From Oceanospirillum multiglobuliferum (lineage in GTDB: Bacteria; Pseudomonadota; Gammaproteobacteria; Pseudomonadales; Halomonadaceae), in contig NZ_FUXG01000015.1 in assembly GCF_900167095.1 (NCBI RefSeq), positions 32,669 through 96,668 on the forward strand: a stretch of DNA of 64,000 bases, given 5' to 3'. The position numbers were made by a program, and so were the translations under genes. Numbering within the stretch: position 1 is the stretch's first letter; every line of letters begins with the position of its first letter. The notes under the pieces are model-generated. The model did not search any database. It saw only the letters and a program-made list of their open reading frames with translations, and was not told the DNA's origin. Positions 1-64,000 of this stretch are shown here, in pieces.

Positions 1-30
1 GCATGATTATTGATGTCTGATAAATATATT

Positions 31-59
31 AAAAAAACACCCAGCACAAGGCTGGGTGT
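31..59 (-). terminator. Rho-independent terminator of the large adhesin gene
   Basis: Perfect 9-bp arms (37-45 and 51-59) with a 5-nt loop, followed on the minus strand by an uninterrupted T run (36-31). It lies 24 bp past the adhesin stop codon and faces the right way. Confidence 0.9.
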
Positions 60-82
60 ACATTTTTAATGTTAATTAGGCC

Positions 83-3000
83 TTAAATTGAACCTGATCC
101 TGGTCCTGATACAGAGTAAACCAAGAAATCAATATCTTCGAAGTTAACACTGCCTGCATTATTACCAATAGTATTGGTGTTATTAAATGTGACGTCATGA
201 AGATACGAGGTATGATAACTATTTGAACCAATTGAGAAACGATCAGTGTAATGTCTGCTTGTTTTAGTCCCGACTAGTAAATTGCCACTAATATCAATGC
301 CTATAGCTTTGTTTGGGCTATTTATGTATTCAATATAATAGTACTTATTATCTGCAAAAGTATTATAGTCTTGAACCTTTTCAAGGTAGCTAAGGCCTAT
401 CAGGCTAGAAGGGGACAATATGGCAGAAATATCTAGCTCTATCTGATCATCTTCACCAAAGCCTGTTAAATCAAGCGCTGTGCTTGGAATAGCGTTATAA
501 TGAATAGTAACCTGCTTGTTAGCCAAGTCTGCATTGTCACCTGAAGCGAAACTGGCAGTTGTTACTTCATCTTCACCTTTAATACCATCACCATTAGCAT
601 CAATGTAAGCACCCGTTGTTTCAACAATAACGCGGATAGGTGTGATATTTTCAATAGCTAAGGTACTAAATGAGGCTAGATCATTACCTGCAATATCTTG
701 TATTGCACTTACATCGTTATTGGCAGTTGGGCCAGTATAGCTAAGCTGCAAGGTTTCCCCTGGCACCACAGTACTAGTCAGCGTTAAAGTCACCGTTTTG
801 GCGGTTGCATCAACGCTTAGGCTGTTCACGGTTATAGTATTTGACACACTACCCGTTACCGTAAAGGCACTTGCAGCAGCAATATTAGTGCTGTCTAGGT
901 TTAAGCCATCTTGTAAGGTAAATATCAGCTGGTTGCCATTGGCATAGGCATTTTCAACATTTAAGTTCAGTATACTAGGAGCTACAGTATCTAAAGTGTA
1001 TGACAGCGAGCTTGAGGAACTTGAACTATTGCCCGCTAAGTCTTCCACTGTTGCGCTCAGTGCTTTTATGCCATCTTCGCCTAAGCTGCTAGTGGTAATG
1101 TCTACATAGCCATTATTTAAATCTTCCCTTGTGATATTCGCAAAACCAACCTCTTCACCATTCAACATGATGCTGGCTTTACCCTCAAGGCTTGAGTCTT
1201 CACCACCAAAGCTTGAGTCTTCACCACCAAAGCTTGAGTCTTCACCATCAAGGCTTGAGTCTTCACCATCAAGGGTGATGCGTATTGTAGGCGTGTCATC
1301 ACTGCTGATATTGTCAGAGCTAGAAGCGCCTGTATCAGAGTCTTCTCCAACAACGTACAAGGTTGGGATATTGGGTACTGTTGTATCTAATGTATATTGC
1401 AGTGAGGCAGAGGAACTTGAACTATTACCCGCTAAGTCTTCCACTGTCGCGCTCAGTGTTTTAACGCCATCTTCGCCTAAGCTGCTGGTTGTGACCTCAA
1501 CATAGCCATTGCTGAGGTCTGTATTCGTGATACTCGCCCAGCCCACCACACTACCATTCAATGTGACGTTGGCTTTACCACCCTCAAGGCTGGCATCTTC
1601 ACCATCAAGGCTGATACGTACTGTAGGGGTTGTGTCGCGGCTGATCTTGTCAGCGCTAGAAGCGCCCGTATCAGAGTCTTCACCGACAATGTTTAAGGTT
1701 GGTATATTAGGTGCAATAGTATCCAGCACATAGTCTTGACGACTTTCTGTGCTGCTATTACCTGCAATGTCTGTCACTTTAAACCTGATAGAGCTGCTAC
1801 CGGATAACGACACTGAGCTCCAACTTAGTTGTGTGCCATCCTCTCCCAGCATGTTGTTCAGATTAACCCAGTTTTCGCCACCATCACTTGAGCCATACAA
1901 GGTGTCACCGCTAGCTAGTTGAGTATTTAATGTCCCTCTTACCCACTGGTTTGATATGCTGGTTACAAAGTCTTCGCCACTGATACCCGTGTCTTCACCT
2001 ATGGTAATGTTGTTCACAGTCTCTGTCGCAACTGTGTCAAGTGTATAAGACAGAGTATCCGTCGAATTGGTGCGGTTGCCTGCAAGGTCTTCCACAGTCG
2101 CGCTCAGTGCTTTAATGCCATCTTCGCCTAGAGCACTACTGGTGATCTCTACGTAGCCGTTGCTGAGGTCGGTAGCGGTGATATTCACGCTGCCTACTGC
2201 ACTTGCCCCTGAGCTCAAGATCACTTTGCCACCAGTGAGGCTGGTGTCTTGGCCGTCTAAGCTAATACGTATGGTTGGGGTGGTGTCATAGCTGATATCA
2301 TCGGTATTTAAGGTGCCTGTATCGGAGCTTTCCACAAGATCCAGCGTAGGTGCTGTTGCTGCTTTGCTGTCCAGAGTATAGGTTTGGCTGGTTTCTTCCC
2401 CATTATCACCTAGGCTGTTACGCACTTTAAAGCGCAGTGAGCTACTGCCATTGAGTGTCACTCCTGTCCAGGTTAGGGTGGTAGTGTCACTGCCTATCAT
2501 GTTGTTGATATTCACCCAATTGGCACCACCATCGGCTGAGCCATATAACACCTCGCCTTCGGCCAATGCTTCACTTAGCGTTGCGGTAACCGTTTGACTG
2601 GCAACATTGGTGATAAAATCATGACTACTAGTGCCGCTGTCTTCGCTGATATCAATATTGGTGACTTTAACGGTGGGTAGAGCCGGCGTAGTGTCTTTTA
2701 GGGTATAAGACAGTGACTGAGTCTGAGTATTTCCTGCAATATCTTTGATGCTGATGGCGATATTTTTTACGCCACTGTCACCTAGGTCTCGGGTCTTAAT
2801 ATCAATGTAACCCGTGTTTATATTGGCTTGGCTTATGGTGGCAGAGCCTATTGGGCCCAGACCCGAGTACAGGTCTATTTTACCTCCTAAAAGGCTGGAG
2901 TCACTAGAGTCGAGACTGATGCGAACGGTTGGTGTTGGATTGCTGTCCAATCCATCCAGTATCTTAGCTGACAACGCAGGTGTTGTTGTATCTAGGGTAT

Positions 3001-5122
3001 AGGCATAGATGGCAGAGGTAGACTGGTTGCCTGCGGTGTCTGTTAGTGTGGCGGTTAACGCTTTACTGCCGTCTATTCCTAACGTGCTGGTTTCTATTTC
3101 AATGTAACCACGACTGATATCGGTTGTACTGATCACCGCGCTACCGACTGGCGCACCATTTGCGTTGAGTTGTACGGTAGTGCCAGCTAATCCTGCATCT
3201 GATTTTAAGCTAATGCGTACGGTGGGCGTTGCATCTTGGCTGATGTTGTCGGTGTTAGATAGCCCTGTATCCGAGCCCGTATTAAGGCTGAGCGTTGCAG
3301 CCTGTAGATTGGTATCTAGCGTATAAGATAAAGCGGTGGCTGCACTCTCGTTACCTGCTTTATCGACTATTGTAGCTACAAGCTGTTTAACGCCATCTGC
3401 ACCCAGTGCCGAGGTTGTAATGTCAATATAGCCTTGACTACGGTCAGCTTCTGTCAGAGTTACAGAACCAATCAATGCACCATTACTGGTTAAACGAAGC
3501 TGCCCTCCCACTAACGAGCTATCAGCGCTTTCAAGACCAATACGCAAGTTAGGCGTGGTTTCTTTACTGATGTCATCGGTGTTTGACAATCCGGTGTCTG
3601 AATGGTCTGCAACGTCTATTGAAAGAACAACGGGGGCGGTGGAGTCAACTAGAATAAGGGTTGCAGGGCTTTCGATCCCCTCATTAATATGATAACTAAC
3701 AGAGGTACGCCCTTCTTGTGTTGAGCTGATCAGGTTGCTAGGCACTGCTAGGTTTGCTAGGCCTGATGCGTCAAAATCTGTGCTGGAAATGGTGGCTGTA
3801 AATATACTTCCTCCCCAGTTTACCGTCACCACATCCCCTGCTACCGCACCTTTAATGCCTACAGTAATACCTGCTGCTTTTTCCGCGGCATTAATACCGT
3901 CTGTGGCAGAAGAGATGATCGGTGGTTGAACTAACGAGTTACCTAAGTCTGCTTTGTCTTTATTCTCACCTTCCTCGAACTTTTCAACCCCTTTTTTAAG
4001 TAAATCTACCCCTTCTTGGTTCATCGCAAGGCTATTTTGGCCAGTTGTGCTTGAGGCTTGGGGCACAATAGCATCTTCTAACTGCTTCAGTGTGTTCGAT
4101 AGACTGCCAGTGTGTTTATCTGCACCCGAAAGTTGAGCCAGTACTTCACCGTAACGCTCAGCACTATTGATGCCATCAGTTGTCTGGAAATTAACATCCA
4201 CCACCGTAGTCACAGGGGCTAGAATGTCGTCCAAGCCGAATAAGGTGGCCACTTGAGCGTTTGCTTCAAGGTTTGCTTCAGTCACAATGACTGTTTGTGT
4301 GCCATTGGCTTTATTCGCATCAATAGTGGCTTTATCTGCGATATTGGCTTTACGCGCTGCTAACTCCGTTAAAGGGGTTACGCTTAAATAAACATCACCA
4401 GTCCCGTTGGCATAGCCCATTGCTCGTAAAGGTTCACTACCCAAGCTCACTAAAGTATTGGTTGCTTCATCTAGGTAGTCGCCTTGGTCACCGTTAATGT
4501 CGCTGACAAACACCACAAAAGGGCCTTTATAGTCACTGGCGATGTTCAGCTTGAATTGGCCGCTTGCCACATCATATTGACCGCTGCCTAATGAGTTACC
4601 ATTGTTATCATAGATGTCCACTTGAACTTCTGAGACAAAAGGTCCCGCTACGGCAGAGACCACAATGTTGTAGCTTGAAGGTGTTGGTGTCGGTGTGACC
4701 TCTTCAGATGCACTGCTAGAACCATTGCTTGAAAATAATGCACCAGCACTTGCCAGAGCGCCCCAGAGTATGCCTGAGCCATCGGAGGTAGGCCATACAA
4801 CCACCTCACCTTCATCACTCTTTGTTGTATCTTCACTGCTGGCGACAATATTCTCCGCAGAAATTTCAGCACCGATGCTGAAACTGGCAGCGGTACCTTC
4901 AGTATAAAACTGATCAATAATGGCGACGGGTTTATCATCAACTTCAATTTCAAGTTGATCACCCTTGCGTTTTAATACCAAGTTCTCAGGTTGTTGTTGC
5001 GTCTCAGAGTCTACAATAATGTAAGTAGCACCTTGCGATGCAGTTAAGGTTGCAAGGTTATGCAAGGCGATTTCACGCGTAATTTGCCCACGTGTTTTTT
5101 CAATTAACATTATTGTATTCAA
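83..5122 (-). CDS. Large BapA-type repeat adhesin, probable type I secretion substrate
   Basis: 1679 residues, acidic, Ser/Thr/Asp-rich. The N-terminal 90 residues resemble the BapA-type prefix domain, followed by a Trp/Gly/Ala-rich hydrophobic patch near residue 115-130. About residues 494-1379 are eight consecutive bacterial Ig-like units; six share an SDTG...D.IS..TTPT.RI.L core and two carry an LYGS.DGG.NWVN core. Residues about 1379-1494 resemble a SwmB-type domain. The last 185 residues contain a DANGDGI calcium-loop-like segment. No RTX nonapeptide array and no Sec signal peptide are visible, and no type I secretion genes lie in the window, so the export route is inferred. Start: TTG at 5122 has GGAG six nt upstream, whereas the in-frame ATG at 5110 is too far from it; an in-frame stop upstream excludes further extension. 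Inferred role is cell-surface adhesion or biofilm matrix. Confidence 0.85.
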   Translation of the reverse strand: MNTIMLIEKTRGQITREIALHNLATLTASQGATYIIVDSETQQQPENLVLKRKGDQLEIEVDDKPVAIIDQFYTEGTAASFSIGAEISAENIVASSEDTTKSDEGEVVVWPTSDGSGILWGALASAGALFSSNGSSSASEEVTPTPTPSSYNIVVSAVAGPFVSEVQVDIYDNNGNSLGSGQYDVASGQFKLNIASDYKGPFVVFVSDINGDQGDYLDEATNTLVSLGSEPLRAMGYANGTGDVYLSVTPLTELAARKANIADKATIDANKANGTQTVIVTEANLEANAQVATLFGLDDILAPVTTVVDVNFQTTDGINSAERYGEVLAQLSGADKHTGSLSNTLKQLEDAIVPQASSTTGQNSLAMNQEGVDLLKKGVEKFEEGENKDKADLGNSLVQPPIISSATDGINAAEKAAGITVGIKGAVAGDVVTVNWGGSIFTATISSTDFDASGLANLAVPSNLISSTQEGRTSVSYHINEGIESPATLILVDSTAPVVLSIDVADHSDTGLSNTDDISKETTPNLRIGLESADSSLVGGQLRLTSNGALIGSVTLTEADRSQGYIDITTSALGADGVKQLVATIVDKAGNESAATALSYTLDTNLQAATLSLNTGSDTGLSNTDNISQDATPTVRISLKSDAGLAGTTVQLNANGAPVGSAVISTTDISRGYIEIETSTLGIDGSKALTATLTDTAGNQSTSAIYAYTLDTTTPALSAKILDGLDSNPTPTVRISLDSSDSSLLGGKIDLYSGLGPIGSATISQANINTGYIDIKTRDLGDSGVKNIAISIKDIAGNTQTQSLSYTLKDTTPALPTVKVTNIDISEDSGTSSHDFITNVASQTVTATLSEALAEGEVLYGSADGGANWVNINNMIGSDTTTLTWTGVTLNGSSSLRFKVRNSLGDNGEETSQTYTLDSKAATAPTLDLVESSDTGTLNTDDISYDTTPTIRISLDGQDTSLTGGKVILSSGASAVGSVNITATDLSNGYVEITSSALGEDGIKALSATVEDLAGNRTNSTDTLSYTLDTVATETVNNITIGEDTGISGEDFVTSISNQWVRGTLNTQLASGDTLYGSSDGGENWVNLNNMLGEDGTQLSWSSVSLSGSSSIRFKVTDIAGNSSTESRQDYVLDTIAPNIPTLNIVGEDSDTGASSADKISRDTTPTVRISLDGEDASLEGGKANVTLNGSVVGWASITNTDLSNGYVEVTTSSLGEDGVKTLSATVEDLAGNSSSSSASLQYTLDTTVPNIPTLYVVGEDSDTGASSSDNISSDDTPTIRITLDGEDSSLDGEDSSFGGEDSSFGGEDSSLEGKASIMLNGEEVGFANITREDLNNGYVDITTSSLGEDGIKALSATVEDLAGNSSSSSSSLSYTLDTVAPSILNLNVENAYANGNQLIFTLQDGLNLDSTNIAAASAFTVTGSVSNTITVNSLSVDATAKTVTLTLTSTVVPGETLQLSYTGPTANNDVSAIQDIAGNDLASFSTLAIENITPIRVIVETTGAYIDANGDGIKGEDEVTTASFASGDNADLANKQVTIHYNAIPSTALDLTGFGEDDQIELDISAILSPSSLIGLSYLEKVQDYNTFADNKYYYIEYINSPNKAIGIDISGNLLVGTKTSRHYTDRFSIGSNSYHTSYLHDVTFNNTNTIGNNAGSVNFEDIDFLVYSVSGPGSGSI
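1187..1270. repeat. 21-bp coding minisatellite, four copies, inside an adhesin Ig domain
   Basis: Four consecutive near-identical 21-bp units (1187-1207, 1208-1228, 1229-1249, 1250-1270) differ at only a few bases. They encode a 7-residue GEDSS-type unit in the eighth Ig-like domain; the neighbouring domain has a single unit at the equivalent place. Unit length is a multiple of three, so copy-number change keeps the frame. Confidence 0.9.
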
Positions 5123-5151
5123 GTAGAACTCCGGCGAGCAGGATTAGGGTT

Positions 5152-5232
5152 CGGTATTATCGGTATTATCGGTATTATCGGTATTATCGGTATTATCGGT
5201 ATTATCGGTATTATCGGTATTATCGGTATTGT
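5152..5232. repeat. 9-bp tandem repeat upstream of the adhesin gene
   Basis: Eight perfect copies of CGGTATTAT (5152-5223) plus a ninth with one mismatch (5224-5232). On the coding strand of the adhesin the unit reads ATAATACCG and ends 29 bp upstream of the TTG start. An in-frame stop between repeat and start shows that it is not translated with the adhesin. Each unit contains an ATAAT core similar to a sigma-70 -10 element, so copy number could alter promoter architecture or leader length. Confidence 0.92.
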
Positions 5233-5301
5233 CATTAAATTATTTATTTTATTGATTTTTATTTATTAATAGATTGTACGCATTATTTTATTTTTAGATA
5301 C

Positions 5302-5315
5302 TAGGGTTTTCCCTA
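5302..5315. promoter_or_regulatory. Palindromic element TAGGGTTTTCCCTA upstream of the adhesin
   Basis: Five-base inverted arms TAGGG and CCCTA around TTTT, 180 bp upstream of the adhesin start. The identical 14-mer occurs upstream of the Sel1-repeat gene at 12041-12054. Shape and placement suggest a dimeric regulator site; the regulator is unknown. Confidence 0.5.
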
Positions 5316-5339
5316 AGTTTTAATAGAGTGGCTAAGTGT

Positions 5340-7184
5340 TTAATAATATTGAGTTAATTGTATGCAGATCTCTTCAATACCACAGGTCGACAGAGTATTT
5401 TTGCTCGGTAATCCCTTCAGCATACCAATCCAAGGTCTAGAAAGCACTTTTACAGCCATAGGTGACACTAAAACTTGCTCACACTGGCTGATTGGTGCGC
5501 CATAGCGCATAAGCTGTTCAGTGTCGTAAACGACAATCGCTTGATGTAAACTTTGATGTCGCAACATCACCTCTGTTGCTTGCTGTGGCGACATACCTTC
5601 TGTGTTCAGTGTCAAGCTTCCGATGCTAACCTTTTGCTTACAGCTCCAGCCTTTGTCATCTGACAGGCTTTTCTGCTGCAAAATCTCCATTACAATATCT
5701 AGCTCCTCAGGCGACACCACAATAAAACAAATAGGCACAGAAGCAATAGTCTCACCTAAAACTTGCGTCCCCACGGTTAATGGATCTAGCCCAGATGAAA
5801 TTAATACATCAAGTCCGGGAGTTGTATTAACCTCAATAAATGTGCCTGCTCCCTCGCTCCAAGAGCGACTAATATCAGTGGTAATATAGTCAACCCCTGT
5901 GGTGTGAAGCCCCATTGTTGTTGCTATCGCTTCTGCTGCTTTAATTAAATCAGGATGAACGCCTGTACTAACATCAGTACCACTGCCACCTGTTGAAATA
6001 TTGGCATTGCTTCTTAAGCTAATTTTAACTCCAGTGGCAGGTACATAGTTTAAAGAAACATCCTGCTGCTCAAGTTGAGCAATTAAGACATCGTCAATCA
6101 TAATCGGTCGCTTATAAGCCGATTTTACTAAATTAGTAGTTCTGTTTTTGTTGAGTTGTTTTATTAGCTGGGAAATAGTTTGAATGCCATCCCCAGTAAT
6201 AGAGGCAGGATCGCGTCGAATAACCGCACTTACTTTTCCTCCTATCACCATTATTCGGTAGTCATCGCCTTCAATGTGACGCTCAACCATTAAACTGTCA
6301 CTACTGAACTTTCGAGCATAGTGATAACCTTTCTTTAATGTTGCTAAGTTTTGAATGTTAGCACTAACCCCTTTGCCGCCTCCGCAGTTCAGCGGCTTAA
6401 TTACACAAGGCCATCCTACTTTTAACGCAGCCTCTTCAAGCTGTTCTTGATGCTGAACCAGAAGGTACTGAGGAGTGGGCATTCCTAACTGAACAAATAT
6501 CTGTTTGCTGCTCACTTTTGAACCTGCCCAATGGGCAGCAAGCATACCGTCTTTATTTGAGGCCGATTCCATAAAAACTCTGGCATTGCAGCCCCATCCA
6601 AACTGCCAAAATCTAGAGTTCTCAATAAAAGGTAGAAATGGGATGCCGAGTTGTTGAGCCGCATACATTAATATTCTAGCTTGATAATCTGGATGGCACT
6701 GCTTGCAATCTAGCCACAACGCATTGAGTTGCTGATCAATGATGGCTTTATTCTGTATGCTGATACCTTCTGTAGAGTCTCCAGCTAACAATAATGCTCT
6801 AAGTGTAAGCTCTAAGGCCGTTTTACTGACTTGAATATGGTGAAAACCTAGCCAAACTTGAATACGGCCATCTGGAGTAACATCCGCACCTGCTGCCTGT
6901 ATAAAACCTCTAACTTCATTGAGCGCTGCCAAGGTCCACTGGGCAATGGTTTTACCAAGAAGAACTTGAGGTGATAGCTCAAGTGGAGGAGGATCTTTCA
7001 TCTCAGTTAAGTGCTGGCTGAGTTCATCAGAAAGCCACTCTGGATAATGAGCAAATAAATTCAGGCACCGTTGATATATTTCTTTGCTTATCAAACCTGA
7101 TGGTGTGATTAATGCGAGCAGTATTGGTTCTTTAGCGAAAGGGCTGATACCAGGGTAGTTGTGAATATATTGAATATCAAACAT
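5340..7184 (-). CDS. ATP-grasp amide ligase, cyanophycin-synthetase-like without Mur ligase domain
   Basis: 614 residues. An N-terminal region (about 1-220) precedes an ATP-grasp fold (about 225-470) with the signatures VIKPLNCGGGKGVS, VERHIEGDDYRIMV, the CphA-like ANISTGGSGTDVS.GVHPD and the metal-binding FIEVNTTPGLD. The last 140 residues are not recognised and lack a P-loop Mur ligase, unlike full CphA. Family knowledge: ATP-grasp enzymes of this type activate a carboxylate as acyl phosphate and join it to an amine. It is the last gene of a three-gene minus-strand operon: its ATG overlaps the stop of the FemAB-like gene by 8 bp. The closest relative in sequence appears to be the ATP-grasp part of the operon's first gene, suggesting duplication. 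The substrate is unknown. Confidence 0.85.
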   Translation of the reverse strand: MFDIQYIHNYPGISPFAKEPILLALITPSGLISKEIYQRCLNLFAHYPEWLSDELSQHLTEMKDPPPLELSPQVLLGKTIAQWTLAALNEVRGFIQAAGADVTPDGRIQVWLGFHHIQVSKTALELTLRALLLAGDSTEGISIQNKAIIDQQLNALWLDCKQCHPDYQARILMYAAQQLGIPFLPFIENSRFWQFGWGCNARVFMESASNKDGMLAAHWAGSKVSSKQIFVQLGMPTPQYLLVQHQEQLEEAALKVGWPCVIKPLNCGGGKGVSANIQNLATLKKGYHYARKFSSDSLMVERHIEGDDYRIMVIGGKVSAVIRRDPASITGDGIQTISQLIKQLNKNRTTNLVKSAYKRPIMIDDVLIAQLEQQDVSLNYVPATGVKISLRSNANISTGGSGTDVSTGVHPDLIKAAEAIATTMGLHTTGVDYITTDISRSWSEGAGTFIEVNTTPGLDVLISSGLDPLTVGTQVLGETIASVPICFIVVSPEELDIVMEILQQKSLSDDKGWSCKQKVSIGSLTLNTEGMSPQQATEVMLRHQSLHQAIVVYDTEQLMRYGAPISQCEQVLVSPMAVKVLSRPWIGMLKGLPSKNTLSTCGIEEICIQLTQYY

Positions 7185-8268
7185 AATCAGATTTATTTCC
7201 CAAGGTAATTCTAGCGATTTCTTTCAATTCTTTATTACAAAACCAATGTGCATTAACCACTTTTTCAGATTGAAATCCCCTGTAGTTTTTGTGTGATGCA
7301 CTAACACTTGTGTTGATAAATTTGATGTTGTTTTCTATCGCATATTCAATGGGTTTGTAGCAAACAAGCTCAAAACATAAGTTAGGAGTATTTTTTGACA
7401 TAGACCAAGTCTGAACATGAAGAGAACTTTTACTTAATAGGCAGAATACTCCTCCTAAAAAAACATTATCTTTATAAGCGGAAAAAGTTAGAATGGAATT
7501 AGGGATTCTCCTATGTAATTGTTCGAAAAAAGCTGTTGTTAACCAAGGTTTGCACTGATGAGAGGTGCAAACCTTCTCATAGCCTAAGTAAAATTCATGC
7601 CAGAAGTTTATATCAATATCCTCTCCTCTATGAGTTAGTATTTTTATTCCATTGTCATAGATTGAACTTCTGTCAAGGCGCATCATTCTACGTTTTCTAT
7701 GTCCAATACTAGCTACGTAATGATCAAATGATGAAAAATTATTGTTATACCAAACAGAGCTTTCTTCTTGACTTATTAACCAACCTTCTTTTTCTAAAAT
7801 ATCTGCATCCTCTGGCTGAGTATGCATAATGTTTAAAGCTTGTATAGAAGGGTTTGAGTTGGTAATGTCATAAAGTGCTTGAATTAGAAGCTTTTTTATA
7901 TATTGCTCTTTTTCACCTTTAAGTGTGAGCAACCTTGGTCCTGTTACTGGGAATAGAGGTACCCCTACCTGTAGCTTTGGCCAGTTAAAACAATGTCTCT
8001 CAATTCCTTTGTTCAGCCAGTTTATTTCTGGGCCAAACTCTCGCTTATTTCCCCACTTCATAGCAGCAGGAGCGCAGGCAAATATTTTCCCTGACTGATC
8101 TGTCATCGTAATATAAACGGGCTTAATTCCTTTTTCAGCAAGATTAATACTGTGTTCTAGCGCTAAAAAGAACTCATGCCGTAGATAAGGCTCATCTTCG
8201 GAGCAAGCATTCCAACCAATAGAATCAATTTCAGATATAGATGAATAAATATTTGTTCTAAGATTCAT
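7177..8268 (-). CDS. FemAB-like N-acyltransferase (GNAT fold, DUF482-type)
   Basis: 363 residues. Recognised as a DUF482/peptidogalycan-type FemAB-like protein by the order of motifs: GWNAC and PYLRHEFFLALEHS near the N terminus, NWPKLQVGVPLFPVTGPRLL around residue 95, the basic stretch HRKRRMMRLDRS near 190, and the C-terminal SHKNYRGFQSEKV (about 325-338). FemAB-like enzymes transfer acyl or aminoacyl groups to amines using a double GNAT fold. Sandwiched between two ATP-grasp ligase genes with overlaps of 11 bp (upstream) and 8 bp (downstream), so it is almost certainly co-translated and likely acts on the same metabolite. Base composition is clearly more AT-rich than its neighbours, compatible with a separate origin. 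The product is not predictable. Confidence 0.8.
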   Translation of the reverse strand: MNLRTNIYSSISEIDSIGWNACSEDEPYLRHEFFLALEHSINLAEKGIKPVYITMTDQSGKIFACAPAAMKWGNKREFGPEINWLNKGIERHCFNWPKLQVGVPLFPVTGPRLLTLKGEKEQYIKKLLIQALYDITNSNPSIQALNIMHTQPEDADILEKEGWLISQEESSVWYNNNFSSFDHYVASIGHRKRRMMRLDRSSIYDNGIKILTHRGEDIDINFWHEFYLGYEKVCTSHQCKPWLTTAFFEQLHRRIPNSILTFSAYKDNVFLGGVFCLLSKSSLHVQTWSMSKNTPNLCFELVCYKPIEYAIENNIKFINTSVSASHKNYRGFQSEKVVNAHWFCNKELKEIARITLGNKSDYV

Positions 8269-10933
8269 GCTTATTGAGCTCTTTTTCTACTGCAAAAAAT
8301 ATTTCTGGCTCAGATAAAACAACTAATATATCGCCATCCATAGAGTCATTCATCGCCATTTTTATTGCTAAAGATTGATCAGGCTCCAGCTGTATTTGGC
8401 TCAAAGCCACGCTTTGCTTTTCTAGTTCTTTAGAAAATGCTGTCAGCATATTTTGAACGGGATTATTTCCCTTATAGTCAATGGATTTTTCAACAAGCTT
8501 AGCATCACAACCTAGATAGAAATGGTTGAATGTTTTTGCAAGATAGGGTGCGCAAGCTGATAGGTGTGAGCGATGACGGTTACCCAGCTGTAAACACAGT
8601 ACCCGTTTTTTTCCAGTAACTTCTAAGCTATCAATAGCCTGACATAATACCTTGACGCCATCAGCGTTATGTGCGAAATCAAGCAGGACTTTGAATGGAT
8701 AGCCTTCAATAAAGTTGTATCGCCCAATATTATGCAAAGGAGTATTAGTAAAAGACGCTAAGCCAACTTTAATATAGTTAAACTCTACACCTTGCGCCCA
8801 AGCCAAAGTCGCAGAGAATAGAGCATTCATTTCATTAAAGTACCATAATCCTTTCATCGTTGCAGGAATGCTATTCACTGACATAAGAGGCGTCTGAGTC
8901 GCACCCTCTGCGAATACAATCCAAAGCTCTCCTTTGTGTTGTGCTAGGAATGCAGCGCGATTACCTTTGTGGAGATGCTGTTGAATAGCTGTATTAGATG
9001 CACTTCTTGATACTAGAATTAGCTCAGGTTTGCTGATAAATTTCTCTGACAATTGAGCTTCATTTAAACAAAGAGCATCATCTGCGTTTACAATAATCGC
9101 ATTTTGTGTTCGATGTAGCACACTAGCCTTTAGATTAGCCATCTCCTCTAAACTATTGATACCATCAACACCAATATGGTCATCTTGAATATTCAATAAA
9201 GCTGAGACTTGATACTGATCACAAGGATGACCAAAATACAAAAGCCCTTTTCTAGGAAGCTCAATTACAGCAGCCTCAACCACTGGGTCTCGTAGTAATA
9301 TTTTAGCTCCCGGATGGCCTGAAAGATTCCGATCTATAATTAAATCATTGTTAATCCAAACTCCATTGGTGGTACAAACACCACTTGTTTTACCAGAAGT
9401 TTTCCAAATATGGTGCAGCATTTTAGCAACGGTGCTTTTACCATTACTTCCAGTAATCGCGGCAACAGGTATGCGCGGCGATTGACCTTGAAATAGGGTG
9501 TCGAGTATCTCACTGTTGATATCGCGTTCAAGAGCAGAAAGCCAATGTGGCCTAAAGCCGGGTTGTGCGTTTACCTCAATAATTCCACCGCCTACATCTC
9601 GCCAAGACTGGCTAATATCTGGACATAGTAGATCAATGCCAGCAATATCTAAGCCTATAATTCTAGCTGCTCGCTCAGCAATAAGGCGATTATCAGGGTG
9701 TACTTCGGCACTAACATCAATAGCGGTTCCCCCCGTGCTAATATTAGCTGTGCGTCGCAGATAGATTGACTGGCCTGCTTTAGGTATTTCATTCACCTTC
9801 AAGTTTTGCTCAGCTAAACAAGATTGAGCTTCTTCATCTAGAATTAGCCTCATTAAGAGGCTGCGTTTATCCTGCCCTCTTCGGCTATCTTGATTGGCAA
9901 GCTCTATTAATTGGGCTACTGTCGACTGCCCATTACCAATCACAGATCCTGCAACTCTTTCTGTCGCAACTAGTAACTGCCCCTTAACAACTAAAAGACG
10001 GTAATCCTTACCTACAATGTGTTGCTCAACAATAACTTCTTGGCTTAGCGCTTTGGCTGCTTTAAAAGCCTGCTCCAGTTGTACCTGATTCCTAATATTT
10101 GGCGTAATGCCAACACCTTGGTCTTGATTATTCGGTTTGACGACTACAGGCCAACCAAGTTGCTGTGCAACCTGAAGTGCTTCTGACCAAATGCTCACTA
10201 AACAAGTATTAGGTGTAGGTATGCCATTGGCTGATAAGATTGCAATTGTTTGCGCCTTGTTTCTAGCTAATCGAGTAGCGATAGTACTGGTTGACTCGGT
10301 AAAGCTACTGTCTAAACGTTTCTGCTGGGCAGCCCAGCCAATGTTTAACACCCCATGTTCGATATCAATAGGGTAGCGTTTATCCAATGCTGATAGTGCA
10401 AAGCGCAAAGTGTTAGGTAATAAACCTGCTGGCTGGACTTGGTTAAGCCAAGTGTTAAGTTCAGCTGAAAGTTTCTTTTGAACGGTTGTATTAGTTGTTT
10501 CTTGTGACCAGAGCAGTAAATGTTTTATAGCCAATGACAAGGCTGCTTTTAGCACCTCTTTTCGTTGCCAAGGCAGTGCAATAGCGACACGAGTGCTTGA
10601 CGCCTCTAGAACTTCACCTTTGCCCACCGCATCTCTAGCAAGGCGTTGAATGGCGATAGTTAAAGAAATCACTTGTTCTGCAAAAAAAAGTGCTCCGCTG
10701 CTTTTGGTGGAATAGGATGAGTCTGCTGACACCAAACACCGCTCATCCATCGATTTATGGGTCTGTGCTCTACTGTGCATTGCACTTATATTTGCAGTAA
10801 TTTGGGCTGCATTTTTAGGCCAGTTATGAAGATCCGTATCAGTTGTTAGAATAGCAGTAGCAGTTGAGCCTGATAGTTTAGACTTAGCGCCGACATAAAA
10901 AAAAAGCGAGCTGAGATCTACATGAGAAAGCAT
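8258..10933 (-). CDS. Cyanophycin synthetase-like ATP-grasp/Mur ligase protein
   Basis: 891 residues, the length of CphA. Residues about 226-462 form an ATP-grasp domain (VVVKPNNQDQGVG, VEQHIVGKDYRLLVV, RRTANISTGGTAIDVS, IIEVNAQPGFRPH). Residues about 489-880 form a Mur-ligase-like domain with P-loop TGSNGKST, DDHIG and DFAHN. It differs from canonical CphA: GSNGKST for GTNGKTT, ELPRKG where CphA has an E.ARGG segment, and GNRHRS where CphA has GDRRD. CphA makes multi-L-arginyl-poly-L-aspartate, but these substitutions, two partner genes and absence of cphB nearby argue for another amide-linked product. First gene of the operon; its ATG has GGGG five nt upstream. Only 24 bp separate it from the upstream terminator, so the promoter overlaps that terminator or transcription reads through. 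Confidence 0.85.
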   Translation of the reverse strand: MLSHVDLSSLFFYVGAKSKLSGSTATAILTTDTDLHNWPKNAAQITANISAMHSRAQTHKSMDERCLVSADSSYSTKSSGALFFAEQVISLTIAIQRLARDAVGKGEVLEASSTRVAIALPWQRKEVLKAALSLAIKHLLLWSQETTNTTVQKKLSAELNTWLNQVQPAGLLPNTLRFALSALDKRYPIDIEHGVLNIGWAAQQKRLDSSFTESTSTIATRLARNKAQTIAILSANGIPTPNTCLVSIWSEALQVAQQLGWPVVVKPNNQDQGVGITPNIRNQVQLEQAFKAAKALSQEVIVEQHIVGKDYRLLVVKGQLLVATERVAGSVIGNGQSTVAQLIELANQDSRRGQDKRSLLMRLILDEEAQSCLAEQNLKVNEIPKAGQSIYLRRTANISTGGTAIDVSAEVHPDNRLIAERAARIIGLDIAGIDLLCPDISQSWRDVGGGIIEVNAQPGFRPHWLSALERDINSEILDTLFQGQSPRIPVAAITGSNGKSTVAKMLHHIWKTSGKTSGVCTTNGVWINNDLIIDRNLSGHPGAKILLRDPVVEAAVIELPRKGLLYFGHPCDQYQVSALLNIQDDHIGVDGINSLEEMANLKASVLHRTQNAIIVNADDALCLNEAQLSEKFISKPELILVSRSASNTAIQQHLHKGNRAAFLAQHKGELWIVFAEGATQTPLMSVNSIPATMKGLWYFNEMNALFSATLAWAQGVEFNYIKVGLASFTNTPLHNIGRYNFIEGYPFKVLLDFAHNADGVKVLCQAIDSLEVTGKKRVLCLQLGNRHRSHLSACAPYLAKTFNHFYLGCDAKLVEKSIDYKGNNPVQNMLTAFSKELEKQSVALSQIQLEPDQSLAIKMAMNDSMDGDILVVLSEPEIFFAVEKELNKHES

Positions 10934-10957
10934 AAATACCCCAATAACTTAAATCAC

Positions 10958-10993
10958 AAAAAAGCCCGATCAATAGTATTAATTGATCGGGCT
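10958..10993 (-). terminator. Terminator of the cold-shock-domain gene
   Basis: Perfect 12-bp arms (10963-10974 and 10982-10993), 7-nt loop and T run on the minus strand (10963-10958). It lies between the cold-shock gene and the CphA-like operon, which are transcribed in the same direction. Confidence 0.85.
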
Positions 10994-11021
10994 ATTTAGA
11001 ACAACAGCATACGGTATTGGA

Positions 11022-11456
11022 TTAACTGATAACAGTTACATCCTCAGCCTGCATACCTTTGTCACTTTGCACTATGGCAAAACGAACGCGTTGCCCTTCA
11101 GCCAGTGAGCGATGTCCAGTTCCACGAATAGAGCGGAAATGAACAAAAACATCACCACCGGAGTCACGGGTAATAAAGCCAAACCCTTTTGAAACGTTAA
11201 ACCACTTAACAGTGCCCATTTCACGGTCATCATTTTCATCAATAACAATATTATTCGCAGGCTGCGGAGCCAACTGACCAACAATCGCAGCGCCAATAAA
11301 AGTGGTGATAAAAAACACAACAGCAGCACTAATATAGTGGCCATTTGCCAATAAGCCCTGATCCGCAGCTCCAGTAACCACATCAAGAACAAACGGGGCA
11401 GGGATTGCCATAACCAAACCAATTAACACACAACGAACAAATGAACTTTTGCTCAT
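11022..11456 (-). CDS. Membrane-anchored cold-shock-domain protein
   Basis: 144 residues. Two hydrophobic segments (about 8-30 and 43-65) precede a complete cold-shock domain (about 79-144) with the RNP motifs KGFGFI and DVFVHF. The domain is ordinarily a free 70-residue single-stranded nucleic-acid binder; here it would hang from the inner membrane. Family knowledge supports RNA/ssDNA binding; membrane localisation is inferred from the hydrophobic pair. Single-gene unit with its own strong terminator, divergent from slyX. Confidence 0.85.
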
Positions 11457-11639
11457 ACTTACTCTCTCATATACGCTTCGTTATTATTAAAATTACTTCA
11501 TAAACAAAGGAGTAGCAGCCAGATCTCCTTATCTAGGCGGCGTCAACCCAAGGGCTGGGTGAGGCAAAAAATGAAGCAACTAACCGAAAAACAGGCATAA
11601 AAAACGACATCTTGCCCCTACTTTGCATAGTCTATTATA

Positions 11640-11653
11640 CAGAGCATGCTCTG
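11640..11653. promoter_or_regulatory. Perfect 14-bp palindrome in the csp/slyX divergent region
   Basis: CAGAGCATGCTCTG is a perfect palindrome 30 bp upstream of the slyX -10 element. It could be an operator shared by the divergent genes. It does not match the LexA consensus. Confidence 0.3.
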
Positions 11654-11682
11654 CACTTGAAGCCTATTGTGCAATTAAGCGT

Positions 11683-11688
11683 TATAAT
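11683..11688 (+). promoter_or_regulatory. Putative sigma-70 -10 element of slyX
   Basis: Consensus TATAAT located 26 bp before the slyX ATG. The best -35 match upstream is poor at normal spacing, so only the -10 is claimed. Confidence 0.45.
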
Positions 11689-11714
11689 CTAGACAAAAGT
11701 CAGGAGTATCTCTC

Positions 11715-11954
11715 ATGAAGGATGAAAAAATGGAATATGGCGTTGAAGGCCGAATCGACGAGCTTGAAATTCGAGTTGCCTTTCAAGATGATGCTATTGA
11801 TGCTTTGAATAAAGTAATCACGGCTCAAGATAAGCGTATCAAGCTACTGGAAGAGGCTATTCGCCATTTGTACCAAGAAGTAAAAGAGCGTCAACCTGCG
11901 GATGAAAGTTCTCAGGCTTTTAATCCTGTTAATGAAGTACCACCACACTACTAA
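11715..11954 (+). CDS. slyX: SlyX family protein
   Basis: 79 residues, dominated by one long heptad-repeat helix (about 11-60) with the SlyX signature ELEIRVAFQDDAIDALN, and ending in the conserved PPHY tail. Coiled-coil protein of unknown biochemical role in many proteobacteria. AGGAG lies upstream of the ATG. Confidence 0.92.
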   Translation: MKDEKMEYGVEGRIDELEIRVAFQDDAIDALNKVITAQDKRIKLLEEAIRHLYQEVKERQPADESSQAFNPVNEVPPHY

Positions 11955-12040
11955 GGTTTAAAGCGGGCTTTCCCGCTACAAGCACTTTGTCTAACAGGCT
12001 ATCTGCTGATAACTATTTAATATATAACCCTGGCAAAACA

Positions 12041-12054
12041 TAGGGTTTTCCCTA
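12041..12054. promoter_or_regulatory. Palindromic element TAGGGTTTTCCCTA upstream of the Sel1 gene
   Basis: Identical 14-mer to the element at 5302-5315; here it ends 80 bp before the Sel1-repeat gene start. Arms TAGGG/CCCTA flank TTTT. Confidence 0.5.
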
Positions 12055-12134
12055 ATATTTTTTGCAGCGCAGAAGCGTTATCATGGCCGCAATTTACAAA
12101 GCGTTACTTTTCTAGCTGTGGCCATATCCTATCT

Positions 12135-13019
12135 ATGAATATTGTGTCTAAAATCACCATTGCTTTATGTTTGCTTACTGCGCCAATAGTCTCTAATGCT
12201 TCTTATATTGAAGGACAGCGTTACTATCAGCAGGAGCTTTACACTCATGCTTTAAATCTTTATCTAAAAGCAGCTGAAGCAGGTGATGTCAAAGCACAGG
12301 TTGCCGTGGCGCAGATGTATCTATCAGGTAAAGGCTTAGGCGGTTTGGTAGATGTTCCACAAGCTCTGCACTGGTTTAACAAAGCCTCAAAAGCTCAAGA
12401 TAAAGTGGGTCAATATGGCCTAGGCATGCTTTATTTTGAAGGTAAAGGGGTTGGTTTAGATCGAGTTGAAGCCCTGCATATTTTGTTAAGGTCAGCAGCA
12501 CAAGGCTACGCACCTGCTCAGTATCAAGTGGGACTGATGTATAAGAAAGGTTTAGGTAATGGCATTAATTATCAAAAAGCTGAACATTGGTTTACTTTGG
12601 CCTCACAGCAGCGACATGCGGAAGCTCAATATCAACTAGGTTTGCTGTATGAAGATGGTAGTGGCGCGCGTCAAAATTACAAAAAGGCGTTGCAGTGGTA
12701 CAAAGCCTCTGCTGAGCAGGGTTATACGAAAGCGCAAATGTCAGTGGCATTTCTATATTACTATGGTTTAGGGACTGAGGTTGATGAATCAATAGCGCTG
12801 CACTGGTTACAGAAGGCGGCCAATAAAGGTGTTGCGGTTGCACAATATAATATAGGCATTCTTTATGAAGGCTATCCAGCTAGAAAGCCTAATAAAGCAG
12901 CTGCATTACAATGGTATAAAGTTGCTTGTAGTAATCACTATGCCCGTGCTTGTGAGGCTTATAAAAAGGCTGAAACCAGTTATAAACGCCAGCTAGAGGT
13001 GGCGCTAAGTGATAGGTAA
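12135..13019 (+). CDS. Secreted Sel1-repeat (tetratricopeptide-like) protein
   Basis: 294 residues with a signal peptide (hydrophobic 7-20, cleavage likely after SNA at about residue 22). It then carries about six to seven Sel1-like repeats of 36 residues, with the recurring A.Y.LG.LY..G.G...(D/N)Y.KAL.W(Y/F)..A pattern. Sel1 solenoids act as protein-interaction scaffolds, in the periplasm here if the signal is used. Shares an upstream palindrome with the large adhesin, hinting at joint control. Confidence 0.85.
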   Translation: MNIVSKITIALCLLTAPIVSNASYIEGQRYYQQELYTHALNLYLKAAEAGDVKAQVAVAQMYLSGKGLGGLVDVPQALHWFNKASKAQDKVGQYGLGMLYFEGKGVGLDRVEALHILLRSAAQGYAPAQYQVGLMYKKGLGNGINYQKAEHWFTLASQQRHAEAQYQLGLLYEDGSGARQNYKKALQWYKASAEQGYTKAQMSVAFLYYYGLGTEVDESIALHWLQKAANKGVAVAQYNIGILYEGYPARKPNKAAALQWYKVACSNHYARACEAYKKAETSYKRQLEVALSDR

Positions 13020-13040
13020 TTACTAAAACCTGATAATAAA

Positions 13041-13080
13041 AAGCCAATGTATTTCTTAATACATTGGCTTTTTTGTTTTT
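13041..13080. terminator. Bidirectional terminator between the Sel1 gene and gshA
   Basis: Perfect 13-bp arms (13041-13053 and 13058-13070), 4-nt loop and T-rich tail on the plus strand. The minus strand also has a T-rich tail (TTTTTATTAT), serving convergent gshA. Confidence 0.9.
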
Positions 13081-13099
13081 ACAATAATCTATTTTAGGC

Positions 13100-14668
13100 T
13101 CAACCTAAATTTGCCATGTAATTGGCCAGATATTCTTCAAAACTGATTTGATCAGCAGCTTCAATATCAGCTTGTTGCTGAATTGAGGTTTCAGCCAATT
13201 GGCTAAACAGTGCCTGACGGGCTTTATCCATCTCAGTGTTATTGAGTTGTTCTGCCTGTGCTACGGCTTGTTGTAAGGCAAAAGGCACAAAGCCCCCTGC
13301 GGCTTGAATACCCGCTAATACCTGTGCGGAAGGTGTCAGTTCCGGTTGGTCAATCATCGGGCGGTATAGATCCAGTGCGTTTTGGTGTTCTGGTTGTTCC
13401 AAGCCTGAATCCAGTAGTGCGGCAACAGCTTGTAGCTGATCAAACAACTGATGGCTCCAAGCTTCGCGGCTGATTTCACCCTCTGGTGTGTGCAGCATTA
13501 AGTTGCTTTGACGACCAAAATTCACAATCTGATGGTGGTTTACATCAAGTTGCTCACATTCGTCATCAGGAATCTGCGGGCTGTTTTCCAACAGGCAGAA
13601 CAATAAAAAAGTATCGACAAAGCGCGCTTGGCTTTTGTTAATGCCGATTGCTTCAAATGGGTTCAGGTCGATACAGCGTACTTCGATATACTCTACACCA
13701 CGCTTCAGTAGTGCTTCTGACGGACGCTCGCCAGATTTGGCAACACGTTTAGGGCGAATGTCGCTGTAATATTCGTTTTCGATCTGCAAAATATTGCTAT
13801 TCAGCTGACGATATTCCTCACCTACCTTTACGCCGATCTCTGCATAAGGCTTGTGAGGGGTTTTAATCGCATGGCTTAGGGTGGTGACATAGTTGGTCAG
13901 CGAGTTGAAACAGATCTTCAAACTGGCTTGAGCATTGTTCTGATAACCCAAGCCGCTCATACGCAACGAAGTGGCATAAGGCAAATAAAGGGTTTCATCA
14001 TCTAATGTTTCAAGCTGATGCTGTTTGCCTTCGACAAAGCTTTTATGAATTGCTGGAGAGGCGCCAAACAGATATAACAACAGCCAGCTATAACGGCGGA
14101 AGTTACGGATTAAGGCAAAGTACTGATTGGATTTAAAGGTCTCAAGCGGCTGTTTGTCACCTTGTAGGTGTTGCAAGGCAGGCCAAAGCTGATCAGGTAA
14201 TGAGAAGTTGTAATGCAAGCCCGCAATCGCCTGCATAATGCGACCATAACGATAAGACAAGCCGTTACGATACACCGTCTTCATGGTGCCTGTGTTCGAG
14301 CGGCCATACTGTGCAATTGGCACACTCTCATTGCCCTGTAACTTACATGGCATACTGGCAGGCCAGATCAGCTCATCTTGCAGATGACGATAACTGAAAC
14401 GGTGCAGATCCTGCATAAAGGCCAAAGTATCATCCAGTTTGCTAACCGCTGGTGTGATAAATTCCAATAGCGCTTCAGAATAGTCGGTGGTGATATGGGG
14501 GTTTGTCAGCGCAGAACCTAAGGCCTTTGGGTGCTCAGTTTGAGCAAGATCACCCTTGTGGGTAACCCTTAGCCCTTCTTTCTCTAATCCGCGTTGAATT
14601 TGATTAAAAAGGCCACGTTGAGCAACTGGCTGCAGGAACTGCAAGCGGTCATGAAGTGTGACTGACAA
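13100..14668 (-). CDS. gshA: Glutamate-cysteine ligase
   Basis: 522 residues, the length of the enterobacterial-type GshA. Recognised by GLEKEGLRVT, TDYSEALLEFITP, PASMPC, YGRSNTG, AGLHYNFSLP and EVRCIDLNPF. Catalyses ATP-dependent gamma-glutamylcysteine formation, the first step of glutathione synthesis in the cytoplasm. No gshB is in the window. Ends against a bidirectional terminator shared with the Sel1 gene. Confidence 0.96.
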   Translation of the reverse strand: MSVTLHDRLQFLQPVAQRGLFNQIQRGLEKEGLRVTHKGDLAQTEHPKALGSALTNPHITTDYSEALLEFITPAVSKLDDTLAFMQDLHRFSYRHLQDELIWPASMPCKLQGNESVPIAQYGRSNTGTMKTVYRNGLSYRYGRIMQAIAGLHYNFSLPDQLWPALQHLQGDKQPLETFKSNQYFALIRNFRRYSWLLLYLFGASPAIHKSFVEGKQHQLETLDDETLYLPYATSLRMSGLGYQNNAQASLKICFNSLTNYVTTLSHAIKTPHKPYAEIGVKVGEEYRQLNSNILQIENEYYSDIRPKRVAKSGERPSEALLKRGVEYIEVRCIDLNPFEAIGINKSQARFVDTFLLFCLLENSPQIPDDECEQLDVNHHQIVNFGRQSNLMLHTPEGEISREAWSHQLFDQLQAVAALLDSGLEQPEHQNALDLYRPMIDQPELTPSAQVLAGIQAAGGFVPFALQQAVAQAEQLNNTEMDKARQALFSQLAETSIQQQADIEAADQISFEEYLANYMANLG

Positions 14669-14780
14669 GGTAAATCCCCTATGGTTACAACCGACAACCG
14701 CCGGTAATCTGAGCCTGATCAGCCAATATGGGGGCGACTAATCAGGCTTCAAGTGGTGGCTAACATTTAGTGAGCATAAC

Positions 14781-17105
14781 TCACTTATTCTGTTTCTTCT
14801 GCGCTTGTGCTAACAACATACCCAAAGAACCTAATGCCCCTGAGTTTTTAGGTTCAGCTTTACTCTGATAGCTGTTTTGGCTGTTACGCTTACGGGGAGC
14901 TTCAGCACTGCTGCCACCTTTACTGGTTTGTGCAACAGGCTCATCATTTAAGCGCATCGATAGGGCAATTCGGCGACGCTGGGCGTCTACATCCAACACT
15001 TTTACGGTGACAATATCACCCGCTTTGACGACGGTGCGCGGATCTTCAACAAAGCGATCTGCCAGTGCAGAAATATGCACTAAACCATCTTGGTGTACGC
15101 CAATATCTACAAAGGCACCAAAGTTGGTCACGTTAGTGACGGCACCCTCTAAGATCATACCAAGTTTAAGGTCGCTGATCTCTTCAACCCCTTCCATAAA
15201 CTCTGCGGCTTTAAACTCAGGGCGTGGATCACGACCCGGTTTATCCAGCTCTTGCAGAATATCGGTCACTGTGGGCAGACCAAAATGCTCATCGGTGTAC
15301 TGGGTCGGATTCAAGGTTTTCAGAAACTCACTGTCACCAATCAGGCTCTCTAAACTACGCCCCGTTGTCGCTGCAATTTTCTTCACCACCGGATAAGCCT
15401 CGGGGTGAACCGCAGAAGCATCCAGTGGGTTTTTGCCGTTCATCACACGCAAGAAACCGGCACATTGCTCAAAGGCTTTTGGCCCTAAACGCGGCACCTC
15501 TAATAGGGCTTTACGGCTGTCAAAAGCGCCATGAGTGTCACGATGGTTGATAATATTTTGCGCCAAGGTCGCATTTAAACCTGACACTCGGTTCAGCAAC
15601 GCCACAGAGGCCATGTTCAGATCAACCCCTACCGCGTTTACGCAATCTTCAACCACGGCATCAAGGCTACGCGCCAATTGGGTTTGTGATACATCATGCT
15701 GATATTGACCTACACCGATGGATTTAGGGTCAATTTTCACTAACTCTGCCAATGGGTCTTGCAAACGACGGGCGATTGACACCGCGCCGCGAATACTCAC
15801 ATCTAGATCGGGGAACTCTTTGGCGGCCAGCTCAGAGGCGGAATACACTGAAGCTCCCGCTTCACTGACCATGATTTTGGCCACTTTGCGATCGGTGATC
15901 AGTTTCACCAGATCTGCTGCCAGTTTGTCGGTCTCACGGGATGCGGTGCCATTACCAATACTGATCAGATCAACATTGTGTTTCTGTACTAATTTTGCCA
16001 ATACTGCCAGTGATTCATTCCACTGATTTTTGGGGACATGGGGATAAATTGTGGCATATTCCAGCAGTTTACCCGTGGCATCCACTACCGCCACTTTTAC
16101 GCCAGTACGTAAACCGGGATCAAGACCTAATGTCGCCCTTGGCCCTGCAGGTGCCGCAAGCAATAGGTCTTTTAAGTTACCGGCGAATACTTTGATGGCT
16201 TCTGTTTCGGCTGCCTCGCGCAAGCGCCCCATTAACTCGGTTTCCAGATGAGTGAGCAGCTTCACACGCCAAGTCCAACGCACCACCTCTTTTAACCAAC
16301 TGTCTGCCGCACGACCTTGATCTTGAATGGCAAAGTGGTTGGCGATCATCTCTTCACAAGGGTGAACTTTGAGTTCTTCGCTATTGGGAATCACTAAGGC
16401 CAGTTGTAACGCCCCTTCGTTACGCCCCCTAAACATGGCCAATGCACGGTGAGAGGGTGTGTTTTTAATCGCTTCGTTGTGAGCAAAGTAGTCGCTGAAC
16501 TTCTCACCCGTTTGCTCTTGGCCCGTCACCACGCGTGACTGTAACTCACCCTGTTGCCATAGGGTGTCACGCAAGCGTTGCAGCAGTTGCGCATCTTCGC
16601 TGAAGCGCTCCATCAAAATTTGTTTGGCGCCATCTAATGCTGCTTTTACGTCAGTAATGCCTTGATCTGGGTTGAGATAAGATTCAGCAGTGCTGCTCGG
16701 ATCAAGTTCTGGCTGAGAAAACAGCGTCTCGGCCAAAGGCTCTAAGCCTGCTTCCCGTGCGATTTGCGCTTTGGTACGGCGCTTGGGTTTATAGGGTAGG
16801 TAAAGGTCTTCTAAGCGAGTTTTGGTGTCCGCTTCTAAAATCTCTTTTTTCAACTCGTCGTTGAGTTTGCCTTGCTCTTCAATACTTTTTAAAACCGTAG
16901 TACGGCGATCTTCCAACTCGCGCAGATAACGCAAACGCTCTTCCAAGTTACGCAGTTGAGTGTCATCTAAGCCCCCTGTGACCTCTTTACGGTAACGGGA
17001 GATAAACGGCACTGTTGCGCCTTCATCTAATAAGGCAATGGCAGCACTGACCTGTGGATGACGAACGTTTAGTTCATTGGCGATTCGCTGGGAAATCAGT
17101 TCCAT
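14781..17105 (-). CDS. tex: Tex family transcription accessory / RNA-binding protein
   Basis: 774 residues from the chosen ATG. N-terminal Tex helical region ([17 protein letters not shown]), YqgF/RuvC-like domain ([17 protein letters not shown]), helix-hairpin-helix part and a C-terminal S1 domain (about 648-715: [31 protein letters not shown]), then a basic low-complexity tail ending QAQKKQNK. Family knowledge: S1-dependent nucleic-acid binding associated with transcription. A longer frame reaches a GTG at 17186, but its extra 27 residues are unlike the family and [12 protein letters not shown] is the usual N terminus. Confidence 0.95.
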
Positions 17106-17329
17106 GAGTGGATTCTCTAATCGGTAAATATCAATAGCGGTAGTCAGCTCAACAGAAAGGCAGAGTGTAAATGAAATAGACGGCACTGCCCTAAGAATAG
17201 ATGCTGAATTCTATCTGGCTTTTTATACAGTAAAACAGTCGGTTAGGCAAAAAAATGACATAGAGGAAAAGACTGAGTGTATTGAGAGCGGGCATTCGAG
17301 AGTTGTAAAAAACATGCGTTAGAAACAAC

Positions 17330-17352
17330 AAAGGCGGACAATGTCCGCCTTT
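17330..17352 (-). terminator. Terminator of pckA
   Basis: GC-rich inverted repeat (17330-17340 and 17342-17352, effective loop about 7 nt) 20 bp after the pckA stop, followed on the minus strand by a T-rich but interrupted tail (TTTGTTGTTTC). Confidence 0.65.
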
Positions 17353-17372
17353 GCAGTGCCGAAATCAGAAGA

Positions 17373-18929
17373 TTACAGCTGTGGGCCTGCCGCGATGATC
17401 GCTTCGTCCACATCTTTGAACTTTTTGAAGTTCTCAACAAACTTAGCCGCCAGCTCTTGAGCTTGTGCGTCATAAGCTTCTGGATTGCTCCAAGTGCCAC
17501 GTGGATTCAGCAGTGCTGTATCCACACCTGGTACTTCAACTGGAACAGACAGGTTGATACCTTCTAGGTGAACAGTTTCAACTTCTTCCAGCGCGCCGCT
17601 CTGAATTGCAGAGATGATGCCACGCGTGGTTGGAATGCTGAAACGTTGGCCTTCACCGTAAGAGCCGCCAGTCCAACCTGTGTTCACTAGGTAAACTTTA
17701 GAGTTGAACTCTTCGATACGCTTGATCAGTAACTCTGCGTATTCAGCCGCTGGACGTGGGAAGAATGGCGCACCAAAACAAGTTGAGAACGTAGACTTAA
17801 TGCCGCCGCCTGAACCCATTTCAGTTGAACCTACCAATGCGGTGTAGCCTGATAGGAAGTGGTAAGCCGCAGCTTCTTTAGACAGTACAGACACTGGTGG
17901 TAGTACACCTGTCAGGTCGCATGTCAGGAATACAATAGACTTTGGCTCGCCTGCGCGGTTTTCCAGAACGCGTTTTTCAACGTGCTCTAAAGGATAAGCG
18001 GCGCGGGTGTTTTGCGTTAGGCTCACGTCGGTGTAATCCGCTACGCGGTTTTTGTCCAACACCACGTTTTCTAACACAGCGCCAAACTTGATCGCATCCC
18101 AAATGATCGGCTCATTTTTCTGAGACAGGTCGATACATTTTGCGTAGCAGCCGCCTTCAATATTGAACACAACGCCTTTGCCCCAACCGTGCTCGTCATC
18201 ACCGATCAGTGAACGCGCTGGGTCGGCAGACAAGGTGGTTTTACCTGTGCCAGACAGGCCGAAGAACAGTGTAGTTTCACCGTCATCACCCACGTTGGCA
18301 GAGCAGTGCATTGGCAGCACGTCTTTTTCAGGCAGCAGGAAGTTCTGTACAGAGAACATCGCTTTTTTCATTTCGCCCGCGTACTGCATGCCAGCCAGAA
18401 GCACTTTGCGTTTTGCGAAGTTGATGATCACTGCGCCATCAGAGTTGGTGCCATCGCGCTCTGGTTCGCAAACAAAGTAAGGAGCGTTGATGATCTGCCA
18501 CTCACTTTTGCTTTTCGGGTTGAACTGCTCTGGACGTACAAACAAGGTACGGCCAAATAGGTTGTGCCATGCAGTTTCAGTGGTCACACGGGTTGGCAGA
18601 TAGTGCTCAGGATCAGCGCCAACATGCAGCTCAGAAACAAAAGTATCTTTTTGAGTCAGATACTCTTCAACTCGATCCCATAGGGCATCAAATTTCGCCG
18701 CATCAAATGGACGGTTGATTGCACCCCAGTCGATGGCATCCGCAGTGCTTGGCTCTTCAACAATGAAACGATCCATTGGAGAGCGGCCCGTGCGGTGACC
18801 AGTAGAAACAACCAAAGCGCCATTGCTGGCTAACTCACCTTCCTGACGCTGAACGGCCAGTTGAACAAGTTCAGCAGTGCTAAGGTTAGTGAAAGTCATT
18901 ACAGAACTATCGTTAATCGATGTCGTCAT
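17373..18929 (-). CDS. pckA: Phosphoenolpyruvate carboxykinase (ATP)
   Basis: 518 residues. Kinase-1a P-loop [11 protein letters not shown], metal/substrate segment [18 protein letters not shown], and R(A)GRSPMDRF near the N terminus identify the ATP-dependent enzyme, which converts oxaloacetate to PEP. A second oxaloacetate enzyme, oadGAB, lies 21 kb away. The 640-bp upstream gap leaves room for extensive control. Confidence 0.97.
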
Positions 18930-19568
18930 TTACTTGTGTCCTTCGGCTCCAGCCGATCAACTACTACCAAACGGTTAAAAACCGCCCTGTGCCTATGTTT
19001 TTCAGGAGCCCAAAGCGAGTCCGAAGAGGTTTTAGGGCGGTATTATGGCAAAAAAAAGCACCTTGTGCGAAGCCTTGCACTAAAGAAAATCTGAAAAAAT
19101 GGTTAGAAAACAAAATTCTTGGTGCGGTTGCACAATTTTGAATAGCAAATTAGTTTGAAAAAAAAGCCATTTCTAGTGTTTAAGGTCATTAGATTTGTTT
19201 TTAACGATAATAATTGCTGATAACTGCGAAAATGTCTTTTTTGATGGGGTTATCAATTTTTTTGATAGGGCAATCGAATTTTTCTATCAAGAGCTTCGAT
19301 AGTTTGAATATAACACTTAGATCTATTGATATCTTGTTTTTATAACCCTTGTCATTTTTTATTCCACCATAGACAGATAGATCCAGTTTTATTACTACCT
19401 AGATAGCTGTCTGATGTCGCAAAAACTGTGCCGTGTGAAAAGGGGAGATTCAGGCTGAATACTTGGTTGATCAGAGTTAAGTTTGATCATTTCATCAATA
19501 TGCACAAAAGCCTCAGGCTTCAATTCATCAAATGATAAAATAAGCTTATTTGCGGATAAGTTGGAGGC
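18930..19568. other. Long AT-rich intergenic region between divergent pckA and recX
   Basis: No supported gene. Around 19250-19302 are two inverted repeats built from TATC/GATA arms: TATCAA-5-TTGATA (19251-19256/19262-19267) and CTATC-9-GATAG (19284-19288/19298-19302). They could be operators for pckA. recA, usually just upstream of recX, is absent and I see no recA remnant or LexA-type CTGT-8-ACAG box. Confidence 0.4.
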
Positions 19569-20039
19569 ATGCTTTTGAGAATCTTAACGACAGAGTCCGA
19601 AGTCTACCAAGCAGCGATTGACTACTTGTCACGCCGAGAGCACGCTAGCCAAGAGCTAAAGTCTAAGCTAAAAGCCAAAGGCGCTGATGATAACCTGATT
19701 GATGTGGTGTTAACGCGTGTACAGACCTTAGGGTATCAAAGTGATGAACGTTATATAGAGATGATCATTCGGTCACGCAAAGCTCGAGGCTATGGTCCCA
19801 ACTATATCCGTCAAATGTTGCAGCAGTTTCGTTTGGACAGCAGTTTAATAGACGCTTATATCGATAGCCGAAATCCTGAATGGAACCGCTGTGCGTATCA
19901 GCAACTCAGCAAAAAATTTAAACAGCCCGAAACAGAATTTAAGCTGCGCCAAAAACAACAACAGCATCTTTATCAGCGTGGTTTTAGCCCTGAGCAGATT
20001 CGCTCGGCGCTCTCTCTGTTCGATCAGGCCTTTGAATAA
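19569..20039 (+). CDS. recX: Regulatory protein RecX
   Basis: 156 residues. RecX pattern: YLSRREHASQELKSKL near the N terminus, LGYQSDERYIEMIIRSRKARGYGPNYIRQML in the middle and YQRGFSPEQIRSAL at the end. RecX binds RecA filaments and modulates recombination. GGAGG at 19563-19567 leaves only one base before the ATG at 19569 but seven before the in-frame TTG at 19575, so translation may really begin at that TTG (154 residues). No recA is adjacent; alaS follows, as in many gammaproteobacteria. Confidence 0.93.
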   Translation: MLLRILTTESEVYQAAIDYLSRREHASQELKSKLKAKGADDNLIDVVLTRVQTLGYQSDERYIEMIIRSRKARGYGPNYIRQMLQQFRLDSSLIDAYIDSRNPEWNRCAYQQLSKKFKQPETEFKLRQKQQQHLYQRGFSPEQIRSALSLFDQAFE

Positions 20040-20124
20040 CCTATAACACCAAAAATGCCCCCAAAATCGTCAATAAATGCTGAGCTAAGATCAAAGTAAT
20101 ACTACCTTTCCTTCGCGCAGGTCT

Positions 20125-20228
20125 TATAATGTTTGCCTTTTTATATTGCGTCAGATCTATTTCTGGCGTTTTGTTGCGCCCTTTTATCGGGTGAAAAAAG
20201 AATTAACTTACACGCCCGACAGACGGGC
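20125..20228 (+). promoter_or_regulatory. Putative alaS promoter -10 and leader hairpin
   Basis: TATAAT at 20125-20130 lies 131 bp before the alaS ATG, giving an untranslated leader of roughly 125 nt. The leader holds a small hairpin, GCCCG-5-CGGGC (20214-20218/20224-20228), without a T run. The -35 is weak. Confidence 0.4.
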
Positions 20229-20261
20229 TATTGCTCACGTATTCGCCAACGGACCAGTTGT

Positions 20262-22889
20262 ATGAAAAGCGCAGAAATTCGTCAGGCATTTTTGAACTTC
20301 TTCCAGTCAAAAGGCCACCAAATTGAAGCCAGTAGCTCACTGGTGCCTGTAGATGATCCTACCTTGCTGTTCACTAACGCAGGTATGAACCAGTTCAAAG
20401 ATTGTTTTTTAGGCCTTGAAAAGCGCCCATACACTCGCGCCACTACGTCTCAGAAGTGCGTGCGAGCAGGCGGCAAACATAATGATCTAGAAAATGTGGG
20501 TTATACCGCACGTCACCACACCTTTTTTGAGATGCTGGGTAACTTCAGCTTTGGTGATTACTTTAAGCAAGATGCGATTAAATACGCTTGGGAATTTTTA
20601 ACCTCTAAAGACTATATGGGGATTCCCGCAGAAAAATTGTCGGTGACCGTGTATGCGACCGATGATGAAGCTTACGACATCTGGACTAAAGAAGTCGGTG
20701 TACCTGCGGAGCGTATGATCCGTATTGGTGACAATAAAGGTGCACCATACGCATCAGACAACTTCTGGGCGATGGGTGATACAGGCCCTTGTGGACCATG
20801 TACTGAGATTTTCTACGATCACGGTGAAGATATTGCGGGTGGCCCACCGGGTTCTCCAGACGAAGATGGTGATCGTTTCATCGAAATCTGGAACGTGGTT
20901 TTCATGCAGTTTAACCGCACAGCAGATGGTGTCTTGCACCCGCTACCGGCCCCTTCTGTTGATACCGGCATGGGCTTGGAGCGTATCAGTGCCGTGATGC
21001 AGCATGTCCACGCCAACTATGAAATTGATCTGTTCCAAAGCTTGTTAAAAGCAGTGGCAGACGCTGTGGGTTGTGCCAATGATGACAACCCATCACTTAA
21101 AGTGATTGCGGATCATATTCGCTCATGCAGCTTCTTGATTGCCGACGGCGTGATTCCTTCAAATGAAGGCCGTGGTTATGTACTGCGTCGTATTATTCGC
21201 CGTGCTTGTCGCCATGGTAATAAGCTGGGTGCTAAAGGCTTATTCTTCCATAAGGTTGTGGCTGCTTTGGTGGCTGAGATGGGCGAAGCCTACCCAGAGC
21301 TGCGTAGCCAACAGAGCACGATCGAGCGTTTACTGAAAACAGAAGAAGAGCAATTTGCCAAAACCTTAGAGCAAGGCTTGCGCATTCTTGAGCAAGATTT
21401 AGCTGAGCTGAAAGGCGAGCAAATTCCGGGTGAAACCGTATTCAAGCTTTACGATACTTTTGGTTTCCCAATGGACTTAACCGCCGATATCGCCCGTGAG
21501 CGTGGCTTAAGTATTGATGAAGCAGGTTTTGAAGCTGCGATGGAAGCACAGCGTGCACGTGCACGTTCTAGCAGCAGCTTTGGTTTAGATTACAACAGCT
21601 TGATCAAGGTCGATGTGGACACGGTTTTCACTGGTTATGAACAGACGGCTGGTGATGCGACCGTGTTGGCGCTGTTTGTCGATGGCCAAAATGTTGAGCA
21701 AATTAATGCAGGTGATCAAGCGGTTGTTGTGCTGGATCAAACGCCATTTTATGCTGAATCGGGCGGTCAAGTGGGTGACTGTGGCTTGTTAACCGCAACA
21801 GGTGTGCGCTTCGACGTGCGCGATACTACGAAAGCCAGTGGTGCCTATCTGCATCATGGTGTATTGGCTGAAGGATGCCTGAAAACAGGCGCAACCATTC
21901 AGGCCAAAGTTGAAGCGGATGTTCGCCAGAGAACAGCTCAAAATCACTCAGCTACGCACTTGTTACACGCTGCTTTACGCCAAGTCGTAGGTGAGCATGT
22001 ACAGCAGAAAGGTTCTTTGGTTGACAGTCAGCGCTTGCGTTTTGACTTTAGCCACTTTGAAGCCGTAACTGCGGAGCAATTGGCTGAAGTTGAGGCTTTA
22101 GTGAATGCTCAGGTTCAGGCTAACAGCGATGTTCAAACTGAGATCATGGATTTAGAAGCGGCCAAAGCTAAAGGTGCAATGGCGCTATTCGGTGAAAAGT
22201 ACGCGGGTAACGTGCGTGTTTTAACCATGGGCGATGGTTTCTCGATGGAGCTTTGTGGCGGTATCCATGCCAAGCGCACAGGTGATATTGGTTTAATTCG
22301 CATCACGTCAGAGGCGGGTATCGCTTCTGGTGTCCGTCGTATCGAAGGTGTGAGTGGTGCAGAAGCTATTGCGTATCAGCAAAGTCGTGATGAGCAGTTA
22401 AACGCGGCTGCCGCTTTGCTAAAAACCAAACCTGATCAGCTAGTTGAGCGTTTAACCAGTTCAATGGAGCGTACCCGTGCTCTAGAGAAAGAGTTAGAAC
22501 AGCTGAAAGCCAAGCTGGCCAGTGCCGCAGGCTCTGATCTGGCAAGTGAAGCGATTGAGCTTGCAGGCGTTAAACTGCTGTCTGTCTTGGTGCCGGGCGC
22601 AGATGGCAAATCCCTACGTGACTTAATGGATCAACTAAAAAATAAGTTGGGACATTGTGTGGTTGTGTTGGCAGCAGCAGAAGGCGAGAAGGTTTCCCTG
22701 ATTGCAGGTGTCAGCAAAGATCTGACCAGCAAAGTAAAAGCTGGTGAGCTGGTTAACCATGTTGCAACCCAAGTGGGCGGCAAAGGTGGTGGCCGACCTG
22801 ATATGGCTCAGGCTGGAGGTAACAATCCAGCAGCATTGCCGGATGCGTTGGCATCGGTACAGGCTTGGGTTGAGGCAAAATTGGCCTAA
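20262..22889 (+). CDS. alaS: Alanyl-tRNA synthetase
   Basis: 875 residues from the ATG at 20262, the usual AlaRS length. Aminoacylation core ([41 protein letters not shown]), editing-domain [11 protein letters not shown] with [13 protein letters not shown], and C-terminal C-Ala domain ([14 protein letters not shown]). The open frame extends upstream to 20133, but those 43 residues fall in the leader and are unlike the family. lysC follows after 83 bp with a hairpin but no T run between them, so partial read-through is possible. Confidence 0.97.
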
Positions 22890-22972
22890 CCCAATTGAGT
22901 GACTCAGTTGACTTAAGCTCCGGTGCTTTATAGTGCCGGAGAAACTATAAAATGCTAACGGAACGCTGAACA

Positions 22973-24202
22973 ATGGCTCTTTACGTTCAAAAGTTTGGTG
23001 GAACTTCTGTAGGTTCTATCGAGCGTATCAAGGCCGTTGCTGAAAAGGTTAAAGGTTATCGCGAGCAAGGACACGATGTTGTTGTCGTAGTTTCTGCTAT
23101 GAGCGGTGAAACCAATCGCCTGATCGCACTGGCTAATGAAATTAATGATGATCCGACTCCACGTGAAATGGATATGCTGGTTTCTACTGGCGAACAAGTG
23201 ACTATTGCACTGTTGTCGATGACGCTGAACCACATTGGTTGCCCTGCTATTTCTTATACAGGGCCACAGGTGAGTATCGTAACAGACAGCTCTCATACGA
23301 AAGCGCGCATCAAGCAGATTGATGATCAGAAAATTCGTAATGACCTGAAAGAAGGTCGTGTAGTTGTGGTTGCTGGTTTCCAAGGCGTTGATGAGCAAGG
23401 CAATATCACAACCTTGGGGCGTGGTGGCTCAGATACAACGGGTGTAGCACTGGCTGCTGCTTTAAAAGCGGATGAATGCCAGATCTTCACAGACGTTGAT
23501 GGGGTTTACACCACTGATCCACGTGTTTGCTCAAGAGCGAAGCGTCTGGAGACCATCACTGTTGAAGAGATGTTGGAATTAGCAAGCTTAGGCTCAAAAG
23601 TGCTACAGATTCGTTCTGTTGAGTTTGCTGGTAAGTACAATGTTCCGCTTCGGGTTCTGTCTAGTTTTGAAGAAGGCCCGGGCACCCTGATTGTTGCAGA
23701 GGAAGTCGAAGAGATGGAAGATCCATTAATCTCTGGTATCGCGTTTACTGCGAACGAAGCCAAACTAACTGTATTAAACGCACCTGATATGCCTGGTGTT
23801 GCTTCTCGTATCCTAGGCCCAATTGGCGATGCCAATGTCGAAGTCGACATGATTGTGCAAAACGTTGCACATGATGGTAAAAGCACAGACTTCACTTTCA
23901 CTGTAAGCCGTGGCGACTACAAAAAAGCCAAAGCAGTTTTAGAAGGTGTGGTAGCTGAGTTGGGCGCAGGTAGCATTTCTGGTGATAATGCTATTGCTAA
24001 AGTATCCCTTGTGGGTGTAGGTATGCGCTCTCACGCAGGTGTTGCGAGTAAAATGTTTAAAGTACTGTCTGATGAAGGCATTAACATTCGCATGGTTTCC
24101 ACCTCTGAAATTAAAATTTCAGTGGTAATCGATGAGAAGTTTATGGAGCTGGCAGTACGCGCCCTGCACACTGCGTTCGGCTTAGACAAAGTAGAAGATT
24201 AA
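22973..24202 (+). CDS. lysC: Aspartate kinase
   Basis: 409 residues. Kinase motif [15 protein letters not shown], catalytic segment [21 protein letters not shown] region and [13 protein letters not shown], followed by two ACT domains (about 265-405), including MPGVASRI and [14 protein letters not shown]. Monofunctional feedback-regulated type like Pseudomonas LysC. Catalyses the first step to lysine, threonine, methionine and diaminopimelate; dapE of the same pathway lies 4 kb downstream. Confidence 0.96.
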
Positions 24203-24221
24203 TTTCAGCTTTGTTTTTATT

Positions 24222-24259
24222 AATAGGGTCTACTTTAATAAGGTAGACCCTATTTTTTT
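24222..24259 (+). terminator. Terminator of lysC
   Basis: Perfect 12-bp arms (24222-24233 and 24243-24254) followed by seven Ts, 20 bp beyond the lysC stop. Confidence 0.92.
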
Positions 24260-24364
24260 GTGCTCAGTATTTGTAGTCTTAACACTCAACCGATAGTCAT
24301 AGGCTAAAATGTCTAAAAAGTGTCAACTTTTTGTCATTAAGCGGCCTGTTAAAACAGGAAATAG

Positions 24365-24392
24365 TTGAGCAAAATACTATTTAACGCATAAT
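24365..24392 (+). promoter_or_regulatory. Putative csrA promoter
   Basis: TTGAGC (24365-24370) and CATAAT (24387-24392) with a 16-bp spacer. The roughly 90-nt leader that follows contains several GGA triplets (in CCGGACG, AAGGAAC, GAGGAAA, AAGGAGA), the core of CsrA sites, consistent with known csrA autoregulation. Confidence 0.5.
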
Positions 24393-24489
24393 AGGCGCTC
24401 ATTTTTACAGATGGCCTCTACATCCATCTAAATGTGCCGGACGCTTCATAAGAGCTGAAGGAACCCCGAGGAAATAAGGAGATTCAACC

Positions 24490-24681
24490 ATGTTGATTTT
24501 AACTCGCCGTGTTGGTGAAACCCTGATGATTGGTGATGAAGTTACCGTAACTGTACTAGGTGTTAAAGGTAACCAAGTGCGTATTGGTGTAAACGCACCA
24601 AAAGAAGTTGCGGTACACCGTGAAGAGATTTACCAGCGCATTCAGCGCGAAAAAGAAGATACAGACCAGTCTGATGCTTAA
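24490..24681 (+). CDS. csrA: Carbon storage regulator CsrA
   Basis: 63 residues with the family start [16 protein letters not shown], the RNA-binding residues Arg44 region [12 protein letters not shown] and the usual length. Dimeric post-transcriptional regulator that binds GGA motifs in mRNA leaders, including probably its own. AAGGAG seven nt before the ATG is itself a potential CsrA target. Position between lysC and tRNA-Ser/tRNA-Arg is conserved in gammaproteobacteria. Confidence 0.97.
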
Positions 24682-24717
24682 TATTTGAAAAATAAGTAAA
24701 TTATTTTCAAAAAATAG

Positions 24718-24745
24718 TAGACAGCAAAAAATAATCTGATATAGT
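24718..24745 (+). promoter_or_regulatory. Putative tRNA operon promoter
   Basis: TAGACA (24718-24723) and TATAGT (24740-24745), 16-bp spacer, followed by a GC-containing discriminator (TTGCCTCG) just before the tRNA-Ser gene. Confidence 0.55.
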
Positions 24746-24758
24746 TTGCCTCGTGTTT

Positions 24759-24851
24759 GGAGAGGTGGCCGAGAGGCTGAAGGCGCTCCCCTGCTAAGGG
24801 AGTATAGGGTTTATACCCCTATCGAGGGTTCGAATCCCTCCTTCTCCGCCA
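24759..24851 (+). tRNA. tRNA-Ser (GCU)
   Basis: 93 nt including encoded CCA. Acceptor GGAGAGG pairs with CTTCTCC (one G-U), long class II variable arm (about 24802-24822), T-loop GGTTCGAATCC and anticodon GCT in a loop closed by CTCCC/GGGAG-type pairs. Confidence 0.96.
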
Positions 24852-24892
24852 CGTTACACCGCTAAGATGTTTGAAGAAATGTTTTATACTGT

Positions 24893-24969
24893 GCGCTCAT
24901 AGCTCAGCTGGATAGAGTACCTGGCTACGAACCAGGCGGTCGGAGGTTCGAATCCTCCTGAGCGCACCA
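24893..24969 (+). tRNA. tRNA-Arg (ACG), first copy
   Basis: 77 nt with encoded CCA. Acceptor GCGCTCA/TGAGCGC, anticodon stem CCTGG/CCAGG around loop CTACGAA with anticodon ACG at 24927-24929 (read as ICG after deamination), T-arm GGTTCGAATCC. Confidence 0.97.
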
Positions 24970-25095
24970 TCTAACCTAACCCTTAGGGATGCATTAGGTT
25001 GGAGGCGATGTGAAGTGGAAGGCAAGGTTTGATCTAACCTAAATCAAGATTATGTTTACTGAGCACTAGTGCTACAGTTATTGAAAAGTTTTTAT

Positions 25096-25172
25096 GCGCT
25101 CATAGCTCAGCTGGATAGAGTACCTGGCTACGAACCAGGCGGTCGGAGGTTCGAATCCTCCTGAGCGCACCA
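25096..25172 (+). tRNA. tRNA-Arg (ACG), second identical copy
   Basis: Identical over all 77 nt to the copy at 24893-24969. The 126-bp spacer between the copies carries an AACCTAA/TTAGGTT inverted repeat (about 24973-25000). Confidence 0.97.
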
Positions 25173-25180
25173 CTTTTCGA

Positions 25181-25213
25181 AAAACCAGAGTCGATTGACT
25201 CTGGTTTTTTTTT
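25181..25213 (+). terminator. Terminator of the tRNA cluster
   Basis: Perfect 12-bp arms (25181-25192 and 25197-25208), GATT loop and a T run of nine starting inside the stem. Confidence 0.93.
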
Positions 25214-25323
25214 GCCTATTTTTTGCTTATTGGCAGCCTCATCCGGTATATTTCCACAGCTTCGCTCTCGAAAGCCTCTAACCGTACTCTCTTTATTAAC
25301 TTCACACGAGTTGTAGGACATCC

Positions 25324-27285
25324 ATGTTTAAAGCCAAAGTGCATCCTTTTATCCAGAAAATGGGGCCTTACGGCATTATTTTGCAAATAATGTTAATTGC
25401 CTTACCTGTGTTAACAGGTTTTCGTTTGTTGTTTTCTATTTGGCAGTGGGACCGAGTACAAGCCTCTGGAGTAGGATTTGAACTGTTCTTACAAGGTGTA
25501 CGCGCTGACCTTATTATGGTGAGTTTGTTAATGGTGCCTTTAGTCTTGTTGGTACCGCTGTTGGCTAATCGTTTTACTTGGTCACTTTGGCGTTTAATCG
25601 CTGTATTTTGGGGTGTAGCAGCACTTACGCTATTGGTTTTTATGGAAGTTTCTACGCCTGCTTTTATGATGCAATACGATGTGCGGCCTAATCGCCTATT
25701 TGTTGAGTATCTGAAGTACCCTAAAGAGGTGCTTTCAACATTGTGGGAGGGTTTCCGGTTCTGGTTAATCTCAGGCATTGTGCTCACAGGGTTGGGTGCT
25801 AGCTATTTTTATCGGCGCTTAAAGAATCACTTAGAAGTTAAGCCTCAGCTAAGCCTATTAAAAACCTTATTGGTTTGGCCGTTAGTGGTATTACTGGTTG
25901 CACTGAGTATTCGTTCAACCACTGGGCACCGTCCTGCCAACCCCTCTTTCTTTGCGATCACTGGCGACCCGATGGTGAACTCTTTAGTGATTAATTCAAC
26001 TTGGTCTGTCGCTTTCGCAATTTATAATCTAAAGCATGAAGCCAAATCTTCAGAAGTCTATGGCAAGATGTCTGATGAGCAGATACTACAGATTGTACGT
26101 TCTGAGCCAGCCTTAAAAGATTACGAATTTAATCACCCTAACCAACCAACTTTGCACCTACAAAAGCCTGTAATGCAACGTGAGCGGCCTTTAAATTTAG
26201 TGATTGTGTTAGAAGAAAGCTTAGGCGCTACCTACGTTGAATCTCTAGGTGGCATAAAAGGGGTTACTCCTTACCTAGAGGCTTTGAAAAATGATGGCTG
26301 GTGGTTTGAAAATCTTTATGCCACAGGCACGCGGTCTGTGCGGGGGATTGAAGCGGTTGTGGCTGGCTATATGCCAACGCCTGCTCGTAGTACCGTGAAA
26401 CTATCTTTGTCTCAACAGAATTTTGCCACCTTGGCAGATGTTCTAGGCCGACAAGGCTATCACACCGAGTTTATGTATGGGGGTGAGGCGCACTTTGACA
26501 ATATGCGTAGCTTTTTCACGGGTAACGGTTTCCAACAAATTACTGATCAAAATAGTATCACCAGCCCTGAGTTTGTCGGTAGTTGGGGCGCTAGTGATGG
26601 TGATCTGTTCAATAAAGCACATGAGCGTTTTACCGAGCTGCATCAATCTAACAAGCCTTTTTTCGGCTTAGTATTCAGCTCTTCTAACCATGAGCCTTTT
26701 GAGTTTCCTGATGGCAAAATTGAGTTGTATGAAGAGCCCAAAGCAACCGTTAATAATGCGGTGAAGTATGCTGACTACGCACTAGGTCAGTTTTTCAAAC
26801 AAGCCAAAACCAGTGATTATTGGCAAAACACATTATTTTTGGTTGTTGCAGACCATGATAGTCGTGTATACGGCAGTGAGTTAGTACCGGTGAAGAAGTT
26901 TCATATTCCTGGGGTGATTGTTGGAGCAGATATACAGGCGAAGTCTATAGAGACCTTAACCAGTCAAATCGATTTGGCACCAACCTTGTTGTCACTCATG
27001 GGTATTGAAAGTCAGCACCCTTTTGTTGGGCGTGATCTGGCGCGTGATACAGAGCGTGCAGGGCGCGCTATGATGCAGTTTTTCGATAATTATGCTTGGA
27101 TGGAGAATGGTCAAGTTACCATTCTTCGACCTAACCAAGACGCAGTGCAGGCCAAGTATGATGCGATAGGGCGTCAGCTAGAAGCGTTACAGCCAGCAGA
27201 TAAAGTAATGCAAGAAAAGGCGTTAGCCCATGCGTTACTGGCTGCAAAAATGTATGAGCGCCAGCAATATCAGATACCAAAATAA
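25324..27285 (+). CDS. LTA synthase family sulfatase-fold membrane enzyme
   Basis: 653 residues. Five hydrophobic segments in the first 205 residues, then a periplasmic alkaline-phosphatase/sulfatase domain (about 285-560). Visible active-site elements: NLVIVLEESLG (metal ligand Glu), the catalytic-Thr segment YATGTRSVRG (Thr336) and VVADHDSRVYG, with H.PG later. Related to Gram-positive LtaS, OpgB and EptA-like enzymes that transfer phosphoglycerol or phosphoethanolamine; in Gram-negatives the acceptor is often a periplasmic glucan or lipid, so the exact substrate is open. A paralogue with different sequence lies at 51.4 kb. Monocistronic: tRNA terminator before, hairpins after. Confidence 0.88.
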   Translation: MFKAKVHPFIQKMGPYGIILQIMLIALPVLTGFRLLFSIWQWDRVQASGVGFELFLQGVRADLIMVSLLMVPLVLLVPLLANRFTWSLWRLIAVFWGVAALTLLVFMEVSTPAFMMQYDVRPNRLFVEYLKYPKEVLSTLWEGFRFWLISGIVLTGLGASYFYRRLKNHLEVKPQLSLLKTLLVWPLVVLLVALSIRSTTGHRPANPSFFAITGDPMVNSLVINSTWSVAFAIYNLKHEAKSSEVYGKMSDEQILQIVRSEPALKDYEFNHPNQPTLHLQKPVMQRERPLNLVIVLEESLGATYVESLGGIKGVTPYLEALKNDGWWFENLYATGTRSVRGIEAVVAGYMPTPARSTVKLSLSQQNFATLADVLGRQGYHTEFMYGGEAHFDNMRSFFTGNGFQQITDQNSITSPEFVGSWGASDGDLFNKAHERFTELHQSNKPFFGLVFSSSNHEPFEFPDGKIELYEEPKATVNNAVKYADYALGQFFKQAKTSDYWQNTLFLVVADHDSRVYGSELVPVKKFHIPGVIVGADIQAKSIETLTSQIDLAPTLLSLMGIESQHPFVGRDLARDTERAGRAMMQFFDNYAWMENGQVTILRPNQDAVQAKYDAIGRQLEALQPADKVMQEKALAHALLAAKMYERQQYQIPK

Positions 27286-27309
27286 GTCGTCATTGACTAA
27301 ACAGATCAT

Positions 27310-27377
27310 AAGGCAGCCGTAAAAAGCTGCCTTGCTGACTCACAAACCCCAGTGATATTTTGGTGGGGTTTGTTTTT
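27310..27377 (+). terminator. Double hairpin with terminator after the LTA-synthase-like gene
   Basis: First hairpin AAGGCAGC/GCTGCCTT (27310-27317/27326-27333) lacks a T run. The second, CAAACCCC/GGGGTTTG (27343-27350/27365-27372), is followed by TTTTT. Confidence 0.8.
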
Positions 27378-27389
27378 AATCTATAACCC

Positions 27390-27776
27390 TCAATTATCTG
27401 GCCAGCTGATCTCGCCTTCGCCTTTGTTGCTGATCTGCCACCATAGATCCATTGGTTGATCCGGTTCCCAAGAACCCACAGAGCAGCGAATAGGCTTGGC
27501 AAAAAATGCAAAGGCAGCACGGGCGCAGTCGATGTCGGTTGCCCAAGGTGTTTCAGGACTATCAAACCAGATGCTCCAGTATTTTCCCGCCGCTTTTTCA
27601 ACCACGTTCACTGAAAACTGCACGCCTGTAGCTGTTGTCACCTCGTAGGCCAAGGTGCGCTTATCTAAGCGTTTGGGTGCAGAGATTTGGGTGAACAGTT
27701 CGCTGAACCATTGATCAATCTGGCTTTGCTCTGGATCTTGCACATAAATTTCAATATCTGGAAAAGCTTCACTCAT
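27390..27776 (-). CDS. Conserved hypothetical protein, not recognised
   Basis: 128 residues, acidic, Trp-rich (W near 23, 88, 91, 98, 123 and others), no signal peptide or membrane segment. The sequence starts MSEAFPDIEIYVQDP and ends DLWWQISNKGEGEISWPDN. Predicted cytoplasmic alpha/beta protein. Its ATG touches the stop of the next upstream gene at 27776, so it is translationally coupled to the small membrane protein and probably transcribed with dapE. No function inferred. Confidence 0.75.
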   Translation of the reverse strand: MSEAFPDIEIYVQDPEQSQIDQWFSELFTQISAPKRLDKRTLAYEVTTATGVQFSVNVVEKAAGKYWSIWFDSPETPWATDIDCARAAFAFFAKPIRCSVGSWEPDQPMDLWWQISNKGEGEISWPDN

Positions 27777-28036
27777 TATTTATCATCCCAAAATTTTAAA
27801 ATGCGAAAGACACTTAATCCTAAATAGCCCAGTAGTGACAGCAGGGCACCAATGCCGATCATAGCCAATGCAAGCAACGCCACCAGCTCTTGTTTTAAAG
27901 GGGGGAGATGCGTAGCGCCCTCTGCCCACATTAACATGCCCGCACCACCAAAAAAGATCATGGCACCGATGATCACTCGGCGAAAATTCAGCGGTGCGTT
28001 ATTTCCCATGCGAATTAAGCGTTGTTTGAGTTTCAT
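27776..28036 (-). CDS. Small inner-membrane protein, hypothetical
   Basis: 86 residues from the ATG at 28036 (the frame also reaches a GTG at 28045). Basic N terminus (MKLKQRLIRMG), then two hydrophobic helices (about 20-39 and 51-77) and a short charged C terminus, FRILKFWDDK. Lies 22 bp after dapE and abuts the next gene, suggesting a three-gene unit. Function unknown. Confidence 0.7.
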   Translation of the reverse strand: MKLKQRLIRMGNNAPLNFRRVIIGAMIFFGGAGMLMWAEGATHLPPLKQELVALLALAMIGIGALLSLLGYLGLSVFRILKFWDDK

Positions 28037-28058
28037 CGGGCACACACTCAGCTGTAAA

Positions 28059-29276
<1,218 letters not shown>

Positions 29277-29394
29277 TCAGGCATCGTCCTGTACAAAATT
29301 TAACCAGTTGTTGGGAGCGCTTGAGGACTCAGGCTCCCGACCAGTTATCATCACTTTATCCACAAGGGCATTCAATTAGGCTGTGGGTATTTTT

Positions 29395-29432
29395 ATAAGG
29401 GTGCGGTTCAAATAAACGAACCTGACCCTTAT
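29395..29432. terminator. Hairpin downstream of glsA, weak terminator
   Basis: Outer arms ATAAGGGT/ACCCTTAT (29395-29402/29425-29432) and inner GGTTC/GAACC with a short internal mismatch. No T run on either strand, so termination is uncertain. Confidence 0.35.
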
Positions 29433-29448
29433 CTGAATCAACAGACGG

Positions 29449-30357
29449 CTAATAGACAGACCATCCAATTTGCTGAGTCATTAATTCAAGCGCGGCCACA
29501 CTGGCCAAAGAGTTGCCCATTTTGTTCAGACAAGGTGACCAGATACAGATCGAAAAGCGATTAGGCACAATGGCGACAATACCGCCACCGACACCACTTT
29601 TGCCCGGCAGCCCTACTTGAAAGGCAAAATTACCCGCCTCGTCATATAAACCACTGGTGGCCATCAAAGCATTCACTTGTCTTGCTTGGTGCGTATCCAG
29701 TATTTGTTCCTTTGAGATTTGGCAGAAACCTTTATTGGCCAAAAAGTTAAAGGCTTTGGCCAGATCCACACAACTCATGCGAATGGCACAGTTTGAAAAG
29801 TAATTTTTCAGCACCGATTCAACTTCATTATTGAAGTTACCATAGGACTGCATCAGGTAAGCCATTGCGGCATTTCTTGAGCGGTGCTCATATTCGGAAC
29901 GCGCTACTTTTTGATCGGAATAAACTCCAGAATTACCTGACACGCGTCGCACAAACTCACGCATGGCGTAATGTGGCGAAGCAAACCTAGACTGGTTCAT
30001 ATCACTGACCACTAACGCGCCAGCATTAATGAAAGGATTACGAGGAATGCCGTTTTCATACTCTAGTTGAACCAAAGAGTTAAACGGCAAACCCGAGGGT
30101 TCACGCCCAACACGCTGCCACATACTGTCACCATAGTGTTTCATGGCAAGCGTTAAACTGAACACTTTGGAGATGCTCTGAATGGAAAAAGGCACTTGGG
30201 CATCACCAATTTGAAATAGCTCGCCTTGATTGCTGTAAATAGCGATACCAAATTGATTGGGACTGACCTCCGCCAGAGCGGGAATATAATCGGCAACTTT
30301 GCCCTGACCCACGAGCGGGAGAATATCGGCATAAATTTTGGTGAGTAGAGTGTCCAC
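29449..30357 (-). CDS. glsA: Glutaminase (serine-dependent, GlsA family)
   Basis: 302 residues. Ser-x-x-Lys catalytic pair in [11 protein letters not shown] (Ser61/Lys64), [26 protein letters not shown] and [13 protein letters not shown] are the beta-lactamase-fold glutaminase hallmarks. Converts glutamine to glutamate and ammonia in the cytoplasm. Start is GTG with AGGA seven nt upstream. Divergent from the dctB-like gene. Confidence 0.95.
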
Positions 30358-30532
30358 CGAGTGATCCTAATTGTTGTTGTCATTTTAAGGGGGCGTCATT
30401 CTGCCAGATCATCCACCATTTTGAATAGCTCCCCTCCCCCTCTCAGTTATTCCCACAAAGCAATTAACGATTCAGCGGTTATTTAAGCGATAATAGTCCC
30501 TTTTAAGTTTAAGCAATGACGGGAGTTCAGCG

Positions 30533-32350
30533 ATGGTGAATGCAGAAAACCTTCCAACAACACCCTCTAGCATTTTAAACAAGCCCCGCTCGAATAATTT
30601 GTCTGTTTGGGCATTTTGGGTACTATTCGGTTGGTGTGTACTATTATCTTTCACTTTGTATGACAGCTTTAAACGCAGCCATCAACAACAGCGCCAACAA
30701 GTGCAGCAAGCCGTTGAAAATCTTAGCCAATACTTGAATAACGAATTGGGACGATTTGAAAATATTCCTCGGCTGCTGGCCAGTAATTATATGATTCGCA
30801 AAGGCTTAGAAGACAACTTAGGCTCTGACGAATTGAACCACCTGCTATTAGAGGTCGCCAGTAGCAGCGGCGATAATAACGACGTTTATGTGATGAACGC
30901 CGAAGGCTTGGTATTGGCAAGTAGCAATTACCAAAGCGAGCAAAGTTTTGTGCAGGCCAATTTTGCCTTTCGCCCCTATTTCCAACAGGCAATGCAAGGC
31001 GACCACCATGCTTACTACGCTTTAGGGGTACGTTCAGGTGAGCGGGGCGTGTTTTTTTCGGCTCCGGTGGTCGTGAATGCTCAGACAATAGGTGTGGTCA
31101 CCGTAAAGGTTGAAGTCGCCCAGTTTGAACAAAATGCTCAATTGTTATCTGGGCTGCCTCAACTCAAGTTTTTGGCCTATGGTGAAGATCAAGTGGTGTT
31201 CCTCTCAAATGAACCGAGTTGGCAGTTGGCTCAGCTACAAGCACTGCCCTCTGCGCAATGGCAAGCCTTGCAAACATCCAGACGGTATTTGGATTTAACC
31301 CCGCAGGTGTTAACCAATCGCCGCTTTCAACATGCGACTTTTGATTCTCCGTTATGGGCATTCAGTGAGCCTCAAAAGAAAAGCCGAGCCACCGCATCAA
31401 GTCGCACCTACTTTTATGCACAGGCCGAGCTGCCTTTGCTGCAATTGAATCTGGTCGCCTTACTGCCAGAGGTACAGTTGAACTATCAGCACTTGGCGCT
31501 GTTGGCGTTGGTCACTGTGCTTTACCTGTTACTGTTGCTGGTGGGGTTTTATCTGTATCGTCATTTTATGGGTTATCAACAATTGCTGTTTACCCAACGT
31601 AGTTTGGCATTAGAGGTTGAACAGCGTTCTAAAGCCTTGGCCGAAGCACAAGATGCGTTAGTGCAGTCGGCGAAGCTGGCGACTATCGGGCAGTTATCCG
31701 CCAGCATCAACCACGAGATTAACCAACCCTTAAGTGCCATGAGTACCTATCTGGTCAGCTCAAAGCGGATGCTCGACAAGGGCATGATTGAAGAGGCCAA
31801 AACCAACCTAAACACCTTGTCCGTATTGGTAGAGCGGGTGCATAAAATCGTCGCGCAGTTGAAGCAGTTTAGCCGCAGTGATCGCCAAGGTCTGCAACAT
31901 TGCGACTTACAAATTTGTTTGAACAACGCCTTGATGATTGTCGGTCCGCAGATGAAGGCGCAAGGGGTTGAGTTTAACGCTGCGGCAACGGATTTGCGGG
32001 TTTATGTTGATCCATTGCGTTTTGAACAGGTGTTGGTCAACCTGCTCAGTAATGCCGTGGATGCAATGGCCGAAAGCCATCTCAAACAGTTGAACTTGTC
32101 TGTGCACACCGAAACGGATGAGGTGACAATCACCATTGCCGACACTGGACAAGGTCTAGATCTGCAACAGATTGACACCATTTTTGAACCCTTTTTCACC
32201 ACCAAGTCTAATCATGGTTTAGGCTTAGGTTTATCGGTATCGCGCAATATTATTCGTTCCTTTCAGGGCGAGTTGAGCGCTGAAAACCGACCAGAAGGTG
32301 GCGCTATTTTTACTATTCACTTAAAACGGGAAGCAGATCCATGTCAGTAA
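30533..32350 (+). CDS. dctB: DctB-type sensor histidine kinase
   Basis: 605 residues. TM1 (about 23-43), a 275-residue periplasmic double-Cache/PDC-like sensor, TM2 (about 320-343), coiled coil, then the kinase core: H-box SINHEINQPLSA with His394, N-box NLLSNAVDAM, G1 DTGQGL, EPFFTTK and G2 GLGLGLS. The 'HEINQPL' H-box and architecture match C4-dicarboxylate sensors. Overlaps the response regulator gene by 10 bp. The next gene is a SLC13 dicarboxylate transporter with a sigma-54 promoter, which supports the assignment. Confidence 0.88.
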   Translation: MVNAENLPTTPSSILNKPRSNNLSVWAFWVLFGWCVLLSFTLYDSFKRSHQQQRQQVQQAVENLSQYLNNELGRFENIPRLLASNYMIRKGLEDNLGSDELNHLLLEVASSSGDNNDVYVMNAEGLVLASSNYQSEQSFVQANFAFRPYFQQAMQGDHHAYYALGVRSGERGVFFSAPVVVNAQTIGVVTVKVEVAQFEQNAQLLSGLPQLKFLAYGEDQVVFLSNEPSWQLAQLQALPSAQWQALQTSRRYLDLTPQVLTNRRFQHATFDSPLWAFSEPQKKSRATASSRTYFYAQAELPLLQLNLVALLPEVQLNYQHLALLALVTVLYLLLLLVGFYLYRHFMGYQQLLFTQRSLALEVEQRSKALAEAQDALVQSAKLATIGQLSASINHEINQPLSAMSTYLVSSKRMLDKGMIEEAKTNLNTLSVLVERVHKIVAQLKQFSRSDRQGLQHCDLQICLNNALMIVGPQMKAQGVEFNAAATDLRVYVDPLRFEQVLVNLLSNAVDAMAESHLKQLNLSVHTETDEVTITIADTGQGLDLQQIDTIFEPFFTTKSNHGLGLGLSVSRNIIRSFQGELSAENRPEGGAIFTIHLKREADPCQ

Positions 32351-33696
32351 CTACGCGGGATATTATTGTCATCGACGATGAAGAGATCATCCGAGATGCC
32401 TTAGCGCAGCTGCTGACCTTGGAAGGTTATCAAGTGAAAACGTTCCAATCGGCGCTCACCGCCTTGAGTCATGTAAACCGCGACTTTGCCGGTATTGTGA
32501 TCAGCGATATCAACATGCCACATATGACTGGGCTAGAGCTGTTGGCACAGGTGCAAGCCTTTGACAGCGAGTTGCCCGTGATTTTGTTAACCGGATTTGC
32601 CGATGTGGCCTTAGCCGTAGAGGCGATGCACCAAGGGGCTTATGACTTTTTTGAAAAGCCGATCAACGAGCGCCTGCTGGATTCTATCGCCCGTGCTTTA
32701 GATAAGCGGCGTTTGGTGCTGGAGAACCGCCAACTGAAAAAAGCGGTTAAGCACAATAAAGAGCCGGGAGTGCGTATTTTAGGGGAAACGCCCGCCATGC
32801 AGGCGATGCTTGAGCTGCTGAATACCGTAGCGGATACCCCCGCCGATGTGTTGATTCAAGGGGAAACTGGCACAGGTAAAGAGTTGGTTGCACGTTTTCT
32901 GCATGATCACAGCCAGCGCTCTGGTGCTCACTTTGTGGCGTTAAACTGCGCGGCCATTCCTGAAAACTTGATCGAAAGCGAACTTTTTGGTGCCATGAAA
33001 GGGGCTTACACAGGGGCAGATGAAACCCGTATCGGCAAGTTCGAATTTGCCAATGGCGGCACCGTTTTTTTAGATGAAATTGAAGCCACGCCTATGGCGC
33101 TGCAAGTGAAATTGCTGCGTATTTTAGAAGAGCGCAAAGTCACCCCTGTCGGCAGCAATCAAAGTATTGATCTGGATATTCGCGTTGTCGCGGCGACCAA
33201 AGTGGATCTGTTGGCGCTGGCGCAGCAAGGCGCGTTTCGGATTGACCTGTACTATCGACTGAATCTTGTCAAAGTGGATATTCCACCTTTGCGAGCGCGT
33301 AAGGCAGATATTCCCTTGTTGTTTAAACATTTCAGCTCAATTGCTGCAAACCGTTTTCATAAGGCGCTGTGCCCACTCAACAGTGATGCCTTACAACAGC
33401 TATTAGAGTACGACTGGCCGGGCAATGTACGTGAGCTGCGTAACGTGGCAGAGCGTCATGTGCTATTGGGTACTGTGATCGATTTGGATCAACCCAACCA
33501 TCAGGCGCTGTTTCATCAGGATTTAAGCTTGGCGCAAAAGGTTGCATTTTATGAGCAGTCGATTTTGGAGGACAGCCTGCGTCAAACCTCTGGCTCTGTG
33601 AAAAAAGCCTGTGAGCTGTTGAAGCTGCCGCGTAAAACCTTTTACGACAAAATGGCCAAGTACGGCTTAGAACCTAGCCAGTACAAAGCCGACTGA
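32341..33696 (+). CDS. dctD: DctD-type sigma-54-dependent response regulator
   Basis: 451 residues. Receiver (1-125; acidic pocket VIDDEE, phosphoacceptor Asp56 in SDINMP, Thr and Lys in LLTGFAD and FEKP), AAA+ domain (about 147-375; Walker A GETGTGKE, Walker B GGTVFLDEIE, YDWPGNVRELRN) and a Fis-type helix-turn-helix at the C terminus (GSVKKACELLKLPRKTFYDKM). The sigma-54 contact loop reads GAYTGA rather than GAFTGA (near residue 222-227), and the preceding HEKG-type motif is AMKG. Expected to activate the adjacent sigma-54 promoter at 33845. Confidence 0.9.
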   Translation: MSVTTRDIIVIDDEEIIRDALAQLLTLEGYQVKTFQSALTALSHVNRDFAGIVISDINMPHMTGLELLAQVQAFDSELPVILLTGFADVALAVEAMHQGAYDFFEKPINERLLDSIARALDKRRLVLENRQLKKAVKHNKEPGVRILGETPAMQAMLELLNTVADTPADVLIQGETGTGKELVARFLHDHSQRSGAHFVALNCAAIPENLIESELFGAMKGAYTGADETRIGKFEFANGGTVFLDEIEATPMALQVKLLRILEERKVTPVGSNQSIDLDIRVVAATKVDLLALAQQGAFRIDLYYRLNLVKVDIPPLRARKADIPLLFKHFSSIAANRFHKALCPLNSDALQQLLEYDWPGNVRELRNVAERHVLLGTVIDLDQPNHQALFHQDLSLAQKVAFYEQSILEDSLRQTSGSVKKACELLKLPRKTFYDKMAKYGLEPSQYKAD

Positions 33697-33721
33697 CCTT
33701 GGCAACTTCGGCTTTATAAAG

Positions 33722-33773
33722 TGTGTGGAAATCGTGAAAATGCAGCTCGGTTTTTTGTAGGGGAAACCGCACA
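33722..33773. promoter_or_regulatory. Two candidate activator sites upstream of the sigma-54 promoter
   Basis: Two related 18-mers begin 34 bp apart (about three helical turns): 33722-33739, containing TGTGTGGAAATC, and 33756-33773, containing GGGGAAACCGCACA. Both resemble the GTGCGG-AAAT-CCGCAC inverted repeat I recall for rhizobial dctA upstream sites. They lie about 70-125 bp before the -24/-12 element, normal for enhancer-binding proteins. The same stretch holds GTTTTTTGT/ACAAAAAAC arms. Confidence 0.45.
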
Positions 33774-33844
33774 AAAAACGGTGGGTACGAGTTTTGTTTT
33801 CTATAAACTATTGAATTATAAGGTTATTTTGTTTTAATTTTGCA

Positions 33845-33861
33845 TTGGCAATCTTATTGCT
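33845..33861 (+). promoter_or_regulatory. Sigma-54 (-24/-12) promoter of the dicarboxylate transporter
   Basis: TTGGCAATCTTATTGCT matches the RpoN consensus with GG at 33847-33848 and GC at 33859-33860, exactly 12 bp apart. Expected start near 33871, about 55 nt before the GTG start. Confidence 0.85.
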
Positions 33862-33925
33862 CCTCTAGGGTTATGACCTAAATACCCAGTGGACGGGTTA
33901 AACCCAACCAAGAGAGGACGCCATT

Positions 33926-35368
33926 GTGAGCGAACAAAACAAAAAAACACCTTGGGTAATGCTATTGCTCGGCCCTGCTGTGATGTTACTAACGGTACTG
34001 ATCGACCCTCCTTTTGCAGGCTTATCAGTAGGCGCATGGCGCACCGCAGGCTTAGCCTTCTGGATGGCCAGTTGGTGGATCTCAGAAGCTGTACCTATTC
34101 CAGCGGCCTCACTGCTACCTTTATTGGTATCACCGATGGCGGGTATTGTGAATATCAAAACAGCCGCCGCCCCTTATGCCCACCCATTGATCTTCCTATT
34201 CTTAGGGGGCTTCCTGTTGTCGATCGCAATGGAGCGTTGGCACCTGCACAAACGTATCGCCTTAACCACCATGCTCTATGCGGGCGCTAAACCCAGTTTG
34301 CAGATTTTAGGCATGATGTTGGTGACTGCGTTCTTGTCCATGTGGATGTCGAACACCGCCACCGCCGTGATGATGCTGCCTATTGCTCTATCCGTGATTC
34401 AGATTGTGCGTGAAAAAGACAGCAGTAACGACGCCTTTGGCAAAGCGATGCTGTTATCTATCGCCTATGGTGCCAGCATCGGTGGTATCGCCACCCTAAT
34501 CGGCACCCCACCAAACGCTTTGATGGCTGCTTATTTAGCTGACAGCTATAAAATCGAAGTGGGTTTTGCAGACTGGATGCTGATTGGTGTCCCCGTTGCC
34601 AGCATCATGTTAATCATCTGTTGGTTCTGGCTGACCAAAGTCAGTTACAAGGTTGACCAAGCAGGTGAAGTCAGTGCCAAGTCCGTCTTTCAAGAGCAAC
34701 TCAACACGTTGGGTGCAATGAGCAAAGGCGAGAAAAAAGTGCTGGCCATCTTTGTGTTTGCCGCACTGAGCTGGGTTTTCCGTCCGTTTATTACCGATGT
34801 GACAGGCTTATCATTGTCTGACACGGGCATTGCCATCGCCGCTGCGCTTTTGCTGTTCACCGTACCAGTACAGGTGGGTAGTGACGAGCGTGTGCTCGAT
34901 TGGGAAAGCGCCAAAAAAGTACCTTGGGGCATTCTGTTGCTGTTCGGGGGTGGTTTAACCTTGGCGGCCCAAATTAAAAGCTCAGGTTTGGCTGAATACA
35001 TCGCCCTGCAAATCGAAGGCGCAAGCGTACTGCCTTTGCTCCTAGGCGTGTTATTGGTGACGGCACTGATCACCTTTTTAACTGAAATCACCAGTAACAC
35101 AGCGACTGCTGCAGGTTTTCTACCCTTGTTAGGTCCAGTGGCTGAGTCCATTACTGGCACCCCATTGGTGTGGGTGATTCCGGCCACTATCGCCGCCAGT
35201 TGCGCCTTCATGATGCCTGTTGCGACCCCTCCTAACGCTATTGTCTTTGGCTCTGGCCTGTTACAGATGCGCGATATGATGCGGGCGGGCTTCTTCCTGA
35301 ATCTTGTTGCCATCGTACTGATTACCGCCGCGACCTTTGTTTTGGTGCCGATGGTATTTACTTATTAA
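33926..35368 (+). CDS. SLC13/DASS family sodium:dicarboxylate symporter
   Basis: 480 residues, 11-12 hydrophobic segments. Carries both Ser-Asn-Thr repeats of the DASS fold, WMSNTATAVMMLP and TSNTATAAGFLP, and the family signature near the C terminus (SCAFMMPVATPPNAIVFG). Imports C4-dicarboxylates such as succinate, fumarate or malate with sodium ions. GTG start with GAGGA seven nt upstream. Preceded by dctBD-like genes and a sigma-54 promoter; here a DASS carrier replaces the DctA or TRAP carriers usually controlled by DctBD. Followed by a terminator, so monocistronic. Confidence 0.9.
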   Translation: MSEQNKKTPWVMLLLGPAVMLLTVLIDPPFAGLSVGAWRTAGLAFWMASWWISEAVPIPAASLLPLLVSPMAGIVNIKTAAAPYAHPLIFLFLGGFLLSIAMERWHLHKRIALTTMLYAGAKPSLQILGMMLVTAFLSMWMSNTATAVMMLPIALSVIQIVREKDSSNDAFGKAMLLSIAYGASIGGIATLIGTPPNALMAAYLADSYKIEVGFADWMLIGVPVASIMLIICWFWLTKVSYKVDQAGEVSAKSVFQEQLNTLGAMSKGEKKVLAIFVFAALSWVFRPFITDVTGLSLSDTGIAIAAALLLFTVPVQVGSDERVLDWESAKKVPWGILLLFGGGLTLAAQIKSSGLAEYIALQIEGASVLPLLLGVLLVTALITFLTEITSNTATAAGFLPLLGPVAESITGTPLVWVIPATIAASCAFMMPVATPPNAIVFGSGLLQMRDMMRAGFFLNLVAIVLITAATFVLVPMVFTY

Positions 35369-35394
35369 GGCTGACAACCCCACGTTAAAAATAG

Positions 35395-35424
35395 CGCCCG
35401 CATCATCAGATAGCGGGCGTTTTT
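35395..35424 (+). terminator. Terminator of the SLC13 gene
   Basis: CGCCCGC/GCGGGCG arms (35395-35401/35413-35419), 11-nt loop and TTTTT. Confidence 0.85.
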
Positions 35425-35656
35425 GTTTTTGGCTTAATCAAAATACTCTTAGGCATAATCGTCTTTCTAGCTGCTCTAAAAACAGAAAAGTCCCATTTTT
35501 AGCGAGAAAATGTCATGTTTACATCTGATCTCTATCGCCATAATGAGTTTATACCAAGCAGCTATTGTTTCGAGGACTGGTAAACACCGCTGCAAGCGCC
35601 GATCACTGTTATCGGTTTTGATTGCCACAAAACAACAAGTAATGGGTACAGACTCT

Positions 35657-36823
35657 ATGAACACGCCAAATCCTATGCTCGATAAACTGAAAGAGATTCT
35701 GCCAGCCATCCGTGCGAATGCAAACAAAGCGGAAGAGCTACGTCAGGTACCGAAAGAGAATATTGAGATGCTGCACGGCATCGGCCTAAACCGCGTATTT
35801 TTACCTAAGGCTTATGGCGGTCTTGAGATCTCTCTACCAGAGTTTACAGATTGCATCGCAGCATTGGCAGGCGCTTGCTGCTCAACCGCTTGGGCTTATA
35901 GCTTGCTGTGTACCCATAACCACCAGATGGCGATGTTTAACAAACAAGCACAGGACGAGTTTTGGGGTGAGAACCCAGATGCAGTAGCCTCTTCATCTAT
36001 TGCCCCATTTGGCCAATATGAAGAAGCAGAAGGTGGCATCATCTTTACTGGTGATATGAAGTGGAGCTCAGGCGTTGATCACGCGGATTGGATCATCGTA
36101 GGCTTGAACCGTATCGTGAATGATCAAAAAGTGTACAGCTTCGCCGTGATTCCGCGCAGCGAATTCACCATTATTGATGATTGGTACTCTGTTGCGATGC
36201 AGGGTTCAGGTACGAAAACCGCACATATCGACCGTGTATTTGTACCTGAGCACCGTATTCAGGCGGCTGGCGATATGATGGAAGGCCGTCATGCGGGTCG
36301 TTCACTTTACCCAGACAGCAAAATTTTCCACACACCTTACCGCCCCTATTTCGCATCAGGCTTCGCGTCAATGAGCTTGGGTGTGGCAGAGCGTATGATC
36401 GAAGTCTACAAAGATCTGACCAAAAGCCGTGTTCGCGCTTATACCGGTGCGAAGGTTGAAGGTTCTGTTCCACCGATGCTGCGTATTGCTGAGTCTTACC
36501 AGCAAGTGTGTGCAGCGCGTGCTTATCTGGAAAAAACTTGGAATGAGCACAAAGAATACGGCGAGCGCCACGAATATCCAGACCGTTACACACTGGCGCA
36601 CTGGCGTACTAACCAAGCTTACGCCGTTAAAATGTGCGTAGAAGCGGTTAACCGTCTGTGGGCTGTGATGGGTGCATCTAACTGGTATCAAGACCGTGAG
36701 GCTCAGCGTCTATGGCGTGAGTCAAACATGACCGCTGCTCATGCGTATACCGATTATGATGTCTGCGCGCAGATCATTGGTCGTGAACTGTTGGGTATGG
36801 AACCCGATCCAACCCTGCTATAA
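35657..36823 (+). CDS. Flavin-dependent monooxygenase, oxygenase component (acyl-CoA dehydrogenase fold)
   Basis: 388 residues from the ATG at 35657. Acyl-CoA-dehydrogenase-like fold of group D two-component monooxygenases (HpaH/C2, HsaA type): LPKAYGGLEISLPEF, ACCSTAWAYSLL, FTGDMKWSSGVDHADW, VAMQGSGTKTAHIDRVFVPEHR, and a C-terminal helical domain with LWRESNMTAAHAYTDYDVCAQIIGRELLG. Hydroxylates an aromatic substrate using reduced flavin supplied by a partner. The partner, a reductase with a MarR-like tail, is encoded 300 bp downstream; this pairing is characteristic of the Acinetobacter p-hydroxyphenylacetate 3-hydroxylase C2/C1 system, so 4-hydroxyphenylacetate is the best guess. The frame extends to 35510, but the extra residues (Arg/Lys/Cys-rich) look non-coding; ATG 35642 is a close alternative start. 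Confidence 0.82.
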   Translation: MNTPNPMLDKLKEILPAIRANANKAEELRQVPKENIEMLHGIGLNRVFLPKAYGGLEISLPEFTDCIAALAGACCSTAWAYSLLCTHNHQMAMFNKQAQDEFWGENPDAVASSSIAPFGQYEEAEGGIIFTGDMKWSSGVDHADWIIVGLNRIVNDQKVYSFAVIPRSEFTIIDDWYSVAMQGSGTKTAHIDRVFVPEHRIQAAGDMMEGRHAGRSLYPDSKIFHTPYRPYFASGFASMSLGVAERMIEVYKDLTKSRVRAYTGAKVEGSVPPMLRIAESYQQVCAARAYLEKTWNEHKEYGERHEYPDRYTLAHWRTNQAYAVKMCVEAVNRLWAVMGASNWYQDREAQRLWRESNMTAAHAYTDYDVCAQIIGRELLGMEPDPTLL

Positions 36824-36833
36824 GACCTGACCC

Positions 36834-36865
36834 AAGTGAGAGGGACTCTCCCTGCCCTCTTACTT
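36834..36865 (+). terminator. Hairpin after the oxygenase gene, possible attenuator
   Basis: 11-bp arms (36834-36844/36855-36865) with one G-U pair and a 10-nt loop, 10 bp past the stop. Only a weak T tail (GTTTTAA, further off), so it may reduce rather than stop transcription into the reductase gene. Confidence 0.4.
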
Positions 36866-36903
36866 GACTCCAGTGTTTTAACCTCACTCCGAGGTGGCAT
36901 GAA

Positions 36904-37044
36904 ATGCAAGTGCTAACAAAATTAAAAAAGCGGCTATGTGCGTTCAAAACTGCAATATCGGCGCAGAATAAGCCGTCTGAAATGTCCAATGCTAATAAAT
37001 ATAGTGCACTGAATGCAGGTGTTTTTCTGGTCCCTTATTACTAA
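36904..37044 (+). CDS. Candidate small ORF between oxygenase and reductase genes
   Basis: 46 codons, ATG to TAA, with GAGGTGG (36891-36897) six nt before the ATG. The peptide begins MQVLTKLKKRLCAFKT, basic at the N terminus and with one Cys, and ends VFLVPYY. No family recognised. It could be a leader peptide, a small protein of the monooxygenase locus or a chance ORF. Same strand and gap placement support, but do not prove, expression. Confidence 0.35.
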   Translation: MQVLTKLKKRLCAFKTAISAQNKPSEMSNANKYSALNAGVFLVPYY

Positions 37045-37119
37045 TGACTGCAGCGACATCCGACTAGAAAGTACACAACATTTGCAAAATGCTGCGCAAC
37101 AATACACAGGATCAAAATC

Positions 37120-38043
37120 ATGACAACCCCATTTGACCCACGCGATTTTCGCCGTGCTCTGGGCAACTTCGCCACTGGTGTAACGGTTATTACGGCTTGT
37201 ACACCAGAGGGTGTGCAAACAGGTGTGACCGCCAACAGCTTCAACTCGGTCTCTCTTGATCCTGCTTTGGTGCTGTGGAGCATTATGAAAACTTCGGGCA
37301 GTGTCGAAATTTTTGACAAGGCCACTCACTTTGCTGTGAATGTTCTAGCAGCGGATCAGATTCCGTTGTCGAACCACTTTGCCCGCCCATCTGATGATAA
37401 GTTTGCTGATATTCGCTACGAAAAAGGTTTAGGTGGTGCGGCATTGCTACCAGATTGCGCAGCGCGCTTTCAGTGCGAAAATTATCAGAAGATTGACGGT
37501 GGTGATCACTGGATTCTGATTGGTAAAGTGGTGGCCTATGATGACATTGGCCGTGCGCCACTGCTTTATCATGGCGGTGCTTATTCTGCGGTTATTCCTC
37601 ATGCGGGCGTTAAACCTAAAGAATCTGAGGCCACAGATGCAGGCAAAGCTAAAAATGACAAGCGTCTGGCAGACAACATGTTCTATCAGATGATCCAAGC
37701 GGTGAAACGCTATCAGGCCAGCTATCAGCCGCTACAACTGGCAACAGGTTTACGTACTATCGAAGCACGTATGCTGTTGACCTTGAATGATTTCGGCAGC
37801 TTATCTTCTAGCGAGCTTGAGCAGCGTATCGGCATGCCAGATCATGACCTACATGCAGCTGTTGATACTTTATGTCGCAAAGAGTGGGTTACGCGTACCG
37901 ATAATCAGCTGAGCTTAACGCCAGCAGGGACTGAACAAGCTGAAGTACTATGGAAAATCGCCAATGACCGCCAAAAAGAGGTCTTTGGACAGTTTACAGA
38001 GGAAGAGTTAGCCATTTTTCGAAAAGTATTAGAGGCAGTATAA
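37120..38043 (+). CDS. Flavin reductase with C-terminal MarR-like domain (C1-type)
   Basis: 307 residues. Residues about 1-165 are an HpaC/RutF-like NAD(P)H:flavin reductase domain (FRRALGNFATGVTVITA, GVTANSFNSVSLDPALVLWS, DHWILIGKVV). After a charged linker, residues about 185-300 resemble a MarR-type winged helix (LRTIEARMLLTLNDFGSLSSSELEQRI). In Acinetobacter C1 this tail is an autoinhibitory sensor relieved by the aromatic substrate. Supplies reduced flavin to the upstream oxygenase. TTGC/GCAA arms around 37081-37098, just before the gene, could be an operator. Confidence 0.85.
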   Translation: MTTPFDPRDFRRALGNFATGVTVITACTPEGVQTGVTANSFNSVSLDPALVLWSIMKTSGSVEIFDKATHFAVNVLAADQIPLSNHFARPSDDKFADIRYEKGLGGAALLPDCAARFQCENYQKIDGGDHWILIGKVVAYDDIGRAPLLYHGGAYSAVIPHAGVKPKESEATDAGKAKNDKRLADNMFYQMIQAVKRYQASYQPLQLATGLRTIEARMLLTLNDFGSLSSSELEQRIGMPDHDLHAAVDTLCRKEWVTRTDNQLSLTPAGTEQAEVLWKIANDRQKEVFGQFTEEELAIFRKVLEAV

Positions 38044-38112
38044 ACCTCTAGTGCCTTAGCTGTGCCTGTGCGTCTCATCGCACTTTGAATATTGTTTGTG
38101 TTTGCCTGCTTC

Positions 38113-38138
38113 GCCCAGTCTTTTGACTGGGCTTTTTT
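38113..38138 (+). terminator. Terminator of the flavin reductase gene
   Basis: GCCCAGTC/GACTGGGC arms (38113-38120/38125-38132), TTTT loop and six Ts. Plus strand only. Confidence 0.92.
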
Positions 38139-38142
38139 ACTT

Positions 38143-38448
38143 TCAGCCTTTCAGCTCAATACCTTCCGCCTCGAATATTTTCTTTAGCTCGTCATAACCT
38201 TCTAACTGCATGATCAACTCTGATTTCTGAGACTGAGCAATCGTCAGCCAATGTGCCCCCTCTAGGGCGCCGACTAATGCATACAACAGGTTTAAACTGG
38301 GTTTATTCAAGCTTGTTTCTTTAACTTGAATGAAAGCTCGAATGGCACCTAGTGCACGCAGCGTTTTTATAGAATCAATACCTGCCTCAATTAGCATCGC
38401 TTCTGACTTTGGGCCAAGCCCGTTGAGGTCTCTTAATCTTTGCATCAA
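38143..38448 (-). CDS. TfoX C-terminal-domain protein
   Basis: 101 residues, consisting only of the TfoX/Sxy C-terminal helix-hairpin-helix-like domain: LRDLNGLGPKSEAMLIEAGIDSIKTLRALGA, then LNLLYALVGALEGAHWLTI. The N-terminal TfoX domain of full competence regulators (about 200 residues) is missing. Stand-alone versions are known in many proteobacteria and their role is unclear. ATG-ATG start; either may be used. Confidence 0.85.
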   Translation of the reverse strand: MMQRLRDLNGLGPKSEAMLIEAGIDSIKTLRALGAIRAFIQVKETSLNKPSLNLLYALVGALEGAHWLTIAQSQKSELIMQLEGYDELKKIFEAEGIELKG

Positions 38449-38592
38449 ATCCCTCGTGAATATAGCGTTTGAGCCGCTTACAGATCACAGTGGTGCCATA
38501 AAGGGCTCTGAAGTGTCTGCTTGTTGGGGCAGCAGCGCAATTTCTGTTCAGCCTAAAATCACAGCCTCTGCGCCGTTGTATTACTTTGATAC

Positions 38593-39621
38593 TTAGGGCT
38601 GATAAGCAAACAGATCTTGAAAATAACGCGGCTGTTGAGCAGTTTTTTCAAGCAGGTTCATGATCTCAACTGCGCTAGTGCAACGTTTTGTTTGATCAAA
38701 CAGATCACAGGCTTCGATACTGTGCTTACGCATCATATTTGACCACTGCTTACCGCGTGCTAAAACAAAAATTTCCGGCACATCAGGTGCGATCATGCTG
38801 AGGTAGTAGTGTAGCACCGCAGCCAAATCTGCGATGCTTGGTTGGTCTAGAATATTCAATCTGATACGCTGCGCTAGAAATGGATCAGCTAATAAGCCTC
38901 TGCCAATCATCACGTCTGTACAACCGCTGACGTCTCTACAACGCTGATAGTCCTCTGGGCTCCAGATCTCACCATTTGCGATAATCGGAATCGTCGCTTT
39001 TTCTCTGATACGTGCCAACCATTGCCAATGCGCAGGTGGCTTATAGCCTTCAACCTTTGTGCGTGCGTGCACCACAAGTTCAGTTGCCCCCGCCTCTTGA
39101 ATAGCCGCTAGGTTTTCAAATACTAAGCTTTTGTCTTCATAACCCAAACGCATTTTAGCCGTCAGCCGAGCTGGGCTGTCTTCTAGTGCTTGAGCCACGG
39201 CCTGCACAATGTTGAAAATCTCATGGGGTGTTTGCAAAAGCACCGCCCCTCCCTTGTGCTTGTTTACCGTTTTAGCTGGACAGCCAAAATTTAGATCAAC
39301 CACCTTCGCCCCAAGATCTGCTGCCCTTAAAGCGTGCTCGGCCAAAAGCTCAGGATTATTGCCTAATAACTGGTAATGCACGGGCACTTGATACGCTGTT
39401 TCTGCGGCTGTTTTCAGCTCAGGACAGAGCTTATAGAAAATTTTTCTAGGCTGTAATTGAGTCGTCACCCGCATAAACTCGGTGACACAAAAGTCGATAC
39501 CACCAATCTCTGTCAGTACTTTGCGAACATGAAAGTCAACTACACCCTCCATAGGTGCTAAAGCGATTCGGCCCAGTGGCATAGGCTGCCGTGACTTCTT
39601 ACTAGGGTTTATATTGGACAT
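38593..39621 (-). CDS. dusC: tRNA-dihydrouridine(16) synthase DusC
   Basis: 342 residues. FMN-binding TIM barrel motifs LAPMEGVVDFHVRKVL, VDLNFGCPAKTVNKHKGGA with the catalytic Cys, TAKMRLGY, VVHARTKVEGYKP, IIANGEIWS and VMIGRGLLADP. The FCVTEFMRV start and RTK.EGY separate DusC from DusA/B. Reduces U16 in tRNA. Monocistronic, divergent from oadG. Confidence 0.93.
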   Translation of the reverse strand: MSNINPSKKSRQPMPLGRIALAPMEGVVDFHVRKVLTEIGGIDFCVTEFMRVTTQLQPRKIFYKLCPELKTAAETAYQVPVHYQLLGNNPELLAEHALRAADLGAKVVDLNFGCPAKTVNKHKGGAVLLQTPHEIFNIVQAVAQALEDSPARLTAKMRLGYEDKSLVFENLAAIQEAGATELVVHARTKVEGYKPPAHWQWLARIREKATIPIIANGEIWSPEDYQRCRDVSGCTDVMIGRGLLADPFLAQRIRLNILDQPSIADLAAVLHYYLSMIAPDVPEIFVLARGKQWSNMMRKHSIEACDLFDQTKRCTSAVEIMNLLEKTAQQPRYFQDLFAYQP

Positions 39622-39752
39622 TTAAAAATACTATTTGAAGATTTAAGACAAATTAGAGGGGAGCTATTGATAAGGGTCAAATCTGCACCTGTACCGCTAA
39701 TGATATAACGTCTTGAGCCTTGTTACACCTGACCTATGAGTCGTAACAATTG

Positions 39753-39769
39753 TCTACAATTTTTGTAGA
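39753..39769. promoter_or_regulatory. Inverted repeat in the dusC/oadG intergenic region
   Basis: TCTACAA-TTT-TTGTAGA, perfect 7-bp arms, 160 bp before oadG. Size and symmetry suit a dimeric regulator; identity unknown. Confidence 0.35.
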
Positions 39770-39809
39770 TTTATTGCCTGCCTTAGGGAATCAAGGTAAA
39801 TTAGCTGCG

Positions 39810-39895
39810 CCCCTGTGCCTGTGTTTGGGCGAGAGCGCAGGTAAAGGGGTTGCTGCAAGAGGCAAAAAATAAGGTGGCAGGCTATTTCCGGCCTG
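39810..39895 (+). other. Structured 5' leader of oadGAB
   Basis: A long hairpin pairs 39810-39814 with 39845-39849 (CCCCT/AGGGG) and, after a single G-A mismatch, 39816-39821 with 39838-39843. A second hairpin pairs CAGGC with GCCTG (39878-39882/39891-39895) just before the oadG ribosome-binding site. No T run, so not a plain terminator. Could be a cis-regulatory RNA; no riboswitch class is claimed. The rest of the 306-bp dusC-oadG gap holds only the inverted repeat at 39753. Confidence 0.35.
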
Positions 39896-39927
39896 ACCCA
39901 TCCAAGAACTAAACGAGGAATGGCTTA

Positions 39928-40179
39928 ATGCAATCTTCTGAGCTGATCTCCGAAGGCATCAACCTGATGCTTTACGGAATGGGATTTGTTTTTGTGTTCC
40001 TGACCTTGCTGGTTTTTGCCACAGGCTTTATGTCATCTATTGTCATGAAGTACGCAAAACCAGTTCCGGTTGTACCTAAAAACAAGCCGGCTCCTGCAAG
40101 CGCAGCTGCTGCTAGCAATAATGATGAACTGGTTGCAGTTTTAACTGCTGCCGTTCACAAGTATCGAGCTGGCCAATAA
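39928..40179 (+). CDS. oadG: Oxaloacetate decarboxylase gamma subunit
   Basis: 83 residues. One membrane helix (about 12-38, MLYGMGFVFVFLTLLVFATGF), an Ala/Pro-rich linker and a short cytoplasmic tail, the standard OadG layout. Anchors the alpha subunit to the membrane beta subunit and assists assembly. GAGGAA precedes the ATG. First gene of oadGAB. Confidence 0.92.
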   Translation: MQSSELISEGINLMLYGMGFVFVFLTLLVFATGFMSSIVMKYAKPVPVVPKNKPAPASAAAASNNDELVAVLTAAVHKYRAGQ

Positions 40180-40242
40180 AAGCAGACGCTTTTTTAGCCA
40201 ATAAAAAAACTCATTATTAATGAATGGAAAAGGCCAATACCC

Positions 40243-42009
40243 ATGACCGAGTCCAAAAAGCCACTAGGCATTACTGATGTTGTTCTACGAGACGCGCATC
40301 AGTCATTGTTTGCGACCCGCCTACGTATCGATGATATGCTTCCTATTGCTGAGAAGCTGGATCAAGTAGGTTTCTGGTCCCTTGAAACTTGGGGCGGAGC
40401 AACTTTTGACTCCTGCATTCGTTATTTAGGCGAAGACCCTTGGGATCGTATTCGCGAATTGAAAAAAGCGATGCCTAATACCCGTCATCAAATGCTTTTG
40501 CGTGGCCAAAACCTATTAGGCTACCGTCATTATGCTGACGATGTGGTGGATCAGTTTGTTGAGCGTGCGGCAACTAACGGTGTGGATGTATTCCGCGTAT
40601 TTGATGCGATGAATGATCCTCGTAACCTAAAACGTGCGCTTGAAGCGGTAAAACGAGTTGGTAAACATGCACAGGGTACGTTGTCTTATACAACCAGCCG
40701 TGTACACAACTTGGAATATTGGATCAGCTTGGCAAAACAGATCGAAGATATGGGTGCAGACTCTATCGCGATTAAAGATATGTCAGGCATTATGGCGCCA
40801 TACGATGCTTACGAAATGGTTTCTCGCCTGAAATCAGAAACAAACCTAGAAGTTCAGTTGCATGCCCATGCGACCTCAGGCTTGTCTGATATGACCATTT
40901 TGAAAGCGGTTGAAGCGGGTATTGACCGTGTGGACACTGCCATCTCTTCTATGTCGATGACTTATGGTCACACGGCAACTGAGTCTGTTGTTGCAGCGCT
41001 GAAAGGCACTGAGCGCGACACAGGCTTAGATCTACAGAAGCTTGAAGAGATTGCGGCTTACTTCCGTAAGATCCGTAAGAAATATGCGAAGTTTGAAGGC
41101 GCACTACGCGGCACAGACTCTCGTATTCTTGTAGCACAAGTACCAGGCGGCATGTTAACCAACATGGAAAGCCAGCTGCGTGAGCAGGGTGCAGGCGACA
41201 AGTTTGATGAAGTATTGGCTGAGATTCCACGTGTACGTGAAGATCTAGGTCTAATCCCACTGGTAACACCAACGTCTCAGATTGTCGGTACTCAAGCGGT
41301 ATTGAACATTTTGACAGGCGAGCGTTACAAGAGCATCTCTAAAGAAACTCAAGGCATTTTGAAGGGTGAATATGGTGCTGCACCAGCGCCTTACAATGCT
41401 GAGTTACAAGCAAAAGTGCTGAATGGTGCTGAAGCGATCACTTGCCGTCCAGCTGATCTGATTGATGATGAGATGGATAAGCTGACTGCTGAGCTACAAG
41501 GTTTGGCACAAGAGAAAGGCTTCACTCTGGCAAATGCGACAGTAGATGATGTTCTGACTTATGCGCTATTCCCTCAAATCGGTCTGAAGTTCTTACAGAA
41601 CCGTGGCAACCCTGATGCGTTTGAACCTGCCCCAACTGAAGATGAAGGTGTGAAAACTGTGAGCAAAAATACTGGTCCTCAAGTTTATACAATTGCTGTT
41701 AATGGTCAGAACTATGTGGTTCAAGTGACTGAAGGTGGCGATATCTCTAATGTGCAAGCAGCTCCAGCACCTGTGGCTGCTGCTCCAGCGGCGTCTGCGG
41801 GTCAGCCTGTAACAGCGCCATTGGCAGGTAACATCTTCAAAGTATTAGTGAAGCCTGGTCAGGTTGTTCAAGAAGGCGAAGTGATCATTATCCTAGAAGC
41901 GATGAAGATGGAAACTGAAGTACGTACACCGCGTGCAGGTACAGTTGCCTCTGTTGACGTCCGCGAAGGTGATGCGGTTACTGTTGGCGATACACTGATT
42001 ACAGTGTAA
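40243..42009 (+). CDS. oadA: Oxaloacetate decarboxylase alpha subunit (biotin carboxyltransferase)
   Basis: 588 residues. N-terminal carboxyltransferase TIM barrel (about 1-270: [40 protein letters not shown] with metal ligands), conserved carboxylase domain, a Pro/Ala linker (about 500-520) and C-terminal biotinyl domain with EAMKMETEV, Lys555 being the biotin site. Transfers carboxyl from oxaloacetate to biotin for sodium-coupled decarboxylation by OadB. Consumes the oxaloacetate that pckA also uses. Confidence 0.96.
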
Positions 42010-42037
42010 GTCCTGCTTAATCTAAGAGGTTGATCAA

Positions 42038-43339
42038 ATGGAACAACTTTTGAGCTTATGGCAGGGCTCTGGTCTTTACAACATCACGGGCGGTCAGTTC
42101 GTGATGATAGCGGTTTGTTTGGGACTGCTATATCTGGCGATTGTAAAAGGCTTTGAACCACTGTTGTTGGTTCCAATCGGTTTTGGTGGTCTTTTGGCCA
42201 ACATTCCCGAGGCGGGACTGGCGATGTCTGCTGTGGAACAAGCGCTTCACTTTGCTAAACCAGAAGTGCTGGCTGGTATTGCCAATGCCGTTGGGTCTAA
42301 TACCTTAGATCCTTATGAACTGTCGCGTATTGTACATGAGGCTAAGCCGAGCGCTTATCAAGCGGCTCAGCTGATTGCACAAGATGCGGGCTACTCTAAT
42401 GGTATGCTGTATAGCTTCTACTCTGTGGCGATTGCCAGTGGTATTGCTCCGCTTGTGATTTTCATGGGTGTAGGCGCGATGACGGACTTTGGCCCGTTAC
42501 TAGCTAACCCTAAAACGCTGTTTTTAGGTGCTGCGGCACAGTTTGGTATCTTCGCAACCGTGATTGGTGCTGTTGGCCTTTCTGCAATGGGGATTATGGA
42601 CTTCAGCATTGAGCAAGCCGCTGCAATCGGTATTATCGGTGGTGCGGATGGCCCAACCTCAATTTATGTGGCCAGTATGCTGGCACCTGAATTGCTGGGT
42701 GCTATCGCGGTAGCCTCTTACTCTTACATGGCACTGGTGCCACTGATTCAGCCGCCAATTATGCGTGCGCTGACAACACCAGAAGAGCGTAAGATTGAGA
42801 TGGTGCAGTTACGTACTGTTTCTAAAACAGAAAAAATTGTCTTCCCTCTAGTATTGTTGGTCTTGGTTGCATTGCTGCTACCTGATGCAGCACCTCTATT
42901 GGGTATGTTCTGTTTTGGTAACCTGATGAAAGAGAGTGGCGTGGTAGAGCGCTTGAGTGATACTGCTCAAAACGCACTAATCAATATCACCACAATCTTC
43001 TTAGGCTTATCAGTAGGTTCTAAGCTGATGGCTGAGAAGTTCTTGGCACTAGAAACCTTAGGTATTCTAGGTCTAGGTATCGTGGCATTCGGTATTGGTA
43101 CAGGTGCGGGTGTGTTGATGGCGAAGCTTCTGAACAAGGTCAGCAAGCACCCAGTTAACCCACTGATTGGTTCTGCTGGTGTATCGGCAGTACCTATGGC
43201 TGCTCGAGTATCGAATAAGCTAGGTCTGGAATATAACCCTCACAACTTCCTACTGATGCACGCAATGGGCCCTAACGTGGCAGGTGTAATCGGTTCAGCA
43301 GTTGCAGCGGGTGTGATGATCAAGTATCTGGGCGGTTAA
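42038..43339 (+). CDS. oadB: Oxaloacetate decarboxylase beta subunit (sodium pump)
   Basis: 433 residues, polytopic. Signature [22 protein letters not shown] contains the membrane Asp implicated in sodium transfer; NMLMHAMG-type motif near the end ([18 protein letters not shown]). Decarboxylates carboxybiotin on OadA and exports sodium. Last gene of the operon, closed by a strong terminator. Confidence 0.96.
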
Positions 43340-43389
43340 TGGCTTAGGCTGTTAGTGTTTAGATAATCTGGATCTGATGACTCAGACAG

Positions 43390-43423
43390 AAAAAGCCACA
43401 AGATTAACCTCTTGTGGCTTTTT
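43390..43423 (+). terminator. Terminator of oadGAB
   Basis: AGCCACAAGA/TCTTGTGGCT arms (43394-43403/43410-43419), 6-nt loop, T run 43419-43423; A run upstream makes it partly bidirectional. Confidence 0.92.
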
Positions 43424-43465
43424 CGTTTCTAATACCTTTCTCAAAGGTTTGATTGTTTTTGCTGT

Positions 43466-43493
43466 TTGCATCGCAGTCTAGACTCGCCATAAT
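43466..43493 (+). promoter_or_regulatory. Putative promoter of the ZorA/ZorB-like operon
   Basis: TTGCAT (43466-43471) and CATAAT (43488-43493), 16-bp spacer, 45 bp before the first ATG. Together with the oadB terminator it isolates the operon. Confidence 0.45.
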
Positions 43494-43538
43494 AGCAGGC
43501 ACTTTTGTTAGGGTGATTTATAGGGTTCAGCAATTATT

Positions 43539-44807
43539 ATGGCACTGTTAGCCGCATTCTCCCCGTTAACCTTGATTGTGATTGCAATCATTTTACTGCT
43601 CACAGTCTATTTTCATGGCCCAGTTTACTCACTGCGCACGGTCAACGCTGCACCTTCTATTCTGACCAGTATTGGTATTTTTGGAACCTTCCTAGGGGTC
43701 GCACTAGGTTTAATGGACTTTGATACCCAAGATATTGAAGGTAGCGTACCTCAGTTGATTGAAGGTCTGAAAACCGCCTTTTGGTCTTCTATTGCAGGCT
43801 TATTGGCTGCAATGAGTATCAAGTTGCGCCATGTGATCAAACATGTACGCAATGTCGAGTCTGAAACCCAATACACAGGGGCAACGGTTGATGACCTAGC
43901 CACATTGCTAGGTGATATTCGCTCACAGCTGCAAAAGTCAGGCTTAACAGAAATTGGTCCTAAACTGGCAGCCAGTAATCAGGGCTTAGAGCAACACCTC
44001 GGGCGCTTAGAGTCCGTAATAGGCCAATACCAGAATAAAATGGTAGAAGCCAACAGTAGTGCGCTGACCAAAGCCATTACCGAACTGATGACGGGCTTTA
44101 ATGACCGAATTACGGTGCAGTATGGTGATAATTTTAAACAGCTGAATCAAGCCGTTGGCCGTATGTTGGAGTGGCAAGACAACTATAAAGATGAGCTGGC
44201 GCGCTTATTAGAACAACAGCGTGCCAATGGGGATGTGTTGGACAAAGCGACAGAAGCTTACCAAACGATGGTGCAACATACGCAAGCATTTAACGAGGTC
44301 TCAGAAAAGCTAGGCGATGTGATGACAGGATTGCAGCAGCAATCTGTGGCTTTGGGCAGTTATCTTGATAGTCTGGCCAGCTTGGTCAGCAAAGCCTCTG
44401 ATGGTTTACCTGCTTTAGAAGGGCGTATCTTGGCGCTGACAGATGAGCTTGCTCATGGTATTCAAGAAAGTCATCGCCAGATGAATCACCTGCTCAGCAA
44501 TACCGCCAAAACCATTGAAAACACGGTTATTACCGTAAATCAGCAACTGGTTGGCGATATGCAACAGGTCAACGAGGCGCACCAGCAAGTGACGCTGAAA
44601 ATGCTAGAGCGCAATGAACAACAACTGATTCGCATTGACGCGGGTATGGAAAAAGAACTCACCCACGCCTTGCAAACCTTTGGCTGTCAGCTCACCGCTT
44701 TATCTGAGAAGTTTGTCAGCGACTATCAGCCCTTGACGGAGAAACTCAAAACCGTTGTTGAGTTGGCCAATAGCTTACCTGCCGCCGAGCGGAAATCTAC
44801 TCGATGA
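43539..44807 (+). CDS. MotA/ExbB/ZorA-like proton channel protein with long coiled-coil tail
   Basis: 422 residues. Three membrane helices (about 5-24, 41-59, 77-95) including ILTSIGIFGTFLGVALGL and TAFWSSIAGLLAAMS, which match the MotA/TolQ/ExbB pore helices. Residues about 110-420 are almost entirely predicted coiled coil (LEQHLGRLESVIGQY, LGDVMTGLQQQSVALGSYL), far longer than in MotA or TolQ and like the intracellular tail of ZorA. With the next gene it should form a membrane-embedded, ion-driven rotary complex. ATGA overlap with the MotB-like gene. No flagellar, Tol or Ton genes nearby, so a stand-alone defence-type motor is favoured over motility. Confidence 0.8.
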   Translation: MALLAAFSPLTLIVIAIILLLTVYFHGPVYSLRTVNAAPSILTSIGIFGTFLGVALGLMDFDTQDIEGSVPQLIEGLKTAFWSSIAGLLAAMSIKLRHVIKHVRNVESETQYTGATVDDLATLLGDIRSQLQKSGLTEIGPKLAASNQGLEQHLGRLESVIGQYQNKMVEANSSALTKAITELMTGFNDRITVQYGDNFKQLNQAVGRMLEWQDNYKDELARLLEQQRANGDVLDKATEAYQTMVQHTQAFNEVSEKLGDVMTGLQQQSVALGSYLDSLASLVSKASDGLPALEGRILALTDELAHGIQESHRQMNHLLSNTAKTIENTVITVNQQLVGDMQQVNEAHQQVTLKMLERNEQQLIRIDAGMEKELTHALQTFGCQLTALSEKFVSDYQPLTEKLKTVVELANSLPAAERKSTR

Positions 44808-45571
44808 ACCCGTTTAACCGTCAGCAAGATGAAGAGGAAAACCTGACCGCTGAAGAGGGCGCACACTGGGTTGCCGTCAGTGACTTAATGGCAGGTTTAA
44901 TGATGGTGTTTCTATTGGTTGCCGTAGCTTATATGGTCATCCTAGAGCGGGAAACACAAAAAATTAAAGAGGTGGCCCTGTTATACCGTGAGTTACGGGA
45001 GCAGCTTTACCATGATCTCTATAACGAGTTTAAAGATGACCTGCCACGTTGGGGAGCAGAGCTGAAACAGGATGATCTCAGTTTGCAGTTTTACAATACC
45101 GATGTGATGTTTGATCTGGGTAAATCCAGTCTGCAACCCGAGTTTGAAACCATCCTAGCGGACTTTTTTCCACGCTATGCCAAAATTATCACTTCGGAAC
45201 AGTATCGTAATGACATCTCTGAAGTCCGCATAGAAGGGCACACCTCTAGCGACTGGACCAATGCCCGCTCTCCTGATGATGCCTATATCAACAATATGCG
45301 TTTGTCTCAGGCGCGTACACGCTCAACCTTGGCCTATGTATTATCGTTGCCTGAGGTGAAGAGCCAAAAAGCGTGGTTGCAAAGTAATCTCACTGCTAAT
45401 GGCCTGTCTTCGTCAAAGTTGGTGTTGATGCCCGATGGTTCAGAAAATGGCGAACGTTCCCGCCGAGTTGAGTTTCGCTTGATCACCGATGCCGATGCCC
45501 GTATCAGCGAAATATTAAAAGGGGTATTGGAAGCACCCAACGTGCCCAAATCTGAGTCGGCACAACCATGA
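44804..45571 (+). CDS. MotB/OmpA-type (ZorB-like) motor partner
   Basis: 255 residues. Single membrane helix (about 28-47) preceded by WVAVSDLMAG, with Asp26 at the position of the ion-carrying Asp of MotB-type proteins. Periplasmic part ends in an OmpA-like peptidoglycan-binding domain: VRIEGHTSS, NMRLSQARTRSTL, GSENGERSRRVEFRL. Would anchor the ZorA-like channel to the cell wall. Four-base ATGA overlaps with both neighbours show tight co-translation. Confidence 0.85.
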   Translation: MNPFNRQQDEEENLTAEEGAHWVAVSDLMAGLMMVFLLVAVAYMVILERETQKIKEVALLYRELREQLYHDLYNEFKDDLPRWGAELKQDDLSLQFYNTDVMFDLGKSSLQPEFETILADFFPRYAKIITSEQYRNDISEVRIEGHTSSDWTNARSPDDAYINNMRLSQARTRSTLAYVLSLPEVKSQKAWLQSNLTANGLSSSKLVLMPDGSENGERSRRVEFRLITDADARISEILKGVLEAPNVPKSESAQP

Positions 45572-46083
45572 AGTTGCCAGACTTTGCAGAGTTTGAACCC
45601 ATCTTGGCCTTACGCCGTGAAATGGGAGCTACTCGTTTAGGGCATTTTGAGTTGTTTGATCCTCATAAACACCTGACAGGGGAGGAGCGTACCAAACTTG
45701 AACAGCATGGGGTTTTAACCCAGCTACACAGTTTAAGACTGCTGCAAGACCATACACTGGCTATTAAAAATGGCCGAGTCGTCGTGTTTAAACTGGCGCA
45801 CGAGCAAGGTAAAAAACAGCATTTCCATGTTGCGAACTGCTCAGTTTTGCAGCAGTGCAGGGATGATAAGTTGATTGCAACGACGAGCTTACACTCACCT
45901 TTTCCAGTTTTAGACTACCACAAACGCCGCAGTTTATCGGTCTGCCCAGAGTGTTTAACCTTATTGGGTTATCGAGGTTTTAGCCTTGTACGTAATCGCC
46001 GTATTCGTTACAGCGAGCAACTGCTAAAGCAGTTTCAACTGACGGATTTTTTTAAACTCTATACCTTATACCCAGTGCGATAA
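45568..46083 (+). CDS. Unrecognised Cys/His-motif protein, candidate effector of the motor operon
   Basis: 171 residues, basic, cytoplasmic by sequence (no signal or TM). Cys/His cluster: His85 and His87, Cys91, Cys97, then Cys126-x2-Cys129 in VCPECL; these could bind one zinc. No HNH, helicase or nuclease motif can be named with confidence. Known Zorya types add ZorC-ZorD, ZorE (HNH) or ZorF-ZorG to ZorAB; this third gene matches none of them that I can recognise. ATGA overlap with the ZorB-like gene makes it the obvious partner. Confidence 0.7.
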   Translation: MKLPDFAEFEPILALRREMGATRLGHFELFDPHKHLTGEERTKLEQHGVLTQLHSLRLLQDHTLAIKNGRVVVFKLAHEQGKKQHFHVANCSVLQQCRDDKLIATTSLHSPFPVLDYHKRRSLSVCPECLTLLGYRGFSLVRNRRIRYSEQLLKQFQLTDFFKLYTLYPVR

Positions 46084-46212
46084 TTAAATTACACTCAAGG
46101 TTTAGTGCCATCGGCTTATCTCAAGTATTGTAAAGTTGGCCACAGTTCCTTCTATGGCATCAGTGGCCGGTGCTCGGTGCAGTCCTTTTTGAGTTAAGAA
46201 CTATGGACGAAA

Positions 46213-47238
46213 CTAGGCAAAGCTTTCTAAAACGATTTTACCAATGGCTTTACCGTTCTCGATATCTTGATGTGCTTTAATCAAGTTCTCTGCACATATA
46301 GCACCATAATGAGTGCCGATGGTTGTACGAATTTTTCCCGCATCAACTAACTCGGCCACACGATTCAAAAGCTCTCGCTGTTGTATCATATCTTCAGTTT
46401 TAAACATTGAACGTGTGAACATCAATTCCCAATGTAAAGAGAGTGACTTTTGCTTAAGCTTGCGAATGTCTAATATCGTTTCAGGGTCATCAATCAGTGC
46501 CAACTTACCCTGAGGAGCTAGAACCTCAATTAATTGATCAAAGTAATCTTCGGTACGATTGAGACTGATGACATGCGTCACCTCAGATATACCAACACGC
46601 GATAACTCAAGCGTGAGTGGCTGTTTGTGATTAATTACAATATCGGCCCCTAACGTTTTAACCCATGCCTGACTTTCAGGACGGGAAGCCGTTGCAATCA
46701 CCGTCGCTCCTGTAAGCTGCTTCGTCAACTGTATCAATATTGACCCCACACCACCTGCTGCACCTACAATCAGAACTTTGGGTGTCGAAGCCACGCCTGT
46801 CACATCTTGCTTTAATGCTAGGCGATCAAATAATAACTCCCAAGCTGTAATTGCTGTCAGAGGCAGTGCTGCAGCCTCAGCATCACTGATCGTTTTAGGG
46901 CTCAAACCCACGATGCGCTCATCAACTAGATGATATTCGGCATTAGAGCCTGAGCGCGTGATATCCCCTGCATACCAAACCTTATCACCAACCTGATAGG
47001 CGTTGACCCTATCTCCGATTTCGACTACCTCACCTACCGCATCCCAACCTAATACTTTGTATTCGCCTTTGCTTCCAGATAGACGACTTCTGATTTTTGT
47101 ATCAACAGGGTTTACTGAAATTGCTTTTACTTTGACCAATAAATCATGGCCTGTGGCGGTAGGACGCTCTAATGTAATGTCTTCTAAGTTTTCTGCAGCC
47201 GTGCCTTCATGGGTAGCGATAAAACCAATAGCTTTCAT
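46213..47238 (-). CDS. Zinc-binding-family MDR alcohol dehydrogenase / quinone oxidoreductase
   Basis: 341 residues. MDR fold: GroES-like domain with SVNPVDTKIRS and LGWDAVGEVVEIG, cofactor-binding VLIVGAAGGVGSILIQL (AxxGGVGS Rossmann loop), LGADIVINHK. Catalytic zinc ligands are not evident, typical of the NADPH:quinone reductase-like subgroup. Substrate unknown. Divergent from a LysR-type gene that probably regulates it. Confidence 0.88.
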   Translation of the reverse strand: MKAIGFIATHEGTAAENLEDITLERPTATGHDLLVKVKAISVNPVDTKIRSRLSGSKGEYKVLGWDAVGEVVEIGDRVNAYQVGDKVWYAGDITRSGSNAEYHLVDERIVGLSPKTISDAEAAALPLTAITAWELLFDRLALKQDVTGVASTPKVLIVGAAGGVGSILIQLTKQLTGATVIATASRPESQAWVKTLGADIVINHKQPLTLELSRVGISEVTHVISLNRTEDYFDQLIEVLAPQGKLALIDDPETILDIRKLKQKSLSLHWELMFTRSMFKTEDMIQQRELLNRVAELVDAGKIRTTIGTHYGAICAENLIKAHQDIENGKAIGKIVLESFA

Positions 47239-47343
47239 ATGAGGTTAACTCTTCTTCAATTAAACATATCACAAGATTAAAGCTCAGCTTATGAATTAAC
47301 AAAGGAGTTATGTTTATGCATCAGTTGAGTTAAGCTCATCTGT

Positions 47344-48237
47344 ATGAAAATTAAACTTTCACTACAAAACCTCAATACCTTTGCAGCTGCAGCTCAAACA
47401 CTAAGTTTCCAAGCTGCGGCCGCAATACTCCATGTCACCCCATCGGCGGTGAGCCATCAAATTCGTAATTTGGAATCGGTATTGGGCTACCCATTATTTG
47501 AGCGCTTAGATAAAGCCGTTAAGCTGACCCATCGTGGGCAACAGTTGTATTTGGACATTACAGAGCCGCTACAACAGATCCATCAGGCCAGCCGAAAAGC
47601 ATTGCGTTGCACTGATGACCTTTCTCTGGCACTGTCCGTCGCACCTGTTTTTGCCACAAGGTGGCTATTACCAAGGCTGAAAGACTTCCGCGCCCAATAC
47701 CCAAATGTGAGTTTATCGGTGGTTGCTACCTCTAGCATTGCTGATTTTCGTAATGATCCTTTTGATGCGGCAATTAGAATGGGGAGTGGTCATTGGCCTG
47801 ATACTTTATCAACTCGACTATTTAACAAGTGTATTGTGGCGGTGTGTCATCCTAATTTACTGATAAAAAATGGTGGTCAATTCGGTATCGAACAACTCTC
47901 TACTCAAAGCATTATTCATAATGCTTCAATGAAGGGGCTGTGGCAGGAGTGGTTAAACTCAACAGGACTGTCTACCTTTCCTATACCGACAGGCATTGAG
48001 GTGCCGAGTACTGCGCAAGTATTAGAAGCTATAAGTGCGGAAGAGGCGATTGGTTTAGTTGATCTTAATTTTATCGATCAGGATATAAAGGATGGGCGGT
48101 TAGTATATGCTTGCAGCCATCAACTATCGGGTGATGATGGCTATTTTCTTACTTACCCTGAAACCCTGTATGATCGGACGGCATTACAAATTTTCAAGCA
48201 ATGGCTTGAAGCTCAAATAGAGGGGAATATTGGTTAG
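47344..48237 (+). CDS. LysR-type transcriptional regulator (GcvA-like)
   Basis: 297 residues. N-terminal winged helix FQAAAAILHVTPSAVSHQIRNLE (read as helix 2-turn-helix 3, about 24-46), then a periplasmic-binding-like effector domain (LSLALSVAPVFATRWLLPRL onward). ALxAV and RxxL positions resemble the GcvA/AmpR subgroup. Divergent, with a 105-bp gap, from the MDR oxidoreductase; LysR genes commonly control such neighbours. Confidence 0.88.
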   Translation: MKIKLSLQNLNTFAAAAQTLSFQAAAAILHVTPSAVSHQIRNLESVLGYPLFERLDKAVKLTHRGQQLYLDITEPLQQIHQASRKALRCTDDLSLALSVAPVFATRWLLPRLKDFRAQYPNVSLSVVATSSIADFRNDPFDAAIRMGSGHWPDTLSTRLFNKCIVAVCHPNLLIKNGGQFGIEQLSTQSIIHNASMKGLWQEWLNSTGLSTFPIPTGIEVPSTAQVLEAISAEEAIGLVDLNFIDQDIKDGRLVYACSHQLSGDDGYFLTYPETLYDRTALQIFKQWLEAQIEGNIG

Positions 48238-48262
48238 TTCACGTATACCTTATTCACAATAA

Positions 48263-48292
48263 AATACCCCCAGCTTTAAGGCTGGGGGTATT
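48263..48292. terminator. Terminator between the LysR gene and valS
   Basis: 12-bp arms (48263-48274/48281-48292), 6-nt loop. The minus strand continues TTTTATTG, serving valS; the plus strand lacks a T run. Confidence 0.75.
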
Positions 48293-48326
48293 GAACTCAA
48301 TCGCAATGGTGATGAGATTTTAGCGC

Positions 48327-51209
48327 TTATAACGCCTCAATCTTGCCATATTGCTCTTGCAGTTTGTTCAGTGCGTCTTGAGCGTTAGTTTGTTTTTCAC
48401 GCTCTTTCGCAACAACGTCTTCAGGGGCGCTGGCGACAAACTTCTCGTTACCCAGCTTACCTTCTAAACGTGCCAGCTCTTTTTGCAGTTTTTCCATCTC
48501 TTTGCTTAGACGGCTCAATTCTGCGGCTTTGTCGATCAAACCTGCCATCGGCACTAATACTTCCATTTTGCCGACCAACTGAGTGACGGCCATCGGTGCT
48601 TCTTCATCCTCTTCCAGCCAAGTGATTTCACTCAATTTAGCCAGTTTGCTCAGTACAACGTAGTTTTCACGTAGGCGTCGGAAGTCTTCGTCGCTGCCGT
48701 TTTGTACCAATACTTGTAGCTCTTTGCCTGGGCCGATGTTCATTTCACCACGGATATTGCGCACGCTGACGATCACATTTTTCAGCCACTCAATATCCGC
48801 TTCAGCAGCTTCGTCAATCAGCTCAACCTGTGGTTCTGGGTAGTGCTGCAACATGATGGTGTCGCCCGATTTACCCGCCAAGCCTTTCACTTGCTGCCAG
48901 ATCTCTTCGGTGATGAACGGCATCAACGGGTGAGACAGGCGCAGGATCGCTTCCAACACGCGCACTAGAGTGCCACGAGTACCACGACGTAGGGCCTCTA
49001 GATTGTCTTTCTCTTCTTGGGTTTCGCCTTCTGTTTCATCCCAAAGCACAGGTTTAGACAGCTCTAGATACCAATCGCAATACTGGTTCCAGATAAAGTC
49101 GTACAGGCTTTGTGCGGCAAGGTCAAAACGGTATTCATCCATGTGGCGAATCACGTTTTGCTCGGTGCGTTGCAGGCTGCTGATGATCCAACGATCAGCC
49201 AGAGACAAGATGACGTGGTCATTATTTTGACCACAGTCTTGCTCTTGGGTATTCATTAACACGTAGCGTGCGGCGTTCCAGATCTTGTTACAGAAGTTGC
49301 GATAACCTTCTAAGCGTTTCATGTCCCAGTTGATGTCACGGCCTGTGGATGCCAGTGCCGCTAGGGTGAAGCGCAGTGCATCCGTACCATGTGCCGCGAT
49401 CCCTTCTGGGAACTGTTTTTCGGTACGCTTGCCAATTTTTTCTGCCAGTTGTGGCTGCATCATATTACCCGTGCGCTTTTCTAGCAGCTCAGGCAGGCTG
49501 ATGCCGTCGATCATGTCCAGAGGGTCAAGCACGTTGCCCTTAGACTTCGACATTTTGTCGCCGCTTTCGTCACGGATCAGACCTGTAACGTAGACGTTTT
49601 TGAACGGTACTTGAGGTTTGCCGTTTTCGTCTTTGCAGAAGTGCATGGTCATCATGATCATGCGCGCGACCCAGAAGAAAATGATGTCAAAGCCCGTGAC
49701 TAAGGTATCGGTTGGGTGGAAGGTTTTGAGACGATCAGTATTTTCTGGCCAACCTAATGTGCCGAATGTCCAAAGCGCAGAGCTGAACCAAGTGTCCAGC
49801 ACGTCGTCGTCTTGGCGGAGTTCCAGCTCAAGATCAAGGTTGTATTTTTCACGGGCGGCTTCTGCTGAGGCGGCCACATACACATTGCCTTGATTGTCAT
49901 AGAACGCAGGAATGCGGTGACCCCACCACAGTTGACGTGAGATACACCAGTCTTGAATGTCACGCATCCAAGAGAAATACATGTTCTCATATTGTTTAGG
50001 GACAAACTTGATGTCGCCATTTTCAACCGCTTCAATCGCAGGTTTTGCTAAGGTTTTCGCATCGCAGAACCATTGGTCGGTCAACATTGGCTCAATCACA
50101 ACACCACCACGATCGCCATAAGGCACCGTCATGTTGTTCTCTTCGATTTTTACCAACAGGCCAAGGGCTTCAAAATCAGCGACGATTTGGCGGCGCGCTT
50201 CAAAACGCTCCATGCCTTGATATTTTTCTGGAATGCTCGGATCAATTTCCGTATTCACACTGCCGTCGGTGTTAAACACTTGGGCTTGATCACGAATATC
50301 GGCATTCAAGGTCAGGATGTTGATCATTGGCAGGCCGCAGCGCTTGCCCACTTCGTTATCGTTGAAGTCGTGCGCAGGGGTGATTTTTACGCAGCCTGTA
50401 CCTTTCTCCATATCGGCATAGGCATCGCCAACGATTGGGATACGACGACCCACTAATGGCAGCTCAACAAATTTACCGATCAGATCTTGGTAACGCGGGT
50501 CTTCAGGGTTCACCGCAACGCCAGTATCACCCAACATGGTTTCTGGGCGTGTGGTGCCAACGACGATATAATCATCACCTGCCGCCGTTTTTGCGCCATC
50601 TGCCAGTGGATAGCGCAGATACCACATTTTGCCTTTGACCTCTTTGTTTTCCACTTCAAGGTCAGAGATTGCGGTGTGCAGTTTAGGGTCCCAGTTGACC
50701 AAACGCTTGCCACGATAGATAAGCTTGTCATCGTACAGGCGAATAAAGACTTCTTGTACCGCACGGTAGAAGCCAGAATCCATGGTGAAACGCTCGTGAT
50801 CCCAATCTACCGAGTTACCCAAGCGACGCATTTGTCCGGTGATGGTGCCACCGGATTCTTCTTTCCATTCCCACACTTTTTCGATGAACGCATCACGGCC
50901 TAAATCGTAGCGGCTTTGGCCAGATTCAGCGGCTAATTTACGCTCTACGACCATCTGTGTCGCGATACCCGCGTGATCAGTACCCACCTGCCATAGGGTG
51001 TTACGACCCTGCATACGGCGGTAACGGGTCAGCGCATCCATAATGGTGTGCTGAAACGCGTGTCCCATGTGTAGGCTGCCCGTGACGTTTGGTGGCGGAA
51101 TCATGATGCAGTAAGGATCACCCTCACCACCAGGCGTGAAGTATTTGTTCTCTTCCCATTTCTGGTACAAAGTGCGTTCGATCTGATCAGGCTGGTAAGT
51201 TTTTTCCAT
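48327..51209 (-). CDS. valS: Valyl-tRNA synthetase
   Basis: 960 residues. Class I HIGH motif as [16 protein letters not shown] motif [11 protein letters not shown]1 editing domain ([29 protein letters not shown]), and a C-terminal coiled-coil arm (about 890-955). Charges tRNA-Val. Normally follows holC; here an LTA-synthase-like gene intervenes and valS has its own promoter at 51317-51345. Confidence 0.97.
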
Positions 51210-51316
51210 GAGAATTGATGCTTATATCTATGTCAAATAGGTCAATGGGCTTGGCTGTTCAACGCCACCGGATGACTTTGTGGAGAACAGGCAGAATATT
51301 TTCTGATAATCGGTCG

Positions 51317-51345
51317 ATTATACATGGCAGAACGGGTTGTGATAA
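51317..51345 (-). promoter_or_regulatory. valS promoter embedded in an intergenic hairpin
   Basis: On the minus strand TTATCA (51345-51340) and TATAAT (51322-51317) are separated by 17 bp. The -35 sits in the loop and arm of a perfect 9-bp inverted repeat (51333-51341/51347-51355) that may end the upstream LTA-synthase-like transcript. Confidence 0.65.
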
Positions 51346-51408
51346 CCACAACCCGCGATGTGATGAAGGCTTCTAACCTTCTTTTGGGTAGAGGCCTATA
51401 GAGGTTGA

Positions 51409-53487
51409 TTACTGAGCGGCTGGATGCTTAAGTGCTTGCACTCGAATTTGCCAATCAAAGAGTGCCATACGTGCGCGAGCTTGATTTACGGCCTGTACCA
51501 AATCGGTAGACTCTTCAGCGGGAGGCACAGGGCTAGCGCTTAAATGTTCCGCTTGGCGATCCCAATGGTAGTACTGAGGCTGTGGGCTATTAGTGGCTGC
51601 GCCTGCCGCAGTTAAGACATAGCTGATATTGGCTATCGAGCTGGCTTGCAGGCCATTCTTAGGTGGTGTGATTAGATCTTGACCCAGCGCTAAATATTCC
51701 GCACTAGATAAAGAGTGTTGATACAACGTTGGAAATATATCCCAGTGGCTGCCAAAACGATTCGCGTCTAATATCGCATTACCTTGATAAGCTTTAGGCA
51801 AGTAGAAATAAAATGGCACGCCATATTTAAGATGCAGCTCGTTGTCGCCCTCATAGTTAAAGAAAGTACGCGTATTATGATCACCGCTGGCGGCAATCAG
51901 GGTTTTCTGAGCCAATGCGGGGTTGGCTTTTACCCGGTCAATAAAGCCTCCCAAGCTGTCGTTGGCATATTGATAGGTTTTTAGAATATTCTCCGCCATT
52001 ATGCGGTCGTCAATTACCCTTGCCCCAAATTTCAATAAATTAATAGGTTTAGGTTGATAACCAGACCCCACCTGATAAGGCGGGTGATTGGTAATACTGA
52101 GCATAAATAAAAACAGTTTTTCACCTTTTGCTTCGGCCTCGGCTAATAACTCTGAGGCATAACGGAACATATAGTCATCATCTACCCCCCAAGTGCTAGT
52201 GCCTGCCTCTGGAAAACGGCGCAGGATATCGGTTTTGCTTAATACTCGATCAAAGTATTGTCTTGGTAGCGCCGTATCTAAACTGCGCCAAGTGGCAGGG
52301 CCAGCAGTTAGAAATACGGTTTTATAGCCTGCATCTTTGTAAGGTTTTGCTGCTGCGGAGCGATAAGATTGATAGCCATAGCGGCTTTGGGTCAGTGGCG
52401 TCACAGGACTATTCAGTAATAATGCCTCTAAGCTGGGGTGAGTACCGTGCTGACTTGAAGTGAAATTCATCAACAGCAAATCTGACTGGGCATGGGGTGC
52501 CAAACGTCCCATCAAATCATTACCCTCGCCATGATAGTGCAATAGATGGCGCCCCATACTTTCCATCAATGCAAAAACCACATGTGGCGGGTTCTTCTCA
52601 ATTGCAGGCTGTATAGGCGTGCGTTGATAAAGTGACTGATAAAGCTCACCTTCAGAATTAGCCTTGATGCCCAGCACCTGACCTGCTGCTAAAGCAGAGT
52701 CAAAACCTCGGCTGGTTAAGCCCACGTTGACATCGTTGCTAATCTGATTCATTTCACGCTCAGTCCAAGCCAAAAATAAAGACTGTGCCCCATTAGGAAT
52801 GAGTTGATTGATAAAGGTGTTAGTAGAGACCGCCATGTCTAAATCTCGCAGAGGGAAGGTGCCCACTGTGCCACGGCCTGCCAAAGCGGTTAAAAACAAA
52901 CTCAACGGGATGTAAATCAACATGACCGGAAAGCTAGGATGCCATTGATTGAACCGTTTTAGGCTATTGGTTAGCCCTTTCAAAAAATAGACCTGAAGAG
53001 CGGTTAAAATCAGTAAGCAGCCCAGCCCCCAAACGACAGGGTAATCTGACCAAATGGTTTTTAAAACTGAGCGGGTGTCATCTTCAACTAAACCAAAAAC
53101 AAGGGCATTGATTGGGCTTTGGTAAAACCCAAAGTAGAAATGATTACCTATTGATAAAGCCGTTAAAAAGAGAAAAAACAGTGTAGCAAAGGGGGTAAAC
53201 AGCCTATTTAACAAGGCATTGATATTCAGAAACGGTACTAGCAAAGTGAAAAAAGCTACCAATTGAAACAGAGCCAAAAAGATAGCGGCTGTTTTTAAAT
53301 CAAAGCGCATCCCCATCCAAAAAGCATTTAGTAAATCATCGCTGTGACTCACTATTAATTCACTAGAGCCATATTGCCATAACATCACTACACGAAAAAT
53401 AGCAGCGAATAGCAGAAAAATAGCGGCAGTTAACCACTGTTTGACAATGATTTGGTGGTAATGATTAAAGCGCTTTAGTTTCCACAT
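51409..53487 (-). CDS. LTA synthase family sulfatase-fold membrane enzyme, second paralogue
   Basis: 692 residues. Five membrane helices (about 15-35, 60-85, 92-115, 142-162, 178-198) and a periplasmic sulfatase-like domain (about 275-600): VVFALMESMG with the metal-ligand Glu, SSQHGTHPSLEAL with catalytic Thr near residue 349, STWGVDDDYMF, and AASGDHNTR. Same family as the 25.3-kb gene but divergent outside the motifs. Probably transfers a phosphoglycerol-type headgroup in the periplasm; substrate unknown. Inserted between holC (54-bp gap) and valS. Confidence 0.88.
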   Translation of the reverse strand: MWKLKRFNHYHQIIVKQWLTAAIFLLFAAIFRVVMLWQYGSSELIVSHSDDLLNAFWMGMRFDLKTAAIFLALFQLVAFFTLLVPFLNINALLNRLFTPFATLFFLFLTALSIGNHFYFGFYQSPINALVFGLVEDDTRSVLKTIWSDYPVVWGLGCLLILTALQVYFLKGLTNSLKRFNQWHPSFPVMLIYIPLSLFLTALAGRGTVGTFPLRDLDMAVSTNTFINQLIPNGAQSLFLAWTEREMNQISNDVNVGLTSRGFDSALAAGQVLGIKANSEGELYQSLYQRTPIQPAIEKNPPHVVFALMESMGRHLLHYHGEGNDLMGRLAPHAQSDLLLMNFTSSQHGTHPSLEALLLNSPVTPLTQSRYGYQSYRSAAAKPYKDAGYKTVFLTAGPATWRSLDTALPRQYFDRVLSKTDILRRFPEAGTSTWGVDDDYMFRYASELLAEAEAKGEKLFLFMLSITNHPPYQVGSGYQPKPINLLKFGARVIDDRIMAENILKTYQYANDSLGGFIDRVKANPALAQKTLIAASGDHNTRTFFNYEGDNELHLKYGVPFYFYLPKAYQGNAILDANRFGSHWDIFPTLYQHSLSSAEYLALGQDLITPPKNGLQASSIANISYVLTAAGAATNSPQPQYYHWDRQAEHLSASPVPPAEESTDLVQAVNQARARMALFDWQIRVQALKHPAAQ

Positions 53488-53541
53488 ACAGAACAGCTCA
53501 GGAGATAAGAGTGAATTAAGGGCAGTTGAAAATAGTTTAGC

Positions 53542-53976
53542 TTAACGATTGCGCATATCATGGCGATTGAGCAAATAACCCCGTTGTTGATAAAAACGCC
53601 AACCATCGCGCTTGGCTGCCAACAGTGTTTGTTGCTGATAAACAATCTCTGCCACACGCTCAAAACGGCTAAAATGATCAGGTATATGAGGGCATAGATT
53701 AATCATGACATCGTGATGTTGGCCGCAGTTTTCATCAAAACCTATGGCCACTGGCACAGAAGCTACATTTTCATCAGTAATCAAAAGGTGAGGAATAAAA
53801 CTATCTGGGCGAAACTGCCAAAGCAGCTGATCAATATGCTCAGCCTGAGCTTGATCTTGCGCTTGAATAAACACCTGATGACCCCTTTTCCATGCTTTTT
53901 CAGTCAAACGGCATGCAAACAAAAGCTGCTCTGTGGTTTCGGTGCTGGGCAGGATATAAAAATCAACTTGAGTCAT
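53542..53976 (-). CDS. holC: DNA polymerase III chi subunit
   Basis: 144 residues. HolC pattern: start VDFYILPSTETTEQLLFACRLTEKAW, GHQVFIQAQDQAQAEHIDQLLWQF, SFIPHLL and DGWRFYQQRGY. Links the clamp loader to SSB. Between pepA and an LTA-synthase-like gene; pepA-holC-valS is the usual order. Confidence 0.93.
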   Translation of the reverse strand: MTQVDFYILPSTETTEQLLFACRLTEKAWKRGHQVFIQAQDQAQAEHIDQLLWQFRPDSFIPHLLITDENVASVPVAIGFDENCGQHHDVMINLCPHIPDHFSRFERVAEIVYQQQTLLAAKRDGWRFYQQRGYLLNRHDMRNR

Positions 53977-54038
53977 CTGGGTTCCGGCAAGTTAGCTTTA
54001 ACAGGTTGAGACGGCTTGCGCCGTCTCGGGTCGGTATT

Positions 54039-55547
54039 TTACAACTGAAACGAGGTGTCTTGTCCTGCTTTGGCTAACAAATATTGTGTTAACAATGGAA
54101 CAGGACGGCCTGTTGCGCCTTTTTCTTTGCCGCTATGCCATGCAGTACCCGCAATATCAAGGTGTGCCCAGCGGTAATCTTCAGTAAAGCGAGACAGGAA
54201 ACATGCCGCAGTAATGGTGCCTGCAGGGCGACCACCAATATTGCCCATATCGGCAAAATTAGAATCCAACTGTTGCTGGTACTCTTGCCATAAAGGCATC
54301 TGCCATGCACGATCATCTGCGTATAGACCTGCGGCCAGTAGTTCTTGCGCCAATTCGTCATTATTGGCTAATAGCGCATTGGTATGATGACCAAGGGCGA
54401 TAATACAAGCGCCAGTCAGTGTTGCGATATCCACCACTGATGCAGGATTGTAGCGGCCAATATAGGTAAGCGCATCACAAAGAACCAAACGGCCTTCGGC
54501 ATCCGTGTTTAAGATCTCAACAGTTTTGCCCGACATTGTGGTGACAATATCACCCGGCTTAGTCGCATTACCCGCAGGCATATTTTCCACCGCGGCCACA
54601 ACACCCACGACGTTGATTTTCGGTTTTAAGGCTTTCAACATCTGCATAGTGCCCATGACGCTGGCAGCCCCACACATATCGAACTTCATTTCGTCCATGC
54701 CTTCACCCGGCTTAAGGCTGATGCCGCCTGAGTCAAAGGTGACGCCTTTGCCGACTAATACATGAGGCTGTGCATCGGCTTCTGCACCTTGGTATTGTAT
54801 GGCAATCAGGCGAGGGGCTTGTACGCTGCCTTTTGCAACGGCCAGTAGAGAGTTCATGCCCAATGCCGCCATTTCGGTTTCATCTAACACCGTTAAACTC
54901 ATCTCGGCACAGTCTGTTACCAATGCTTCGGCTTGTTCTGCCAAATAAATTGGTGTGCAGATATTGGGTGGTAAGTTACCCAATGTACGCGCAAAGTTGG
55001 CCCCTTGGCCTGTGGCTTGGCCAACTAGAAGGGCTTGAGTAGCTTCGCTTTGAGCCTGATCATTGGTGCACACAACGCTGATTTTTGTCAGGCTGGTTGC
55101 CTCAGCGGCTTTGCTTTTCATTTGGTCAAACACATAACTGGCGGTTTCAGTGTTCTCTGCCAGTAGGCGTGCTTTCCATGCTGCTCCACGTTTACCAACA
55201 GGGATGTCATCTAGGCTTAATGCCAGCGACTCAACTTTGGTCTTTTTAACTTCGTTGATTAGTCCTTTTACTAGTGTACGAAACTTACCTTCAGTAAGTT
55301 CTGCTGCTTTACCTGTACCCAATAGCAAGAGGCGAGGAGCCTGTAAGCTTGGTACTACTGGTAGTAATAAACTTTGGCCAAATTTGCCACTGAAATCACC
55401 TTGACTGATGATTTGGTTGATTAAGCCACCAGTTGCTTGATCAACCTGTTGTGCTTGTAGGCTCAGCTCACCCTCAGCGGCAACACTAACCACTAGGCAA
55501 TCGGCTGAAACTTCGGTTAAGGCGTTAACGGTTGCGATAAATTGCAT
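54039..55547 (-). CDS. pepA: Leucyl aminopeptidase (PepA, M17)
   Basis: 502 residues. Dinuclear-metal M17 signature GKGVTFDSGGISLKPGEGM, KFDMCGAASV and NTDAEGRLVL. Cytoplasmic aminopeptidase, in some bacteria also a DNA-binding regulator. Divergent from lptF, as in many gammaproteobacteria. Confidence 0.96.
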   Translation of the reverse strand: MQFIATVNALTEVSADCLVVSVAAEGELSLQAQQVDQATGGLINQIISQGDFSGKFGQSLLLPVVPSLQAPRLLLLGTGKAAELTEGKFRTLVKGLINEVKKTKVESLALSLDDIPVGKRGAAWKARLLAENTETASYVFDQMKSKAAEATSLTKISVVCTNDQAQSEATQALLVGQATGQGANFARTLGNLPPNICTPIYLAEQAEALVTDCAEMSLTVLDETEMAALGMNSLLAVAKGSVQAPRLIAIQYQGAEADAQPHVLVGKGVTFDSGGISLKPGEGMDEMKFDMCGAASVMGTMQMLKALKPKINVVGVVAAVENMPAGNATKPGDIVTTMSGKTVEILNTDAEGRLVLCDALTYIGRYNPASVVDIATLTGACIIALGHHTNALLANNDELAQELLAAGLYADDRAWQMPLWQEYQQQLDSNFADMGNIGGRPAGTITAACFLSRFTEDYRWAHLDIAGTAWHSGKEKGATGRPVPLLTQYLLAKAGQDTSFQL

Positions 55548-55775
55548 ATAAACTCCACTAGAAACAATTTAGAAAGGCTAATAGATACAAGACAAAAGAG
55601 CGGGGTTGTTGGATAATTTGCCGCCGACTCAAAGGCGTATTGCTCTCAGTTTACGCAATGCCCCACAGAACTGAAAGAATGGCAGGTTAAAGTTGCCGAA
55701 TATCTTGCAAGTGATGCTGCGTTGTTCATGCTTGTAATGGTCGCATCAATACTTGAGCCCAAAGGCAGGAATTCC

Positions 55776-56894
55776 TTGATTATATTTCGTTATTTAACAA
55801 GAGAAGTGCTGGTCACAATGGCCGCAGTGTCTTCTGTACTGTTGCTGATTATTTTGGGTAGTCGCTTTATTCGGCTGTTTCAAGATGTGGCTGAAGGTAG
55901 TTTGGCTTTAGAATTGCTCTGGACTTTACTGCTATTACAGCTGCCGTATATTTTAGAGCTGATTTTACCGCTAGGTTTTTTTATTGCCGTGATGTTGGCC
56001 TATGGTCGGCTCTATCAAGAAAGCGAGATGGGTATTTTGCTCGCCTGTGGTATTTCCCCTAATAAAATTCTGTCTTACACCTTAGTTTCTGCTGTCTTTG
56101 TGGCGGTACTGGTCAGTAGCCTTAGTCTATGGATTACGCCAATGAGTGAGGCTAAAGCGGCATCAATCTTGGAAGAACAAAAACGTCGAGTGGACTTTTC
56201 TACGATTAAGCCTGGGCGCTTTCAAAGTTTCTCTGGTGGACAGGTGGTCTACACTGAGGCTTTAGAAAACCAAAATACACAGATGAAAGGGGTATTTCTG
56301 TCACGGCAGTTTACCAATAGTAAGGGAGAAAACCGTACAGCAGTTTTTAAAGCTGAAACAGGTTATCAGTACTTGGATGAAAAGACGGGTAGTCGCTATC
56401 TGGTATTAGAAAAAGGGGTGCGTACAGAAGGCAACCCCGGCTATAAAGATGTTTCTCAACTGAGCTTTGATCGTTACGCAGTACGTTTGGCTGAAAATAA
56501 AACGACCAGTGCCTCCGTGAAGGTTCGTCAGCAGTCAACTAGTGAACTGTTTGAGGCCAAAACCCCAGAACAGACTGCCGCACTACAGTGGCGTTTTTCA
56601 ATGCCTCTGATGATTATCGTAGTCACCTTAATTGCCGTGCCCTTAAGCTATATTCGTCCTCGACAGGGGCGTTTTGCCAAGCTTTTCCCCGCTATTTTTA
56701 TTCACATTTTTTACTTAAGTGCGCTGATCTCAATGCAGGGTATGCTGGAAAAACAGCAGATCAGTCCAGCTCTTGGCATGTGGCTGATACATGGGATATT
56801 TATCACACTTGGCCTAGCCCTGTTATTTAAAGAGGGCATGCTGTCTCGGTTATTTGCTAAACGTCGAGTTAAACAGCAGGTGAATGCTGCATGA
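55776..56894 (+). CDS. lptF: LPS export permease LptF
   Basis: 372 residues from TTG at 55776 (AGGA five nt upstream; the family begins IIFRYL.REV). The open frame also contains an ATG at 55722 that would add 18 non-family residues. Six membrane helices, three on each side of a periplasmic beta-jellyroll. With LptG forms the membrane part of the LptB2FG ABC transporter that extracts LPS. Overlaps lptG by 4 bp. Confidence 0.93.
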   Translation: MIIFRYLTREVLVTMAAVSSVLLLIILGSRFIRLFQDVAEGSLALELLWTLLLLQLPYILELILPLGFFIAVMLAYGRLYQESEMGILLACGISPNKILSYTLVSAVFVAVLVSSLSLWITPMSEAKAASILEEQKRRVDFSTIKPGRFQSFSGGQVVYTEALENQNTQMKGVFLSRQFTNSKGENRTAVFKAETGYQYLDEKTGSRYLVLEKGVRTEGNPGYKDVSQLSFDRYAVRLAENKTTSASVKVRQQSTSELFEAKTPEQTAALQWRFSMPLMIIVVTLIAVPLSYIRPRQGRFAKLFPAIFIHIFYLSALISMQGMLEKQQISPALGMWLIHGIFITLGLALLFKEGMLSRLFAKRRVKQQVNAA

Positions 56895-57952
56895 GAATTT
56901 TAGACCGTTATATTGCCAAAAACGTACTGGGTGCGATTTTAGTGGTACAAACCTTGTTGCTTGGTCTTGATCTTATGCTGGCTTTGGTCGGTGAATTGGG
57001 TGATATGAACCAGCACTATCAGATTACGCATGTGCTTTATTACATTATGCTGACTGCACCTCGTCGACTGTATGACTTATTGCCTGTGGCGGTAATGGTC
57101 GGCTCTTTGATGGGGTTGGGCGCTTTGGCCGCCAGTAATGAGCTGGCAGTGATTCGAGCTGCGGGTGTCTCTATTCTGCGTATTATTGGCTCGGTGATGA
57201 AGCCAATGCTTTTGATTATGCTTGTCTCTCTTGCTCTAGGTGAGTATGTGGCGCCACAAGCTGAACAATCCGCCATTAACTATCGCATTGTTACCCAAAG
57301 CGGCAATACCCGTGTTAACTATGAAAATGGGGTTTGGCATAAAGAGAAGAATGAGTTTTTTTACTTCTCAACAATTTTATCAGATGGTCGTCTCTTAGGG
57401 GTGAGCCGTTACGTTTTTGACGACCAAGGGCACCAAACCTTTTCGATGTACTCTCCTCAAGGCACTTATGATTCGGGTCGTTGGCGTTTTGATCAGGCGC
57501 AGTTTACCTATATTGGTGAGCGTCAGGTTGAGGTTAAAACAGAACAAAACTACTACTGGGAAACCAATCTAACTCCAGAATTGCTCAAAATGATTATTAT
57601 TGGTGAGGAGAACCAGTCACCCAGTGAGCTTTGGCAGTACTCTCAGTACTTAGAGGAGCGAGGGCTTAGCGCCAATAACTATTTAATGATTTTCTGGCGT
57701 AAGACTTTAATGCCGTTAACCTTAGCTGCACTGGTTTTGGTTGCTGCCTCTTTTGTTTTTGGCCCGTTAAGAACAGTACCCGCTGGTACAAGGGTGTTCA
57801 GTGGTGTAGTCGTGGGTTTATTGGTGAAGTATCTACAAGATATTTTAGGCCCTGCCAGTGTGGTGTATGGTTTTGAACCCATTATGGCGATCTTAATTCC
57901 TGCTTTTGGCTGTATTGCTTATGGTGCGATACTGATCCGACGAGCAGGCTAA
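56891..57952 (+). CDS. lptG: LPS export permease LptG
   Basis: 353 residues. LptF/LptG permease: MRILDRYIAKNVLGAI start, LYDLLPVAVMVGSLMGLGALAASNELAVIRAAG coupling-helix region, periplasmic domain (about 125-260) and three C-terminal helices. ATGA overlap with lptF. Confidence 0.95.
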   Translation: MRILDRYIAKNVLGAILVVQTLLLGLDLMLALVGELGDMNQHYQITHVLYYIMLTAPRRLYDLLPVAVMVGSLMGLGALAASNELAVIRAAGVSILRIIGSVMKPMLLIMLVSLALGEYVAPQAEQSAINYRIVTQSGNTRVNYENGVWHKEKNEFFYFSTILSDGRLLGVSRYVFDDQGHQTFSMYSPQGTYDSGRWRFDQAQFTYIGERQVEVKTEQNYYWETNLTPELLKMIIIGEENQSPSELWQYSQYLEERGLSANNYLMIFWRKTLMPLTLAALVLVAASFVFGPLRTVPAGTRVFSGVVVGLLVKYLQDILGPASVVYGFEPIMAILIPAFGCIAYGAILIRRAG

Positions 57953-58012
57953 ATCGAATTTTTTGACCACTCGTTGGTCTATCAGTGCTCTGTTATTAAA
58001 AGGTTATAACCG

Positions 58013-58573
58013 ATGTTTAAATCAGGTCGACAACTGCCTCATCAACAATGGACACAGCCCGCAGGGTTTATGCGCCGATTTGGGGCGATCTTATATGACT
58101 TTCTGCTGATTGTAGCGATGTGGATTGTTGTCGGTTTGATGCGCTTGCCGTTTGTGGATGCCGATGCGATGACAGACCGAGCAGGTCCAGGCTTTCAGTC
58201 GGTCTTGTTTCTGCTGACCTTCTCTTTTTTCACTTTCTTCTGGCTGCGCACAGGGCAAACTTTAGGTATGCAGGCGTGGCGTATTCGTATTCAAAATGTA
58301 GATGGTCGTTCTATTGGCCCAATGCAAGCCTTGATGCGCTTTCTTGCAGGAGGCGCATCAATACTCTGTGGCGGTTTAGGTCATCTTTGGATGCTGTTCT
58401 CTAAACAGAAAACCACTTGGCCAGATCAATTCTCCGACTCAGTTGTAGTCTTTGTGCCCTCTGATAAACAGATCGCACAAATGGAAGCGGAGGGCTTAAC
58501 GGCCTCCGCCGCACATGCCAACACCGCGCAAACTGCTCCAAAAGCTAAGAAGAAACAGCGACGTACACACTGA
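58013..58573 (+). CDS. RDD family membrane protein
   Basis: 186 residues. RDD signature: GFMRRFGAILYDFLLI (Arg-Asp pair), helices about 25-44, 62-80 and 110-130, TLGMQAWRIRIQN. Lys-rich C-terminal tail. Family function uncertain, some members implicated in ion transport. Commonly found next to lptFG. Confidence 0.85.
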   Translation: MFKSGRQLPHQQWTQPAGFMRRFGAILYDFLLIVAMWIVVGLMRLPFVDADAMTDRAGPGFQSVLFLLTFSFFTFFWLRTGQTLGMQAWRIRIQNVDGRSIGPMQALMRFLAGGASILCGGLGHLWMLFSKQKTTWPDQFSDSVVVFVPSDKQIAQMEAEGLTASAAHANTAQTAPKAKKKQRRTH

Positions 58574-58582
58574 ACACCTCTC

Positions 58583-58610
58583 AAAAGCGAGCACTTAGGC
58601 TCGCTTTTTT
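58583..58610. terminator. Bidirectional terminator between RDD gene and trxC
   Basis: AAAAGCGAGC/GCTCGCTTTT arms (58583-58592/58599-58608), 6-nt loop, six Ts on the plus strand; the minus strand also starts TTTT. Confidence 0.88.
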
Positions 58611-58631
58611 ATGGTCTTCCATCAGTGCTGT

Positions 58632-59066
58632 TTATAGATGCTGCTGAATCCAAGCCTGTAGTTGCGGCGCTTGTATGACACCGGCTTGCCTAGCCACTTC
58701 TTTGCCTTGTTTGAAGATTGCCAAGGTTGGAATGCTACGTATACCGTACTGTGCTGCAATCTGTTGCGCTTGCTCAGTATCCAGTTTTGCCATTCTCACT
58801 TTCGGTTCAATCTGTGCCGTCACTTGGGCAAAAATCGGCCCCATCATTTTACAAGGGCCGCACCAAGGTGCCCAAAAGTCCACCACCACAGGAATATCAG
58901 AACGGCTGATCACCGTTTGAAAATTCTGCTGTGTCAGCACCTGTGGTTGGCCTGAAAACAGGGCCGTTTTGCATTTGCCACATTTAGGATTATCGACCAA
59001 ACGTGCCGACGGAATACGATTGACCGCCTTACAATTTGGGCAAACGATATGACTCGATTCGCTCAT
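58632..59066 (-). CDS. trxC: Thioredoxin 2
   Basis: 144 residues. N-terminal zinc finger Cys9-x2-Cys12...Cys29-x2-Cys32, followed by a thioredoxin domain with FWAPWCGPC (Cys69/Cys72) and the cis-Pro in SIPTLAIF. Zinc-containing thioredoxin induced by oxidative stress in other bacteria. Lies 25 bp after the next gene on the same strand and may be cotranscribed. Confidence 0.95.
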   Translation of the reverse strand: MSESSHIVCPNCKAVNRIPSARLVDNPKCGKCKTALFSGQPQVLTQQNFQTVISRSDIPVVVDFWAPWCGPCKMMGPIFAQVTAQIEPKVRMAKLDTEQAQQIAAQYGIRSIPTLAIFKQGKEVARQAGVIQAPQLQAWIQQHL

Positions 59067-59091
59067 GTTTAAGTCTCTTAATAGTCAAAGA

Positions 59092-59598
59092 TTAGCGGAT
59101 GGCAAATGCAGCAAGCTGCTGTGCCAATTGCGTACACTGCTGTCGACTTAATATGAGGACTTTTGCATTAATATCAAGTTGAGTTCGAAGTGGTTGCACT
59201 TGATCGGGGCGCAAACCAAAGCCTTCAATCAGTCGGCCTTGTTCAAATAGGGCATAGTGCAGTTGTGGTAACCGTTCGCGATTCGGCAAATTGATCCGGC
59301 TGAGTGAGCGTAATTGGTCAGCCAGTTTAGAGTAACGATTGAAGGTAAGCGGCAGGTCTGTTGCAGAGAGTTGCAGATAGTCGTTATGGCTAGACTGTAG
59401 TTGTGCTAAAAGCCATTGGTATAAATGGTTAATACGCAGCTGTTGTAGTTGACTGGCAGAAAGTGCAGCGCGGATTTTATCTTGTGGGAATTGGTACAGA
59501 TGGCCTAAAGATGAGTCTGATACAAACTGTTGTTGCAGGTCAGACAGAGACGGAAATACGGGAGTGTTTTTAGCGTGAGAGTTCTGAGCAAACATCAT
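59092..59598 (-). CDS. Hypothetical protein, not recognised
   Basis: 168 residues from ATG at 59598, preceded by AGGA seven nt upstream; the frame continues to 59637. Leu/Gln-rich, mostly helical, soluble, no signal peptide or motif that I can name; one Cys near the C terminus (QQCTQLAQQLAAF). Its start overlaps the Met-rich small ORF by 29 bp and its stop is 25 bp from trxC, so the three may form one transcript. Function unknown. Confidence 0.65.
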   Translation of the reverse strand: MMFAQNSHAKNTPVFPSLSDLQQQFVSDSSLGHLYQFPQDKIRAALSASQLQQLRINHLYQWLLAQLQSSHNDYLQLSATDLPLTFNRYSKLADQLRSLSRINLPNRERLPQLHYALFEQGRLIEGFGLRPDQVQPLRTQLDINAKVLILSRQQCTQLAQQLAAFAIR

Positions 59599-59710
59599 GA
59601 TAGTCCTGAGCAAAAGATAAAGGTGAAAAGCGTGCAAAGCCAGATTGAATTGGTTTAATCATCATTGGTTTGGTCATAATCGACATCATCTTAATGGTCA
59701 TGGTTTTCAT
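59570..59710 (-). CDS. Candidate Met-rich small ORF upstream of the hypothetical gene
   Basis: 46 codons, ATG at 59710 with AAGGTG six nt upstream. Seven of the first 17 residues are Met (MKTMTIKMMSIMTKPMM), then a short polar tail ending DVCSELSR. Overlaps the start of the next gene in another frame, a common arrangement for translational coupling. Could be a leader peptide or small metal-related protein. Not in any family I recognise. Confidence 0.45.
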   Translation of the reverse strand: MKTMTIKMMSIMTKPMMIKPIQSGFARFSPLSFAQDYHDVCSELSR

Positions 59711-59825
59711 GGAGTTCACCTTTTGAGTTTGAGCTTGAATACGAAAAATTTAGGGTGTTATTGATAACATGCAGAGCTTCCCGCTGGCAAGCCACAAACT
59801 GCACAGCGGGATTTAGACTAGTGAA

Positions 59826-62552
59826 TTACTTCTGTCTTGAGCGTAAAAACAGTTTTTCTAACTCTACAATCACAAATACGCTTGAGCTGACCAAGAGGAT
59901 TAGCGCCCAGTCACTCAGGCTAATCGCAGTGGTAGAGAACAAGCTTTGCATTGGTGCAGTGTAGGTAAATAGCATTTGAAAGACCAACAGCACGCCAATG
60001 GCATAGAGCGCGATACGGTTGCCAAAAATACCCGCTTTGTTAACCACCGAGTCTAAGAAGTAGCGGGTACTGAATAGGTAGAAAATCTCAAACATTACCA
60101 GCGTATTGACCGCAATCGTACGGGCATATTCTAGTGACGCGCCAGCCTCTCGATACCACAGGAACAAACCAAAAGTACCTGTCACCAAGATTAAACCGAC
60201 AAACAAGCTACGCCACACCAAAAAGCCAGATAAAAGCGGTGCTTTTGGATCTCGTGGCGGTCTGCTCATCACATTTTTTTCTGCAGGCTCAAACGCCAGA
60301 GCTAATGCCAGCGTAACTGCGGTAATCATGTTAACCCATAGGATTTGTACTGGGGTAATGGGTAGCATTTTACCTAACAAAATAGCAGCCAAAATACTGA
60401 GCGCCTCACCAGCGTTAGTGGGCAGAATAAACAGAATCGCTTTTTTCAGGTTATCGTAAACGGTGCGACCCTCTTCTACTGCACGCGCGATGGTAGCGAA
60501 GTTATCATCTGCCAACACCATCTCAGCGGCCTCTTTTGAAACCTCTGTGCCGTTGATGCCCATGGCAATACCCACATCGGCACGGCGCAATGCTGGCGCA
60601 TCGTTTACACCATCACCGGTCATGGCGACCACTCGGCCAGTGGCCTGTAACGCGGTCACTAAACGTAGCTTATGCTCTGGGCTGGTACGGGCAAATACGT
60701 CGGTTTCAAGCACAACTTTTTGCAGTTGCTCATCTGACAGGCGCTCAATCTCAACCCCTGTTAACGCTTTGGTGCCATCCCCAATCCCCATCTGCGCACC
60801 AATTGACTTGGCCGTTTCCACGTGGTCGCCCGTGATCATTTTCACACGGATGCCTGCGGTATGGCAGAGCTTCACCGCAGCGGTGGCCTCTTCGCGTGGC
60901 GGGTCAATCATTGCCACCAAGCCTAGCAGGCAAAGATCATTACCGACGTCGTCAAAGTTCAGCTCAATATGCTCAACAGGCACTGCTTTAGAGGCGATCG
61001 CTAATACACGTTGACCTTGTGCTGCCATCTCTTGCATTTTGTTGAGCCAATATTGCTGATCAATGGCTTGAGCACAGCCTTCATGACGCTGCCACTGGCA
61101 CATCTCCAGTACACGTTCTGGTGCGCCTTTTAAATAAACCACCGCGTGACCTTTGTGGTCATGGTGCAGGGTTGCCATAAAGCGGTGTTCTGACTCAAAG
61201 GGGATAATATCGGTACGTGGATATTCCTCTTTTTCAAAGTTAGGGTCTAAACCTGCTTTCATCGCTAGCGTGATCAGAGCCCCCTCGGTTGGGTCACCTG
61301 CAAGCTGCCATGCGCCCTCTTTTTGTATCAGTGTTGCGTCATTACAGAGCAGCACTGCACGCACCAACTCTTGTAGCGCTGGCGTTTGATCACAATCGAC
61401 CTCTTGCCCCTCATTCTGAAAACTGCCATGAGGATCATAACCAGAGCCTGTGACCTCAAACGCTTGCTGCGGTAGCTGAATATTACGAACCGTCATCTCA
61501 TTACGGGTGAGGGTGCCAGTCTTATCCGAGCAGATAATGCTGACCGAACCAAGGGTTTCAACCGCAGGTAAGCGACGAATCACCGCACTTCTTTTGGCCA
61601 TTTGTTGCACACCAATGGCCAGCGTGATGGTCATGATCGCTGGTAAGCCTTCTGGAATAGCCGCTACAGCAAGACCCACCGCTGCAAGGAACATCTCCGC
61701 AGGGCTGTAATCATGCACCCAAACACCAAACATAAAGGTGAAGCTGGCAAGGATGATCACGGCAAAGGTCAGCCATTTGGCCAGTTGATCCACTTCTCGG
61801 ATCAAAGGTGTTTCTAGTGTTTCAACATCACTGAGCATCTTATTGATACGGCCAATCTCAGTGTGTTCGCCTGTTGCCACTACGACACCCACCGCATGAC
61901 CGTAAGTGACTAATGTGCCGGAGTACGCCATATTGGCACGGTCAGCGACAACGGTGCTGCTGCTCATCGCTTGATCGTGTTTTTCGTTAGGTAGCGACTC
62001 GCCCGTTAAAATGGCTTCATCAACTCGCAGATCGTGTACATTCACTAAGCGAATATCGGCTGGAATCTTGTCGCCAGACTGCAAGGTAACAATATCACCA
62101 GGCACCAGTTGCTCTGCTGGAGTGGTCACAAATGCACCATCACGCTTCACCATCGCTTGGTGAGAGAGCATGTTACGAATAGCATCTAAGGCTTTCTCGG
62201 CTTTGCCTTCCTGCACAACGCCGATAATGGCGTTTACTATCACAACAGCCGCGATTACCGCAGTATCAATCCAGTGGTTTAAGATTGCAGTGGTAACACC
62301 TGCAGCCATTAAGACGTAAATCAAAATGTTGTGGAATTGTAGAAGAAAGCGTTGTAACAAGCTTTTCTTAGGTGGCGCGGGTAAGCGGTTTAAACCGTAG
62401 TTTTGTTGGCGTGTCAGCACTTCACTTTGGCTGAGACCTTTTTTTTCTGAGCTATTAAGTTGTGTAAGCACTGCCTCATTGTCTAAGGCGTGCCAGTCTG
62501 TTGTGACGGGTTGATCGACATTGTTCACAACTATATTTTCCCTTGCAGACAT
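59826..62552 (-). CDS. P2-type cation-transporting ATPase
   Basis: 908 residues. Actuator loop TGES, P-loop-Asp motif CSDKTGTLTRNE (Asp near 344), KGAPE nucleotide-binding motif, MTGDGVNDAPALRRADVGIAMG hinge. Ten membrane helices. M4 PEGLPA and M5 N..E (TNAGEA) resemble calcium pumps, but M6 reads VNMITAVTLAL, with Ala where calcium ATPases have the TDG Asp. A calcium pump is therefore not assured; another cation (proton, sodium or potassium) is possible. Monocistronic, divergent from the Prx-Grx gene. Confidence 0.88.
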   Translation of the reverse strand: MSARENIVVNNVDQPVTTDWHALDNEAVLTQLNSSEKKGLSQSEVLTRQQNYGLNRLPAPPKKSLLQRFLLQFHNILIYVLMAAGVTTAILNHWIDTAVIAAVVIVNAIIGVVQEGKAEKALDAIRNMLSHQAMVKRDGAFVTTPAEQLVPGDIVTLQSGDKIPADIRLVNVHDLRVDEAILTGESLPNEKHDQAMSSSTVVADRANMAYSGTLVTYGHAVGVVVATGEHTEIGRINKMLSDVETLETPLIREVDQLAKWLTFAVIILASFTFMFGVWVHDYSPAEMFLAAVGLAVAAIPEGLPAIMTITLAIGVQQMAKRSAVIRRLPAVETLGSVSIICSDKTGTLTRNEMTVRNIQLPQQAFEVTGSGYDPHGSFQNEGQEVDCDQTPALQELVRAVLLCNDATLIQKEGAWQLAGDPTEGALITLAMKAGLDPNFEKEEYPRTDIIPFESEHRFMATLHHDHKGHAVVYLKGAPERVLEMCQWQRHEGCAQAIDQQYWLNKMQEMAAQGQRVLAIASKAVPVEHIELNFDDVGNDLCLLGLVAMIDPPREEATAAVKLCHTAGIRVKMITGDHVETAKSIGAQMGIGDGTKALTGVEIERLSDEQLQKVVLETDVFARTSPEHKLRLVTALQATGRVVAMTGDGVNDAPALRRADVGIAMGINGTEVSKEAAEMVLADDNFATIARAVEEGRTVYDNLKKAILFILPTNAGEALSILAAILLGKMLPITPVQILWVNMITAVTLALALAFEPAEKNVMSRPPRDPKAPLLSGFLVWRSLFVGLILVTGTFGLFLWYREAGASLEYARTIAVNTLVMFEIFYLFSTRYFLDSVVNKAGIFGNRIALYAIGVLLVFQMLFTYTAPMQSLFSTTAISLSDWALILLVSSSVFVIVELEKLFLRSRQK

Positions 62553-62876
62553 AGTAGTTCCAACCTCTCCGAGGCAAAGATAAGGCGAAGCATTCGGTGT
62601 CAGTATGCGCTACCGGAGCTATACCAACGGCTCATTGCACCATCACAGCCATTGCTGCAACAGTAACAGCTTGATAAGACAAGATTAGAGTATAAATGTT
62701 GCGTTGCAGTAACGATATTGCTCTTTAGAGACAATTTGTAGCCATTGATAACACCTATGACATAGATTGGAAAAATAGATTTATCAGTTGTGCCTAAATT
62801 GCCTATAGTGGAGCTAGATGTTTACAAAACACGTTTAAGTGCGTGTCTATTTTTTTAAATTGATGGAGTCGCCATA
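62553..62876 (+). promoter_or_regulatory. Divergent regulatory region with Prx-Grx promoter
   Basis: 324-bp gap without a gene. A good sigma-70 promoter toward the Prx-Grx gene: TTATCA (62781-62786), 17-bp spacer, TATAGT (62804-62809). Two related GC-containing stretches ending in CAGTAAC (about 62653-62668 and 62700-62714) are repeated. No clear OxyR tetrad. Confidence 0.5.
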
Positions 62877-63617
62877 ATGTTAGCCAATCGTGAAGGTCAA
62901 GCTGTGCCACAAGTTGTGCTACCTACTCGTGCCAACGGCCAGTGGGTCAAGTTAACTTCTGATGAACTATTTAAGGGCAAAAATGTTGTAGTTTTTGCGT
63001 TGCCCGGTGCATTTACTCCAACCTGCTCAAGTACACATTTACCACGTTATAACGAACTGGCTCCTGCATTTAAGGCCAATGGTATCGACCAAATCATCTG
63101 TTTGTCTGTGAATGATCCTTTTGTGATGGAGGCTTGGGCCGCAGACCAAAAAGCAGAAAACATCATGATGTTGCCAGATGGTAATGGTGATTTCAGTCGT
63201 GGCATGGGCTTGTTAGTGGATAAAAGCCAATTGGGTTTTGGTGAGCGTAGCTGGCGCTACTCTATGCTGGTACGTGATGGTGTGATTGAGAAAATGTTCA
63301 TCGAGCCTGAGGTTGAGGGTGATCCATTCGAAGTGTCAGATGCTGACACTATGCTCGATTATATTAACCCTCAAGCAGAAAAACCAAAGCGTGTGACTTT
63401 AATTGGTAAGCCGGGTTGTAGCCACTGTACTCGTGCTAAAGCGGCATTAAATGCGAATGGCATCCGTTTTGAAGAGATTAGCATCGGTAGTCATGGTGTT
63501 AGCTTGGCAACATTAAGCGCTGTATCAGGTCGCACTACAACACCACAAATCTTTATTGAAGGTGAACATATCGGCGGTGCTGATGAACTAGAGGCTTGGT
63601 TAAAAGCACGGGGTTAA
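62877..63617 (+). CDS. Hybrid peroxiredoxin-glutaredoxin
   Basis: 246 residues. Prx5-type domain (1-160) with FALPGAFTPTCSSTH (peroxidatic Cys50), fused to a glutaredoxin domain (about 170-246) with the GKPGCSHCTRA dithiol (Cys181/Cys184) and TTPQIFI. Reduces peroxides using glutathione through its own Grx domain; gshA in the window makes the glutathione precursor. Known fusion in Haemophilus and marine gammaproteobacteria. Confidence 0.95.
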   Translation: MLANREGQAVPQVVLPTRANGQWVKLTSDELFKGKNVVVFALPGAFTPTCSSTHLPRYNELAPAFKANGIDQIICLSVNDPFVMEAWAADQKAENIMMLPDGNGDFSRGMGLLVDKSQLGFGERSWRYSMLVRDGVIEKMFIEPEVEGDPFEVSDADTMLDYINPQAEKPKRVTLIGKPGCSHCTRAKAALNANGIRFEEISIGSHGVSLATLSAVSGRTTTPQIFIEGEHIGGADELEAWLKARG

Positions 63618-63669
63618 CACATCAAGCTTGTGCATTAAGTCTGATGCTGTACTAGGGCTAACTGCTAGA

Positions 63670-63701
63670 GGCTGCAACCACTTGGTTGCGGCCTTTATTT
63701 T
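63670..63701 (+). terminator. Terminator of the Prx-Grx gene
   Basis: GGCTGCAACC/GGTTGCGGCC-type arms (about 63670-63679/63684-63693, one G-T pair), followed by TTTATTTTT. Confidence 0.8.
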
Positions 63702-63721
63702 TAGCAAAACTCCGCGTAAAC

Positions 63722-63767
63722 CCTCGCCCAATCGGGCGGGGATACAAGCGGGAACCGCGCAGCGGTT
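63722..63767. mobile_element. Probable IS200/IS605 right-end hairpins
   Basis: Just past the tnpA stop are two hairpins: an 8-bp pair (63722-63729/63734-63741) and AACCGC-type arms around 63753-63767 (GAACCGC...GCGGTTC). Subterminal imperfect palindromes recognised as single-stranded DNA are characteristic of these elements. Exact boundary not determinable. Confidence 0.45.
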
Positions 63768-64000
63768 CTAATCAGGTGTCGCCTGACTTTGCACATACTC
63801 TTTCAGTGTTTTGATCGTTGCCCCGCCTGCACTGCAGGCAAAGTAAGAACGTGACCAGAGCGCTGCACTTTTGCTTTGCCGGGGGATATGGGTATTGAGT
63901 ATGCGTATCCGGCGTGATGAAACCGATTTCAGGTTGTTCACCATGACGCTGATCGCCAGCTTCGGCGGATAAGCTATCAGCAGGTGAACATGATCTGATT
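63768..64000 (-). CDS. tnpA: IS200/IS605 family transposase TnpA, C-terminal part (cut by window edge)
   Basis: Read on the minus strand from 64000 to TAG at 63768: 77 codons. Begins inside DHVHLLIAYPPKLA, containing the HUH metal motif (His-Val-His), then VMVNNLKSVSSRRIR, ALWSRSYFACSAGG and the C-terminal helix KEYVQSQ with the catalytic Tyr and downstream Gln. These are the core motifs of the Y1 transposase, and no frameshift is seen in the visible part. The rest lies beyond the window, so completeness and any tnpB are unknown. Confidence 0.92.
   Translation of the reverse strand, partial: SDHVHLLIAYPPKLAISVMVNNLKSVSSRRIRILNTHIPRQSKSAALWSRSYFACSAGGATIKTLKEYVQSQATPD

Follow-up and report, generated by a model that had tools for sequence, protein, structure and literature searches.

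Three overlapping genes of Oceanospirillum multiglobuliferum encode a CphA1-like ligase (gene 1), a predicted FemX-like transferase (gene 2) and a CphA2-like ligase (gene 3), and we propose, at a probability of about one in two, that their joint product is a branched peptide, made independently of the ribosome and distinct from cyanophycin. Gene 1 represents a CphA-like family with conserved active sites and altered signature motifs that is linked, and in one case fused, to the predicted FemX-type enzyme. If the proposal is true, CphA chemistry reaches beyond nitrogen storage and is paired with tRNA-supplied amino acids. No pairing of CphA with FemAB is described in the titles and abstract openings of the matches listed from the open-licence literature.

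Operon layout and base composition

The window, meaning the whole stretch of 64,000 nucleotides that was analysed, carries the three genes on its minus strand (Table 1). According to the ORF coordinates genes 1 and 2 overlap by 11 bp and genes 2 and 3 by 8 bp, as an earlier note made from the letters alone had described. That note also singled out gene 2 as lower in GC, and its value of 0.35 lies below those of gene 1 (0.42), gene 3 (0.425) and the window (0.461). GC3 is 0.32, 0.28 and 0.36 for genes 1, 2 and 3, compared with 0.477 for the 15 other ORFs of the window. This low GC and GC3 fits a horizontally acquired operon. The tRNA genes in the window (Ser and two Arg) are about 14 kb or more away.

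Table 1 Positions of the operon and adjoining features in the window.
Feature	Position	Strand	Basis
Gene 1, CphA1-like two-site amide ligase, 891 aa	8258-10933	-	ORF list, Pfam, tree, motifs
Gene 2, PF04339 FemAB-like protein, 363 aa	7177-8268	-	Pfam, predicted model
Gene 3, one-site ATP-grasp ligase with CphA2 layout, 614 aa	5340-7184	-	Pfam, profile, model
Cold-shock-domain protein, 144 aa, directly upstream of gene 1	11022-11456	-	Pfam, NCBIfam
Terminator-like hairpin, 12 pairs and T run, between cold-shock gene and gene 1 start	10963-10993	-	
Palindrome, 14 bp, beside gene 3	5302-5315	.	genome-wide exact-copy count
Tandem repeat of a 9-bp unit, perfect, 8.9 copies, ahead of giant gene	5151-5230	.	
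Giant protein of 1679 aa with Ig-like (Big_13) and SWM repeats, downstream of gene 3	83-5122	-	

The best NCBIfam match of the cold-shock protein is the antiterminator CspE model, at a score under the cut-off (94.8 vs 120 bits). The hairpin is strong and lies about 30 bp from the start codon of gene 1, and possibly the Csp protein controls read-through at this site. Exact copies of the palindrome, TAGGGTTTTCCCTA, exist at just four sites of the 3.5-Mb genome. Two of them, at 5302-5315 and 12041-12054, flank the operon and the cold-shock gene at a distance of 6.7 kb and may be the footprint of an insertion.

Gene 1 belongs to a separate CphA-like family

Pfam identifies RimK/ATP-grasp as well as Mur ligase middle and C-terminal domains in gene 1. 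The single chain of N domain, ATP-grasp and complete Mur ligase is the CphA1 layout, in agreement with the full CphA architecture claimed earlier. Scored with the cyanophycin synthetase equivalog TIGR02068, the protein obtains 627.7 bits and does not reach the cut-off of 850. Its 119 best listed relatives, of 2464 matches in a database of 5.8 billion proteins, are 44-58% identical, and some carry the source name 'cyanophycin synthetase'.

We counted motifs in the 120 best-listed gene 1 proteins, our own included. The motif scan returned E[MLI]PRKG for 112/120, making it a family signature, with the exact string absent from 4 of the 26 proteins sampled for the tree. E.ARGG occurs in none of the 120 listed proteins, whereas all nine canonical sequences have E-x-ARGG. 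GDRRD is present in 1/120 compared with 6/9 canonical sequences, and the GNR change, searched with a loose pattern, in 96/120. The motifs GSNGKST, ELPRKG and GNRHRS that the earlier note had read in gene 1 are all there, and its PRKG and GNR deviations are family-wide. Its P-loop deviation holds for the letters but not as a departure in function: GSNGKST is a small change in which Lys and Ser/Thr are kept, and a degenerate P-loop was ruled out by the pattern G[TS]NGK[STG], intact in 119 of the 120 listed proteins, so the site looks functional. The N-domain primer-making site Cx19HxxEH was found in 0/120 listed gene 1 proteins and in just 2/9 canonical sequences. Excerpts of PMC9262961 give it for 83% of CphA1, and it is not obligatory for these enzymes.

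In a tree of the ATP-grasp domain only (71 sequences, 295 columns) the 26 sampled gene 1 proteins form one clade (UFBoot 95) apart from the sampled CphA1; in the tree comparison proposed in the earlier note this favours a placement outside. The canonical set, nine CphA from plasmids and genomes plus two PDB CphA1 fragments, is not cleanly monophyletic in this tree (best match 0.77, support 47). Plasmid CphA are fair yardsticks, since a cyanophycinase gene lies within two genes of 4 of the 6 plasmid CphA genes used. Plasmid searches with gene 1 returned CphA relatives of 33-38% identity as the best 15 matches.

Excerpts of PMC9427784 assign roles to residues of TeCphA1: R309 to stabilising the acyl phosphate, R323 and N394 to holding the β-carboxylate of the aspartate that is being added, R458 to holding its α-carboxylate, and E215 to binding the side chain of the terminal Arg. 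All 26 sampled gene 1 proteins retain R309, R323, N394 and R458 in this numbering, and gene 1 keeps, next to the catalytic R309, P-loop K499 and E558. The E215 position is Arg in 21/26, with Glu in just 5/11 canonical sequences, and the H267 position is Gln in 24/26, where canonical sequences have His (7/11) or Gln (3/11). As both positions vary among canonical sequences, their loss is weak evidence. Judged from the residues as a whole, gene 1 has likely kept the ability to add an Asp-like residue, and its side-chain residue and acceptor probably differ from those of Arg-cyanophycin. A 550-aa N-terminal extension of gene 1 at locus L094 was rejected as a fusion; it has no Pfam match and by eye looks out of gene frame.

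Gene 2 is a predicted FemX-like transferase

Gene 2 matches Pfam FemAB_like PF04339 with 236 bits and has no sequence match to any solved structure. Its predicted model (pLDDT 92.4) displays, by structure matches, the tandem-GNAT FemX fold seen in aminoacyl-tRNA-dependent amino-acid transferases. The likeness to FemX, FemA and MprF is one of predicted fold; gene 2 differs from them in belonging to the PF04339 family and in adjoining CphA-like ligases, and is just ~10% identical to FemX. The modelled fold does not show the donor type but points to aminoacyl-tRNA rather than acyl-CoA, which speaks against the 'acylated' product expected in the earlier note.

Gene 3 has the layout of CphA2

Gene 3 belongs to the ATP-grasp families of Pfam and scores 246 bits with TIGR02068. 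Over positions 3-557 the profile of its family can be aligned to CphA1, beginning in the N domain and extending into the first Mur lobe, so this is a CphA2 layout and not an ATP-grasp half alone; of the earlier description, the ATP-grasp assignment stands and the bare repeat does not. The Mur P-loop pattern is found in 0/120 listed gene 3 relatives. Gene 3 retains a vestigial Mur lobe without P-loop and without Mur C-terminal domain, and CphA2 is defined in the same terms, as ATP-grasp plus such a lobe, in excerpts of PMC9427784. The predicted model (pLDDT 89.6) matches both CphA1 and CphA2; the top target-normalised TM among the 50 matches listed, 0.75, belongs to 7ta5 (TM 0.72/0.75). With CphA2 (PDB 7ta5, 8fxh) it further shares the size of ~600 aa, and it differs in its R458 position and its occurrence in Proteobacteria and Chlorobi.

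The 19 gene 3 proteins form a separate clade with support 100 in the ATP-grasp tree, in which the only CphA2 is the 7ta5 fragment used as root. R309 and R323 are retained in 19/19 and N394 in 18/19, and the R458 position is Asp or Glu in 18/19, with Phe in 7ta5. We infer that gene 3 probably uses another substrate. Both N-acetylglutaminylglutamine synthetase and GshF have a homologous ATP-grasp domain; as identities within the operon they were rejected, with TIGR03103 scores of 168.5 and 128.7 bits far under the cut-off of 569 and NF002688 scores of 185.8 and 132 bits far under that of 425.

The gene 3 family is rare in the class of the window: 4/369 genomes, our own included, have a match at E ≤ 1e-50, and the other three contain weak relatives of 28-36% identity. 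Among 84,980 species genomes its relatives occupy 25 loci in Chlorobi and Beta-, Alpha- and Gammaproteobacteria. The best 15 matches from plasmid searches cover at most 70% of the query.

Gene pairs recur across genomes

Pairwise, genes 1 and 2 and genes 1 and 3 are co-conserved. A single protein of 1241 aa, P0160, is a fusion of genes 1 and 2; in G519 the two are adjacent on one strand (gene 2 identity 40%), and in G521 they are convergent neighbours (34%). Genes 1 and 3 are divergent neighbours at L033 and same-strand neighbours at L032, where gene 3 carries a methyltransferase fusion. Missing co-conservation was named in the earlier note as an outcome against its reading, and here the picture is split: pairs recur and all three families are present in G519 and G521, with gene 3 on a separate contig in both, but the contiguous trio was seen just in this genome.

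Among the 24 genomes reached via gene 3 relatives, six have a gene 1 ortholog (E ≤ 1e-150, 44-53% identity), in a seventh it is cut by a contig end, and the 17 without one are mostly draft assemblies. At the same threshold none of the 398 other genomes of the order of G521 has an ortholog (399 scanned); G521 is Undibacterium, and we take the order to be Burkholderiales. The difference between 6/24 and 0/398 gives a Fisher p of 1.8e-8 for two sets that differ in taxonomy and in scoring, with all candidates scored in the former and two per genome in the latter. Pairing homologs on equal-sized contigs yielded three non-self gene 1-gene 2 pairs (jitter null mean 0.15, maximum 3, n=2000) and four gene 1-gene 3 pairs (mean 0.56, maximum 4). 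We give this indirect evidence little weight.

The operon lies in a variable block

The earlier note saw no cyanophycinase nearby, and this extends to the genome: at 98.75% completeness, a profile search returned no Peptidase_S51 (cyanophycinase) match, and there is no CphA besides the operon. No gene 1 ortholog was found in the five congeners. In other genera of the same family, 7/19 genomes have CphA relatives that score 580-598 bits with the gene 1 profile. These look like ordinary CphA, as the one in G102 is just 35% identical to gene 1 in a single-sequence search.

From gshA to a 610-aa gene the distance is 25.1 kb here and 2.9 kb in the congener G932, the sole one with both ends aligned (identity 74% for gshA, 94% for the 610-aa gene). 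The 25-kb block absent from G932 comprises the operon, the giant Ig-repeat protein and a type I secretion system (T1SS), so operon and secretion cluster lie within one variable block. The block genes have no match beside gshA in G930, G931 and G934, nor in the short stretch available for G933.

Giant secreted proteins near the ligases

Beyond the window (locus L103), the giant gene is followed on the same strand by genes for a TPR-sulfotransferase, a cytidylyltransferase-like protein, TolC, a T1SS ABC protein and HlyD. The giant Big_13/SWM protein is a candidate client of the operon, a link that is suggestive only. In Undibacterium (L104/L097) an RTX/DUF4214 protein, T1SS ABC, HlyD and TolC are followed by gene 1 and then a convergent gene 2. 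One strand in Ramlibacter (L025) encodes a Cys-free 1411-aa protein, three ATP-grasps, a 205-aa ORF, two T1SS ABCs, HlyD and TolC; a 1718-aa minus-strand ORF was discarded there, since composition favours the 1411-aa plus-strand gene. Cys-free giants near ligases also occur in Undibacterium, at L037 and at L040.

Strong enrichment of T1SS or giant proteins near ligases was not upheld. Cys-free giants occur at 5/31 ligase loci (466 kb) compared with 4/60 control windows (p ~0.08), the controls spanning 1,170 kb from twelve of the same genomes, including our own, in which 2/6 windows hold one. Just 4/25 genomes (own, G516, G521, G524; counted by hand) have a T1SS membrane-fusion gene at a distance of 20 kb or less from a ligase.

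The minus-strand gene at L103 15374-18673 encodes the 1100-aa TPR and Sulfotransfer_3 protein, which has a LicD match just under the cut-off. It sits between the giant gene and its T1SS genes and is a candidate modifying enzyme of the secreted giant protein. The 9-bp tandem repeat in front of the giant gene is a possible phase-variation switch.

Proposed function and alternative readings

In the peptide synthesis that we propose, gene 1 would use its ATP-grasp site to extend the growing chain at the C-terminus by an Asp-like residue, as R323, N394 and R458 are retained throughout, and its Mur site to supply the side-chain residue, probably something other than arginine. From aminoacyl-tRNA, gene 2 would pass an amino acid on to an amine in the product, and the role of gene 3 would be to connect the units so formed or to couple the product to its acceptor. 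Such a product would probably be part of the surface or of a secreted protein and would not serve as nitrogen storage.

Given the retained Asp-recognition residues, gene 1 could just as well still be making cyanophycin or a Lys variant. A diverged cyanophycin synthetase, with genes 2 and 3 as helpers, would fit the full CphA1 layout and the intact P-loop. With CphA1 (PDB 7lgm, 7lgn, 7wac, 7lg5) gene 1 shares the N-ATP-grasp-Mur layout, R309, the Mur P-loop Lys and E558. A cyanophycinase in the genome is not obligatory for CphA1, many genomes with CphA1 having no recognisable one (658/1614 have one according to excerpts of PMC10206079). We nevertheless consider this reading unlikely in view of the separate clade, PRKG for ARGG, the near-absence of GDRRD, the mostly Arg E215 position, the score under the equivalog cut-off and the genome without a cyanophycinase-family match. 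The reading of the earlier note, an unusual product instead of cyanophycin, is partly supported: the position of gene 1 outside the sampled CphA1, the PRKG signature, the genome without Peptidase_S51 match or other CphA and the recurring gene pairs speak for it, and the deviant P-loop and the bare ATP-grasp repeat did not hold up. A small-molecule peptide, natural product or osmolyte, in place of a polymer is a somewhat better prospect, if still a tentative one. Related clusters contain methyltransferase fusions (L099, P0114), an AMP-binding gene and DAO oxidoreductase with, by eye, two short GNAT-like proteins (L041), a radical SAM-SPASM protein (L101) or a 2OG oxygenase (L040), and title lines report the FemX-like Sbb17/Sba18 solved with streptothrisamine. 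However, such neighbours are those of the broader ATP-grasp family, this operon has none of them, and the CphA1 and CphA2 relatives of known function make polymers.

The operon might also be a post-translational modification cassette for the neighbouring giant repeat protein: before type I export or in the course of it, the ligases would decorate the many Asp side chains of this protein with amino acids or short isopeptides. CphA1 chemistry on Asp side chains is what this would need, the giant gene is on the same strand with its T1SS in the same 25-kb block, and giants lie near ligases in Undibacterium, Ramlibacter, L037 and L040. Yet a 217-bp gap holding the palindrome and the tandem repeat parts the giant gene from gene 3, the membrane-fusion gene is near ligases in few genomes, and with p ~0.08 for Cys-free giants we keep this link as a rival that is doubtful and not as the main claim. 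Its furthest form, in which the ligase pair and the FemX-like transferase are a tRNA-fed line that places branched isopeptides on the aspartates of giant surface proteins secreted by the type I route, is a long shot; if true, it would be a new protein modification with chemistry borrowed from a nitrogen-storage polymer.

Related ATP-grasp ligases

CphA-related ATP-grasp proteins, full-length CphA included, gave 119 matches in 25 genomes (G000, G509-G532) with 2-10 in each. They are mostly of CphA2 length, have glycosyltransferases, methyltransferases, radical SAM proteins and a 2OG oxygenase as neighbours, and look like a large uncharacterised ligase family. Relatives of gene 3 are fused to a glycosyltransferase-2 domain (L038 8743-11601) or a methyltransferase domain (L099 1047-3764, P0114). 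The Cycloclasticus cluster at L041 2574-15115, behind ExbBD-LpxK-cytidylyltransferase, encodes three ATP-grasps, a methyltransferase, the AMP-binding enzyme and the DAO oxidoreductase; with the GNAT-like pair, a second methyltransferase and a threonine-synthase-like protein, all recognised by eye, it looks like a peptide biosynthesis cluster.
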